64,000 nucleotides of DNA from assembly GCA_037355855.1 (NCBI GenBank), contig CM074767.1, positions 248,001 to 312,000 on the forward strand. Direction: 5' to 3'. The notes under the pieces were generated by a model. It was given only the letters and a program-made list of their open reading frames with translations, was not told where the DNA came from and did no database searches. The stretch comes from Pseudo-nitzschia pungens. Taxonomy: Eukaryota; Bacillariophyta; Bacillariophyceae; Bacillariales; Bacillariaceae. The stretch's first letter is position 1. Each line of letters begins with the position of its first letter. This document shows, piece by piece, positions 1 to 64,000 of this stretch. Both the position numbers and the translations under genes were made by a program.

Positions 1-379
1 AGTCCCGAAGTGGACGGACCCACACGACCGGGTTTCGAGGGAGGACAAAACCCTCTATACCGCCGATTGCCCAAGTTCCAAGGAAAGCCCCTCGGACCCG
101 GACACACCAAGAAGGAATACAACTTGATCCAATTGGATTCCCTCAACGGTGTCGCTCCCGGAACTACCTGCAACTTCGAATCTTTGTTCGAAGCCAAGGC
201 CGTCACCAAGTCCAAGCACTCCACCCACAAGGATCGTTGTTGGACGCGACGAGTTCACCGCCAAGGATATTACCGTTCAGGCCCACGCCTTCACCAAGTC
301 GGCTCGTGCTGCCATTGAAGCCGCCGGGGGCAAGTGCGAGCTCCTCAAGCCTTCCACTGGAGAGGTTATTGCCGCATAA
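1..379 (+). CDS. rpl15: bacterial-type 50S ribosomal protein uL15, 3' part, with a +1 frame break
   Basis: This is the C-terminal 126 codons of a bacterial-type L15 (uL15), a large-subunit protein of organelle ribosomes; the start lies outside the window. The signature GFEGGQNPLYRRLPKF sits in the first 25 codons. The family's C-terminal fold follows: a GRDEFTAKDITVQAHAF strand, then a helix ending AIEAAGG. The gene is probably nuclear-encoded for the plastid, since diatom plastid genomes commonly lack rpl15; a mitochondrial destination is not excluded because the targeting end is missing. The first part is in frame 1 and the part from about base 233 in frame 2. Removing one G at 231-232 joins them as ...THK-IVVGRDEF..., so there is one extra base. 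Because the gene should be essential, an assembly insertion is more likely than a pseudogene. Stop TAA at 377-379. Confidence 0.9.
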
Positions 380-2007
380 ACTACGTACTCTTCTGATAAC
401 ATAAAACGAAAAACTGAATGTATACTCTAATCCATCATACAATTTTCCAAATCAATTACATTGTTGTCTAATCAAGGATACTTGTATAGTTTAGATTGTT
501 TGTTGTATCCCCATTGGGTTTGAATGTTGAGAGAATTCAAATTAGGAATACAAAAACCTCCAATAGTTTGTAGTTAGAGGAGTTGCGCTAATCGTTCATG
601 GAGCAGTTGCATGAGCAGAAAATGTTAACTGAAACAAGATTCTAAAACACAGCATGTACTCAAATTCTTGTGTTGATCATGAAAAGGAAATAGATGTCAG
701 CAGAGAGGGACCTTTGACCGAAGGATAGTACGTTTACTAGTGATGGAAACAAAATATATTATTTTTATTATTTCTTTCGTCGTGTCATCATGTGGGCGAG
801 AAAGGAGTCGGATCGATACAATTATCATCTTAATTGGTAGAGTTAATCGAGTGCGAAATGCTCCAGTGGAAAAATTCTGTCCGAAGAACAAACACAGGTA
901 TGATGCCACCCCGGTGAAAGTTTGGGCGTTGCAAAATCTTCTACGAAGTTGTTGTCCAAAAACAGTTGCAACTATTCAATACGATAAAATAGTACAGCAT
1001 TCGGAAACATCAACATTGGATACATTAGTAGTAATGGAGCAGGAATCACAGTGTCCATTGAGCAGAGAGGAGAATGTTGGGTAGTGCTTTGAAAACTAGA
1101 GTACCATACCTATCACATCGCAAGGAAGCAGAGAAAACAAAAGTTGGAAATCTGCCCGCGCTCCCGAATTTCACCAACACAAAGAGTATCTCTTCGCAGA
1201 GGATTTCGTTCAGCGCGTAGAAATACTGGTAGAGTCCCTTCTATTCCCAATATTCCTAACATCCCCAACATCATTATTTTCTGTTCTACTTTGGAGTTTC
1301 AGCCTGTCAATTCATAGGGTGATGGTTGCAAAGCAGCCCGAGTAGCGATTGATTTGCTAGAAAAACAAGCAGAAACGACTACTATAGTACACGCACTCAA
1401 TCTCAATTGTTGTGGAACTGGAACGAGGCACAAAAGAACCGTTCGCCGCGAACCAAAATTTCTTGTAATTTGCGTTATACAAACCGCATCGATAGAACCA
1501 TCCTGTGGCGATTGATTGATTCGAATGGCGACGATCCACAGGGAAGTCACCCACTCTAGGTAGCGCAAGAAGTCGGATCCACCGGCTATGCTCCAGCAAG
1601 TTCGTGATACGGATGGAACAGAACAACACGAGAGACCCATACTAATAAACAGCGACAAAAATTTGAAATGCGTTACCTCAAATGCCAAAACCTTGTGCTC
1701 CACAGTGCTCCATGTCATAACTACTGTGTGATTACAGTTTCAACAACAACTGGTCGTGTTTTTGTCTATTCCACGGTTTTCTACGTTCCTCGATTGCAAT
1801 TTTGGAACTGGGAGCATTCCATCCTCCATCCTCCTGCACGGCGCTTCCTCTAACAACAACGGTTTTCCACCCCATGGATGGATTCGTTTCCGAGAAAGGA
1901 ACTGTCGTTTGCAGCATCGTATCGAGTGGTTTTCTAACAGCATCGCTTATTTTCGTTTCGTTTCGAAACGAGCGCGCCAGGGACTTCTACTCTTGAACGA
2001 GCTACTC
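380..2007. other. intergenic, nothing recognised
   Basis: Spacer of about 1.6 kb between the convergent uL15 and TenA genes, AT-rich near its start. Open frames here (for example 740-1084) have no recognisable domain and no coding-like composition. No tRNA, tandem array or transposon end was seen. Confidence 0.6.
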
Positions 2008-2775
2008 TTACATGCCACCGAGTTCCGGCCACTGCATCATGGTCGACGCCTGGTCCCAGAACATGTGTTCGAGCTTGCACCCCGTGGTGAAGTGGTGCTG
2101 CATCCGCCGAAAAGTGGCGTCCGCGGTTTCGCCTTCGGCTTCGCTTTCGGCGATCCGTTCGCACTCGGCATTGACCATTCCGATAAAGTCTTTGACTTCC
2201 TTTTCAAAATCGTCCCCCGCGTACATGTCGATCCAGGCGTCGTACTGCGGCTTGCGCTCGACCGTGTCCCCAAGATCGGTCCGGAGCTTGAGCATGACGT
2301 GGCCGACGTGCATGTAGACCCAAAAGCACGGGAGCAGGACCGCCAGTCCCTGTGCGTAGCTCTCGGTGGCCACGACGCGCTTCATGTAGGACGTGTACAG
2401 GAGGCAGTTGGGCATTTGCTTGGCTTCGTCCTGCGTATTTGACGAATCGTCAGGCGGGGCAATGTTCCACTGCTGGAAAAACGAATTGTGGAGTTCCAGC
2501 TCGCATTCCTCGGCACCCTTGGCAAAGTCGACGAGGCGGTGCGCGTCCTCGGGGGAGGGGGCCTTGGCGGCCACCCGGCGCAGGCAATCGGCAAAGTCTT
2601 TCAGATAGAGGGCATCCTGGACCACGTAATACTTAAAATTGGCTTCCTGTAGGGTTCCATCGACCATGGACACCAAGAAGGGATGTTTTTCGGTGACGGC
2701 AATCAGCGGGTAGGCTTCGTCCCAGAAGCTTTGTGCCGTCATTTTGCTTGTCGTGGTGGCGTTGCTGTCGCTCAT
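2008..2775 (-). CDS. tenA: TenA-family thiaminase II-like protein
   Basis: 255-residue protein matching the TENA/THI-4 (haem-oxygenase-like all-helical) family almost end to end. Characterised members hydrolyse thiamine breakdown products such as aminopyrimidines so that the pyrimidine can be salvaged into vitamin B1. The residues equivalent to the Bacillus TenA active site are all visible: Asp54 and Tyr57 in YYVVQDALYL, the nucleophile-position Cys150 in LLPCFWVYMHVG, and Glu236 in KLEHMFW. It is therefore the Cys-containing (TenA_C-like) subtype. There is no signal peptide or transit peptide, so a cytosolic enzyme is likely. Single exon, no frame break. Initiation at MSDSNATTTSKM is the first ATG; Met12 is a possible alternative. 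It converges with uL15 upstream in the window, and its promoter side faces the foldback element. Confidence 0.92.
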   Translation of the reverse strand: MSDSNATTTSKMTAQSFWDEAYPLIAVTEKHPFLVSMVDGTLQEANFKYYVVQDALYLKDFADCLRRVAAKAPSPEDAHRLVDFAKGAEECELELHNSFFQQWNIAPPDDSSNTQDEAKQMPNCLLYTSYMKRVVATESYAQGLAVLLPCFWVYMHVGHVMLKLRTDLGDTVERKPQYDAWIDMYAGDDFEKEVKDFIGMVNAECERIAESEAEGETADATFRRMQHHFTTGCKLEHMFWDQASTMMQWPELGGM

Positions 2776-3030
2776 CGTAAAGAAAGGCTGGACGGATAGA
2801 AGAATGATGATTACAATTATGTGATCTATCTGAACTATTTACACACGGTAAGCCTTACTCAACAAAATAAAAAACTACACAGTAGAGTTACATAATTCAC
2901 CGATTGTGCCAATTGAACTGAGAAACTACGTTACGTACGTAAATCTTACTTGGTATTTTGTATCCGAGATGGCTCATGGGAGAAACAATCGCTGTCAGTT
3001 GTCTCCCGTCTTGGTAGTAATAAAATTCGG

Positions 3031-3328
3031 ATACTACGAGTCCGATAACAATTGAGACTGGTCGAGTATTGAGCCAAAAATGAACTGAATATTCCCAAAC
3101 CAAAACGGAACGCACCTGGAAGGTGAAAAAAAATTATTCTGTAGTTAACAAATTGTTATAACCTCTTAAAGTAAGCTGTTTTGTTAGTGAAAACCTGTTG
3201 TTTGAGTGCCTTACTAAACTCTTAAAAAATCACTTTTTTTGACACCACAGTTCTTGGCATCACAACAACGAGAACACATACCGAACAACTTGACCATGGT
3301 GAGTCCGGCAGATACCAGAGCCAAAGCG
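3031..3328 (+). repeat. left terminal inverted repeat of the foldback element
   Basis: About 298 bp matching the reverse complement of 5539-5837 through its length, including the poly-A/T stretch near 3234-3240 and the block GGCAGATACCAGAGCCAAAG at its inner edge. Confidence 0.85.
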
Positions 3329-3440
3329 CGTTGCAAACTGCAACTTAGCAGGGAGTTAGGGCAACAGGCGGGGCAGGAGAGGCCTCATCATAAAAGAGGA
3401 GGAGCTCAGGGATATCCAGGCGGCGTCAAGAGATACTGAG

Positions 3441-3665
3441 GAGCAGCAAGCAGCAACGCATCGACCATACAGGGGGGGAACAGCAGCAGCAAAGCGTCGA
3501 TATACAGGGGACAGCAAGCAGCAGCAACGCGTCAAGCAGCAACGCGTCGATATAATACAGGGGGGGACAGCAAGCAGCAAAGCGCTGATAATACAAGGGG
3601 GGGGACAGCAAGCAGCAGCAACGCGTCGGTATAATACAGAGGGGACAGCAAGCAGCAGCAGCAAT
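3441..3665 (+). repeat. minisatellite A, left array
   Basis: Tandem copies of a 25-45 bp unit with core ACGCGTCGATAATACAGGGG and CAGCAAG/CAGCAG spacers. A second, shorter stretch in the same orientation occurs at about 4036-4155. Its mirror image is at 5015-5480. Confidence 0.85.
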
Positions 3666-4224
3666 TGGTTCATTCAATTGGAAGTTTGCGCACTGCAGAT
3701 ACAGTGAAGAAGATGGTACTTACGAGGGAGTCGCTATACTCGACAATCCGGATGCTGATCCACCAGCATGGGGACCACTTGGTCCCCGGATCCACGAGCG
3801 CCACCATGGTCGATTTCGATTCCCACCATTGTCAATTGTCGCGTCTCCACCAGTTAGTGGTAGGAACCATCCATGACGACGACGTCGACGTTTGCGACGA
3901 CAACGAATCGCTGCTGCTCGCTACCCCGACTCCGACTCGGGCACGCACTCGGTCTCCCGTTCCCGCGCACCGATCGACGACGACGCCGGCGGCGGCAACC
4001 GCAACAAGGGGCTCGTCCGCCTTTGCGAGCGGGGAAACGCGTCGATAATACAGGGGGGACAGCAAGCAGCAACAAGCAGCAACGTGTCAATAATACAGGG
4101 GACAGCAAACAGCAACGCGTCGATAATACAGGGACAGCAATGCGTTGATATACGGCGAACGACGGGAGAGCTCACTGCGGATACAGCGAGGATGGTATCT
4201 ACCCCGGCGTTGTAAAAGAGCGCT

Positions 4225-4330
4225 GAGCGCCATTGTCGATTGTCGCGTCTCCACCAGAAGATTGTCGCGTCTCCACCAGCGTCTCCACCATTGTCGATTG
4301 TCGATTGTCGATTGTCGATTTTGGTTGTAT
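4225..4330 (+). repeat. minisatellite B, left array
   Basis: Short copies of TTGTCGCGTCTCCACCAG and the truncated CATTGTCGATTGTCG. One more copy is at about 3832-3853. The inverted partner is at 4855-5015. Confidence 0.75.
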
Positions 4331-4854
4331 TTCTTAGTGGTAGTTTAGATTTGCTTTTGCAGAGTTGCAAAAATAGAAATAATGAATTAGAGTTGCTCCA
4401 GTTTGCTCCAGTTTGCTCTAGTTGCTTCGAAATAGGTTTTCGATTGTACCCAATAGCGCCGGCTGTCGATCACTCCCACGTCTTAAGTATCGAACACTTG
4501 TGGGAATCGATTATATCCATCTCCATTGGTGGATATCGAACATAGGTACAATAGAAAACCTTGAACGTCCAGATGGTGGGATTGAAGTCGACCGGCGCCG
4601 CAACGTATAGAAGAACTGATGGGATTGAAGATAGATGTGCTTGTAATCTGATAGGTTAGAGTTGTCTTTAGTTATTATTCATTTACAGGGGTGGATATCG
4701 AACATATGTTACATGAAAACTGGAACACCAAAACACGAATCGATCGATTGGATCTGCAAGCAGCAGCAAGCAGCAAGCGCTTCATAATTTCTAATTCTGC
4801 AAACAGCAAACAGCAGACAGCAACAACAACAGCAGCAACTTGGCCTCTGACAAT

Positions 4855-5015
4855 GGTGGTGTATTCAACAATCTACTGGTGGTGGAGACGCGACAATCGC
4901 CTGGTGGAGATGCGACAATCGCCTGGTGGAGACGCGACAATCGCCTGGTGGAGACGCGACAATATACTGAGTGGCGGAGACTCGACAATTGCCTGGTGGA
5001 GACGCGACAATCTAC
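4855..5015 (-). repeat. minisatellite B, right array, inverted
   Basis: At least six tandem copies of CTGGTGGAGACGCGACAATC, an 18-22 bp unit, in the opposite orientation to the left array. Together they form the inner part of the foldback arms. Confidence 0.8.
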
Positions 5016-5480
5016 TGTCCCCTGTATAGTATCGAGGCGTTGCTACTTGCTGTTTATCGACGCGTTGCTGTTTGCCGCATATTGACGCGTTGCTGCTGCT
5101 ATCCCCTGTATATCAACGCGTTGTTGTTCGCCGAATATCAACGCGTTGCTGTCCCCTGTATTATCGACGCGTTGTTGTTCGCCGTATATCAACGCATTGC
5201 TGTCCCTGTATTATCGACGCGTTGCTGTTTGCTGTCCCCTGTATTATTGACACGTTGCTGCTTGTTGCTGCTTGCTGTCCCCCCTGTATTATCGACGCGT
5301 TGCTGCTTGCTGCTGCTTGCTGCCCCCCCTGTATTATCGACGCGTTGCTGCTTGCTGTCCCCCCTGTATTATCGACGCATTGGTTGCTGTTTGCTGCTTG
5401 CTGTCCCCCCTGTATTATCGACGCGTTGCTGCTTGCTGCTTGCTGTCCCCCCCCCCTGTATCTTGACGCGTTGCTACTCC
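5015..5480 (-). repeat. minisatellite A, right array, inverted
   Basis: Reverse-complement copies of the left array: runs of CCCCTGTATTATCGACGCGT followed by TGCTGCTTGCTG spacers, about a dozen units, with variable C-run lengths. Confidence 0.85.
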
Positions 5481-5538
5481 CCCCTGCTGTATCAATTTTA
5501 TCCAGGGCGATGCTAGGGTATTGTTTCGCAGTACCCTT

Positions 5539-5837
5539 CTTTGGCTCTGGTATCTGCCGGACTCACCATCGTCAAGGTGTTCTTGTCTTGTATTCTCGTT
5601 ATTTGATGCGAAGAATTCTGTTGTCAAAAAAAGTGAGTTTTGGTAGAGTTTAGTAAGGCACTCGAACAATGGGTTTCCACTAACAAAACAGCATACCATA
5701 AGAGGTGATAGTAATTTCTCTATTACAGAATAATTTTTATTTTTGGTATGTTCTCCGTTCCGTTTTGGTTCAGGAATATTCAGTTCATTTTTGGCTCAAT
5801 ACTTGACCAGTCTCAATTGTTATCGGACTCGTAGTAT
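5539..5837 (-). repeat. right terminal inverted repeat of the foldback element
   Basis: About 299 bp, the inverted partner of 3031-3328. The outer limit is set where the complement of ATACTACGAG stops matching (5831-5837). Divergence is by scattered substitutions and small indels, so the element is not brand new. Confidence 0.85.
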
Positions 5838-5928
5838 TCAAGAGGAAAAAATATCTTTCACGTGTCAGCCCGGAATGACTACGGAATTTGAGTAGGAAGG
5901 AAAACTTACGATGTTAGCAGGTAATAAC

Positions 5929-5933
5929 GCCTT

Positions 5934-5977
<44 letters not shown>

Positions 5978-6001
5978 TGTGTTCGATTCACAGTCAAGGC
6001 A
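5929..6001 (+). tRNA. tRNA-Phe: tRNA-Phe (GAA)
   Basis: Complete cloverleaf: 7-bp acceptor stem GCCTTGA/TCAAGGC, 4-bp D stem GCTC/GAGC, 5-bp anticodon stem TCAGA/TCTGA with loop CTGAAGA (anticodon GAA), and T stem CTGTG/CACAG with loop TTCGATT. Discriminator A; no intron; no encoded CCA. Confidence 0.97.
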
Positions 6002-6010
6002 CAGATATCG

Positions 6011-6014
6011 TTTT
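6011..6014 (+). terminator. Pol III T-run after tRNA-Phe
   Basis: TTTT ten bases downstream of the discriminator base, the usual RNA polymerase III stop. Confidence 0.6.
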
Positions 6015-7457
6015 GTTTCCACACCCATGCGTCGTTGTTCGGGTTTCGTTGCCCATGGGTCTGATAAACTACAGCATTCTCCTCTTCTAGATCGAGCAGG
6101 GTGTCGTTGTTTATCATTCCCATGGACTGCTGAAATCGACAGAAATTAACGATGTGTGGGCCAGTGTTGAAACACTCGAGCATTCTTTTGTTTTGTTCCA
6201 ATTCAGAGAAGGAGACGGAGACTCAAGAACTCCTGACCTATCAATAGTAATTGTCCGGTCAACAGAAAAGAAATACAAAGAAGTAGTAGTAGTGAGAGGG
6301 AGAGGAGATCCAGCAAACAAGCAAGAAAGACGACAAGACGAACCAGAAGAATTACTAGTAGCTAGTACCAGCAGTTCTAGTACTAGTACTACCAGTACTT
6401 CTACTACATGTGCAGTCCCACCAGTCCTACTAGAAGTGTCCTCAATTACTTTTCTGAAGAAGAAGTGAGTATAGTTGACAACAACCAACAATGAAGCAGG
6501 GCAAGAACACGAAGGGGCAGAAGGTTATAGGTACTACTGGGAGGAGTACTCGGAGGCAATCTTGACAGAAGACCTAAAGTTACTCCTTCAAGAAGTCATA
6601 CACATCTAGTACTACCTGACTCGCTTCTTGCCCTGACTGGTCACTAAGAGCAACTCCAGAATTTGTGTAGGCTGTTACCGAACAAGCTCATTGATTTCCT
6701 TTTTAGAAGAAGGGACTTCAGAAGGAAAGCATGAAAAGAAACAAACGAACAAAAAATAATACGAAGTAGTAAACAATATCCATCTTACTTGGGATTGTGT
6801 TGAATCGTTTGTTTTTGGTCGGTTGATTTGTTTGGACTCTTTCCAGTCACTTTCTTCTCTGTATGCAAACAAGTAATAACGGTTTTGTACTCCACGCACA
6901 TTTGAATGCCGGGATGAGTCCAAAACATTTCTCGATCACCAATTGATTGCCGACAACACCACAAGTCCTTTCATATTCGGTGTGTGAATTGCGATCAGAA
7001 TATCTTGCATGTTGCGTCTTTTCTTTCTTCCTTGAGACTGATGTTTCTTCCAACAATGCTTCTACGATCTATAACGAAGGCCTGAACTTTGATTTGGGTG
7101 TGCGACAAGCTCATAATAGTTTGTTCATCTTGTCTTTTATTGAAAGTTATTCTAAATTATATTACTATTAATTTTATTTGGTTAGTTGTACATGTCTAAT
7201 AGTAGAACATAATAATGTACATCGCTGATTGCATGCAGTCTGCGAATATCGAGACCTTGAAAAGATAAGAAATCTTGTGTGGACACATGGTATCCTAGCG
7301 TCGTATGTAAGATTATTCCATTCCGCATATCAAATGGAACTCTTTTCGTGGTGGCGAAAATCATAACATTCTCTCGCAAGAAGCCCTTTCGCTATTCCCA
7401 AGCCTGTCGCTTATCGATTCCATCGATGTGGAAACGCATTAACTTCGTAATTAGTTC
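6015..7457. other. intergenic, low-complexity ACTAGT-rich stretch, no gene recognised
   Basis: About 1.4 kb. 6290-6420 is purine-rich and then rich in ACTAGT/TACTAG steps, similar in style to 19340-19390 and 57060-57240. Open frames here have no recognisable domain. Confidence 0.5.
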
Positions 7458-10358
7458 TTAGTACGAAGTTGTGTCCCCAGCGTGTGGTGTTCTGCGGCAA
7501 TACCCACACGTTTCCCGACAGAGTCTCCCGTACTCCGTGCAGCGTCGCGTGTCTACCGCCACGTAGCCGCAATTGCGTTTCATGGTGAAATCCCCCACCC
7601 GGACGTCGAACGACTCGACGTCCTTGCACTCGTACAACCGAGCGTCGACACAAAAGTCCTTGGCACTCCATTCGATGGGATTCGTTGAGCAACCCGGCAC
7701 CCGATCCGAGACGCCACTGGTGAGAGAATCCCTGACGAAACACACCAGGCCTTCTCCGCACTGAGTGTCGTCGTCGCAATCGCCCTCGCAAACACCACAC
7801 TTTCGATCAAGGTTCTTGCACTTGCCGGTGTACGCGAGTGGTCGTTCCTCGATGGGTGGCGGGTCCTCGACGGGTGGGAGAGGAACCTCCTTCGGTTTGG
7901 ACCTGCAAAATTCGATGCTCTTTTCACGGCATTGGAGTTGTTGTTGCTCGTCGTCATTATTCCTGTCACTGGACGATGCGTCCATTGGCAAAACAAAATT
8001 TGGACCCGTCTCCAAGATTGGATTCGTGGATGCTTCCGAGGTGCTGATTTTCCAAACCATTGAAGCCACAGAAAGGTATCCTTCCATATAGGCATTTTGA
8101 TCGATTCCAAATACGAGCTGACCTTTCAGGAAGCCACTGTCGTCGCCTTCGTCGTAGAGGGCGGCATCCAAATCAAATGTTCCGGCCAGTAGCTCCGAAT
8201 GATCTTTCAAAAATGAAAGCAGGGAGGGGATTTGTTCCCGTCCCGTGGACAGTACTCCGTAGCCCTTCCAGTCACTTCCGGCATTGTCCAGATCCAGAGC
8301 TCGTTCTACCGTCGTCTTGTATAGTTCCACGTCACCGTTGTTGGGCACCTGAACCGTTCCCAGAAACTCGGAACCTTCGTGTTCGTCGAAAGCTTCTTTC
8401 ATTCCGTGGCACCGATCGTTCAGGGTGTCGAAATCGGCATGCACCAGACACCACCCCTTTGTGACACCGGCCTCGATCAATCTCCTTCCCGCTTCTAGGC
8501 CACTCTCGTAGTCTTTCTGTCCCACGTATTGGAGCACAGATAGTGAGGGAGTGTCGTTGTCGTCGGCGTCGATCTCCCCGTCCCCGTCGTCGTTGCTTGC
8601 TATGCCGGCCATGGCATTGATGGCCAGATACGGAATCCCCCGCGACTTGCATCCCAGCAGGCCCTCCCGCATGCTTGCGTCCGGCAGACTCGCAATGAGG
8701 CCCTTCGTGGCTCGAGACTGACACGCCTCGCTGATGTCAAAGGTGTGCTTCAGGCGGAGGTTTGCTTGTTCTCCATGCTGTCGCTGCCGCCGCTGATTGA
8801 GCACGGCCTTCTTGAAACGGTTCTTTTCGATGGAAACACCGAAATCGGCGGCGGCCTGTTTGATGCCCGAAAACACCGTCCTCCAGAACGGGGACGACTC
8901 GTCGTGGGTGAGGACAGTAATGGAAACCCGGGACCGGTCGGTACAGGGACATGCGGAGGAAAAGGAAGAACCTCCCTCCTCGCTGCTACAGACGGGGAAT
9001 CCCTCGGCTTCGCAGGCTTGCTGCTCCTTTGGTGGAAAGTGCTCGCTCTCACGCGTGATTAGGATCGGACCGGTCTCGATACTGCTCGAAAAAGACGACG
9101 ACGACGCTCCCTCGTCCATGGGGGATTGTCCCGTGGTGGCGTGCAGCGCCGCCAGCAGAAATGCCTGGCTTCCCTGTAGGTAGGGTTGCTGCGACACGGC
9201 AAAGTCGATAGTACCCTCTGCCATGGCGTCGTAGACAAACTCGGAAGGACCGGCGTCAAAGGTCCCCACGACGTGGTCTGCCTCGATGTTGCATCCGTTG
9301 GCCACCAGCGCGTGGAGGATGGCCTCGGCAATCCCGCTGCTCCCCAGCTGGATGACCGTGTGCCGGCATCCCTCCAACAGCGCCGCCACCTCCTCGGGAG
9401 TGGTATCCTTTTGCAGGTGAAAAGTTTCCCACGAGTCGACCATTTCATGGGTGACTGCCGCCAGCGCCTCGAATCGTTCCGTCAGGGCTCGGACGTCCGA
9501 TCGGTGGTTGATGTAAAGGCCGGTGGTGAAGCCCTCGCGGTTTTTCTTGGGCGGTTCGCTCGCCAGCAGCAACTCTCTGATTTGTGTTCCCGCCACGATT
9601 CCGGCTTTTGTTTCGTTCATCGATACCGATCCCCGGAGGACAAAGGGAGGAGTTCCCTCGGTGTCGTCGCCGTCGTTGTTGTAGAGAGCGTTGATTCCAA
9701 AAATGGGAATGTTGCTGCCCTGGAGGCTCGAGAGGGCATCCTCGATCTTTGGATCCCCCGGAAGACTCACAATCACCGCAGACGGAGCTGGAGACGACGA
9801 CTCGCCGTCTTCCATTCGGGATTGGCACCCGCCAAACCCGCAACGAAGGCTCTGCGGCGGGGAATCGTGCACGTTCCGCCCCTGCACGATGCCCGTCGTT
9901 GCCAATCCCCTACGTTGTCGTTGTCGCTGCCTCTTTCGCTGGTAGTTGGAGATTCCGGCCACCGCAAGAATGTCCCGGGCCATGGCATCGGCCACCGTTG
10001 AACCATCAATCGTCGGGTCCTCGTCGTCGTACAGAACCAGCTCTAGGTCTACCTGGGTGTCTCGCGCGGTTTGTTCCATTCCCGCCTTCACCTGCTGCCA
10101 GAAGGGATCGTTCTTGGTGCCGTGCACGACGACCTTCACGGGACCGACCGCCGACCGATCCACCAGGCACGTCGTGGAGGCATCGATCGTTTCCCGATTG
10201 CAATCGTTTTCGCTGGCGTTTTCGATGTCGCCCTCGGCCAAGCACCCCTTGAGCGCAAGGAGCATCGAGAGCAGCAACACCAGGCTCACCCGTACCGCGG
10301 ATGTCTTCCACGAACGGTTCGCGGGAGATACCAGTCGCAGAAACATTGTTTGTTCCAC
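7458..10358 (-). CDS. secreted protein with two sugar-binding (PBP1-like) domains and a ShKT-like tail
   Basis: 966 residues, single exon, no frame break. A basic N-terminus and a hydrophobic core at about 22-41 (VRVSLVLLLSMLLALKGCLA) form a signal peptide. Two successive periplasmic-binding-protein type 1 domains follow. The first starts near residue 73 with VKVVVHGTKNDPFWQQV; the second starts near residue 480 with VSITVLTHDESSPFW. Both show the bacterial sugar-binding opening strand followed by DPFW/SPFW and a helix. The last 120 residues are Cys-rich: a CEGDCDDDTQCGEGLVCF block, then a six-Cys segment ending TCGYC that fits a ShKT domain. This suggests a wall-associated or extracellular ligand-binding protein; the ligand is unknown. 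Start choice: first ATG, with Met5 also possible. Its 5' end is divergent from the sulfotransferase gene. Confidence 0.88.
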   Translation of the reverse strand: MEQTMFLRLVSPANRSWKTSAVRVSLVLLLSMLLALKGCLAEGDIENASENDCNRETIDASTTCLVDRSAVGPVKVVVHGTKNDPFWQQVKAGMEQTARDTQVDLELVLYDDEDPTIDGSTVADAMARDILAVAGISNYQRKRQRQRQRRGLATTGIVQGRNVHDSPPQSLRCGFGGCQSRMEDGESSSPAPSAVIVSLPGDPKIEDALSSLQGSNIPIFGINALYNNDGDDTEGTPPFVLRGSVSMNETKAGIVAGTQIRELLLASEPPKKNREGFTTGLYINHRSDVRALTERFEALAAVTHEMVDSWETFHLQKDTTPEEVAALLEGCRHTVIQLGSSGIAEAILHALVANGCNIEADHVVGTFDAGPSEFVYDAMAEGTIDFAVSQQPYLQGSQAFLLAALHATTGQSPMDEGASSSSFSSSIETGPILITRESEHFPPKEQQACEAEGFPVCSSEEGGSSFSSACPCTDRSRVSITVLTHDESSPFWRTVFSGIKQAAADFGVSIEKNRFKKAVLNQRRQRQHGEQANLRLKHTFDISEACQSRATKGLIASLPDASMREGLLGCKSRGIPYLAINAMAGIASNDDGDGEIDADDNDTPSLSVLQYVGQKDYESGLEAGRRLIEAGVTKGWCLVHADFDTLNDRCHGMKEAFDEHEGSEFLGTVQVPNNGDVELYKTTVERALDLDNAGSDWKGYGVLSTGREQIPSLLSFLKDHSELLAGTFDLDAALYDEGDDSGFLKGQLVFGIDQNAYMEGYLSVASMVWKISTSEASTNPILETGPNFVLPMDASSSDRNNDDEQQQLQCREKSIEFCRSKPKEVPLPPVEDPPPIEERPLAYTGKCKNLDRKCGVCEGDCDDDTQCGEGLVCFVRDSLTSGVSDRVPGCSTNPIEWSAKDFCVDARLYECKDVESFDVRVGDFTMKRNCGYVAVDTRRCTEYGRLCRETCGYCRRTPHAGDTTSY

Positions 10359-11424
10359 ACGAATATTTTTTCTTTTGGAATGCCTTCTGTGGATGGCTGG
10401 ATCGACGATTGGTGCCTGTAGGATTCGACTACTGATGCTGCTGCTGCTGCTGCTGCTGCTGCCACGGTTTGACTCGGTATCGTTGGGATTATTGTTATAT
10501 TTATGGTTCTTCTTGGTCTTGTGATACTATGCCGAGCTGGAAAACCTTGTTGCGGTGCCTCCTCGATCATCGGTTGGATCCAGTCGTTTCGTCGTCACAC
10601 ATAGTTTTCGGTCGATAATAATTCACTCGTCGTGATGATTGATTCGATTCGTGCCAGACCTCGAAAGTGGGCGCAACGCATGAGCTTCGACAAAATATTA
10701 TCTCGCCCGGCTCGAGAGGCGACGAAGGCACACATTATGGTCTGTCAATCAACCGTTTGACCCAATTTGGTGTCTTGTGATTGATTACGGTTAAGGTTAC
10801 TGTACCCTCCAACTCTAGTGGACATATTCTGATACCCTCAACAAACTACAAGTAAGGTTACTACACATACGGTAGTACTGACAATAAATACCTGAATCAC
10901 TTCCGTAAGATCTTACCGTAGTACGAAGTCGTATGAAGCATTAACCTTAATCAATCAATCGACGCTCAGGTCTCAATTTTTTGCCATGGGCAATAATACC
11001 GGGTACATCATTATTAGTAGTAGTTTATTGTTGTTCGGACGTACTGGTACCGGTACCGGTACCGTATGCATCCTGACCTATGATTCAACGTCGAGACAAA
11101 CGTACAGTTAAGTGTTTTTCCTCAATAAACAGCTAAGCCTTAAGGTATTTGTCTGCTAGTTTGTGCCAAGGTGTGTGTTGGGTGTTGTTGTTTGTTCGTT
11201 CATTCCTTCGTCTGGGATTGAAACCTCCGGAAAGACGACAAGAATACCAGTTGGATTCTCGACGTCCCGGAAGACCTTCGGTGGTTCCCAGTCCGAATTC
11301 CAAATAGAAATATACGATAGTGGTATGGGATCAGGTCGTAGGAGAATACGAGTGCGATTACTTGTACCGTAAGGAAGAGGTCCGGTAGAGTTCCTCCTGT
11401 TTCGGTGGGACGAACCGAGAACGA
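10359..11424. other. divergent intergenic region with AACCTTAC-type motifs
   Basis: Shared upstream region of the binding-protein gene and the sulfotransferase gene. A (CTG)n tract lies at 10436-10461. GTAAGGTTAC-type motifs occur at 10791-10800 and 10851-10861, and GGTACC repeats at 11047-11062. No gene recognised. Confidence 0.5.
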
Positions 11425-13097
11425 ATGGTGCAGCAACGGAAACCCGAACATTGCAGCAGCCATAGCCATAGCCATAGCCATGTCAATGTCAATGTCGATG
11501 TGCATGCCGACAGCGAGCAGTCATATTCGCATTTGCAGTCGCATTTGCAGTCGCGGAGACACAACAACAACAACAACAACAACAACAGAAAAGACCGTGG
11601 CGAGCGCGATCGATTCGTCGATGTTCTGTCGTACTCGAAGGTGCTTTGTGTATTGCAAGCGGTGGTAGTCCTGTGTGGATTCGTTCTGGCGGGATTGGCG
11701 GTGTTGGGTTTGTCGCACACCCCTGCTACCCACGATAATAGCAGCAAGAGCAACAGAAACAACTACGAAGATCGAAGCGGTGGTTTCTCGTCGCCTCGCC
11801 AGCAATCGGGCCAATTCTACGATGGATCCAATGCGATTCGTGCGGAACCACCCTCAGCCCCATTGAACGGACGCATCGAAGACAACCGCGAGCTTTTACA
11901 CCTCAGTGGCACCATCTCATGGAAAAAGAACAAGAACCAGCAAAATAGCAGTGCGGAATATCACACAGGGAAGAACAAACCCTCACGCAACAGAACATCA
12001 TCCTCCCTGATGTGGGACGAACTAGACGCGGGAAGCCTCTTTTCGGTCCACCGCAAAATGCTCGGACCACCCAAGATTGTTCCGGAACACCTGCCTCTCC
12101 CCATTTTCGTGCTGAACCTTCCAAAGAGCGGAACGACCACCATCCATCGGTACTTTCAGTGCGGGATGGGCGACCTCTTTACCGTTCACCATAGCTATCC
12201 CGCAAGGTATTTGTCACTGAAAGTTCCCAGGAACCTCTATATGGTGGCCACCTGCATGGGGCACAACTGGATCTCGGACCGGCCCCTCGTGGAGGGATGC
12301 GGCGGTTTTGCCGTCTACACAGATGCGGGGGGAATCGTCCGGGATCGCATCGGTGACGAACGGGTGGTCCTGGACTCGTACGAGTATGACAAAGGGACGA
12401 CCCGCAATACTACTGGAGGCCGCTTCCGAAAAAGCGGTCAGGCTCCGCAGTTTTTGCTTTTATCCCGGGGTCCACGCCCTGGAGAACATTGCCAAACACT
12501 ACCCGCACGCCACCATTTTGCACCTGCCGCGGAACGCAACCGACTGGGTCCGCAGCTCGGAACACTGGTCCGAAGCCAACATCAACAGGAAACGACAACA
12601 ACACCGCGAACGGTGGTCGAAGCAAGCGGAGCCTCTTGCACCGGTACGATAGCAAGTGCGACGCATTTGTACCGAACGCGACGCTTGCGCTAGCGCAAGT
12701 ACGATCACAAAACCGCAAGGCATCGAGATCGCGATCGCGGGCGCGATCGCGGTCTCGAGAGGAATGGGCCCGCTGGTACCGAGAGGACTACACGGTACGG
12801 ATCCGGCGGTTCGCGGCGGACCATCCCACCCTCACATACCTGGAGAGTCCCCTGGAGGACCCGGAAACCCCCCTGCGATTGGAACGCGCCACGGGCATTT
12901 CGGCCGCCGAGTGTTTCGGGCACCACCTGAAGTCATCCCTCCGGAGCGAGCACGTGCAGCGACAGAAGCACGATGGACGAGGACGAGGACAAAGACAAAG
13001 ACAACCAATACGAATGCGACCACAATCACAACCACAACCACAAAAACGACCACGAACGGACTTACGCAGCGAGGATGGATTGTTGATGGATTCGTAG
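11425..13097 (+). CDS. Golgi-type sulfotransferase, with two +1 frame breaks
   Basis: Type II membrane architecture: a His/Asn-rich cytosolic head, one membrane segment at about residues 73-96, a low-complexity stem, then a sulfotransferase domain. The 5'-phosphosulfate loop is PKSGTT at residues 233-238. A second conserved block, ILHLPRNATDWVRSSEHW, fits the 3'-phosphate (PAPS-binding) region. Such enzymes transfer sulfate from PAPS to glycans in the Golgi. The reading frame moves forward by one base twice: near 12391-12396 (AAAGGG; joining ...SYEYDKG to RPAILLE...) and near 12628 (GCGGAGC; joining ...WSKQA to SLLHRYDS...). Removing one base at each gives 557 codons including the stop at 13095-13097. 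The C-terminus is Arg/Gln-rich low complexity. Either the assembly has two extra bases or the gene is a recent pseudogene; conserved motifs on both sides of each break favour the former. Confidence 0.8.
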
Positions 13098-15142
13098 TCT
13101 TTCTTCGTTGCGAACCAAGGCCGGGGTGGGAGCGCCACCGCGAGGAAGCCAAGCCGAACCGAGTCGAACCGAGTCGAGTCGAGTCGAGTCGAGCCAAGTC
13201 AACCCAGTTCAGGTTCCCGGAAGCGCGCTGCAGAGAAAAACAGGCCAAGACCCTTCGATACAGGAACCACGACAGGCCGCACCTGCGAATGTAACTGCTC
13301 TGCAACTGCAACTGCAACTGCGCTGCATACGAGAGCACCCCTTCGGACTCGAACGAGTCGACGCGTGTCGTGGACAAAGAGATGACGGGAAATCGGAATT
13401 GAACTCGGTCGCGAGACAGCCATTCCACACCGACCAACCATCACCAGAAGTGTAGTTGGTCCCTTTGCGAACAACGCAGAATAATCTTAGACGAATGGAT
13501 CGATTCACCACCGCCACTTCTACCACTTCTACGAACTTCACGACACTAAGAACAGATACGGTAACTAAAGTAGAACAACCTTTCCTTCTCCACGGAACAA
13601 AGAAAATGATGAATTTGTAACAGTTCCAGAGTCTGAACTTTTCGTTTGTTTTTTGGGAAGGTCATATATGTTACGGTACGGGTATCTGCGGAAACCGTAT
13701 ATGGGACTGGAGTCATACGACGCTGCCACGATTTTTCCAAGACCATTCGCACCATCTCATAGTTATTGCACTCCAAATGGTGTACCATAATAATATGCAT
13801 CTTGACTGACCTGCTCGCCCCGATATTTTGTGAATCGCATATTATGAAATACTACAGTAGTAATACAAAGTACATCATTTTGTGAGTTCACACATCAGGT
13901 CGAAACTATCATTCCCGACTGCTGGTACGAGTAACCTTACGTGTACGTGTGAAGAAAACTACGCGTTCTTCACTTCCCAAATCTGCAAAAACTGTGACTA
14001 AGTGCGATTCCTAATTACTGTAAAATCTTACTACGTAAGGTCACTTCAGTTCCCTGCGGTATCAACTCCTCTACGACAGTTAATCATTTTTGTCCATAAT
14101 ACTCCAATTGAAACAGATCACGTTTTTTCTCCGCTAAAGAATTGCCGGTCAGTTCGTTTTCATTGTAAGCGTCCCCTCACGCGGTTATCCAACCTTACTC
14201 GTCACATCATCGTTTGATGACAACATTCTGAAAGTCAATCCCAAATTCGGTTCTCTACCTTTTAAGGTACTTTGTTTTTTGATGAGAGAAAAACAATTTT
14301 GGGTTCCACAGTCGAGTGTTCGATGTTAAAACTTGTTTTCTGCTTATCACTCGCAAATTCATACGCATTTACTTCTCTACGAGCGCACAAGTTACCGGTA
14401 GTAATCCCACATCTCGGCAGGCCCTTCGGTTTTTGAATAGAGCAATACTATAATTATAAAAATTCTACAATTTGAATTGCCCCAACGTGAGATATGACGT
14501 CAACAGATTCGATGGCTCTACAAAAGAACGAAGTAGTACTTCTATTTCATGTGTTTCGAACCATTCGCTTACACCTTTGTCAATTATAATAACTTGGGTA
14601 TTATTCTATGGAAGATTTCTAGATACCGGTATCGTAAAGTAACATAGAGGTAAACCTTGTGTGCAAGCCTCCCAGTAATCTTACGTACGAGTAGGCAATT
14701 AATTTTGGCTACACGTACGATGTTGTTAGACCCATTCATTAGTTAATTAGTTTTGGCTGGGCGTAAAGTGTCAATCAACTCATTCGATCCCTTTACTTCA
14801 TTGAAGTTCGAAGGGCATTAACGAGTTTTGGTTCCACTTACTTTTGTTGAAGCCCAAGAGGAATCAAAATCATACTAACAAGGTACAAGTACTAGTAACA
14901 ACAATTCTCCTTATGATTTTAATTTTTTCAGAGTAATATGGCTCAGCTCTGTAGTTTGGATGGATTGATCACCAAAAAATAGTATTTCTTCTATCGCCAA
15001 GGTTGCCCTTGACGTGTTGCACATTGTGCTTCGACCTTGTGTTGTTTACACCGCACTTCGTTGTCGATCGGTTAGGAAAAGATACGACAAGACAGGAGTC
15101 CACAGACCGGAGCCGACAATCGTCAAAAGCGGCCTGCCGAGC
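13098..15142. other. intergenic, nothing recognised
   Basis: About 2 kb. A CGAGT pentamer tract lies at 13160-13195, a GTAACCTTAC motif at 13931-13940 and a GTAAGGTCAC variant at 14033-14042; otherwise AT-rich unique DNA. No gene or RNA seen. Confidence 0.55.
13160..13195. repeat. CGAGT/CGAAC pentanucleotide tract
   Basis: Direct five-base repeats in the 3' flank of the sulfotransferase gene. Confidence 0.75.
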
Positions 15143-17848
15143 ATGGCGTCTCGTCCTCCTCCGTTCACGGATCAAAAGAACAATCGGTTCACTTTCTTCG
15201 GAGCTACGCTTGGGCAGGACCTTCGAGACAGCTACGCGACGACCGCCACGAATGATGCTGGCACAAGCAGTGCCCAATCCCAAACAACCAGCACTAAAGG
15301 CAACGGCGATCCTTCCACAACACCACCCGATGCAGACAACAATGGACAGAGCGATCAACACAACAACCCTCGGTTAGACCAACGTGGAATAGAACATTCA
15401 CGTTCGTCCCTTTTCCCTTTCGCACAGGAAAGCGGCACATATTACGATCTGACAACGCGAAATCCCCCGGGTACCTTATTCCGCGACTACAATGTTCCCA
15501 TCATGGGTCTGGCACATGATGCGGTTTGGAACTCTACTCCGTTCGGAACAACTCAGCGGAGGTCCAGTGCCCCCTCCCACATTGAGTTTCAAGGTTCAAA
15601 TCCTCGCATCAACGAAAGCAATGATGCTTTTTCTACAACAACACAAGGTACGAGCGCTGCTGGAACCAACCCGACTGCGAAAAAATCCAACGAATTTGGG
15701 GCAGCTCGCAGTCTGGCTTCATCGCTGTGGGATACGCCATCCTTCCATGAGGTCAAGAACAAAAAGGGTATTGGTATAAACAAAACAAGGCCCCAGGACT
15801 TTTCTGACTTTCCAAACGAAAAATATGGTATTGATGTACCTGATACTCCAGTGAAAAGAAACATATTTGACAGCGTCGAAGAGGGATCTCAATCAAACAC
15901 ATACCAAAACAACACTATGGGCCGGTTGAATTCGGGGGATATCGGGGATGACAACGTCCAGTCACAAATTGGCAGTTCTGAGAACACCATCACTAACAAG
16001 GGAATCATCAGCAACGATACTAGCACTTCGACCAAAAGCAGCATCAACGATCCGGAAGTGGACCAAATCACCCAAAAGATGTCGGAGGTTTGGGATTGGT
16101 TCCAAAAACAAGCAAGGCACTACGAATACAAGAACGATCAACCAGAGGGCAGTTTGTTCAAGAACTCTCCCCTCATCTTAGAGCACACGGCGGCGGCGGA
16201 AAAGCTCTGTGCGCGAGAAATGTTTGAAATGAACGTCAACGAGCGAGAGGCCATCAGCAATGAGATCCACGGCGTCGGGAATCGCTCGGTGGAGGAAAGC
16301 CCGGCCCTCGTCGCTTCTGCTCTGTCGGCGCTGCGCGAGGAAATCGACCAGCACCTCGACAAAGAAGTCCTAGATCAGGGAGGACGTGCTTCGTTGCTCT
16401 TCACCAAGGACGCTCACAAGTGGGGCATCTCCAACCTGCAGAGCGTCTACATCCAGTCGGATGAATTCCGGATCCGATTTCTTCGGAAAGCCTTCTTTGA
16501 CATCCAAGATGCTGCCATGCACTATTTTCGATACCTTGACCTGATATACGACTTTTTCGGGGACGAGGCCCTCCTGAGGCCACTCTACCTGACAGACCTC
16601 ACCCAGCGAGAAATCGAATACTTCAAGCGCGGTCAGCAGCAGCTATTTCCCTCCCGGGATCGATCCGGTCGGCGGATCTACGCATTTGTAGGCTGCAACA
16701 ACACCAAATACACCCTCCAGGAAAAGTACCGGGTCATGACATATCTTTTCGATGTAATGGCCCAGGACGAGACGACTCAAAAACTGGGACTCGTCATGCT
16801 GGCCATGATTCAGCGGTCAGGCAAGGTCGATGCCGGCGGCGATGCCAACCCGCGATTCTTTCGGAGGGCCCAACTGGCTTGCCCGGTACGGTGCTCCGCC
16901 TTTCACTTGTGCTTTCCGGAGAGATTGGCTTCTCACCTGGTCCAGGCAATTGTCGTGTTTTTTATCGAGAAGAAACTGCGATCCATCATGAGGTACCACC
17001 ACGGGTCGACAATCGAAAACAGCTACCACCTTTGTGGGTACGGGATTCCCCCTGCGGATGTTCCCATGACGCCGAGCGGTAAGGTCAAAAGCAAAAACGT
17101 CACCACTTTTCTCAACGCCCGGGAAATTATTGAGACGGTCCAGAAGGAGCAAGTGGAAAAGTGCGCCCACAACCCCAGCACGTGCGGTCGTAACCGGAAC
17201 TACCAAAGAGAGGGAACACCGGGATCGAGTCCATTTGGGAGCAGCAGCAGCAATACCTGCGTTTGTACACGATGCTTTCGGATCACGGTGCACTCCGTCG
17301 TTGAGTGCCCCGACCTTCACTGCGTCATCTTCGGGGACAAGAAGATGTTCGACCACCACGGGAACTTCCATTTTCGGAAATTTCTTCGGGACATGGAACA
17401 GAAGCGATCGGAACGAATCCAAAACTTTGACGAAACCGTTACGTCGGTAGCAAACTTTGTCGACGACTCCATCAAGGAGGCAAAGACCCGCTTTCGGTTT
17501 TACAGCTACAAGCGCACGCAGTCTCTGTACAAGGAGTTGACCGACGCCGACGAGCTTCACCGTAGGGTCCACCTTTTGCTGAGGGACTTGCGAAAGCGGT
17601 CCCGGGTGGCAGAGGTCATGAGCAGTGGTGAGAAGCCGCACGGGGATGCCTCTTCGACGGCCACTACACACAAGACCAATGACGACGACGATGCACAAGA
17701 GTTGCAACAAGCGGACGGATCATCGATCCTGGGACGGAACATCTCGCACAAACGTACCAAAACGTCGAGGGAAGACTCCTCCCCCTCGTACGTCCTGGGC
17801 GTCAATCCCACCCAGCGAGAAGGATTCAGACCATTTTGCACTCGCTAG
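15143..17848 (+). CDS. CRAL-TRIO (Sec14-like) protein with a DUF6824-like C-terminal domain
   Basis: 901 residues from the ATG at 15143; the frame is open slightly upstream but has no earlier ATG. Residues 1-310 are Ser/Thr/Asn-rich and probably disordered. From about 345 the diatom CRAL-TRIO lead-in CAREMFEMNVNEREAIS appears. It is followed by the N-terminal helical part (DEFRIRFLRKAFFDIQDAA near 440) and the lipid-binding core (RGQQQLFPSRDRSGRRIYAF onwards, to about 650). After a basic linker, residues ~725-820 hold CVIFGDKKMFDHHGNFHFRKF and a helix ending RRVHLLLRDLRKR, which resembles DUF6824, a domain abundant in diatoms and often guessed to be regulatory. The protein may couple phosphoinositide or lipid binding to a nuclear function, but that is inference. 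No intron, no frame break. The tail is acidic, then KRTK-rich. Confidence 0.82.
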   Translation: MASRPPPFTDQKNNRFTFFGATLGQDLRDSYATTATNDAGTSSAQSQTTSTKGNGDPSTTPPDADNNGQSDQHNNPRLDQRGIEHSRSSLFPFAQESGTYYDLTTRNPPGTLFRDYNVPIMGLAHDAVWNSTPFGTTQRRSSAPSHIEFQGSNPRINESNDAFSTTTQGTSAAGTNPTAKKSNEFGAARSLASSLWDTPSFHEVKNKKGIGINKTRPQDFSDFPNEKYGIDVPDTPVKRNIFDSVEEGSQSNTYQNNTMGRLNSGDIGDDNVQSQIGSSENTITNKGIISNDTSTSTKSSINDPEVDQITQKMSEVWDWFQKQARHYEYKNDQPEGSLFKNSPLILEHTAAAEKLCAREMFEMNVNEREAISNEIHGVGNRSVEESPALVASALSALREEIDQHLDKEVLDQGGRASLLFTKDAHKWGISNLQSVYIQSDEFRIRFLRKAFFDIQDAAMHYFRYLDLIYDFFGDEALLRPLYLTDLTQREIEYFKRGQQQLFPSRDRSGRRIYAFVGCNNTKYTLQEKYRVMTYLFDVMAQDETTQKLGLVMLAMIQRSGKVDAGGDANPRFFRRAQLACPVRCSAFHLCFPERLASHLVQAIVVFFIEKKLRSIMRYHHGSTIENSYHLCGYGIPPADVPMTPSGKVKSKNVTTFLNAREIIETVQKEQVEKCAHNPSTCGRNRNYQREGTPGSSPFGSSSSNTCVCTRCFRITVHSVVECPDLHCVIFGDKKMFDHHGNFHFRKFLRDMEQKRSERIQNFDETVTSVANFVDDSIKEAKTRFRFYSYKRTQSLYKELTDADELHRRVHLLLRDLRKRSRVAEVMSSGEKPHGDASSTATTHKTNDDDDAQELQQADGSSILGRNISHKRTKTSREDSSPSYVLGVNPTQREGFRPFCTR

Positions 17849-20800
17849 CTCGACACTTTCACGCTAACTATTCACTTACCAACCAATAGCTAAAGGTAAA
17901 AGCTAAACCAAACCATATCGAATGATACGACGTATGGAGGATGAATGAATCAATCATTGCCTTGTTTGGCTCGGCGATTCGTAGCGCGCTCGTTCTCTCT
18001 TTTCAACCAATATTGACTTGTGGGTCGTTCTTGAACAGCTCGTGTGGATTGCTGACTGCCAAGCAACGTGCTTCTGTTCTGCTGCCATTCCAATGCAATG
18101 CAATGTGATGCGATGCCATGCACCCTTCCTTCTAAACCTCATCAGGAAGTTGGATTGTTTAGCTGCACTTTGTTGGAGACTATGAACTATCGGTCCGTGC
18201 GGTGTGGGAACCGAGTTCAACCAACACCTGCCTTACACCAGTGATTTCCAGTGCCATACGTAAGGAAGCATGTCCAATCTACCGGTAGTTGCAGTTGGTT
18301 GTGGGGATTCATCTTCTTACTGCGGAATTTTGTGGTTATGTATTTTGTATTTCGAACCATGTGCCCAGAATATTGTCATCATTCTTTTTTTCCCCTGTTT
18401 CTCTCCACAAATCCAATAGTTTTCTCCCCTTGCGTCCCGAGTTGGACCACTAATACTTTTGCTTTCGGCGTGCTCGCATTGCATGTATCGCCCATTGCAA
18501 TTCGTTCATATGGCATCTCATTTTTTGTTATTGAGGCATATGGTTGGGGCATTGAAAGAATCCCAAGGCCTACTCAACGCACGCCAACAAATCCATACCT
18601 ACGAGTAGTAGGGGGTCGGGCCTAGTCCCAAGTACGAACTTTCGTCATGCTTTCTCCATCGGGGAAACGTGATCCTCTAGTAAAAGTAAACCTTACCGTA
18701 CGGTGCCTTCTACCATTGGATCAAGCCAAACAGAAATAACGAATGGTCCTCTCGAGCTCCAAAAATAATGATGTTCCCGGAACAAGCGAAGCAACCCAAG
18801 GAAAAACCCAGTGGTAGGAATTACTCTCATCCCAATATTTCTCCTAGCAAGGAAGCTTCTTCTTCTTCTCGCTTGTTTTGCCAAGAACTGGTGGATTTGT
18901 GTCAATCTGCTGGTGCTCTTGCCCTCGTGAATTCTTGATGTTGCCACCACCAATCCTTCCACTACCAGGAGGGTGCTGTGAAATTGGTGGTGCCATGTTC
19001 CAAAAATCCCACCATACCACTCCAATTCCACCCTATTTTGTTTCTTGTTGTTGATGATTTGGGAGAAGGAGGTATTCAAGCAGATAGCAAGAACACCCAG
19101 AAACCCAGCACTACTACTAGAAATACTGTTGCTGCCTCCTCTCATGATCCATGGATTCTATCAGCAGGACTACTACTAGTAGGTGCTTGGGACACCATCA
19201 GTAAGAAGGAGGTCTCATCTTGCCAGGCAGTATTGTCCCTAGGAATCCTCTCATTGGAGGAGCTGTAAGATGTTGTGCTGTGGGGGACGAAAACTGCTAT
19301 AGTAGGGTGATTTGGTTTCTTGTACAAGGAGAGGGGGTGCTGTTTTGTTACTATTACTAGTACTACTACTAGTACTACTAATGATGCAGAGTTCAAAAGT
19401 TTGCTGTACGTAGTAGGCAAGGCAGTACGGCGTTACCCATGACGTACCGGTAAGGGAGATTACGACTTGGCGCGGGATGGAGATGGTTGATTCGCTGTTG
19501 ATCCGATTCTTCTATCATTATTGTTACTACTAGTATTACTTCGTATTTATTTCTTCGTATTCACGAAATACAGTAAATTTTAAGCCTTAGTGAATACTAG
19601 TAATTTTTGATTGACTAACTTCCTTTCTTGTACTGTGTTTTGCCATTCCCATCCACAACTCCGACGAGACTCACCGACCGGGCAGTAAGGTTACCGGTAT
19701 GTGAATAGTGAATGCGTAAATTACGTAAGTTACCACGAATCATCAGCGAATGATGTGTGTCTCGGTTTTCATCTTTTGAAGCACTTCTTGGTCCGCGCCA
19801 AAATTTGTTTTGGCGGTTTTGAAAAAATGAGAACCCTTTCACGAACCGAATTTCATCGGTAGGGATTTTACGTACATAATACTTACGCACTACGTATATT
19901 CGACAAAAGGATAACTCCTGCAAGACTTATAGATCGATCCGTTGAGAGGCAAAGTGACGTTCTGGACTTGGAATTGAACGATCGGATCGGATTCCGGTCT
20001 CCTAACGGGAGGAAGGAATTCACAGCGGATTCGCCAATGCCCGGCGGGCGCAAATATTTGTTTGTAGATAGTATGATATTATTGCGGAAGCTCGAAATTG
20101 TTTCAGTGGACTTGCGTTCCATCCAAGAACGTAAGATTACCGTACCGTACGAACGAATAAATGACACGCACGTTCGCTATGAGAATGAATCGATTAGCAC
20201 ACTGAATTAATTAATTAATTACTCTACACGCAGTACAGGTACACGTACCGCTACACATGCATTGTATCGCTCTAGAAGTGCCATTCCAGTGGCCGTAATC
20301 GCCGGGCACACCGTAACACATGCCGAAGAACACCGCAAGCACCCCTACTACGTAAGTAAATATGGGGGTGTTATCGATTCGAACAGTAAGGAATATACGA
20401 GTATGGGTGTCTCGACGGAGCTCGCGTTGCTCTTTCGTTCACTCACCACCCCATACGGTAAGTACGAGTAGCGACTACAGTGCGTAATCTGATAATACCA
20501 TCTCAATCAACGAGAGCCACTACCGTTACGGTAGCACGACGCCATGTGTTTCCAAACGAGTTTCTTTTTCCTTTTTTCTTTTTCAATTTAAAAATACGAA
20601 CAAATTACGGTTTTTGGCTGAAGTGTGGATGGAACACTACGAGAACAGTGACTCTGAGAACGAACAAACCCCGCCAAGAAGCATTTTCGTTTTGATTGAT
20701 GAGATAGCAACAACAACAACAGTCCGCGGTTTCGGTGATTTCCGGAGTTGAATTGTAGTCTCCTGCTTCTGCGCTTCGACAATTCCCTTTCTCGGTTCCG

Positions 20801-20928
20801 CGGAGCAGATAAGTTTGATTCGAGCCGGAAGGAACAGGAACTCGAACTTACTAGGCGTCCGAACGCAATCAACCGCAGTCACTGTCATTGTAGGAATCCT
20901 TCTAGTGGACGGTGCGAGAACAAACCGA
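17849..20928. other. intergenic, ~3 kb, motif-rich, no gene recognised
   Basis: Contains an ATGCA-type pentamer tract (18091-18120), GTAAACCTTACCGTACGGT at 18686-18704, GTAAGGTTACCGGTA at 19685-19699, an ACTAGT-rich tract at 19345-19385 and ATTAATTAATTAAT at 20205-20220. Open frames are short and lack domains. Confidence 0.5.
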
Positions 20929-20973
20929 TCCAGTCCAGTCCAGTCCAGTCCAGTCCAGTCCAGTCCAGTCCAG
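20929..20973. repeat. (CCAGT)9 pentanucleotide microsatellite
   Basis: Nine perfect copies of CCAGT ending 27 bp before the chosen ATG of the next gene, so probably in its 5' UTR. Confidence 0.95.
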
Positions 20974-20999
20974 AGTTGTCCTGTCCAATCCCATTCACA

Positions 21000-23900
21000 A
21001 TGGCAGAAACTCCTTCCGTTCCGGTGGTGGACGCCATTGCCGGAAACGAGGCCATCGATGCGGATTCCGATTGGAATTCCAACTCGAGTTCCAACACAAC
21101 AGACAGCACCAGCACCAGCACCAGCACCAGCACCAGCACCAGCAAAGGATCCGAAAACTGCTACTCACCACGCCGCAGGCCCCACCGATGCTACTTCTTC
21201 GTCTGCTTCGCCTCCCATCCCGCAACAGCTCCAACGAGACCATCCACAACCGCAAGACGAAGAAAAAGACGAAGATCCCGTCGCCCGCCGGAAACGCCTC
21301 CACGAGCTGGCCCGGGCTCACGCACTGGACGCTAGCACCACCAAGAACAAACCAAAACCCCGGCGGCGATCCAAAAGCAAACCCGCTCCTTCCGCGAAGC
21401 GATCCAGGACCGTATTGACGCCGACCAAAGAGGGACGTAAGCGGTCGTTCCGGAGAAGACGCCATTTCCCAATCCCAACAGTCATCGCGGTCCCAATCGC
21501 GTTTGCAATCGGAATCTCAACCGCACTCTCAATCGCAATCTCAACCCCGAAGCACCGTCATGATGGTGACACCGATGCAGCTGCAACAAATGCAGCTGAC
21601 CCATCCCCACCTGCGGATGCAGCAGCTGCCCCCGATGGCTGCTGCCTCGAGCATGAATCCTCACCTCCAGCACGCGCATGCCCACGCCAACGCTCGGAAT
21701 CATCCCATGATGATGATGGGTGGGGGAAGCATTTCCCCGCACCCAATGGCCGTAGAGCGGCAACTCCAGCTGGAATACGAGCTCCAGCTCGAGTACCAGC
21801 GGCAGCAGCAGCAGCAGCATCATCAGCAACAACAGCAACAGCAACAACAGATGCGCTTCCTGCGGAACTATCCGGGGAATGCCCCGTTCCACCAAACCTC
21901 CAAGAGCGGCGTGAACGCGTCGCCCTATTCGAGCATTGTGAGTCCGAATCCCAAGCCGGCTCCCAAAATGAAGCGAAAGTCGTCCCAGCCCGCGGGGGGT
22001 TCGGCTTCCGCTCCCGAAACCTCGGAAGAGACACTGGTAGAAGAGATGGAAGGCGCTCCCGGGACATCCACTACTAACGCGGAGAAAACCAACACCGAAA
22101 AGGGGGCTCAGCACGAGGAAGGTAAGGAAGCACCGTCATCTGTACCGAGCAAGGATGCCGATGCCGAGACGGCTGCAGAAACTAGTTCTGCAACATTAAC
22201 GGCAACAGCAACATTAACAGCAACATCATCAACAACAACAACAATAAAGGGGGATAACAACAAAGATAACGATAACAGCAGCAGCAACAAGGAGAACGAA
22301 ACGGGGAATCAACACGACGAAACAGAGTCGGCAAGAATTGCCCCTGCCAAGGACGGGGAGCAAGAACTTTCTCCTTCCGGAACCCTACACACCGCCAAGG
22401 ACAACGATGCTGCCAAGGAATCGGAATCGACCATCCACCAGGGGGAGAAGGAGGGTGATCGCGAAACCGACCACGAAATCGAAACGGAGAACGATGACAG
22501 CATCTCCAAGCACGCCCACAAGAAGCGCAAGACGAGCAAGACGGCCGTCACCCCGCCGGCATTTCCGGGAGCCATGGCCATGGGGGGAATGCGGATGGGG
22601 GCAGGAATGGGAATGGGAATGGGACAAATGGGGGGAGGAGGAGCAAGAGGAGCGGCGTTGGGAGTCCACCACCACCCCTTCCACCATTCGCGCATGGGAG
22701 TACAAATGGGTATGGGAATGGGAATGGGAATGGGACTGCACCATCCCCCTTCGGCAATGGCAGCGGCGGCCGCGGCCGGCGTGGGAATGCATCCGCAGCA
22801 GCAGCGGCTTCCCGCAGCGATGATGGGTCAGCAACGGTCGCCCTTTGTGCCTCCGCAGTTTGCGGTGCCGGTCAGCTTTGGTTCGTCACCGCAACAGCAA
22901 CACCAGCAACCGGTGCCGAAACATTCACGAAATATTGGGAGTGGGGCACAGGCACAAGCGCAACCAAACCGCGCTGGCTGGTCGGACTCCGAGCGCAACA
23001 AGACCCACAATCACAGCAGCAACGGCAACAGCAACAGCCACAGTCACAGTCACAAACGGCCCAGGACCAAAAAGAAACTCCGCCGCAAGGTCTGGGACGC
23101 CAACTACGACGCGGCCCTGGCCACCTCCAAGGCCGCCCGGGAATTGGAGGCGAGCTCGTCTTCTAACATCGGAACCACCAACAGTACCATCACCAGCTCA
23201 CAAAAGAAACGCACCCGCTTCAAGCCCACACAAGCCTTTCTGAGGGAGCACCTTTTGGGGCTCTTTCGGTGGAAGGAGGAGGCCGAGGCCTCCAACCAGG
23301 CCGCCAAGCACGACTGCAGCCTCGAGCTCAAGAACGGGAGCATCAAGGCCTATGTCGAGGACGTCTTTGTCGAGGCGGACTGCGAATCGGCACGGAGACA
23401 CATTTCCAGGCACTGGAACGAGAGCCACCTCGAGCAGCTCCTGCAGCGAAACGACCCGCCCACGTCGACCGCGGAAGTTGCCGCTGCTGGGACGGATCAC
23501 TGGGATGGATCCGCCGGTACACCGGGGAATGCGGCCGCACCGGCGGAATCCGATTCCAGGGAGTTGGCGGCGGGTGCCACCGTTTCTGCCGGTGCCGCGG
23601 TTGCCGCCAATCCCCAGGAGGCCAAGAAACGCGAGCGCGAGGCCAAGAAGCGCGAAAAGGAGCGACTCGCGGAGGAACGGAAGCAAAAAAGGGAACGGGA
23701 GGAGCGCGTAAAGGGCACCATGAACGACTACATCGTCATGGCCCTGGCACCGAAACCACCCAAGAAGTACATCCGCAAAAAGCCACAGGTCAAGAAGGCC
23801 CCCCCGCCCAAGCTAGAGCTACACTCGGTCCGGGAGCTTGCCGCTACCATCCCCGGACTCACCGAGGTCAACTTCAATGAGAAGGCCCGGACGGTCTCCT

Positions 23901-24817
23901 TCTCCAAGGCCACCCGCCACCTCCGGGAGGGGATGCGCTTCGACGTCTACTACTCCACCGGAACGGTTGGGACCCGCCTCCCCCTCAACCTCCCGCAGGG
24001 GGTCGAGCCACCCCGCGACAAGATCGGTCGGATCAAGAAGATGACCCACTTTATCCGGCGGGACGTGACCTCCTTGGAGATTCTCAGGTCCATCTTTCTG
24101 GACCCATACACCCACGGGGGAGCCCGGCCCAAGGAGGGAACCTCCAACCGCGCCAAGAACGACCTGCGGTATGCCCAGCAGAACGAGCGCTTCCGGGACG
24201 CGGTCCAGGTGGCACTGCATCACATTATCGATTCCACCGGGGACAATCCGCGGTCCCACTTTCTCAACTGGGGTACCGGACGCTTTGTGGAGCAGCTCAC
24301 CAGGAGCATCTTTGGATTCCGGAGGATCCAGAGCAAGACGAACCAGATCAACGTGCCGCCGCCAAAGCTTCCGGATCGGAGCGGTCGGGATCCAGCTGCC
24401 GCAGCTGCAGCCTCTGGTGCCGGCACCACCAATCCCAATGGTAGCGACAACAATAACTATAACAATACCGATGCCGGTCCCAACTACATCGACATGGAGA
24501 ACGGGATTCTCGAGGTGGTCAAACAAATGATCGAGAAAAATCCCCGTCTGAGCCAGCGGTGGGAACTCCGGGAAAAGACCAAGTCCGATAGTGATGGCAA
24601 CGGTAACAGCAACAGCAATGAAGAACGACACCACCACCCGGGCAACCATCACCACCACTTCAGCAACGAGGAAGATTACAACAACTGCGATAACCACGAC
24701 GATGACGATGAGGGTGACGACGAGGGTGACGACGAGGGTGACGACGGTCAGAATCACGGTCACGATAACGTCATGGACATGGAGGAAGAATTCCGTCACC
24801 GGCTCTTGAGGCTGTAG
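21000..24817 (+). CDS. large low-complexity protein of unknown function, with at least two +1 frame breaks
   Basis: I do not recognise this protein. Chosen start: ATG at 21000 (MAETPSVPVVDAIAG), because the frame upstream is only the CCAGT repeat. The N-terminal ~780 residues are low complexity: Ser-Thr dipeptides, a basic segment, Gln/Met/His-rich runs and (MG)n stretches. From ~23040 the chain becomes more ordered: RFKPTQAFLREHLLGLFRW, a basic coiled-coil (KKREREAKKREKER...), then a well-composed region of about 200 residues (ELAATIPGLTEVNFNEKART to SFLNWGTGRF-like helices). The tail is Asp/His-rich. Frame moves by one base near 21144-21148 (AAAGG) and again before 21440, probably at 21432-21434 (GGG); between 21337 and 21430 more than one frame looks coding-like. 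With two extra bases removed it has 1,271 codons. The nuclear-like basic and Q-rich composition suggests a chromatin or RNA role, unproven. Confidence 0.7.
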
Positions 24818-26470
24818 TCTCGAGTCGACTCGAGTCGATAGTACGCTACGCTACAATACAATACAATACAATAGAAGCAGCGATATCGCATTCTACTGTA
24901 TCTATGGGCAGTATGATCCATTGGAAAGCCATTCTATTGTACAGTAGTTTGTAATTACTAGGCAACAACTGGTCGGTTGGTCGGATAGATAATGTGAAGA
25001 TCTCTGGATACCAACTTTCTACTAAATAATCAACCATTTCAGCTCTTTGATGTTTTCATCCCAGTCGTTTTCTTTCAGGGGTCATAATAGACAGGGATGC
25101 GCAATTGCGCGAAAAAAATTATCTATCTTAACTCACCGTAATTACCGGGACTTGTAGTCTGCAGGATACGGTAGGTATGATTGCATGTATTCGACTCATT
25201 GGATTGACTTAGATTTCTTCAACCGATACTACACGTGCGTGTGGTTTCGTACGTACGTACATCAACGGTGAACATACTGTACGTGGGAATAGGATTTCAA
25301 TTTTGGACCCTGAGATTCGGTGTCAGATTGTGATATTGTGATACTCCGAGTATGCGTCTGTTAATGGGCGGGTGCAACTGTTCGAAAGAGTTCGTTCCGA
25401 TCCTTTTTTTACCGTTGTACCGGTAATTTGTTTTATCAATCATCCGTTGTGGCAGATCTCATCGCCGAAGTTTATGGCGATCTTTTAGATCTCTCCGTTG
25501 ATTCGTTCGGATGTTGTATCTTCTCCAAAAAAGATAGGCAGCACTGTGAGCCAAATGAACTTTCGCAAGAAATTGTGGTATCAAAAAGTGCGCGTAGACA
25601 TTGTGTCTTGCACGCAATATGGAACACACGTTCCGAAAAAATACATCGCGTCCGGTAGATTGGTAAACTTTTAATCGAGACCCGTAGCAGTTGCACGATC
25701 GTTACCGACATACTACCTCCGGTCCAAAATACCGTAATTATCGATGACTCTTATGTGAGCGTTCAAAAATCGTGTATCGTTGAGAGTCATCGATACAGTA
25801 TTAGTAGTTGTCGCCGATTCAGGAGATACAGCCAAAAACAGTTATTGTTGGGAGCGTCGCATGAGTGAAACCCATCACACTATTTCTTTGCAAGATTGGT
25901 TTTTCTTCCAAAGCACGACCGGTTGTCTGATCTAAAACGACAACCTCCTATTGACAAGAAAATCTGGAACCAGATAGGATCACACACTACCATCGTGGGA
26001 AGTCGTGACACAATCCGCATCTCTCAAGACTGAAACACTTCCGGATCCTCTTACTCGGAATTTCAGCCACAACGATTCTTGGATCAATAATTGGAGGGGG
26101 AACGATCGGGCGATTTTTTTCACTCCCCATTTATTTCAACTTTAGAGTTGCCTTCATTGGCGCCCATTCGTGCAAGGCAAAGTTCTACCGCGCCATCGCT
26201 GTTCCGTTGACACATTTTGTCGTGTCCGAACCTACGGTAACTTACGGTATCTCGTGGCAGCACCGGTCATACCTCTACGGAACAAACCCATAAAAATCAC
26301 AAAAATTCGAGTACAGGCACAAAATTTTTATTCCTCAGTATCCGGTATTGAATACGCACTTACCATACACTGCTTTCAATTGTACCGAATTTGGATCCTT
26401 CTTCCAGCCGACAACCAAGAACCAAACTAAACGTTTGTGCACTATCGATCTGATTCGAAGCAAAACCCTT
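24818..26470. other. intergenic, nothing recognised
   Basis: Begins with an ACAAT pentamer tract at 24851-24873. The rest is AT-rich unique sequence that includes the 5' flank of the lipase gene. No RNA gene seen. Confidence 0.55.
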
Positions 26471-28918
26471 ATGAATACTGTATTGCACACTTCGAACACA
26501 ATGCCCCGTGGGACAATGGCGTCGCATCCTCTTCAGAACGAAATGAAACATCGATCGCAAGCTCCAAAACGCCTCCTCCACCACAATCGGAGCAGGAGTT
26601 GCAGCGACATGATCGTTTCGAATGGTCCCATGGCTCCGGCCGCGAATAATTATCCCACTACAAGCCACAACGCCAATTACAACGCTAATTACAACACAAA
26701 CTACAACATTCCAAACACTAACCGCATGACCGGAATCAGCTCTCAACAACCGGGAACATTAGCCCATGCTTATCACACGACTCAGCAGAACGCCAGGAAA
26801 AGCTCTGGAGGGCTCTATTACCACGGAACAAAGCCATCCCTTGTGGGCTTTGACCCCTTTGCTTCCGAAGGAGCGACCACCCGTGTTGCTGTCCCCTCTC
26901 TTTCCCCGAGCACCCCGAAAAACAAGTCGCGCCGTCACTCCATAGATTTCGTTACGGGTACTGTGGCTGAGGTCTGGGGACCCGATCCTGCTTCTCCCAC
27001 GGCCGGAACCAGTTACGTGGCGACGAGCCGCGATTCCTCTCCCACCGGGATCAAACACGGCAGTATCAGCAGCAAGTCCCAGCGCCAACCACCTCCCAGC
27101 CCGCTGGAAAACTTTGCCAACGAATCCTCCCGTAAGCACAGCCCGGCGACGACCGCCGCGGCCAAAGCCAAAGGCTCTATGAAAAAGGTTAACAAGTTCT
27201 TTCGCAAGTCGGGTCTGGTGAAATCGCTCTCGCTGGCGCACAAGATGGGAGCTGAAAGCAGTCCCTCCAAATCCAACAAAAACAACACCAACAACTCAAA
27301 CCATGCATCTCCGGTCTCGGTTCTCCAGCTGAAAGATCCAGCACCGGCTCCGGCTCCTGAGAACGAACAGCCAAGCCGTGTGTCGTTGTCCGCTTCTAAC
27401 AAGGGTCTGTCGGTCTCCGTCCTTGCTGACCAGCAACTCTCTCCGTCCACGCAATTGCCTTCCACGACATCACCAACCACGACACCTCCCTCGCTCTCCG
27501 AAAGTGCTGCTACAACCACCATGGCCCAGGATCTGATGGAACTCCAGGACAGCTTTCGCAACTATTCGGTCACTTCGATTGTAGCTCCGAATTCGCCGAC
27601 TCTTCACCTTCCGTCCCTGACCAAACCCCGTCACAACTACGCTCCAACGTCGTTTTTGACCGGTCAGCAAAACTCCGGTGACCACCACAATTCTTCCTAC
27701 GAGGCTCCCGTCCGGACATCGTGCGTCCCAAACGAGCCGACGCCCTTCCAGCTAGAGATTCCTTCCTTGAACGAGGTGGTCACCATTGCCCGCCTGAACG
27801 AATTCGTCGAAAACTACAGGCGGCAGGACCAAAATCTGGATCTGAGCCAATTCAAAGGCCTCACCAAGCAAGAGCTCCAAAAGATGGTCGACCACAGCAA
27901 GCTCCTCAACAAGGCTTCCGCTGCATCTCCCTCTAGTTGCAACAGCAAGGGCAACAGCCTGTTGGTACAGGAGCATGTTCCGATCATCCAGTCCCTCTTG
28001 GACTGCAGCGAGCACGACCGCGAAACTAACCTCCGCACCACCGCACAAGAAGGGGGAGAAATCTCCATCCAGGGATTCCTGACCGAAGCTGGTGACCTTT
28101 CGGCCGACGATCGGACCGAAGCCGTCATTTTCCAAGGCCAGCGAAACTTTACAGTCGTGTTTCGGGGAACGACGGAACAACAAACCAAGGGCTTCGTGGG
28201 CGGAAGCAGCGGCAGCAAATCCAAGAAGCGTGCTGTTCCCCTGGACGATGACGACGACAATGACCAAAAGGCGGATTCTGTCGAGGGCACAAGCAACAAC
28301 AATCGTTGTGTCGTGGAAGTCTACAGTGGATTCAAAGATAGTTACTGTCGGGTCGAAGAGGAGTGTTTCCGACAGGTCGACAAACTGGTCGACGAGAATC
28401 CCTTTTGCGACGTGGTCTTTTCCGGGTATTCCTACGGTGGAGCCCTTGCAACCCTCGCCGCCTTTCGATACGCGATTGCCCGTCCCATGATGCGGGTTGG
28501 ATGCCTGACGCTGGCCTCGCCCAAGGTGGGATTCTCCCAGTTTCAGCAGGCGGTCAACAACCTCCCCAACCTCAAGGTGATGCGGCTGGAACTGGGCAGG
28601 GACGCCAACTGCCAGGGGCCGACCGTTGGTGGATCTCACGTAGGGCATACACTTGTGCTGAACAGCGCGGCTCCGAGCGGAACCGGCCAAGGAAAGCCCT
28701 CGGTGTCGGTATACAAGTTCGAGACGCCCAAGGCCAAAAACGCGTTTTTCAAAACGTCGCAACCCGGTCTCAAGAAATACATTTCGACACTGGAAGATCT
28801 GGCTACTCTCAACAAGAACAGCGGCAAGAGCGCTTCCTCGCTGACGTGGGCGACCGACTTTGCGAACAATACCGGGGAGGGAGTTGTAGTGAACAACGAA
28901 AAAAGGCTGATGGTGTAA
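26471..28918 (+). CDS. class 3 (Rml-type) lipase domain protein
   Basis: 815 residues from the ATG at 26471; a second start at 26501 (MPRGTMA) is nearly as good, and the frame continues upstream without ATG. The first ~490 residues are Ser/Thr/Pro/Asn-rich. The Lipase_3 domain then follows: NFTVVFRGTTEQQ (oxyanion-loop strand), an insert of basic and acidic low complexity, VEVYSGFKDSY, and the nucleophile elbow SGYSYGG with Ser at residue 654. TLASPKVG, an Asp-containing VMRLELGRDAN strand and HVGH (His726 or His723) follow. All triad elements are plausible. Family members hydrolyse acylglycerols or galactolipids; the substrate here is unknown. There is no clear signal peptide, so it is probably cytosolic or peripheral. 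Single exon with no frame break, in contrast to several neighbours. Confidence 0.87.
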   Translation: MNTVLHTSNTMPRGTMASHPLQNEMKHRSQAPKRLLHHNRSRSCSDMIVSNGPMAPAANNYPTTSHNANYNANYNTNYNIPNTNRMTGISSQQPGTLAHAYHTTQQNARKSSGGLYYHGTKPSLVGFDPFASEGATTRVAVPSLSPSTPKNKSRRHSIDFVTGTVAEVWGPDPASPTAGTSYVATSRDSSPTGIKHGSISSKSQRQPPPSPLENFANESSRKHSPATTAAAKAKGSMKKVNKFFRKSGLVKSLSLAHKMGAESSPSKSNKNNTNNSNHASPVSVLQLKDPAPAPAPENEQPSRVSLSASNKGLSVSVLADQQLSPSTQLPSTTSPTTTPPSLSESAATTTMAQDLMELQDSFRNYSVTSIVAPNSPTLHLPSLTKPRHNYAPTSFLTGQQNSGDHHNSSYEAPVRTSCVPNEPTPFQLEIPSLNEVVTIARLNEFVENYRRQDQNLDLSQFKGLTKQELQKMVDHSKLLNKASAASPSSCNSKGNSLLVQEHVPIIQSLLDCSEHDRETNLRTTAQEGGEISIQGFLTEAGDLSADDRTEAVIFQGQRNFTVVFRGTTEQQTKGFVGGSSGSKSKKRAVPLDDDDDNDQKADSVEGTSNNNRCVVEVYSGFKDSYCRVEEECFRQVDKLVDENPFCDVVFSGYSYGGALATLAAFRYAIARPMMRVGCLTLASPKVGFSQFQQAVNNLPNLKVMRLELGRDANCQGPTVGGSHVGHTLVLNSAAPSGTGQGKPSVSVYKFETPKAKNAFFKTSQPGLKKYISTLEDLATLNKNSGKSASSLTWATDFANNTGEGVVVNNEKRLMV

Positions 28919-29527
28919 CTCACAAATGGATCGAAGCCAATCCCAATGACATGATCGCAATAATTACACAACAAAACGAAGTAGGAAGAAAATGATGAAA
29001 CGAATGAACGATGCCTACAAGGATGCAGACGAATTCAAAACGTTGGTTGACTTTGGTTGACTTCTTTCAATCCTCTCTCTTATCATCCGTGCGATCGGAG
29101 TTCATACAACATCAAATATAGAAAGCCTCATCACGAATCGATTCATACTTCGTGCATCCAAATTTTTGTGAAATTCGTTGAATTTTCACTATTCAATTGG
29201 TAATTTCTGAGTTTATACTCTATTTCCATACACGGAGCATTATTTACTCTCACACGCACTCAAGACAAACTTTTGGAAACCATTATTCCAAGCAGTAATG
29301 TTTGTACCAACCTGATAACAAATAAATTTATAAACACCCGTCCTAGAGTAAAGCAAATAGCATTATGTTCCGGTTTCGTCCGAAGACTTGGTGACTCGAA
29401 ACTACGATAGAGATACCGCACTTGTGCCTGACAAGTAGTAAGAAAATATTATTGTAAAACTTCTATTATTATATTAATAGCATAATATTATGATAGTCAT
29501 TTTGATACTTTATTCTGCTATGCGTCA
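28919..29527. other. intergenic between convergent genes
   Basis: AT-rich spacer holding the 3' UTRs of the lipase gene and of the Sec16-like gene. No further feature seen. Confidence 0.6.
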
Positions 29528-32500
29528 TCAGTTCCCGCCGGTGGGCTCATCATCAGTGGGGACATCCTCTTTCTCTGAAGGCGTTTCGGCGGTAGCCTTG
29601 GGAGTGAATACGACTGGTTTTGGTGTGAACGTCGCAATTTTTGGGGTTCCCGCAGCACCACCTCTCATTGGTGACATCATGCCTGGTGGTGCTGCTCCCG
29701 GGGGCATCATCATGCCACCCATCATTGGCGGCATCATTCCTCCGCCAGGAGGTCCTCCTCCCATTGGTTTCTTCTTACCTGGGATGCGGCTCGGAGGGGG
29801 TGCCATCATGGAGGACAAAGCATCCTTGGGTTCCTCGTTCTTTACTTCTTCCTTCTTAATGACAGTCGGAGGAGGTGCTATAGGTTTAGCAAGTTCGGCT
29901 GGGTCATCTCCTGGGAAAACCCAACCTAGAAAGTCAACGTGAATTCCCGAATAATGATTAATTTATGGCGAAAGAGTGAGATATAGTGTTGAACTTTCGT
30001 GAGCGAAATATGTCTGAAACAAATGGACAATCATTGAAAAAAGGAAAAAACATTTCACTTACGCTTCAATTCTTTGTCGAAATACGGTTGCTCTTCGTTC
30101 TCCGGCAAGTAACATTCCTTGGCATTGGGATTCAGCTTTTTGATTAACCATGATTTCATGCCACCGAACGTGCCACTTCCAGGAGCCTGCTTTGGTGTGC
30201 CACTCGATGCCGGAGCTTTCTTCGGCGTTTCCTTGGCCTTCTCTTTCCCTTTTCCAGTCATCACAGGAGGGGCTGTGGATGGAGCTTCCGCGGGTCGCTC
30301 CTTTCTCGATGGTTGTGATTTCGGTGGAGGAGTCGAATCAGCAATAGTTTTTGATAACTGTTGGTTCCGCGAAGGCTGTTCAACCATCACATTGTTGGTT
30401 GCCAACGGTTTCTTCTCATATTTTGGCTGAAGCTTTGGTTTCGCTTCTGGTGCTGGTGCTGCTAGCTTATTCTCTTCTTTCGGTGCATTCTTCAAAGTAT
30501 TTGTGGATTGTTCGTTGATTCGAGGCATCTGTCGGTCCGTTTCGTTCGCTGTAGCACTCTCTCTATTGACCCTTTCGTCAAGAGAGTAATCGGAACGATC
30601 CATAAGATTTGTTTTTGCAGTCATGAATGTCTCGTCAAGTGCGGCGTCCTTACTTTTATTCTGCATAAGACTTCGACCATTGTCCAGGACAGCAGATGGC
30701 TGCCCTATCTTCTTCTCTGGTCCAAGCCTGCCATTCATCATTCCGCTGTGAGCTTTGTCAACGGTAATTTCAATATGACCTCCATTGAGCACCTGCTCAC
30801 TGTACTTTGATTTGGGTTCACCCTTGGAGAGCAACCGTTCTTCGATCTGTCTGTAAGCGAGTTCAAAGGCAACGTCATCGTCAAACATCTGTCTAACCGA
30901 TACCTTTGTGATGCCACTTGCCGCTGTTCTTGCGGTGTCTAGCGAAATTTGTATACTTTGAACAAATTCTTGTGCCTTGATAACCTCTCCAATATCAGCA
31001 AGCAGCATTCCATAAATCAATTTAAATGGTTGGAAAGCTGCGAAATAGGCATCTCGATTGCCAAGGCGCTTTGCCCATTCATATGCTTCAGTTCGTTCAA
31101 AAGCGATTAGAGATTCCTCCGTCGACAAGGTGCAGTTTAGAGAATCAGCATGATCGCAACCCAAGAGTGAAACCCGCGTTTCATTGTCAGTCGGGCTCGT
31201 GATGGGGTAACCACAAACCATATAGCAAAAGTGCGCTTCCTTTATATTGCCAATCTCAACAAGTCGATCTCCTAGAGACAAGACAACTTTATCCCAGCCA
31301 AAGGTTCGATTGTTGATGATAGCTGCCAAATGACTCTTCCAATTTTCCCTTAACTCTTCTGCTTTTACGCCCCAGTTACTTGAATTCCTATTTGACGGGG
31401 ATTCGATCTTCCCGGAAAAGAGCATTGTAGTTGTGTACATTGGCGAATCAGTTCGGAACTTGCTTCGAGCATATTGTTGCGCCACGTTTTTGTACGTCTC
31501 GGAATCACACATACTTGCAACTAGCAGTGCAGTGGCGAAGTCCCCAATGGCCATGGCCTCTTCAATAGCATTTTCTCGGTCTCCACGAATGAGTAGATCT
31601 TGAACGCGTACGATCGAATCCTTACCTTCCGCTTCATCATCGACTTCTTGAAAAATACAGAAATCAATAAATGCTAGTGAGGTTATTGATTCCGTCCGTG
31701 ATGCATAATTTAAATATCAAATCTTTCTCACTTACTTTTGTCCTCGATCACGATATCGTTCTTCGATGTTGTCCTATGACTTGAATAGTCGGGGTCATGA
31801 AGCAGTAGCTTCACGATTGCAGCTTCCGGGCCTGATTTATCCACTACTCCGTAATCACTTCGAAGCCTACCCTTCGATTGCACAACAATAGCGATGAGCT
31901 GCCACAAAATATCATTCGATCGGGCCTTGTGCTTGATGTATTCTATCACAACTGACTCATCGCATAGAGTGAAAGGTCCAGAGACTCCGAATCTACTTCT
32001 CTCGTCTGCTATGTCAGAGATATTTCGGGATTCACCATGTGATACAGATTGTGACTCATGTTCAATCTTCTGATTCTCAGTGGAGTCGCCTTCAACGGTA
32101 CTGCTTGGATCGGTGTTCGGATCAGGGCGATCCCACGAAGTCTCATCTGTGCTTTCATTCCAATAAAAGATCTTTCCGCTTGCCTGATCAATACTTTCAA
32201 CCCAACCAGGAGGGAGAGGTTTCAGCGATTCCCTGGAAACATTCGAAACATCTTCGACAATATCGACAGAGTCATTTTCCGTTAGGGTATCATGGACATC
32301 TACCCAGTCGTCACGCATATTCCCATCATCATTTTTATGCGGTTCACCAGTGCCTTCATCGTCGATGTGCTTAGATGGCTTTTCCCAGGTTGTCTCCTGT
32401 GTTTCATTATTATACCAATAGCAATTACCAGAACTAGAATCGATTACCTCCACCCAGCCGTCAAGAAGATCGTTCGTGTCATTTTTAATCGGCTCTTCAC

Positions 32501-35500
32501 CTTCATTAGGGGTCATGACGTAGTCAGGCTCGGATTGCATACCTGACTTCGCTTCTGTTTCTACCAGCTGTTTTGGGACTGACTTTGAGAGAGACTTTTC
32601 GGGTCTGTCCCAGCTTGTTTTCTCGGTGTTTACATTATAATAGTAAGTGTCCCCACTAGCAGGATCAGTTGATTCTACCCAGCCTTCAGGAAGAGGTGAC
32701 ATGACACTTCCAATCGATTCAGTGTCATTGCCGGCGTGATCATCTTTCTTGACCTCATCGAATGTGAAATCTCCGTTCAATTCTACCAACGTGGAAGATT
32801 CGTTCGAATCGGAAGGTCTCTCCCAACTGACTTCTTCGGTCAAAGTGTTGTAGAAATAAATGCCGCCACTCGAAGGATCCTCAGCTTCGACCCAATAATC
32901 AGGGAGAAGGTCAGAAGGAGGTTGAGTCTCTTTCTCTTCAGCTCCACTGCTATTAATGGAAACGTTCTCCTGGTCTTCGTGGTTGTCGTTGATCTGGACA
33001 GTATCACTTTCAGCATTGTCGTGGAGCAAATCGTCAGGTGTATCCTGTGGTCTGGCCCAACTAGTTTCGCCAGACTCTGCATTGTGATAATACGGCTTTC
33101 CAGTTAAAGGATCTTCCATTTTTCGCCAACCATCAGGCAAAGACAATTCGGCCTCATAAGCCAGATCATTTCTAGCGGAATCAGGTTCTTTGTTCGCATT
33201 TGATAAAATATCCCCTTCCTCTACGACTGTTTCCTCGGTAGAAACAAGAACGTCTTCAGTAAGATCTCCCACAGCATCCAATGGAATGTCCTCTTCCTCG
33301 TCATCTGCAACCAATACTTCGGTTGGTCTATCCCAGCTGGTTTTGCCAGACTCTGCATTGTAGTAGTAGACATTTCCGCTTGATGGGTCCACCATCTCTT
33401 CCCAACCATCTGGCAAAGCATCTTCATCTGCATTTTCATCAGCTTCAAAAACTATTTCTTCTTCCTTCTCGTCTGCAATAAAGTCCTCATCTTCTCCCTT
33501 CTCATCTGTTACAACGTCCTCTTCCTCATCCTCATCAACACCCAGCGTTCCTGTTGGTCTATCCCAGCTAGTTACGCCAGACTCTGCATTGTAGTAGTAG
33601 ACATTTCCGCTTGATGGGTCCACCATCTCTTCCCAACCCTCTGGCAAAGCATCTTCATCTGCATTTTCATCAGCTTCAAAAACTATTTCTTCTTCCTTCT
33701 CATCTGCAATAAAGTCCTCATCTTCTCCCTTCTCATCTGTGACAACGTCCTCTTCCTCATCCTCATCTACACCTCGTGCTTCTGTTGGTCTATCCCAGCT
33801 AGTTTCGCCAGACTCTGCATTGTAGTAGTAGACATTTCCGCTTGATGGGTCCACCATCTCTTCCCAACCATCTGGCAACTCGTCAGAATGCGTAACAATG
33901 TTTTCTTCCCCATCATTTAGGCTCACATCCCCTCCATCTTCTTCACTCTCAGACAGTTTTGGAACGACTGTTTCCTCGGTAGAAACAAGGACGTCTTCAG
34001 TAAGATCTCCCACAGCATCCAATGGAATGTCCTCATCCTCATCCTCATCTACACCTCGTGCTTCTGTTGGTCTATCCCAGCTAGTTTCGCCAGACTCTGC
34101 ATTGTAGTAGTAGACATTTCCGCTTGATGGGTCCACCATCTCTTCCCAACCCTCTGGCAAAGCATCTTCATCTGCATTTTCATCAGCTTCAAAAACTATT
34201 TCTTCTTCCTTCTCGTCTGCAATAAAGTCCTCATCTTCTCCCTTCTCATCTGTGACAACGTCCTCTTCCTCTTCCTCATCCTCGTCATCTGCAACCAATA
34301 CTTCTGTTGGTCTATCCCAGCTAGTTTCGCCAGACTCTGCATTGTAGTAGTAGACTATTTCCGCTTGATGGGTCCACCATCTCTTCCCAACCATCTGGCA
34401 AAACATCTTCCTGAGTACTTTCATCCGCATTTTCATCAGCTTCAAAAACTATTTCTTCTTCCTTCTCATCTGCAATAAAGTCCTCGTCGTCTCCCTTCTC
34501 ATCTGTTACAACGTCCTCTTCCTGTTCCACGTCATCTGCAACCAATACTTCTGTTGGTCTATCCCAGCTAGTTTCGCCAGACTCTGCATTGTAGTAGTAG
34601 ACTATTTCCGCTTGATGGGTCCACCATCTCTTCCCAACCATCTGGCAAAACATCTTCCTGAGTACTTTCATCCGCATTTTCATCAGCTTCAAAAACTATT
34701 TCTTCTTCCTTCTCGTCTGCAATAAAGTCCTCGTCGTCTCCCTTCTCATCTGTTACAACGTCCTCTTCCTGTTCCACGTCATCTGCAACCAATACTTCTG
34801 TTGGTCTATCCCAGCTAGTTTCGCCAGACTCTGCATTGTAGTAGTAGATATTTCTGCTTGATGGGTCCACCATCTCTTCCCAACCATCTGGCAAAGCATT
34901 TTCATCCGAATTTTCATCAGCTTCAAAAACTATTTCTTCTTCCTTCTCGTCTGCAATAAAGTCCTCGTCGTCTCCCTTCTCATCTGTGACAACGTCCTCT
35001 TCCTCATCCTCGTCATCTGCAACCAATACTTCGGTTGGTCTATCCCAGCTGGTTTTGCCAGACTCTGCATTGTAGTAGTAGACATTTCCGCTTGATGGGT
35101 CCACCATCTCTTCCCAACCCTCTGGCAAAGCATCTTCATCCGAATTTTCATCAGCTTCAAAAACTATTTCTTCTTCCTTCTCGTCTGCAATAAAGTCCTC
35201 ATCGTCTCCCTTCTCATCTGTGACAACGTCCTCTTCCTCTTCCTCATCCTCGTCATCTGCAACCAATACTTCTGTTGGTCTATCCCAGCTAGTTACGCCA
35301 GACTCTGCATTGTAGTAGTAGACATTTCCGCTTGATGGGTCCACCATCTCTTCCCAACCATCTGGCAAAGCATCTTCATCTGCATTTTCATCAGCTTCAA
35401 AAACTATTTCTTCTTCCTTCTCATTTGTGGCAATGCCATCTTCTTGCTCTTTGTCATTTGTGGCAATGTCATCATCTTCTTCCATCTCATCTGTGACAAT

Positions 35501-38500
35501 ATCCTCTTCCTCCTCGAGTGCAACTGATACTTCTGTTGGTCTATCCCAGCTAGTTGCGTTAGAACCAGAATTGTAGTAGTAGACATTTCCGCTTGATGGG
35601 TCCACCATCTCTTCCCAACCATCTGGCAAAGCATCTTCCTGAGTACTTTCATCAGCTCCGAAAACAGTTTCTCCCTTCTCATCTGTGACAACGTCATCTT
35701 CCTCTTCCTCCTCATCTTCAACCAATACTTCAGTTGGTCTATCCCAGCTAGTTTTGCCAGACTTTGCATTGTAGTAGTAGATATTTCCACTTGATGGGTC
35801 CACCATCTCTTCCCAGCCATCTGGCAACTCGTCAGAATGCGTAACAATGTTTTCTTCCCCATCATTTAGGCTCACATCCCCTCCATCTTCTTCACTCTCA
35901 GACTGTTCTGGAAAAGGTTGTTCACCTCCGACGTGAGGCATTTCCGGTGATTCTGCCGTTGCTGATGGTCTCTCCCAACATACTGCACCAGATTCACCGT
36001 GGTAATAGTATACCTTACCTCTTGGATCCTCTGCTTCCACCCATCCATCTGGTAAGTCGTCAACCTCACTTTCGTTGTCCATATCATCTAGGTTCACGTG
36101 GACACTGTCTCCTTCACTCTCAGACTGTTCTGGAACAGGTTCTTCACCTCCGACGTGAGGCAGTTCCGCTGATTCTGCCTTCGCAGATGGCCTCTCCCAA
36201 CTTACTACACCAGATTCACCGTGGTAGTAGTATACCTCACCTCTATTTGGATCCTCTGCTTCCACCCATCCATCCGGCAAGTCGTCAACCTCACTTTCGT
36301 TGCTTTTACTCGAAGTACTGATCGATTCTGTGCAGACATGTTCTGCTTCCTCGTTGGCTTTTTCCGGAGCATTTACTTCTGGCATTTCCCAACTCACTTC
36401 TTGTGTTTTGACATTGTAGAAATACTTATTTCCGCTCGTGGGGTCCGCCGTTTCTACCCAATCTTCGGGGAGTTCCGCCGTTTCTACCTCAGTGTCGTCT
36501 TGTCTGTCCTCGATCCTTTCTTTTGGCTCAAACGTGCCTTCCGCATCTGAATCCTCCATTTCGGGTGATGGCATCGCTTGCTCTTCTGAAATCTCGGATT
36601 CTTCGGATTCGGGTTGCACCTCGCTATCGCCAACTTCGTCACCGTCAGCAACAGCATGCGCCGATGATGGTTTCTCCCAGGATGACTCTCCACTCGAGGT
36701 GTTGTAGTAATACACATGACCACTAGATTCGTCTTCAATTTCTACCCAGCCATTGGGAAGATCGTCATCCATTCCTTCGTCATCGTCTGCGACTTCTTCC
36801 CGGGTTTCTCCTTGGGATAAATCCGAGAGAGCGCTTGCCGCGAATGCAGCAGGTGTGTCATCAGCCGTTTCGTCTGATGCATCGGTCGAACATACAGGTC
36901 TCGTAAAGGTAACGTCATTGGTCAATTTATTCTCGTAGTAGGCTACTTTTCCTGTCGTTGTATCCAAAACCGCAACCCAGCCTTCTGGAAGCGAAGACGG
37001 GGCTGCTTCATCTGGTTCATTTGCTTTCTCGATTTCAATCTGGGTAGGTTCAGCAGCAATCTCCTCCACTCCAGAAGCCTTTTCGTCTGGAATTTCATTC
37101 TCTTCAACGGGCACAGAATCAGGCCTTTCCCATGTTGTTGCGCCCGTCTTGGAATTATAAAAATAGGACTTTCCACTCGACGGATCAGTGGATTCAATCC
37201 AATCATCGCCGTTGTCCTCGCCATCCTCCACTGCTTCTTCACCCTCGTGTTCGGGGGTCGTAGTTTTCTGCGTAGCCGGATCGGTAATCTCTTCCCCTTC
37301 CGGAGACAATTCATCACTCGCGGCCTCTTCATTCGGAATATCTAGCTCGGTTTCATTGCCCTCGGCATCTGGAGCCGACTCGCTTACGTCCGCGACTCCT
37401 TCTTCGCTCTTCTCTTTGGATGCAACGCCCGGTCGTTCCCACGATACATCTCCGGTCAGACTATTGTAGTAGTAGACTTCCTCGGTCTGGGGATCGAAAG
37501 ATTCGATCCAGCCATCGGGCAGTCGTTCTATGTCATCTGGTTCGTCGGATTCATCGGGCTCATCTTGGTTCGATGCTTCTGGGACTGCTGCCTGCTCCAC
37601 CTCATCTGTATCGGTAACTTCGGCCACTTCTTCTTCTTCCGCCGATGGAGAGGAAGACGAGGGTCTATCCCAGGTCACATTACCAGTCCGACTATCGTAG
37701 TAGTAGAGCTGTTTAGTTTTCGGATCGATTGATTCGATCCATCCCTCGGGAAGGGGTTCCAGGTCGCTTTCGTTCGCAGAAACCTCCGGTTCGGGATCGT
37801 AATTGCTGATATCAAACGTTTCTTCTTCGGTAGGGGGGGTTGCTTCGACGGCTGCAGTCTCATCCTCGTGATCAAATTCCGCTCCGTCTTCGGCGGTCTC
37901 TTCGGTGGCAGAAGGCCGTTCCCAGCTGACAGTCCCAGATTCGCTGTGGTAGAAATAACTATTCCCGCTCGAGGGATCTGTGGCTTCGATCCATCCGTCG
38001 GGAAGAACTTCCGGAACAACCTGCTCTTCCGGGGGTTCGATTTGGGTCTCCGGCATGTCGCCCTCAAAGGTGCTACTGGACGGTTCGTTGTCAGCTTGGG
38101 CTGTGTGCTCGGGTTCTGCGGGCAAAGGATCTTCGTCCGCATTCGAATGTTCGGTATCTTCGGGAACCATAGAATTTGGTCGATCCCACGATGTTTCTCC
38201 TGTCAAAAAGTTGTAATAATACGTCCTCCCGCTGGTAGGATCTACCGATTCGGTCCAGTCTTCCGGTAAAGCATCGAGGTCATCGTGATCTTGCGCATCG
38301 AATGGCAATCCGGATTCGTTTTCTTCTTGCGTAGCATCTGCAGGCAACGAGTCGCCGTCGTCGTTTTCCGTGGCTACTTCCGGAGTGGAATCCTCCGCTG
38401 GAACGTCAGCGGTTTCCTCTGCGGATCCATCCGCCGCATCCGTTGGTCGATCCCAGCTGACTTCTCTCGTAACCGTATTGTAAAAGTAGGTGCTTCCGCT

Positions 38501-41500
38501 CGCGGGATCGTCGATCTCCTCCCAGTTTTCGGCAAGACCAGCAGAAGGTGCTGTCTCCGTCTCCACAACGGCTTCGGGCTCGGCGACCGCTTCCGTTGGA
38601 AGATCCAGCTCTTCCGTTGCCACGGCCGCTTCTTCTTCTTCTGCTACTACTACTTGCGGCTGCTCGACCTTGCTCCTCGTTTACGGCGGGGTGATTCATC
38701 TCGGGCGGCCGATCCCAGCTGCTTTCTCCCGTAGCCTCGTTGTAATAAAACGGCTGACCACTGGACGAATCGTGCATTTCGACCCATCCTCCCTCTGGGT
38801 TGGAAGTGGCACTGTCGTGCGATGGCGCTGCTTCGACGGCAGTGTCAGTGGCATCATTTGGTTCCGTTTCCGTTTCGGCCGCTGGCTCTTCCTCCTCCGT
38901 GGCATCAGCCGTATCAGTCACTTTCGGGTTCTGCTGCCTCGTTCGTCTCCGCTCTACTTCCGGCCCCGGGTGGGAATTGGGGGCGCGTCCAACTTACAAC
39001 ATTAGTGGCGGTGTTGTAATAGTACTCCCATCCGCTGTCCGGATCGGATTTGGTCACCCAGTGCTCGGGAAGAGCATCGGATGACTCATTCGATGGAGGT
39101 TCTTCGACGGCTGCTGCTGCGTCCAACGCTGGGGTGTCCTCTTCGGTTTCGGTGTCCGCGGCATCACCGCCTACGGCCTCGTCGTTTCCATCCGGTTGTG
39201 ATTCGAATTCCGCATTCAGGGCATCCAGCGTTGCATCGATCGATGGCACTTCCGCTGCCGCGTCCACAGAATCTTCCTCGGCGGGCTGTTCCACGGTCTC
39301 CGGTTGGTCCAGAGTGCTATTGTCTGCCCCCGGACGTTCCCAAGCCGTTTCTCCCGTGACGGAATTGTAGTAATATATTTTCTGGCTGGATGGATCCGTG
39401 GCCTCCTCCCATCCATTTGGTAGATCTTCGCCATCCGTTGGTTTTTCTTGCGCTGCTGCTGCTGCTGTTGCGTCTTCCATCGGAATGTCGGTAGCATCCG
39501 ATTCGGCAGGAGGCGCATCCAATGCAGTATCGTCCGCAGAGAGAACAGCATTTTCGTCGGCGAATTGTTCCTCGGTCTCCGGTTGGTCCGGAGCGCCATC
39601 GACGGTTGGGGTTGGAGCTGTTGGACGTTCCCAAGCGGTTTGTCCAGTGACGGAATTGTAGTAATACGTGTATTGGGTGCTTGGATTCGTAATCTCCTCC
39701 CATCCATCCGGCAGGTCATTGCTGCTACCGGTGGCTTCCGGTGGCTCCCCGGATGCTACTTCCGCTGGCTCGGCGGCAGGCGCATCCAACGCAGTATCGT
39801 CCGCAGCGGCAACTCGCGGAACGTCTTCTACCGAATCGGTCTTTGAGACGGCGGCTTCTGGTTCGTCGGGGGTGCCATCGATGGTTGGGGTTGGAGCCGT
39901 GGGACGTTCCCAAACGGTTTGTCCCGTGACGGAATTGTAGTAGTACGGCATTTGGGTGGTTGGATCCAGTGTCTCTTCCCATCCTTCCGGGAGATCCGTG
40001 CTGCTACCGGTCGCTTCCATCGGTGCGCTTGCGGCTTCTGCTTCGGCTCCTGCGGATGGTGCTTCATCCTCCACGAAACGATCCACCGCATCCGACTCGG
40101 CGGGGGCCGCATCGAGAGTAGCAGCGACAGCAGTGTCCGTCTCCAAGGGAGTTGTGGTAGCAGTAGCACTAGCAGCAGTAGCAGCCTCCATCTCGGGGGA
40201 GGCTTCGGGAGACTCCGTCCCGGTGCTGCTGTTTGCGGCCGAACTCGTTGTCGTTGTATTTGTCGTCGTCGCGATCGTTGCGGGTCGGTCCCAGGCAGTT
40301 TCTCCCGTAATGGAGTTGTAGAAATACACATTCCCGGTGGTTGGATCGGTGGCCTCGGCCCATCCCTCGGGCATGGCCGGTTCGTTCGGTGGCGGCTTCT
40401 CCTTGTCCTGCGGGGGAGCAGGCAACCCATGATCCATGGGCGGAGTGGCCAGGATGCTTTCCGGTTCGGATGCGGGTGCGGTTATGGTTTCGGGTTTGGT
40501 TTCGACCAAAGCGCTCGCGGCTGCTGGGGTTGCAACCTCCGGAGCCGAAGGAGTGGGCTCCGCGGCAACCGGCGGAACGGAGGGAGCCTCCTGGGTGGTG
40601 ATTCCCGCCGGCGTGGCAGTCACTGCTGCGGTCGCTGTTGCAGCCGCTGGGCTTGTCCCCAACGATTCGGGTTTGGATCGGGATCTGGCACTCGCCCTCG
40701 CGCTCGATCTGGGCGTCGCAGTCGTCGTCGTCGTCGTCGTCGTCGTGGTCTTCGCCCTCGCTCTCGCGGGGGTCCGGGAGCGCGACTTGCGGGGTGTCGG
40801 CAGCTTGAAGCGGGATCGGGTCCGGCCCGGGGAGGCCGACGCTCGCAGCGGGGGAGGTGCCCGGAGCCGCCGCCGGCCCGGGGGCTGCTCCGCCGCTGCC
40901 GGTCCCGGGGCTGCCGCTGCCGCAGGGGACGGTGCCGATGCCGCTGCCGACGCTGGTGATGCCGCTGCCGACGCCGGTGGTTCGAAAGCAGACACCGCTC
41001 GGGGCTGGGTGCGGACGGGAGAGGCCGGCGGGGTGACGCGGCGCATCGGGGAGGACGCCGCCGCCGCCGGCAACCCGTTGGTTTTTTCGTCGCCTCCGCC
41101 ATCGATTGTTTCCGGGGGCTTTGCGGTCGTTGCCGTTGCCATTACTCCTTCGGGCGTCGGAGGCGGCCGCGCAAACAGGGCGGCCGACGGAACGGGCGTC
41201 TGCGTCGGGGGAGCGAATCCAAACACGGTCTTGGGCGGAAGCGACGGGGTCCGGGCATCATCAGCAGCCGGCTGCGAAACCCCAAAAGGAGGATCCGAAG
41301 GGTTCGGCGTCGACGGAGGCGGTTGAACGGCCGGGGGAGGGAATTGCGGTTGTTGGTGGTGGTGATTCGTCGTGGGCGTCGGTGGCGCGTTCGCAAACAC
41401 GTTGCCGTTGCTCGCGGTGGAAGGAGGCGGAAACCGGTTCGGCGTCGGAGGCGCGGAAGGTAGCTTGGGAGGTCCAACCGCCGCCCGCGTCGGTGTCGGG

Positions 41501-42372
41501 GGCGGCTGCGAAAAAACGTCCTTGCTGCTGCTGTTGTTGTTGTTGTTGTTGTTGTTGTTGCTGTTCACGCTGCCATTCATGCTGCCGTTGATTGGCTTGG
41601 CAATGGTGGGAGTCTGCGGAGCCGACGACGACGATGGGGGAAGGCCGTTGTGGTTTCGGCTGCTCGGACCGGGGGTCGGAGTCGGTGGTCTCGCAAACAG
41701 GTCCGCTGCCGCGGCCGCAAGTGTCGGGGGCGGCGTTGGTGCCCTCGCGGTGGCAGCCGTGTTGGCCCGCGGCATCGGTGGCCAAACTCCCCCCGGAGAC
41801 GGCGGCGGCAGGAATCCCCCGCTTCCCGCGGCAACCGGTGCCCGAAGCGACGCGTTGCTCGCATTCGTGTTCTCCACGGGAGTCGGGGGCCGATCGAACA
41901 ACGCAGCGGCTTCCGAGGGAGGCGGAGCGTTCACATCAACTTCCGTCAGGTCTCCGTCGTCGTCGTCGTCGTCGTCCAGCATGGAAGCGAATTGTTCGAT
42001 CGGTGCGGGGGGTGGTGGAGGAGCGAATTGGGGTTTGGGTTTGGCTGCTGCTGGCAGATTCTGTTGCAGCTGTTGCTGTTGCTGCTGTGGTGGCGGAGGA
42101 GGCGCAAAGGCCGGACCGGATTGGGCCAGGGGTCTCGCCGCGCTAAAGAGCATCGAAGCCGCCGAGGTGACCATGTTGACGGTCATGCCCAATCCTCCTC
42201 CTTCATCGTCGTCGTCGCTGCTGTCGTGCTCGTGTTCCTGCTCGTGTCCGGGCATTGGCGGGGGAGGCGGGCGAAATCCCAAGCCTCCCGGTAGCGGTGG
42301 TGGTTGCGCCGGGTGGCTTCCATCCCCGGGCGGAGGCGGCGGAGGGGGTCCCCCACCAAATTGTGACCACAT
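29528..42372 (-). CDS. SEC16: giant Sec16-like protein with about 33 WW domains, four +1 frame breaks
   Basis: Three exons (42372-31736, 31646-30063, 29925-29528), introns 89 and 137 nt with GTAAGTG donors and AAG/TAG acceptors. The joined length minus four extra bases is 4,205 codons. Residues 1-660 are Pro-rich with Gln and Asn runs. About 33 WW domains (LPxGW...YYYN...SWDRP) span ~665-3420, separated by acidic linkers. From ~3460 comes the Sec16 central/ACE1 module (TLCDESVVIEYIKHKA, LLIRGDRENAIEEAMAIGDF, AYEWAKRLGNRDAYF), then a Pro/Met-rich tail. Sec16 scaffolds COPII coat assembly at ER exit sites; the WW array would bind Pro-rich partners, possibly its own N-terminus. Extra bases: ~38917-38922, 38668-38669, 34603 and 34356. 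The last two sit in a duplicated unit. The WW at ~36905-36980 has Phe in place of its second Trp. One gene is inferred from continuous WW periodicity across all breaks. Confidence 0.85.
34354..34847 (-). repeat. recent 247-bp tandem duplication inside the WW array
   Basis: 34354-34600 and 34601-34847 differ by a single base by eye. Each unit spans one WW-plus-acidic-linker module of 82 codons. The extra T (plus strand) after GTAGTAGAC is present at 34356 and at 34603, but not in the next copy out at about 34849, which reads GTAGTAGATATTTC. Confidence 0.85.
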
Positions 42373-43522
42373 GACTTGGTTTGGATCGGTGGACTAGGCG
42401 TGGAGTGGAGCGGAGTGACGGCTGCTATCCTTGCTGCAACTGCTGCTGATGCGGTTGGATGTGATTGCCGATGCTAGTTTCTCGGAGTGGTTGGTCTAAT
42501 AACAAGAACGATAGAGTAATCCTTACAAGCACAACAGAGTCTTTTTCCACAAGATGAGCACACAAAATCAATATGATACCGTACGGTCCTTGCGGACATG
42601 GGATGCAACGGTTCGAAAATGACAGGTGCGAGTTTTGGGTCTCCGAAGGAAAAAATAGATGATAAATACTTCGTACTCTACTCTAATACCGGTACTGGCA
42701 CTTGTGGGAGTATGTACAGTACAAGTTACCGTAGGATTATTACCGTACAACGTACATACTACGCACTAGGGAAGTAAGATTGCATAAGATTACTGCTGTA
42801 CCGTAATTGTGGTGATGACTCCACCTCCATGTTTTATGTTTTGTGATTACGGTACAACTTCAAACTAATACGGTACTATTGCTACGTAACTTACTGTAAA
42901 CCTTACTCGTTGTCGCATGGTTATCGCCGAACTGGACCCCTTGTTGGTTTCTCTACGAGTTTTGTACGTACTCGAACGTACCACGCCCGTGCTCTCTTTT
43001 CCGACCCCTTTTGAGTCAGTCGAGTCGAGATGATTAGTGTAGTAATTAAAGGGTCAAAAGATTCTGACCATGCTTACGATTACGGTAACTGGTGCCTGGT
43101 AAACCTTACGAGGAGTATGTAGACGAGAGCGGACAACATCTACCGTAGGCACGTACGTACTTTTACAGACGACACGACCAACAAGAAAGGCAGGGGCAAG
43201 ATGATTGCGAGCTCTCCAACTTCGGATTTCTAAGAACTTACGTTCGACGCGGACTCGAATACCGATGCGATACCTGTACCTGTACTGCAATTGTATCCAA
43301 ACTACAAACTACAAACTACAAACGCTCGACGCTCGACAACACGAATTCGTCCCCATACAGTATTGGTCGACTTTCATTCTCTCCCCTTCCACCCAACCAC
43401 CTCTGACGTCGGGATTCGAATTGATCGATCGATCCAATCCAATCCAATCCAATCCAATCCACTCCCCCCCTCGCAGCAGTTCTTTGGTCCTTGTCTTCGG
43501 TTCCGGTACATAATTCTTTCCC
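42373..43522. other. divergent intergenic region with AACCTTAC motifs
   Basis: Common upstream region of the Sec16-like gene (minus) and the NTF2-like gene (plus). GTAAACCTTAC occurs at 42896-42906 and 43099-43109, with several TACCGTA half-palindromes, and an ATCCA pentamer tract at 43432-43462. Confidence 0.55.
43432..43462. repeat. (ATCCA)n pentanucleotide microsatellite
   Basis: About five to six copies of ATCCA, 60 bp before the ATG of the NTF2-like gene. Confidence 0.85.
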
Positions 43523-43691
43523 ATGTTGCGTCGCTGTCGATCGGCATTCTCATTCGCATTCACCTTGGCATTCGCCTTGGCGTCAACGGCGACGGCCTTC
43601 CGGTGCTTCGGATCCCGCTTTGTTGAACGCACAAGATCTCTTGCACCACTGCGGGCAACCACCGGTGGACAAGAGCGCAACACCAACGTCT

Positions 43692-43725
<34 letters not shown>

Positions 43726-44353
43726 AAATGGCGAGAGCTTTTTTTCCCCCGACCAGCTCGTGGCCATGGCCAGGGACTACGTGGAGAATCCCTCCCCGGA
43801 TTGGTGGGACGACGAGGACTTTGTCTTTCGGGGCCCCGTCATCGGACCCCTGGTCAAGAAGGACCTGGTGTCCACGCTGGAGGCCAACACGGACCTCTCG
43901 AGGGCCTTCCCGGACCTCCAGGCCAACGCCTTTGGATTCACGGCCGACGATCCGATCGAGCCCAACCGGGTCTGGTACTTTGTGAGGCCCCGCGGGACCT
44001 TTGCGGGGCCCTTTCCCTTTCCGGGCAGCGGCGAGGTCATCGAACCCACCAACGCGCCCTACATCGGGGCTCCCGAGTGCCGGTCGGTCGTCTTCAACCA
44101 AAAGGGCAAGATCGTCTACCAGACGGTCGGGTACGTGGTGGATCGTTTCACGGGGGACACGACCGGGGGCCGGGGGGCCATCTTCGGTCAGTACGCCGTC
44201 ATGGGGAAAGAGATCGATGCCCACCCGGGGGCCTGGTCGACCGTCTTCTTGCAAAAACTGAGCGAGTACCTGCCGGGATTCCCGAAATCGTACTCGAAAC
44301 GGGAGGACCTGCCGGAATGGTGGAAGGACGAGCGGATGGGGGCCGAGCTGTGA
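43523..44353 (+). CDS. NTF2/SnoaL-like fold protein, predicted plastid-targeted
   Basis: 276 residues, one exon, no frame break. Residues 1-25 form a signal peptide whose cleavage region reads STATAFRCFG. The A-F step followed by an Arg-rich, Asp-poor stretch is the diatom bipartite plastid-targeting pattern. A poly-Asn spacer (residues ~57-68) follows. The folded part (from DQLVAMARDYVENPSPDWW to the end) resembles NTF2-like/SnoaL-like cone proteins: FVFRGPVIGPLVKKDLVSTL, VWYFVRPRGTFAGPF, then YQTVGYVVDRFTGDTTGG and a C-terminal helix pair with EWWKDERMG. Homologues in algae are usually annotated only by fold. No catalytic assignment is possible from the sequence; a small-molecule-binding or stress-related plastid role is a guess. 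Codons are strongly C/G-ending, unlike the flanks. Confidence 0.82.
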
Positions 44354-46256
44354 GTGAGTGAGTGGGTTTGTGAGTGTGTGTGTGAGCGAGAGTGTGTGTG
44401 AGCGAGAGTAAGTACGAGAGAACGAGAACGAGGACACACGGTGCGCTGCCAGAATCAATCGGCGCCACGACGAGGAAGGGGAAACGCCAGGGAGTACGTT
44501 CTCATCGTACGTGTACGTGCTCCGGAAACGAACCAGAACCAAGAAGCAGCACTACAACACAACACACTACAATACAATACAATACTCTCATTGCGAAATA
44601 ATAGTAACAACTGCACAATCCGTCACGAGAAGAACCCGAGGTGACAGCCGAATCAGACACACAGACACACGCATACACGCATACACGCACTATTTCACCC
44701 GAGGAACCGAGGAGCCAATACAACCACACCCACCAAAGAACCTTTCTTCCAACAACACATCGCCGAAAGGAAACGAAACGAAACGAAACGAAACGAAACG
44801 AAACGAAACAATCGCGCAATCAATCTGCCTGTTCGTGGATCCCATCCATCCGTTCCACGAACCGTAGGATGGAACAGCATCAATCATCAATCATTCGCGT
44901 TGCATCCACAATTGAAAAATAGACGTAATGTGTTTGCCTGGTATAATACATGCTTTCATTGCATAGCATTGCGGTCCGGTACAATATGCATTGTTTCAAT
45001 GTTTGTCATGCGAAAAAAAAAGTTGCGTACTCTGCAGAACTATTCATCGTATTTGGCGAGTCGTGCGCGGCATCTCCTGCGTTGTATTGTGTTGTGTTTG
45101 TGCCGTATCTGTGGTGGCAAGAAACAGAGACGGATCCCTTTTCGAAATTCGATTGGGAGGGAGTATCCAATCGAAAAGAACCGCAAAAAACTCGACGATC
45201 GATTCGAATTGCTGTATTGTTTTCATGTGCCGTGCAATTCGGTCACGCTCCGTGTGTATGCGTTGCAATTCATTCGATCCGTCAAGGCTGCGTGAAATAC
45301 TCAACTAAAGGCATCCACAGTGTCCGAAAAGCTCTAGGAGTTCGTGACCCTTCGGGACTCACTCTCCTACAATTTGAATTGTTTGTTTCGGTCTGGGTAA
45401 CTGTTATGGATCTGTCATTCAGTACCGTATGATATTAACGGATGACGATTTATAGAATACTTCTCAATACTACACACTTGAATACGTAACAGCATAATGT
45501 TTCTTTCTTTGCCATGCTGTGCGGCTTTGCGGTCCGGAAAGTACAATTGGATGGATATCAAAAAACGCATCAGCTGGATTCCGCTGGAAGACTTTTCGAA
45601 ATCATGACAGCGACATTTTTGTCACTGTCCAAGAAGCGAGGTGACGTTTCTAGCACTCGCACCTTCCCTGGCGGTGATTGACGTCGTTATTGTTATTACT
45701 ATTTATTGTGTTGATGAACTACGTGCCAACGATACGTCCGAACTTCGGACGCGATCCATGATTGCAGTTGGAGAGCCGTTTTAAAGCGGGTTCCTTCGAT
45801 GAGTGAGGAACCAATGTACTGTTGTGTAGAGTCATCAAGACGACACCCATCCAAGGCAGTGACTAATCAAGATGGCATCGGCATTGGCATTAGAAGACCA
45901 GTTGATAATTAAGTCGACAATTAAAAAATCATAAGGTACTAAAGCAGGTACAGAACAAGGCAGGATGGTATTTTCAAAAGTGGTCCTTTATAATTGTAAT
46001 AGTTGCATAATTAGAGCGTGTGCAGGAGCGGTTGTAAGAGAGTCGGTCGACGGGCAGTACGAGTCAATTTGTGTGACTGCGCCGCACTCCATCTGTTCGT
46101 TCATATCATATTGGTGCTTTGCGAAGAACACAATGCCTGTCGCGAGTCAGTCATTATTATTTCTTCTTGGCTTCTTGTTCTCTTTCGGGCAAGTACATGC
46201 CACAAAGGAGGGTTTGTAGTACTGTACATCATCAACACAAAACAGCATCGAGTGAT
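44354..46256. other. intergenic, nothing recognised
   Basis: Contains ACAAT (44569-44585) and GAAAC (44767-44811) pentamer tracts in the 3' flank of the NTF2-like gene. Open frames at 44900-45432 have no domain and poor composition. Confidence 0.55.
44767..44811. repeat. (GAAAC)n pentanucleotide microsatellite
   Basis: Eight or so copies of AAACG/GAAAC. A second tract of the same unit is at 48906-48926. Confidence 0.9.
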
Positions 46257-47839
46257 TTACGAAAGAAGAGAGTCGAGACTGTCGGAAACATCGGCGAGAG
46301 GGTCTGAAGACTCGGCCGGGGCATCTCCGTTGAGGTCATCCCCGAGACCCTCCAACGAATCACCGAGTCCGAGGACAATGTCTCGTGCGGCACTCTCTCG
46401 AATCTTGCGGTCTTGTTCCATCTTGGCGTGGTACTTCTCGGCGGATTCCTCGGCCATATCGAAGACCATAGCGGGGTCCTTGAGCATGTCACCGGGGTTG
46501 GGCTCGATGGTCTTGGTGGAAAGAGCGATGCGTCCGTTGACCTTGTCGTGGTCAATGATCATACACTTGACGGCCATGCCTGGTTGGAGAACCTGTTCCA
46601 AGTCCTCGATGCGGTCGTACGAAATTTGAGAAATGTGCAAGAGACCGGACATTCCACCGACCTCGATAAAGGCTCCGTAAGGCTTGAGGGCCTGGACAAC
46701 ACCGTCGACCAAATCTCCGCGGGAAAGGTCGGCCATTTGGGTTTCGACAACGGCCTTTCGGTTGGAGACGACCAATTTGTTGTTTTCTTGGTTGACCTCC
46801 AAGAATTTGAGTGGAAGAACCTGTCCGATCAAGTCGTCGGTGGCCATCTTTCCGGCCAAATGGGATCCGGGAAGGAAGGCACGGAGTCCCTCGACCAAGC
46901 AGATGGCTCCTCCACGGTTGACACTAACAACCTCGGCCTCGAGGATGGCATCTTCGGCTTGCATCTTCAGGACGGTTTCCCAGGCCGATCGGTATTGGAT
47001 TCTTCGGATGGAAACCAAGAGTTGTCCGTTCTCGTCCTCGTCGGAGATGATCTGGAAGTCATAGTCTTCGTTGAGGTTGACCAAGTCGTCGACGGTGGAT
47101 CCAATGGGTTGGATAAGGGCGGCTTCGGCTTCGGGCAAGAAGGCGGAGGCCTTGGCGCCAATGTCAACAATAACACCCTTGGCTCCGTATTCGATGCACT
47201 GTCCCTTGACGATGGAGTTTCGTTCGAAAGAATACGAAGTCTCAGGCGACGGCGGCGGCGAATTCATCGTAGTCGAAGGAGATCGCCTCAATGTCGTCAT
47301 CTTGGACGGGCTTTTGGAATCCCTTGTAGTTCTTCTTCAAGCGATCGAATCGGGTGGGCTGAGCGACGGGAGCCTCGGTGGCTGGGGCATCCAACGTGGC
47401 CGTGTTCAAGGCCGTTCTGTTACGAAGCGTTGCAGTTGTGTCGCGTTTGTTCGTTATCGTGATTGTCGCGTGGTCGTGTTTCCGTCGGCGATGCGTTTCA
47501 TTCCAACGAAAAAGCCAGCAGTATTTGCCACAACGTGGTCATCGTAACACAGGAAACGCCATGGTGAAACCAAAGCAAAGCAATCACAGGGTGATGGATG
47601 GAAGAAGGGAGGGTGAGTTTTCTAGAAAGGAATTTTTTCAGTATGTTTTCTACGAGAGACTGACGTATTTGAACGAATAACGGACAGACGTCCCGTGCAA
47701 CTACGTAGTAAAATTCGTCGCTCATGCTGATGTGTGTCAATTCTTTCTCGCCATCGTACCTGGTGTTGGGTCCCGAAGCAGGCGAGAAAGCAGTGGCGCT
47801 CGCCGCGAATAATGTGAATGCTGCTGCCGAATATTTCAT
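46257..47839 (-). CDS. rps1: plastid 30S ribosomal protein S1, one +1 frame break
   Basis: Two exons: 47839-47760 and 47416-46257, separated by a 343-nt intron (CAG|GTACGA donor, AACAG acceptor; phase fits the Arg codon AG|A). With one extra base removed it has 412 codons. Exon 1 encodes a signal peptide with the textbook diatom plastid motif FAASATAFSPA (cleavage before Phe18). Three S1 RNA-binding repeats follow: VKGQCIEYGAKGVIVDIG..SAFLP, AEVVSVNRGGAICLVEGLRAFLPGSHL and VDGVVQALKPYGAFIEVGGMSGLLH. This is the size and layout of plastid/cyanobacterial S1, which helps load mRNA on the 30S subunit. Near 47242-47246 the upstream frame ends at GCC TGA and the S1 frame starts one base later (…AVA-ETSYSF…). 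An essential gene with one extra base points to an assembly error. Acidic C-terminus. Confidence 0.93.
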
Positions 47840-48547
47840 TGTTGTTGTGTATAGAATATATTGTCAACTATGTAAAGTGTTCGAATAGAATCAACAGCAA
47901 TGAAGTTACGATTTCCTTGTTGGCAATACGAGGGTCGTTTGATGTGTGCTTGGTTTGGAAGTTCACAGTTGGCTCAGATGTGGAAAATCAGAACTGTAAA
48001 TTGATTGATGAGAAGACGACCATCTGATGATGAGTCAACGTGTGCGTGATAAAGTAAGTTAGTAATGTGGACCAACTATTTTTTTTACTATTTTCGCGCG
48101 ATTTCGCGCAGTACACTTACAACCGTAGAAAAAAAAAATTTCATCTTTTCCCGGTTGCGGCCAGACACTCACGTCACATGAATCAAATCGCTTCGAACAA
48201 GCCATCAACAAGATCATCGCTGAGACAGAGATCCGTCTCCACGTTGAAGGCAAGGAACGCTTTCATTCTCAACGGTGTCGTCTACAGTTTCCGAACTACT
48301 TAACGACTACAACATCAAACAAGAGAGCTTTGTCTTTGTCGTCACGGGAATCGCAGCAAGGAACTTCACGTTACGAGCCGATATCTCGCTGAGACTTTTT
48401 GAAGGAGTGTACGATAGGGTCGCCCTGTAATACAACACCAAGGGACTAACTTTCCGAAGCAGAGACAGCACCACAATCAGCACCTAGCGAAGGAAGCTCG
48501 GCTGGAAGCAGACAAAGAGGGAATATCCAATACAGACACAAGAGATC
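47840..48547. other. divergent intergenic region
   Basis: Upstream DNA of S1 (minus) and of the membrane-protein gene (plus). No repeat or RNA gene recognised. Confidence 0.6.
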
Positions 48548-49959
48548 ATGAAATTCCAAATAGTTGATATTGCACTGGTTCTGTCAATAACATGCCTTGC
48601 ATCGGCGGACTGCCTTTGCTCCGCAATCGTTGGCATCCCGAAAATCGTCCGGAGCCTTTGTGCCAAAGCAAGCAATCCAGACAACAACTAGCAGCAGTAG
48701 CAGCAGCAAACTGTTTTCTCAAGTGGGATGAGGAAGAGGAAGAGACTTCCAACGTGAAGCGAGCCTCTTTCGAGGAGGCTGCCAAAGCCGCCACGGACGA
48801 AGATGCCGCGAAGGAACTCGAAGAAATGGGAGATTTTGACTGCCACTTCCACCGTGAGTAACCAGCTTTTCGAGATTCAGATTGGTGATTGGTGATTTTG
48901 AATCAAAACGAAACGAAACGAAACGAGATGCATTCTGCGAACACAGAGCGACCCGTTGTGTTCGAAGGATGCCATAGCGCAATATCTGTTGTTTCAGAAG
49001 TAACCATCTTTCCCCCGATCTGAAGATGCCTAACATAGTTTTGCAACCTTTTATTTTGTTCTCGTTGGCGTATGGACTTTTCCAATCTATCGTGCCCCGC
49101 AATCTTGCCTTCTTTTCTCTGTCGAAACCTGAATGGCTACACTCTTACTGCCCTGAACTAAACCCAACAATCACCTACCGGATCCAATAATGATGGATGA
49201 ATTCTTGTGGTTTGGTGTCAATGTTTGGAAATTATTTCATTGCCAAACAGTACAACGTCGATGACGTAAGCCGATACCGAGACGCGATCAAGAAGCGAGC
49301 GGAATCCATTGGGTTGGAAAAGAGATCGGCGGAACAAATCGCTGCGGACCAAGCCGCGGCTCTGCAAAAAGCGGTCGAAAAGGGAGAGGGCCTGGTAGGT
49401 GCCGCTGCCCGATCCAGCCCGGATCAGCTCTCGAACATGCTGGACGAGTCGCAGGTCCAGAGACTGGACTTGTCGAAAATCTCGAGCGAGGCACCCCGGG
49501 GCCCGGACGAGGACCTCCCGGCCATGATGTACGATCCTACCGATGACATGACCCAGGAAGAGATGGAGGAAGGCCGATCCGATCGGATTCAAACCGTGGA
49601 ACGAACAGATAGCGTGGGTCATTGAGAAGTCCGAATTCCCTTCGCCTCTTGCTGTGTTGGGTGAGACCATCGTCACTATCATTACCGTGGTTGTCACGGC
49701 GGTTATTTTCACGCAGTGGGACGAGCTCTGTCGGCAAGCCGCCTTCAACTTCGATTTTGTTCCCCGACCGGAAGAAGTGGCAAAATCTCTGGAGGGAATG
49801 CTGATGCCCGGAGATACCGTGCTGGGAATGGGAGCCCAATCCATGTCGGGACAAGAGATGCTGCAAATGCTGCAGGAGGGAACAAAGGAAACCATCAAGG
49901 CTGTCCAGGATGGAACAATCAAAGACATTTTGGCCGGTGATGTTCCAGCCGAACTGTAG
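48548..49959 (+). CDS. secretory membrane protein of unknown function, four +1 frame breaks
   Basis: I do not recognise the family. Exons 48548-48853 and 49251-49959, with a 397-nt intron (ACC|GTGAGT donor, CCAAACAG acceptor). After removing four extra bases the total is 337 codons. The start MKFQIVDIALVLSITCLASA is a signal peptide. A Ser run and an acidic helical region come next (EEAAKAATDEDAAKELEEM), then, across the intron, YNVDDVSRYRDAIKKRAESI and an acidic segment. A membrane segment (GETIVTIITVVVTAVIF) lies in the C-terminal third, followed by a Met-rich amphipathic tail. Extra bases: near 48689 (AAC TAG C), 48725-48727 (GTGGGAT), 48828-48830 (ATGGGAG; this one also puts the splice junction in phase) and 49598-49599 (GTGGAAC). 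The type I topology is inferred. Confidence 0.7.
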
Positions 49960-50629
49960 GCACGGAGTACACGTACTAGCGGAAGAGAATCAAAGGGAAT
50001 CAGAAACTGACTCAATGCTCCGCGATTCTTTTATGGGAACATCGTTATCCACTAGGCAGCGCAGAACTACCTGGGTTGTGCGACTGACGCAATAGTATGG
50101 CCCGCAGAGCAACAGATACTGACAACGACGATGGCAACTGCAAGGACGAAACGATCACAATTCCGCGCCAGGTTTGTCCGATTCCAAATGCTTGGGCAGA
50201 GTTGACTGCGAAGCGCATCAGCTCGATTTTTTAAAGTCTAGTGATATAATAGTAGTAATACTTTATTGCTTTTTGAAAATCTTCCTTCCATTGTCCTGCG
50301 CCTTGTACGAGTGAGAAGTGTAGGTCGCGTGCGGCTATTTGGCTACTTCGGATGTACAGAGAAACATTGGTGTATCTCTGGCGAGACAAGCCTTTGGGAC
50401 ACATACTAGTATGACACCGCGGATTATTTCGTTTCTTTCGATGTGCTTCGGCTTTGTGGATTACAGTATCATGCAAGTAGTTTGCTTGCATAAATGCACG
50501 ATTAGCAAGAATCTAGGCGTGGCTTTGTGATACTGATCAAGCGATTCAATCAAAATGTACATTTGATGGAGTTTGACGACGCGGTAATGGAAGAGAATAC
50601 GTTGTAGTTGTTGACATGGCAATCGGCGC
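49960..50629. other. intergenic, nothing recognised
   Basis: 3' flank of the membrane-protein gene. No domain-bearing frame and no repeat. Confidence 0.55.
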
Positions 50630-50635
50630 AAAAAA
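50630..50635 (-). terminator. Pol III T6 terminator of the permuted tRNA gene
   Basis: Six consecutive T on the minus strand beginning four bases after the last exon base of the 5' half. This shows that the 5' half is the downstream end of the transcript. Confidence 0.75.
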
Positions 50636-50638
50636 CAA

Positions 50639-50715
50639 TCGTAGTCAGACGCCTTACCGTTGGGCCAAAGGGTCGTAATAAACCCTCCCGGGAATCGAAC
50701 CCGGAATCTTCTGAT
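50639..50715 (-). tRNA. tRNA-Arg: circularly permuted tRNA-Arg (ACG): 3' half precedes 5' half
   Basis: On the minus strand the 3' half comes first (50715-50680) and the 5' half second (50674-50639), with a 6-nt linker TATTAC (counting the putative discriminator T). Joined as a normal tRNA, all stems close. Acceptor GACCCTT (50674-50668) pairs with GAGGGTT (50687-50681), five Watson-Crick and two G-T pairs. The D arm is GGCCCAACGGTAAGGC (3-bp stem GCC/GGC). Anticodon stem TCTGA (50649-50645) pairs with TCAGA (50714-50710), with loop CTACGAA read across the junction and anticodon ACG at 50642-50640. Variable loop AGATT; T stem CCGGG/CCCGG with loop TTCGATT. Outside the halves, CTAC/GTAG and TTGTTTT/AAGACAA form a relaxed bulge-helix-bulge around the 37/38 junction. 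The discriminator would be U, unusual for Arg. No conventional tRNA can be drawn from either half alone. Confidence 0.87.
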
Positions 50716-50747
50716 ATGCTACTTGTCTTCAATGTGAAAGAAAAAGG

Positions 50748-50754
50748 TTATAAA
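50748..50754 (-). promoter_or_regulatory. TATA-like box upstream of the permuted tRNA
   Basis: TTTATAA-type sequence on the minus strand about 35-40 bases upstream of the 3' half. It is consistent with TATA-assisted Pol III start, needed if the leader carries part of the bulge-helix-bulge. Confidence 0.4.
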
Positions 50755-50994
50755 CCATGGACTTTCATGCCAGATGCGGATTCTGAAATGCATGGGCTTA
50801 TTTGGACACCATCTTATGGCAGATTGGAAACATTCTGTAGGTGTAACCTTACTTTTTGGAGCATAGAAAATAATCTTACTTCGAACGTGGAAAAGTAATG
50901 TCACAAAACATTCGATGGATCCGATCAGATCCAACCCAGGACCCAGAAGCAATACATAAACGCTCCCAAGCAACAAACAAACAAGCACGATCCC

Positions 50995-51237
50995 ATGGAG
51001 CTGCCAATCGTCGTTTTACAACGGCTTGCCTCCGTTCCTACCTCTTGGCTTTTTTTGTCGCTGCTCGCTGTGCTCCCGACCAATCTGGTTCAATCCTCCG
51101 CCATCAGCCACTTCGCAACACCGGGGGGCGACTACGACAAGACGGCCTGCGTACCCGGAAGCCACGACGTCCCGAATCCCCATCCACAGGCCGACGCCAG
51201 AGCACCGGACCACTTTTACGTCGAGTTGCCAATGACG

Positions 51238-51270
<33 letters not shown>

Positions 51271-52083
51271 TCTGCTTCCGGAACACCCACCACCACCACA
51301 CAAACTACTATGGTGGTGTTGGAGGTGAACCGGACCTGGGCCCCGATCGGTGTCGATCGCTTCCATTCCCTGGTGAGAGACCACTACTACGATTGTGCGG
51401 GTCTGTTCCGGGTCGTCCCGGGTTTTGTAGTTCCAGTGGGGCATTCGCCTCGGATCCGATCCAGACCGCCAAGTGGAACACGGTCGTCCCGGACTGATCC
51501 GGTCGACCCGTCCGTAGTCTCCAACACGCTCGGGACCGTCTCCTTTGCCACGGCGGGACCGGGAACCCGGACCACCCAGGTCTTTATCAACCTCTCGGAC
51601 AACTCGTTTCTGGACGCCATGGGCTTTGCTCCCTTTGCCAGGGTTGTGGGGGGGATGGAGCTCTTTTTGGCGGACAGCAACGACAGCGGAAATGACCATG
51701 GCCTGTACGTGGCGGATCCGGTCCCCGATCAGTGGACGTACGAGCAACAGGGGAATGCCTGGCTGCTGGAGGAACACCCGGAAATGGACATCATTCGGGG
51801 GTTGCCGCAGGATCCATCCGGGAACGGTCCCACCACCGGGATAGTCATGTCCTGGGCAGACAACGCAAACGCGGAAGAGGAGACCAGCGACGAAACGGTG
51901 ACGGAGGAGACGAAAGAAGAAAAAGAGAACGACGAAGAACAGCCGCTGCCAGGAACGGCAACAAAAACAACAGTACCAATCGCGAGCGAAAGCAGCAGCG
52001 GATGCGCTGCTTTTGGGGCAGTGAACCCCTGGCGGCGAATCGCAATGGCAGCTTCGTGGCTCTTTGTGGTGCTGTACACGTAG
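50995..52083 (+). CDS. secretory-pathway cyclophilin-type peptidyl-prolyl isomerase, three +1 insertions
   Basis: Starts MELPIVVLQRLASVPTSWLFLSLLA, a signal peptide. A cyclophilin-like domain follows from about residue 75. The opening strand is interrupted by poly-Ala from a (GCT)n run at 51241-51270. It continues NRTWAPIGVDRFHSLVRDHYY, GLFRVVPGFV, then after correction QWGIASDP, GTVSFATAGPGTRTTQVFIN and DAMGFAPFARVVGGM. The tail is acidic and ends in a hydrophobic stretch (WRRIAMAASWLFVVLYT), a possible membrane or GPI-type signal. Three extra bases lie within 65 nt: 51431-51432 (GTAGTTCC), 51446 (ATTCGCC) and 51495 (GAC TGA). Together they restore the frame, so the uncorrected frame is open throughout but has a scrambled stretch. 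The corrected length is 361 residues. Typical cyclophilin residues RxxxxF (FRVVPGF) and TTQVFIN are present, so isomerase activity is possible though divergent. Confidence 0.82.
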
Positions 52084-52868
52084 GTCCGGGATGGCAACGA
52101 CGCATTCAACATTTCGTGGCTTGCGCAAAAGTTGCGGATCGTAACAAAGCGCGCTAATAGCCAGCTCCGCATGGGAACCATCCGATGTGATGTTGTGTTG
52201 TGTTGTGTCGTGTCGTGTCATGTCTTATGTGCCGTGTCGCGGTGAAACCACGGGACCGAAGGATGGAAGGAAGAGAGGGAGATCACGCACTGGATTGACA
52301 ATACACTGCGTTGATACCGGCGCGGGCTGTGCTGCAGAAAACGAAAGCCTGTTGCATTCTGCTGCGCTGCGGCACCTTCCTTCTCAAGTCATCTTTGGGC
52401 AAATGCGTCGAATCGCATCGCCCACCAAACGGTCCCGACGGCGCAACGGGAATCGGGCATGGGATTTCACGAATCGAACGTCCATCCGGTCGGCACACCT
52501 CGTGTCCGCTGCAATGTTCTCTCTCTCTATCTCTTCCGAATTATAGTCACCGTAATCTCACGACGAGCAAATGTGCGAGGAACTGCGCTGAGCTATGGTT
52601 TTTTGCTAGCGAGAATGAGAATACACTACACGTACAGTATGCATGCAATACATTATAGTTGTATGGACACGATGTACACGCAATAGTAAAATGAATACGC
52701 GCGGTTTCCTGCCAGAGAGAAATCCACTGCAATCCCGCCCGCTGGATTTTGTCGATCATTCGCAATCCGTTCGGATGGTCCGCGTCTTGTCTCGTGGTGC
52801 TAGGAACCAAAATTTTTGGGTGGCAGGAATGAACCAATCAATCCATTCTGGCGCCGTTGTCCCTCGGT
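52084..52868. other. intergenic between convergent genes
   Basis: 3' flanks of the cyclophilin gene and of the next gene (minus). TTGTG-type pentamer tract at 52192-52221. Nothing else recognised. Confidence 0.55.
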
Positions 52869-53688
52869 TCACTTGAGTTTCATGGCGACCATGTTGCGAT
52901 TGAGGAGGTCCAGAAATTCTCCCTGCAGGGGTTGTTCCTCCTCGAATGTCGTCCTCCATCGCCTTCCACGAATCGTAGAGTTCCGATTGGATCCGGGCCG
53001 TGATGGACCGCGGCACCTTTCGGCTGCCGTTCGTGGTTGGTTCTTGGCTCAGATGCCCGAGCAGGTGCCCAAAGAGGCCATCGTCATTTCCACTGCCACT
53101 GCCGTCGTCCCGCTTCCCGCGGCGGTACTCGCGCTGAAAGTCGTCCACGGCCCCGAACTTGCTCCGATTGATCTCGGGTGTGGTGAAATTGAGGTTGGAC
53201 ATCTCGTTCACGACCGAGTCCCGGAGCCGTTCCAGCAGCTAGGTTCTTGCGCGCCGCAAATCCCGTTCCGTGCCTCGGGATGGCATCGAAGCAATCCCGG
53301 ACCACGTGGATCTCCAGGACGTGGTCCAGCTCGATTTTTTTGCGTTGGATGGGACCCGGGTCCGTGCCGCCGCGCACGAGTTTGGTTTGGGTGTAGGCGT
53401 CCGTGTTCTCTCGGTACTCCCGGACCAGGGCTCCCCTGTCGGTGCGGAGGTCGTCCATTCGAAAGACCCTCGGATCGGTGCCGAGGGGATCGTCGGTCCC
53501 CCTGCCGTTCTCCGCGGTGTGGTAGCGGCACTTGCCCAGCGGGATCTTGCAGAATCCACCGCTTCACGTCTTGGCGCCGCACCTCGGAGTGTCCGGTGGT
53601 GCCATTCGCAGAATTCGCTGGTACCGTCGATGATGGCATCCTTGAGGCATCGGGTTCCCCTCTGGGTGGTGGCGGCGCATCGAACCAT
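52869..53688 (-). CDS. Cys/His-rich small protein of unknown function, four +1 frame breaks
   Basis: With four extra bases removed this reads as 271 codons from the ATG at 53688 to the TGA at 52871-52869. The N-terminus MVRCAATTQRGTRC followed by FCEWHH and, after a basic helix, KCRYHTAENGRG gives a Cys/His set resembling small zinc-binding heads seen in phage and algal proteins. The central part contains IELDHVLEIHVVRDCF, a hydrophobic-acidic stretch with a conserved-looking LDH. The C-terminus reads SELYDSWKAMEDDIR then EEQPLQGEFLDLLNRNMV. Extra bases: about 53584-53587, 53535-53537 (GGGC), 53239-53243 and 52936-52946 (CGAGGAGG). The four pieces were joined because each break moves the same way and coding character changes frame exactly there. 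Zinc binding is inferred; an enzymatic role is not shown. Confidence 0.62.
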
Positions 53689-55148
53689 GGTTGGGTGTTG
53701 GTTTCGGGATGGAATTTGTGCACGGATCTGGTTCTGGTTCTGATGAATGTTCGTCTCTTCCTTTCGGCATCCCACACGATGCGTGTGTCGCAGTGATACG
53801 TGCCGTGCCGTGCCGTCCCGGATGCACGTTCCCGTCAACAACGGATCCAATGTCCAAATCCTCTCGCTGCGGCATCGGACGTGCATACTCCGGGTTCACA
53901 CCATAATAATGAAAGCGCGCCGGAAACTTCGGTTACCTCTAGCTTCATCGGATGGATTGATTCGATGGGTTACGTTGCATCACACGCAATCGCATATGGT
54001 GCGGGCATGCAACTATGCATCGCAGCACCAACGAAAGTGTTGCACTCTTGCCTTGTTCCGCGAAGATATGCATTTTGGATGGATGCCTAATTACCGTTAC
54101 AGTACGGGTAAGTTACCGCATCACAAAAACACATTGCACATTACGTCAAAACTTCAAGAAACATCCCATCGAATCGGGCAGCAGTCACACACGGTTGAAG
54201 TCCCGGATTGTAGGATGACACGCTTCCCTTCGGCTCGCGTTCGGAGGATGCGCAAGAACCACATCGGATGCCCTATAGTCGTGCACGTGGCAAGTAGGAA
54301 GGTTTCCAGTTTCCACATACCCAGCTTGTGAACAGAATTCCACAGACATCTTTTTTCGTCGAACCACTTAGACGAAGTAGTCTTGAAATTTTTCTTGGGC
54401 TTATCACACCAAGTCACGGTTGGTTGTTTTTGCTGTTGAGAGACACGTCCATTATGTGTGGGTCACGCAACGGAATAGGGATGACGGAACGGTACCGGTA
54501 TGGATCATTGACACATTCGAGGATCATAATTGGAAAGAACAAGAACTTTCCGGAATTCAATTTACAAACTTTTGAGTCGTTGTTTCGATCCATACTCGTA
54601 CGTGTACTTTATTGTTCTGCAGTTTTAATGAGGGTTATTCTGTCCCGACGGCCCTCTAGTAGAACCGTCGAAGTTTTCGCTCTCCGATCTACGAGTACCG
54701 TATGGTGTTGTTGATTGTTGATTGTTGATTGATTCATTTTCAGAACCAACAAAATCGATAATAGTACTAGTACTCGAGCCGAATCGACTCGACTCGACGA
54801 ATAAATCCTTCGGGAAGAAAGGAATTCCTTCTCTGTCACATCGACACAAGCGCATTATATCACATCACATCACATCACATCGCAACCGAGTACCTAGTCG
54901 GATCGAATCGTACGGTACCAGAACTCATTCCTCCGCACGAACAAAAGAACGATACATTCACCACCACTCGGGTGTTTTCCCTGCGACTTGTTGTTCTCAC
55001 ATTCCGAAAAAGAACGGGCAATCAACTCGAACCCAACTCGACCCAAACCAACTCTACTCCACTCCACTCCACTTCACTCCGGTTCACTCCGTTCTGTTCC
55101 ACTTCGTTTCACCTCGTAAATTCACATCAAACTAACTACTAACCCACC
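53689..55148. other. divergent intergenic region, nothing recognised
   Basis: About 1.45 kb. CATCA tract (54860-54881) and TCCAC tract (55052-55080) lie in the presumed 5' UTR of the next gene. No RNA gene seen. Confidence 0.55.
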
Positions 55149-56259
55149 ATGTCGATCGGTTCTCGTTGGACCATCCTGTTCGTCGCGGTTTGGATCGCGA
55201 TCGCCGGTTGTTCGGTGGCAGACGCGGCAACCCTTCGCCGTCGCGACCGAGAAAGCGAGAGCAACGAGCGAGAACTAGAACGAGAACAAGCGCAAGGCGC
55301 AACGCGACACCTCGCGAATGCTGAAGCATTCCAAGGCCGGGTCCGCGGGATCGCCGGCGACGACTCCGACGACGAGCGTCACCGTCACGGGCAACTCCGT
55401 CACCGTCACGGCGACGACCAACGCCGTCGACAGCGGCATCCAGAGCTTCGAGGCGGGGTGCCGGGGACAGACCCAGGGTGAGTCCTACTAACAACAACCG
55501 CCGCGTGCGCGTGATTCTTTCGCGGCACGCCGGGAGACGGAACGGAACGAACCGAACCGAACCGAACCAAAGGGGCAAGCAGCCCTTGCCGGTGTGGACA
55601 AAATATCCGGTGTGGTTCCACAACGCAACTCACGCAGGTCCTTTGGTTTCCCGTTTTGTCTCTTTCCCCGTCAATCCAATTCAATCGTTGCAAATCCCCT
55701 CGCGAATCCTCTGCCTCGTCTTTGCCTGTCTGCCTTGATGGAAAACAAACACAATACCACGCAACACAACACAATACCACGCAACACATTACATCACATC
55801 ACATCACATTCACATCACGTCACCAGACCTCGAGAGATGCCTCATCACCGAGCGGGGCGACATTGCCACTCTGCAAGACTTGCCTCCTGGGAATCGCCAC
55901 CCTCACCAATCCCGAACCTCTCCAACCTCAGGAGCTGCACCAACACCAAGATCAGCAACGGCATGTGCGACCCGGCCTGCGAGGCCCAGGTGACCGAATA
56001 CTTCGACTGCGGCGCCGGCACCAGCTTCGGCACCGTCACCACCGTCACCGCGACGGCCACCTCCACCAGCGTGAGCCGGACCGGCTTTGCCCCGAGCGAA
56101 ACCTGCAACGCCTACAATTTTGTGGTGAAGGGACCGCCCGCGTCGGGCGACGAGTGCTTCGTCCCGGGAAGCTACCAGTACCAGATGTGCTTCTTCAAGG
56201 GAGTCAAGTGCACGTGCCGGTTCGACGAGTCGCTCTGGATGTGCCTGGACTATCCGTAG
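55149..56259 (+). CDS. secreted Cys-rich protein of unknown function, three +1 frame breaks
   Basis: Exons 55149-55477 and 55827-56259, with a 349-nt intron (CAGG|GTGAGT donor, CACCAG acceptor; G|AC completes Asp). The corrected length is 252 residues. The N-terminus is a signal peptide (SRWTILFVAVWIAIAGCSVADA). An Arg/Glu-rich segment follows, then a Thr/Val-rich strand-like region (TSVTVTGNSVTVTATT). The rest is Cys-rich: FEAGCRGQTQ, ERCLITERGDIATLQDLPPG, LSNLRSCTNTKISNGMCDPAC, FDCGAG, ETCNAYNFVVKG, DECFVPG, MCFFKGVKCTCRF and WMCLDYP. About twelve Cys suggest disulfides in an extracellular or wall protein; I do not recognise the family. Extra bases: 55316-55322, 55889-55893 (GGGAA) and 55915-55916 (GAACC). 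Pentamer repeats occur in the intron and both flanks. Confidence 0.7.
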
Positions 56260-57623
56260 GAGTAGTAGTTGGCGGCGTTTCGGCGGGGACGCAGTTGGGC
56301 AGCGAGGCGTGCTAACCAAACGCGTCGCACACTAGTAGTGCCCATCCCATCCCATGCCACGGAAGGAACTGAATGGAATGGAACGGAATGGAATGGAACG
56401 GAACGGAATGCTGGGGAAGCAAACCAGCGGGAAGAGGATCGAACCGGAATCGGACTATCCGCTGCGTCCCATCCGAATGCATCGATCGGATCTCGGACCG
56501 GACCGGACCGGACCGGACCGGACTGGACTAGTACAATAATGAACAGGAGAGGACAGGACGGGACGGGACGGGACAAGGCTGGATTGGAATTGATTGGAAT
56601 GGGTTGCAACGATCGAGTTTTTGTTTGATGTGGATTGCGTTTTGTTAGTTTTGGATCTTACTACTATAATACATGTACCCACCGTCGTTGTTGGCAACGT
56701 TTATCGTCATGATAACGAGAACAATAATGCCGTACATACTACTACCTTGAATGGGGTCGGATCCCAGCAGTGAAGTTGGGTAAGGCACTAATACTAATAC
56801 TACTACCACCGACCAAATAAAAAATTAGAATTGCCTTCTTCTCGGAGGACAATTCATGCATCATGCACGCACCAACGGAACTCGAACAACAACAAGAAGT
56901 TCGGTTCTGGAGTTACTGAAAATAAGACGATAACCTAGTGCTGTACTTCATACTACTTGTAAATCACAACTGTACTACTCCACATCTCCTCTCCGCCACC
57001 ACATCCCAACCATTTCTTATGATCTTGTCGCACGCCAAGGCTGGCCACCACCAGCCAGCAGAACATTCCCTAGTACTACTAGTACTAGTAGTATCACCAG
57101 CACCACCAAAAACAAAAACAAAAACAAAAACAAAAACAAAAACAACAACAATGGGCTGTTTGAAGAATGGACTCTCAAAAATTATACTACCACCCCGGTT
57201 TCTTGTCACAAAACGTACTACAGTACTTTGCACTACTAGTAGTACTAGCAGCTAGCCACATTCCAATTTACAATTTACCATCAATCTCAAAACATGATGT
57301 TGCTTTGGGAAATGGACTTTCTTCCACCTCGACTGCTCGTCGGACCCAAAAACGGGAAAGGTTCCATTATACGTAACTTACCGTAATATTATTCTCATTC
57401 TAAAATCTGCGTTGTCGCACGCGCAGCGTCATACGGACGCCTGACGGACGACGGATTCCCCTCGGCTCCGAGCGACAACAACGATCCCCGGAGCGGCCCG
57501 CAAGCCGAGAACGACAACGAGACCGACACCGACGCGAAACGCGCATCAACAACCTCACTAATTAACTTACTCCAACCGGAATTGCCGCGCCGCCATTGCG
57601 TTTCTCAACAAACACCAACAAGC
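56260..57623. other. intergenic with several pentamer tracts, no gene recognised
   Basis: GGAAT/GGAAC (56371-56410), GGACC (56491-56525) and GGACG (56550-56573) tracts follow the secreted-protein gene. An AAAAAC hexamer tract is at 57109-57142, and ACTAGT-rich segments are at 57068-57092 and 57224-57250. The last ~200 bases are GC-rich 5' flank of the next gene. Confidence 0.5.
56491..56525. repeat. (GGACC)n pentanucleotide microsatellite
   Basis: Six to seven copies of CGGAC/GGACC. Confidence 0.85.
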
Positions 57624-58108
57624 ATGGCATCCCATTCGCTGCGGAGACTCGCGGGAAGCGCTGCCGCGGCGGCATCCGGCCCGCGGACGCCGCACGGTAG
57701 CGATCGCCGCCGCGTCTCGCGGCCTCGAATCCTCGTTGTCGTTGTCGTCCTCCCCGTCCGTGTCCGCTTCGTCGTTCGCATCTTCCGACGACTCCCGGCG
57801 CCGCTCCTTTTGGATGGACGTGGTTCGCATCAAGTCCCAGAAGCAGCGCAGGAGCAAGCGAGACGGCAACAGCAACTGACAGCAACGGCAAATTCAAAAT
57901 GGTCCACGAGGATCCCGAGCAGGTGGTCCGGCGCCACACGGACGAGGTCCGGGCCGACGGAGAAAACCTGCTGGACCTGATGTTCTACAACGATCGGCAC
58001 GAAAAGGCCTGGATGAAGCGCAAGCGGTTGCAAAACCTCAGGAGGTACGAGTTCGACAAGAAGCACGTCAACGATCTGGCCAAGTACATTGCCTTTGTGC
58101 AGGATTAA
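57624..58108 (+). CDS. small basic protein, possibly mitochondrial, two +1 frame breaks
   Basis: Unrecognised. Corrected to 160 residues from the ATG at 57624. The N-terminus MASHSLRRLAGSAAAAASG is Arg/Ser/Ala-rich without acidic residues, like a mitochondrial presequence. A Ser-rich stretch and RRRSFWMDVVRIKSQKQRR follow. The C-terminal 75 residues are helical and charged (EDPEQVVRRHTDEVRADGEN, WMKRKRLQNLRRYEFDKKHV), ending IAFVQD. Frame moves by one base between about 57690 and 57725, and again at 57874-57879, where GGC AAC AGC AAC TGA C becomes ...AAC GAC AGC if the T is skipped. A mitochondrial ribosome or complex-assembly role would suit size and charge but is a guess. Confidence 0.6.
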
Positions 58109-58870
58109 GGCGAGAACGGAAACGAGGACGGAGGAACCACCGGCGGGAGCGGCAGCGAGCAGCAGCAAGACCGACAAGGTTCCGCCCAAGAAAAAGTGAA
58201 GAAAACGAATGAATCGACAGCGAGAACAAGAACAAGAACAACAACAACAACAAATTATTATTATGGCACCAACAACCAATTCACGAAACAAGTGCATTGA
58301 ACGAATCATTGGATGATAGAACTGGATGGAAGTTTTGGATGGAACTGGATCGGAGTTTTGGAGGAACGGAGGGACGGGCCGGGCCGGGCCGGGCCGGGCC
58401 TGCAATATACATGATACGAAAATCGACAGAATAATTGAATAAAAGGTTGTTTGACTTTCGGAACCACAATACTAACATTCCTAGAAAATCACGGAGTACC
58501 AACCGGTCGTTTGGGAGAGTCCGATGATCGAATGACGCAACGTCCCGCGGCGTGCCTGTTGTGACAAAGATCCATTGCCGGAACGAATCCATCAAGGGAC
58601 GTTTCGTCCCGGCCGAAGGAATCGCTCCGGGCGCGGGATAAATTTCGCGCTCTTTGTACGCAATCCGTTCCCGCACTGTTTGTTGCGTGTTGTTGCGTCT
58701 CGCCGACTGGCGGACTGGTTGTGTCGTTTGATTGACGACCGGATTGTTGCGAGGATCCGCATCCGCATCCGCATCCGCATCCGCATCCATGCGATCGTTC
58801 GGTCGTTCGTTCGTTCGTTCGGTCTCGTGTGCGCGTCATCCGTTCGTTGAGCAACCGGTCGTTTACAATT
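58109..58870. other. intergenic, nothing recognised
   Basis: GGGCC pentamer tract at 58375-58400 and a GGATCC/GCATCC-type hexamer tract at 58752-58788. No gene. Confidence 0.55.
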
Positions 58871-58952
58871 GACACTGTGGCCGAGTGGTTAAGGCGACAG
58901 ATTCGAAATCTGTTGGAGTTCCTCCGCGCAGGTTCGAGTCCTGTCAGTGTCG
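58871..58952 (+). tRNA. tRNA-Ser: tRNA-Ser (CGA)
   Basis: 82-nt class II tRNA: acceptor GACACTG/CAGTGTC, D arm TGGCCGAGTGGTTAAGGC, and anticodon stem ACAGA/TCTGT with loop TTCGAAA (anticodon CGA). It has a long variable arm (TTGGAGTTCCTCCGC) and T arm CAGG..TTCGAGT..CCTG. Discriminator G, the Ser identity base. Confidence 0.97.
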
Positions 58953-58964
58953 CACGCTTAAAAA

Positions 58965-59036
58965 GTCCACTTGGTCTAGGGGCATGATTCTTCCTTAGGG
59001 TGGAAGAGGTCCCGGGTTCGATTCCCGGAGTGGACC
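58965..59036 (+). tRNA. tRNA-Pro: tRNA-Pro (AGG)
   Basis: 72-nt cloverleaf: acceptor GTCCACT/AGTGGAC, D arm TGGTCTAGGGGCATGA, and anticodon stem CTTCC/GGAAG with loop TTAGGGT (anticodon AGG). T stem CCGGG/CCCGG. Discriminator C. It starts 12 nt after tRNA-Ser. Confidence 0.97.
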
Positions 59037-59037
59037 C

Positions 59038-59041
59038 TTTT
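59038..59041 (+). terminator. Pol III T4 stop after tRNA-Pro
   Basis: TTTT two bases after the tRNA-Pro discriminator. There is no T-run in the 12-nt gap after tRNA-Ser. Confidence 0.6.
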
Positions 59042-59282
59042 GATTCGTTCTCTGAGCAACGGCGTGCACCACAATGGGGAACACGTGGACTGAGGGCGAG
59101 ATGAAGATGATGAAACTATTCGTGAAGAGTTCGAGGCTAAAGCGTTACTACGCCGAGGTTGGCGTCCCGCATGTCATGAAAGTCGATTCTCCTTCGGTTC
59201 AACAGGAAGGGATATGGTGGGTGGAGCCGCTACCGTGGAAGAGGGAGGAAAATCGAAGGAGAAAACTGCATCTTTCTATCTA

Positions 59283-59700
59283 TTCGATCGATCTGCCGTA
59301 CATCCGGGTGCTTTTTTCACTTTAAAATAGTACATCCGGGTGTTTTTTCAATTTAAAATCGTACATCCGGTTTTTTTTTCAATTTAAAATCGTTCGATCG
59401 ATCTGCCGTACATCCGGGTGCTTTCTCACTTTAAAATCGTACATCCGGGTGTTTGTTCAATTTAAAATCGTTCGATCGATCTGCCGTACATCCGGGTGCT
59501 TTTTCACTTTAAAATCGTACATCCGGGTGTTTTTTCAATTTAAAATCGTACATCCGGGTTTTTTTTTCAATTTAAAATCGTTCGATCGATCTGCCGTACA
59601 TCCGGGTGCTTTTCTCAATTTAAAATCGTACATCCGGGTGTTTTTTCAATTTAAAATCGTACATCCGAGTGCTTTGCCAATTTAAAATCGTTCGATCTAT
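59283..59700. repeat. tandem repeat, ~30-bp unit with higher-order structure
   Basis: About eleven copies of a unit containing GTACATCCGGGTG, a T-run and CAATTTAAAATC. Every second or third unit is preceded by GTTCGATCGATCTGCC, giving a higher-order period of roughly 80-110 bp. Units differ in T-run length. Open frames across it simply translate the repeat. Confidence 0.92.
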
Positions 59701-61578
59701 TGCACTGCGAGCTTTGTGTGCATTGTGCTGTTACAATCTATGTTATAGTTTGTCGGATGGTGATGAACTTGACAGATCCACGTGGTCGGGATTGCATCGT
59801 CCTCCGCACGAAGGGACAGTGCAACTCCCCTGCGCGAATCCGTCATTGGCATGTGGTCGCTGCTCTCCTGCGAACTACAAGTGTGAAAGTAGTGGGTTTG
59901 ATGCCACCTTGCTTGGAGTGCCATTGGAACGGACGGAGCGAGACATTCCTTGTCGATTCGCTGCTGCGTACAGTAGCTAGTTTGGGGGATGATGACGAAA
60001 ACCGAGAACCAACCCACGCCACGGACATCGTCTTCGTGAACCACCAAGCACTCGAGAGACCTAACGCAGTCGCCATTGCGAATGAGAACAAAACAAAAAA
60101 AATGTCAGCGAGAACGACGGCTCATCGGATCGTGGGAGACAATCGCAACGAGTGCTTTTTGTCTGCTAATAGTCATTGGTCTTCGCAAACTAGATTGGAG
60201 GAAAAACAGTCGTTGGAAAATCAAAACGTGTCCTCATAGTACGTGAATGCGGCGGCAACTATTTCCGTTGGTTCGTGTCGACCCGTGTGTGTGTGTGTGT
60301 GTGTGTGTGTGGGATGAACAAACGAATGAATGAATCGATCCGTCCGGTCGGCCCGGTGGGTTCGGTGCTCACGCCGCGCCACGTTACGTACCTGTCGGTG
60401 CCTGCGCCGGACGAAAGCTTCCGCTCTCGCCCGGGCGATTCTCCGTCGATGGATGGATGCGAACGACGCTCGCTCCCCGACGCACCATCCGCGCGTTTTG
60501 CGATTCATTCCGAGCCCTCGAGAGGCGTGCGATACCTGCGGTACCGAAACAAAATCCAACCGAAGAGGATGTGAGGGATCGGCAGCGGCGGCAAACGAAA
60601 CGGCCACGGCAATGCCGTCACTCCCGCGAGAAACCCAAAAACAAAACAAAACAAAACAAAAAAACTGTCGGGACCGACCAAGCGAAATCGGCGACGAACC
60701 AGCGGCGCGCGGGACCGTCGCGATCGGCGCCGTCCCCCCCGGACACCACCCTTTTGGCGGCGCCGCGGACTCCGGGCCAACCGCAACGCCCCGACGCCCA
60801 CGACCGTTCCGTAGGATTATAAATGGTCCCGAGCGAAGCAAAGCTCCGCTTTCTCTGGCGCTGCTTTTCTGCCAAACCATCAGTGTCGCAGCAAAGGACT
60901 CTGATCCAGCCTATCATGAGCGCGTGCATTGTTATTATTTGTGCGTGTTGCGTCGCGTCGCGATGGATTCGTTTCTTGCGACTTACCGTTTGGAGAGCGC
61001 GAGGGAGTGAATCGTTCCGGGTCGGCATCCTTTCGGTTTGGAAGAGGTGAATGAATGAATGAGTGATCAATCAATCGATCAATCGACCCTATTTTTCGGA
61101 GAATCGTTTGCTCGCTCTCGTTTCGATTGTCGGAGGGTAACTCCGAATCCGGACCTGAGAAAAATGAAACAGGAACCAGAACCAGAACCAGAACCAGAAA
61201 CAGAACGGAGTGAGTTTCGCGGAAGCTGTTTGCCAAATCGCGGCAGTACCACACCAACGGGGTTTCGTCGCATCGCATGGCATCGCATCTCGCGGCAGCA
61301 TCGCATCCTCCGAGGTCGGTTGATAAAAACTCTCAACAATCCCTGCGTCGTTGCGCAGAGTCTGTCCTATCGATCCTTTGGTTTTTTTTGTATCGTCATT
61401 CTCGGGGTGCGGACACGTGTCATGCCATGTCATGCCATGCAACAAATATAGGAAGCACCACGATTTGTTCGGTTCTCGCTTCCTGCCGCACTGCACCACA
61501 CTCACCATGGCTCCGCAACAAAAACCGCTCGCTTTTTTTTTTTTTTTGTCGTTGCGCAAATCGTCACCAAAAACGAGG
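59701..61578. other. intergenic, no supported gene
   Basis: A 160-codon frame opens at 59757 (MNLTDPRGRDCIVL...) with no recognisable domain; it could be a remnant. (GT)n lies at 60285-60310, an ACAAA pentamer tract at 60635-60662 and TTATAAAT at 60819-60826. Nothing else recognised. Confidence 0.45.
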
Positions 61579-61858
61579 TCATCGCGTTCGAGGGTCCGCG
61601 CTCGGGTCGTTTCCGCGAGCGGCACCGCTCGTTGGTTGCGGAGAGGAGGAGGACGCCGTTTCCGTTTTCGTTTTCGTTTCGTTCGGGCCGGACGACGAAT
61701 CGATCCCGTAGAGCGTCCGATCCCATACCACCCGGGCCTCCCTCTGGAGGTGGGAAAAGACGTGGTCCTTCCCCTCCATACCCGGCACGTGGTCGTAGTC
61801 GGAAAAGAAGGTGGACTGGATCCCGACCCCCGTGCAGGCCACGGCCGTCAGCAACTTT
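61579..61858 (-). CDS. possible 3' exon of an unrecognised small gene
   Basis: A pyrimidine-rich stretch ending in a CAG acceptor at 61861-61859 is followed by an open, well-composed segment: KLLTAVACTGVGIQ, STFFSDYDHVPGMEGKDHV, FSHLQREARVVWDRTLYGI, then a Ser/Thr/Asn-rich end and stop at 61579-61581. No upstream exon could be placed with confidence, and frame errors are common in this part of the window. The composition and GC-rich third positions match the neighbouring genes better than the surrounding DNA. No family recognised. Confidence 0.35.
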
Positions 61859-61861
61859 CTG

Positions 61862-63533
61862 CGGGCGCGAAAGAACAGCAACAACAATAGCAACAATAAT
61901 AATAATAATCAAGACAGAGCAATGCAAACAATGCGGTGCGTGTCGCAATCCATGGCGCGAGAAACAACAACAACAAAAAAACTACCGTGTGAGAGACTTA
62001 ATGCGGAACGATTGGTTGGCACGCTTGCTTGCTGGAAAGCTTGCTTGGACCTCGGTGTGTGTGTGCGCGTGCGCATCATCGGTAATTAGTCTCGACCGTT
62101 GTCGATCGGGCGTCGCATCCCAAAGCATAACATAGCATAGCATCCCAAAGCATTCCATCCCATCGCGTGTCTTGCGTTTCGCTTCGCTTCGCTTCGTTTC
62201 GTCTGCGGAGAGCATCGGTTCGGCCTCGTTTTGGATAAAGGTTTTCCTGCATTGCATCGCGGAGTAATTCTAGAGCAAATTTGATCGTCACTGGCCAGAG
62301 TCGAGGTACGTAGTTACGTAGTTGCAGTCGTAGTTGTAGTTGTAGTCGTCAATTGTGAAGTATCAATTGTCAATTGTCAACACATCACAACACAACACAT
62401 CACAACAAGAAACGATGCTACGCGACGCGACGCGACGCGACGCCATGCCATGCCATTCCACGCGATGGGATGTGATACGAGTGCCATTCGAGTCCTTTCA
62501 ACATTCATCAACACATAGCAGACTTACATCGTTCGCTGGGCCTGGGGATTGCTCAGGTGTGACATCGGAAAAGAATGGAGGGATGAGGTTAGAAGTAAGT
62601 TAATTAACCTTACTTTGTAAAAGATTTTCGTCACGAGATGGAAGAGACGGGAGCAGGGACGATTGGCAAGGCGGCAATCCTTGCAGATTGGTAAGGTTTA
62701 CCGTACAATATTTATGGTTGATTTTAATTGATTGATGATTGGCACCCTGCGCACCACTCGTTGTGGGTTGCGGGTTCGGGATTTTTGTTTTGGACGATTT
62801 TGATTGCTTGATTGTGGATTTGAGATTGTGGATCGAATGATTCCAAGGGATTTTTTGACTGTCTGTGTCTTCTCTTTTATGTTAAACCTTATCTACCAGT
62901 CATTGCTTGGATGAACGACAACCGCACACTGAGGTTTACTACCGTACGGTAACCTTACCGGTAGGAAGAAAAAGGGAGTGAGAGGGAATGAATTCTACGA
63001 AGTAACCTTACTACCGTACGGTACGTACATCCTTTTTGTTCCAATTCGTACAACGAACGGACCGCTGTTTCGAGCCACGAATGAAGAAACCACACCCGAT
63101 TGATTTTTTGATTGAGAGAGTCAGTCGTTCTTTCCTTCCTTCCTTCCTTCCTTGTTCCTTCCTTTCCTGTGAGCGAGTGACTGAGCGACCGAGTGACGAG
63201 GGCAAAGTTCGGTCCAAACCTGACCAACGAAACGGAACTTCGACGAAGGAAGAAAAAAATGAATTTTGGGGCAGCTAGCTTCTCGCTTCCGTACCGAGTA
63301 AACCTTAACCTTACTCAGTACAAGTAACTTACGGTGCCGAGTTCAGGGTCAATCGACAAGCGACGACAGACACAACACTAAGGAATACGATATGTCCACA
63401 ACAGTTGATTGTTGACAAGAGTGATTGGAAGTTACCGTAGTCGTCGAACCGAAAGACTTTCGAAGCAAAATCAAAGCAAAGAAACGAACAACAACCAACA
63501 CAACCACAACCCAACCACAACACAACCACCACC
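61862..63533. other. intergenic, dense in AACCTTAC motifs
   Basis: TTCGC (62178-62200) and GCGAC (62413-62442) pentamer tracts. AACCTTAC-type motifs at 62604-62613, 62691-62706, 62933-62964, 63001-63030 and 63297-63336 form the densest cluster in the window and lie upstream of TIM16. TTCC repeats at 63131-63152. Confidence 0.55.
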
Positions 63534-63819
63534 ATGAGCCTCCGCCCCGGTCCCTTCTCGCGGACCCTCCCTTCCAAGCTGGCCGCCGGCCCCTTTGTCC
63601 GCCTCCTGGCCCAGATCGCCGTCCCGGTGATCGCCGTGCTGGCCCGGGCGATCCCCGCCGCCTACGGGCAGGCGCTCAACAACGCCCGCAAGGCCGGGGT
63701 CGACGCCAACGAGGCGGCGGCGCCCGTCTTTGGAAAGACCATCTCCCGGAGCGAGGCGCTGATGGTCCTCAACCTCACGGAGGAGGAGGTGGAGGCCGAT
63801 CCGGAGGTCGTGCGAAAAG
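63534..63819 (+). CDS. TIM16: TIM16/PAM16 (Magmas), first exon, one +1 frame break
   Basis: The first 95 codons of the J-like subunit of the presequence-translocase motor, which sits on the matrix side of the mitochondrial inner membrane and restrains TIM14-stimulated mtHsp70. Visible family marks are the hydrophobic N-terminal anchor (RLLAQIAVPVIAVLARAIPAAYGQAL), the linker with NARKAGVDANEA, and the start of the J-like domain (ISRSEALMVLNLTEEEVEADPE). ATG at 63534 follows an ACAACC-rich leader. A GTGAGTG donor ends the exon at 63819; the next exon is beyond the window. At 63779-63781 the run ACGGGAG has one G too many. Removing it turns a Gly-rich nonsense frame into LTEEEVEADPEVVRK, exactly what the family shows. 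The intron beginning at 63820 contains a GAGA-rich stretch. Confidence 0.88.
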
Positions 63820-64000
63820 TGAGTGCGGAAGAGAGAGAGAGACAACAAGAGAGAGAGACAATGAGAACAGAGCAAAATAGATCGGAACGGTCGGGCGGTC
63901 GGTCGGTCCGAGCCGAGAAAAGCAAAGGATTCGATTGCCTTCCGCTCCGTTCCATTTCCGTGCTTTGGATTGGCGTCATTGATGTTATTGCAGTTCGACT

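Follow-up and report, generated by a model that had tools for sequence, protein, structure and literature searches.

Multicopy families of circularly permuted tRNA-Arg(ACG) and tRNA-Cys(GCA) genes in a diatom genome

Introduction

To our knowledge, earlier records of circularly permuted nuclear-type tRNA genes are confined to red algae, green algae, the nucleomorph derived from a green alga and an archaeon. In the green algae Ostreococcus and Micromonas, the type II genes of Maruyama et al. (2010), in the account given in sections of PMC3978253, have reversed halves, a short linker and, with the exception of one O. tauri gene, a junction between positions 37 and 38. Those sections list three to six genes for each alga, with linkers of 11-64 nt; tRNA-Cys(GCA) is permuted in three of four species, and no tRNA-Arg(ACG) is among the genes listed there. 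For Cyanidioschyzon merolae (Soma et al., 2007), the same sections describe a TATA-like element within 50 bp upstream, a T stretch downstream, a bulge-helix-bulge at the junction and four junction types, with the TATA-like element found before ordinary and permuted genes alike (PMC3978253). The nucleomorph of Bigelowiella natans, a relict green-algal nucleus, carries permuted tRNA-Ser genes with a 37/38 junction and a 5-nt linker (PMC3978253, same sections). In the green alga Auxenochlorella, permuted genes were found since the ordinary tRNA scan was incomplete, according to the relevant part of PMC12636532.

The locus analysed here lies in a 64-kb stretch of DNA (the window), taken from an assembly of 66.9 Mb in 28 contigs. 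It has the 37/38 junction, reversed halves and short linker of the Ostreococcus and Micromonas genes; unlike them, it belongs to a diatom, in which eight loci were found for each of two tRNAs, with linkers of 5-8 nt. With C. merolae it shares the TATA-like element and the T stretch, whereas the junction is at 37/38, the TATA precedes mainly permuted genes and, of the bulge-helix-bulge, the central helix is supported and the outer helix is not general. The junction and the 5-nt linker of the arginine copies recur in the B. natans genes, which differ in that they encode a serine tRNA and reside in a nucleomorph rather than in the host nucleus of an alga whose plastid derives from a red alga. No permuted tRNA gene of a diatom was found in the open PMC full-text literature, among the matches listed.

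That the sequence comes from a diatom, as had been predicted from its letters, is supported by protein identities. The Rubisco large subunit (contig C18) is 94% identical to that of Pleurosigma, 93% to that of Sellaphora and 91% to that of Paralia sulcata, all of them diatoms. For a protein encoded in the window at 46260-47300, identity amounts to 98% with a transcriptome protein listed under no species, 95% with a protein labelled Psemu1 (presumably P. multiseries), 90% with a Pseudo-nitzschia cluster, 82% with Nitzschia inconspicua and 79% with Seminavis robusta. These identities place the genome as that of a diatom close to Pseudo-nitzschia.

Layout of the window locus

The predicted transcript of the minus strand is led by the 3' half of tRNA-Arg(ACG) (50680..50715; positions 38-73, A38 to U73), which comprises the 3' strand of the anticodon stem, the T arm, the 3' strand of the acceptor stem and U73. 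A linker, ATTAC (50675..50679, minus strand), separates it from the 5' half that follows (50639..50674, minus strand; positions 1-37), with the 5' strand of the acceptor stem, the D arm, the 5' strand of the anticodon stem and the anticodon ACG. Direct reading thus confirmed the order given in the original prediction, a T-arm/acceptor half before an acceptor/D-arm/anticodon half. The linker, first given as 6 nt, is corrected to 5 nt: all eight copies of the gene share the T that follows the acceptor stem, and this T is therefore read as position 73.

Four elements flank the halves, all on the minus strand. The leader GTAG (50719..50722) is complementary to CTAC at positions 32-35, with which it would form the central helix of a relaxed bulge-helix-bulge. 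In the predicted fold of the window copy, the leader AAGACAA (50723..50729) and the trailer TTGTTTT (50632..50638) are the 5' and 3' strands of an outer helix. The T6 run said to follow the 5' half and the TATA-like box said to precede the 3' half are both present, as a predicted RNA polymerase III terminator (50630..50635) and as TTATAA, a predicted upstream promoter element (50748..50753).

When the halves are rejoined, the acceptor stem has seven pairs (two of them G-U), the T stem five and the anticodon stem five. The earlier statement that every stem closes holds for these three; the D stem has three pairs and a C13-A22 mismatch. The anticodon loop is CTACGAA and the anticodon ACG, both as predicted, and the cloverleaf carries U8, G18G19, U33, R15:Y48 and TTC, as read from the sequence. 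All seven acceptor pairs are kept in all eight arginine copies. U73 and the G1-U72 pair are unusual for a tRNA-Arg and weigh against the assignment.

Detection by tRNA finders and covariance models

ARAGORN and Rfam missed the permuted gene and reported only three ordinary tRNAs in the 64-kb window; at all eight arginine loci, ARAGORN likewise left the permuted gene uncalled. A covariance model (R2) was trained on 19 tRNAs of the same genome (nuclear, plastid and mitochondrial) that were artificially permuted at 37/38, with tRNA-Arg(ACG) excluded from the training set. The window site scored 62.6 bits with R2 and the eight arginine copies 58.5-62.9 bits, and ordinary nuclear tRNAs misread as permuted scored at most 31.9 bits in the same run as the window site. 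Closely spaced pairs of ordinary tRNA genes reached 38.1 bits with R2, and 49.1 bits for plastid Ile-Ala, so that an R2 score is by itself no proof of permutation. A further model (R1) gave such pairs up to 46.1 bits; it was trained with the arginine tRNA included, so its scores for that tRNA are not independent. At the window site, both inner halves come from one tRNA and the outer halves are missing from the flanks.

The tRNA-Arg(ACG) family

A BLAST search of the window's own assembly located eight tRNA-Arg(ACG) loci on six contigs, two each on C5 and C10 and one each on C6, C7, C9 and C12. At every one of them the 3' half lies upstream of the 5' half on one strand. The permuted gene is a multicopy family and not a single case. 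Among the eight copies, variation within the 72 body columns is confined to positions 20 and 49, which leaves 70 invariant, against none of the five linker columns, each copy having its own 5 nt; the flanks have little in common beyond the leader GTAG, the TATA and the T run. Full conservation begins at A38 and ends at A37 in all copies, in keeping with a 37/38 junction, and TTTT is absent from every linker and body.

Position 20 is U in six copies, C in one and A in the copy at L004. According to the part of PMC8975779 concerned with this position, diatom nuclear tRNA-Arg carries U or C there; a table in the same source also gives A20 for two species. The U20 and C20 copies agree with this published rule and L004 departs from it. 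The L004 copy further lacks a TTTT in the 15 nt that follow position 37 and folds differently, while the copy at L007 has no TATA in the -50..-31 interval.

The original prediction had raised the question of whether the genome holds any ordinary tRNA-Arg(ACG) gene. BLAST with the joined 72-nt tRNA (E up to 10) returned 16 matches, which are the halves of the eight loci, and no contiguous copy. The pattern GGCGTCTGACTACG occurs exactly at eight sites in the genome, every one inside a permuted arginine gene, and its sole one-mismatch site (L088) holds no ARAGORN tRNA. Sites of GGCGTCTGACTACG with mismatches allowed total 88 (79 with two mismatches), against 346 for a reversed-pattern control; the tRNA check covered the exact and one-mismatch sites, 9 of the 88. 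A looser anticodon-arm pattern, TGRCTACGRAYCA, gave seven sites (control four), none of them a tRNA. No ordinary-order tRNA-Arg(ACG) is found by these searches, by which a divergent ordinary copy could be missed. Ordinary-order nuclear genes exist for tRNA-Arg(UCG) and tRNA-Arg(CCU). Under general eukaryotic decoding rules, CGU and CGC codons need tRNA-Arg(ACG); in five Pfam-matching ORFs of the window the two account for 41 of 150 arginine codons, a rough figure since the ORFs are unspliced.

A second permuted family, tRNA-Cys(GCA)

Two B-box patterns were used to survey the genome. The first, GGTTCGAKTCCC, has 199 sites, and sequences around sites drawn from 100 listed held ordinary tRNAs, repeats and non-tRNA sites, with no new permuted gene among those examined. 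For the second, GGTTCGAATCC, with 148 sites of which 100 were listed, 60 sequences outside organelle-like stretches were examined. ARAGORN called 25 ordinary tRNA genes in these, and one sequence gave a strong R2 match (L159, 64.1 bits), a tRNA-Cys(GCA) split at 37/38, with a 6-nt linker, U73 and T5 behind it. This gene was picked up through the tRNA-Leu(CAA) gene in front of it; its own B box deviates from GGTTCGAATCC. Because the surveys reached a portion of the genome's tRNA genes, further permuted species may be present.

BLAST with the L159 tRNA located eight tRNA-Cys(GCA) loci, all in permuted order, with linkers of 6-8 nt, and within the same genome gave no half-only match marking an ordinary tRNA-Cys gene. 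Seven copies score 60.5-64.4 bits with R2; the remaining one, L219, is degenerate and scores 28.9 bits. Two copies stand in tandem (L217). At L159, L214 and L219 the permuted gene lies closely downstream of a tRNA-Leu gene on the same strand, and the two neighbours may form a two-gene transcript. The upstream gene is tRNA-Leu(CAA) by ARAGORN at L159 and was named by resemblance from its 3' part at L214 and L219. No run of four T separates the two genes at L159 and L214; seven T do so at L219, the degenerate copy. In Nitzschia inconspicua, tRNAs for all 20 amino acids were reported, with tRNAscan-SE among the methods (PMC8329260, in part), which hints that permutation of tRNA-Cys may not be general among diatoms.

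Permuted genes were also sought in a collection of viral contigs, where the exact arginine 3' half had no match and two acceptor-hairpin patterns, for cysteine and arginine, had none either. A gapped permuted pattern matched four viral-contig and 15 genome-contig loci. All 19 were rejected, having an ordinary anticodon arm directly upstream and, downstream, either another tRNA or a sequence that resembles an A box by chance.

Promoter and terminator elements

In seven of the eight arginine genes, TATA lies in the interval from -50 to -31 relative to the 3' half, against a background of 2.8% per 20-nt interval and 6.9% in near-upstream sequence. In the same 20-nt interval, 18 of 96 ordinary tRNA genes have TATA (Fisher P 1.5e-4 against 7/8), a contrast that may be overstated because some of the 96 are second members of clusters and perhaps need no promoter of their own. 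Other counts for ordinary genes were 12/71 in a wider interval and 10/25 in another batch. Among the cysteine genes, three have TATA at -38 to -41, three lie behind tRNA-Leu, one is the second tandem copy, and L215 has neither TATA nor a leading tRNA-Leu. In sections of PMC3978253, reversed A and B boxes are proposed to be bypassed through TATA-driven transcription, and the contrast between permuted and ordinary genes fits this proposal.

TTTT within 15 nt after position 37 is found in seven of the eight arginine genes (background 0.07), and a run of at least four T starts 2-7 nt after position 37 in all eight cysteine genes. Ordinary tRNA genes commonly have TTTT within 15 nt as well (44/71 and 20/25).

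Leader pairing and splicing enzymes

The leader motif GTAG occupies -7 to -4 in six of the eight arginine copies, from which it could pair with CTAC 32-35; in L007 and L008, a G at -3 faces C32 instead, and L008 has only two central-helix pairs. Cysteine leaders carry GCAA, GTAA, CAA or GCA, complementary to portions of TTGC. Taking the 15 intact genes of both families and allowing two registers, the leader forms at least three contiguous Watson-Crick pairs with its own loop in 12, compared with 2/15 for the loop of the other family and 7.6% at slid positions; the copies are related, so these counts are not independent trials. Once G-U pairs are counted too, the figures are 14/15 for the own loop, 10/15 for the swapped loop, which makes the swap a weak control, and 18.7% for slid positions. 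A predicted inner helix of the bulge-helix-bulge is thereby supported across copies.

The relaxed bulge-helix-bulge originally predicted for the window is therefore supported as to its CTAC/GTAG helix, whereas the outer helix is real in the window copy and not general. Both leader helices occur in the minimum-energy fold of the window copy (z -2.5). Outer duplexes of cognate leader and trailer were no better than swapped ones at three lengths (P 0.58, 0.07 and 0.28), and hence no general outer helix is claimed. The 32-35 helix appears in the unconstrained minimum-energy fold of three of the eight arginine copies (L001, L002 and L006), and two folded cysteine precursors (z -1.3 and 0.0) were not much more stable than shuffled sequences. 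In six arginine copies the bulge at the 3' cut would be 4 nt, not 3 nt.

Two splicing-endonuclease catalytic domains were detected, one above the Pfam cut-off (L041) and a weak one below it (L042), and the genome has an intron-bearing tRNA-Phe with 11 nt in the anticodon loop; together they make it likely that splicing near 37/38 is in use. A genome search for RtcB ligase gave no match, and one for T4-type ligase (PF09511) gave none, as did the control for that search. Trl1 homologs are present in diatoms, as stated in part of PMC4090602. The intron-bearing gene, tRNA-Phe(GAA) at L004:2790-2875 on the minus strand, adjoins an ordinary tRNA-Glu gene and lies about 1.2 kb from the permuted tRNA-Arg of that locus; the window's own tRNA-Phe is intronless.

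Proposed pathway and alternatives

The reading of the locus as a permuted tRNA-Arg(ACG) gene is upheld overall, with eight permuted loci, no ordinary copy found and a diatom genome. Very probably, the window gene is one of eight diatom-nuclear copies whose transcript would be cut and closed into a circle at 37/38 by tRNA-splicing enzymes; the circle would then be reopened at the 5-nt linker, with RNase Z and RNase P as the probable nucleases. Polymerase III would be recruited via TATA, rather than the inverted A and B boxes, and would make one RNA in the order leader, 3' half, linker, 5' half and trailer; the three cysteine copies closely behind tRNA-Leu may borrow its promoter. Splicing endonuclease would cut off leader and trailer, a ligase would close the circle at 37/38, and RNase P, RNase Z and CCA addition would complete the ends. 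Passage through a circle is suggested by analogy with known permuted tRNAs. We infer that leader and trailer look like what remains at either end of an intron once located at 37/38, since the leader is complementary to the anticodon loop in the manner of an intron end. The genome has ordinary tRNA genes in tandem only 5-6 nt apart (L125 and L097), and the permuted layout would follow if two such neighbours, both with introns, had lost the outer halves.

The halves might instead be joined without a circle, if the linker were first removed by RNase Z and RNase P and the splicing enzymes sealed the halves afterwards, while base pairing in the acceptor and anticodon stems kept them together, much as in split tRNAs. 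The linear precursor already has in full the acceptor stem and the T arm by which these nucleases recognize their substrates, and the linkers are short (5 nt in Arg, 6-8 nt in Cys); circular intermediates were, however, detected for the permuted tRNAs of red and green algae, according to sections of PMC3978253, and we regard this route as unlikely. That the copies are dispersed, untranscribed tRNA-derived pseudogenes, with the cell using another tRNA-Arg(ACG), is less probable still. The degenerate cysteine copy L219 and the unusual arginine copy L004 would suit such an origin; yet 70 of 72 body columns have stayed invariant while linkers and flanks diverged, the placements of TATA and of the T run are each kept in seven of eight arginine copies, and neither BLAST nor the pattern searches found another tRNA-Arg(ACG).

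We give very little credence to the view that two adjacent ordinary genes, or the remains of a tandem pair, merely appear permuted. Close tandems do exist in the genome (Asp-Ala, 5 nt apart, at L125), and plastid Ile-Ala scores 49 bits with R2. Against this, the joined tRNA matches 16 inner halves only, so that no outer halves are left; ARAGORN reports no tRNA at the eight permuted sites; and the halves belong to one tRNA, pair mutually and rejoin as tRNA-Arg(ACG). Least probable of all is a local misassembly, the artefact to which the original prediction was considered vulnerable: the same order recurs with different linkers and flanks at eight arginine and eight cysteine loci, and the eight independent arginine loci, all permuted, effectively rule it out.

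Beyond the window gene, circular permutation probably extends to every nuclear tRNA-Arg(ACG) and tRNA-Cys(GCA) gene of this diatom. Cytosolic reading of CGU/CGC and UGU/UGC codons would then depend wholly on tRNA circularization, transcription would have shifted from internal A and B boxes to an upstream TATA or to read-through from tRNA-Leu, and the permuted forms would have multiplied and dispersed like ordinary tRNA families. With two multicopy permuted families in the host nucleus of a stramenopile, the range of such genes would extend to another major eukaryotic lineage. The permuted state may arise, or be kept, more often than scans reveal, because both ordinary finders used here, ARAGORN and Rfam, miss the window gene; diatom tRNA counts from ordinary scanners may lack the Arg(ACG) and Cys(GCA) species. 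With ordinary and permuted tRNA genes comparable inside one genome, TATA-driven transcription of tRNA independent of A and B boxes becomes directly testable.

Other features of the assembly

Several further observations were made on the assembly. Identical plastid-type tRNAs are repeated in C7:4.80-5.22 Mb, in C5:5.86-5.98 Mb and in C24, with rbcL copies in C7, and other organelle-type tRNAs in C2:7.117-7.157 Mb are read as mitochondrial. The multiple copies of organelle DNA inside large contigs are either assembly concatemers or true insertions. A dispersed repeat with a tRNA-like B box in a conserved context (L094, L100-L105, L111, L113, L145, L149, L151-L153 and L163) is possibly a SINE-like element. 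A satellite of short degenerate units was seen at L146 (C5:134 kb), L147 (C6:5.6 kb) and L148 (C7:4.8 kb), and may be subtelomeric, as two of these sites lie close to the start of a contig. On the minus strand of the window, three long ORFs at 31731-42372 have 10, 15 and 5 WW-domain matches and are maybe one large repetitive gene. Finally, tRNA-Met(CAT) and tRNA-Leu(UAG) form a close pair at four loci (L079, L081, L084 and L085).
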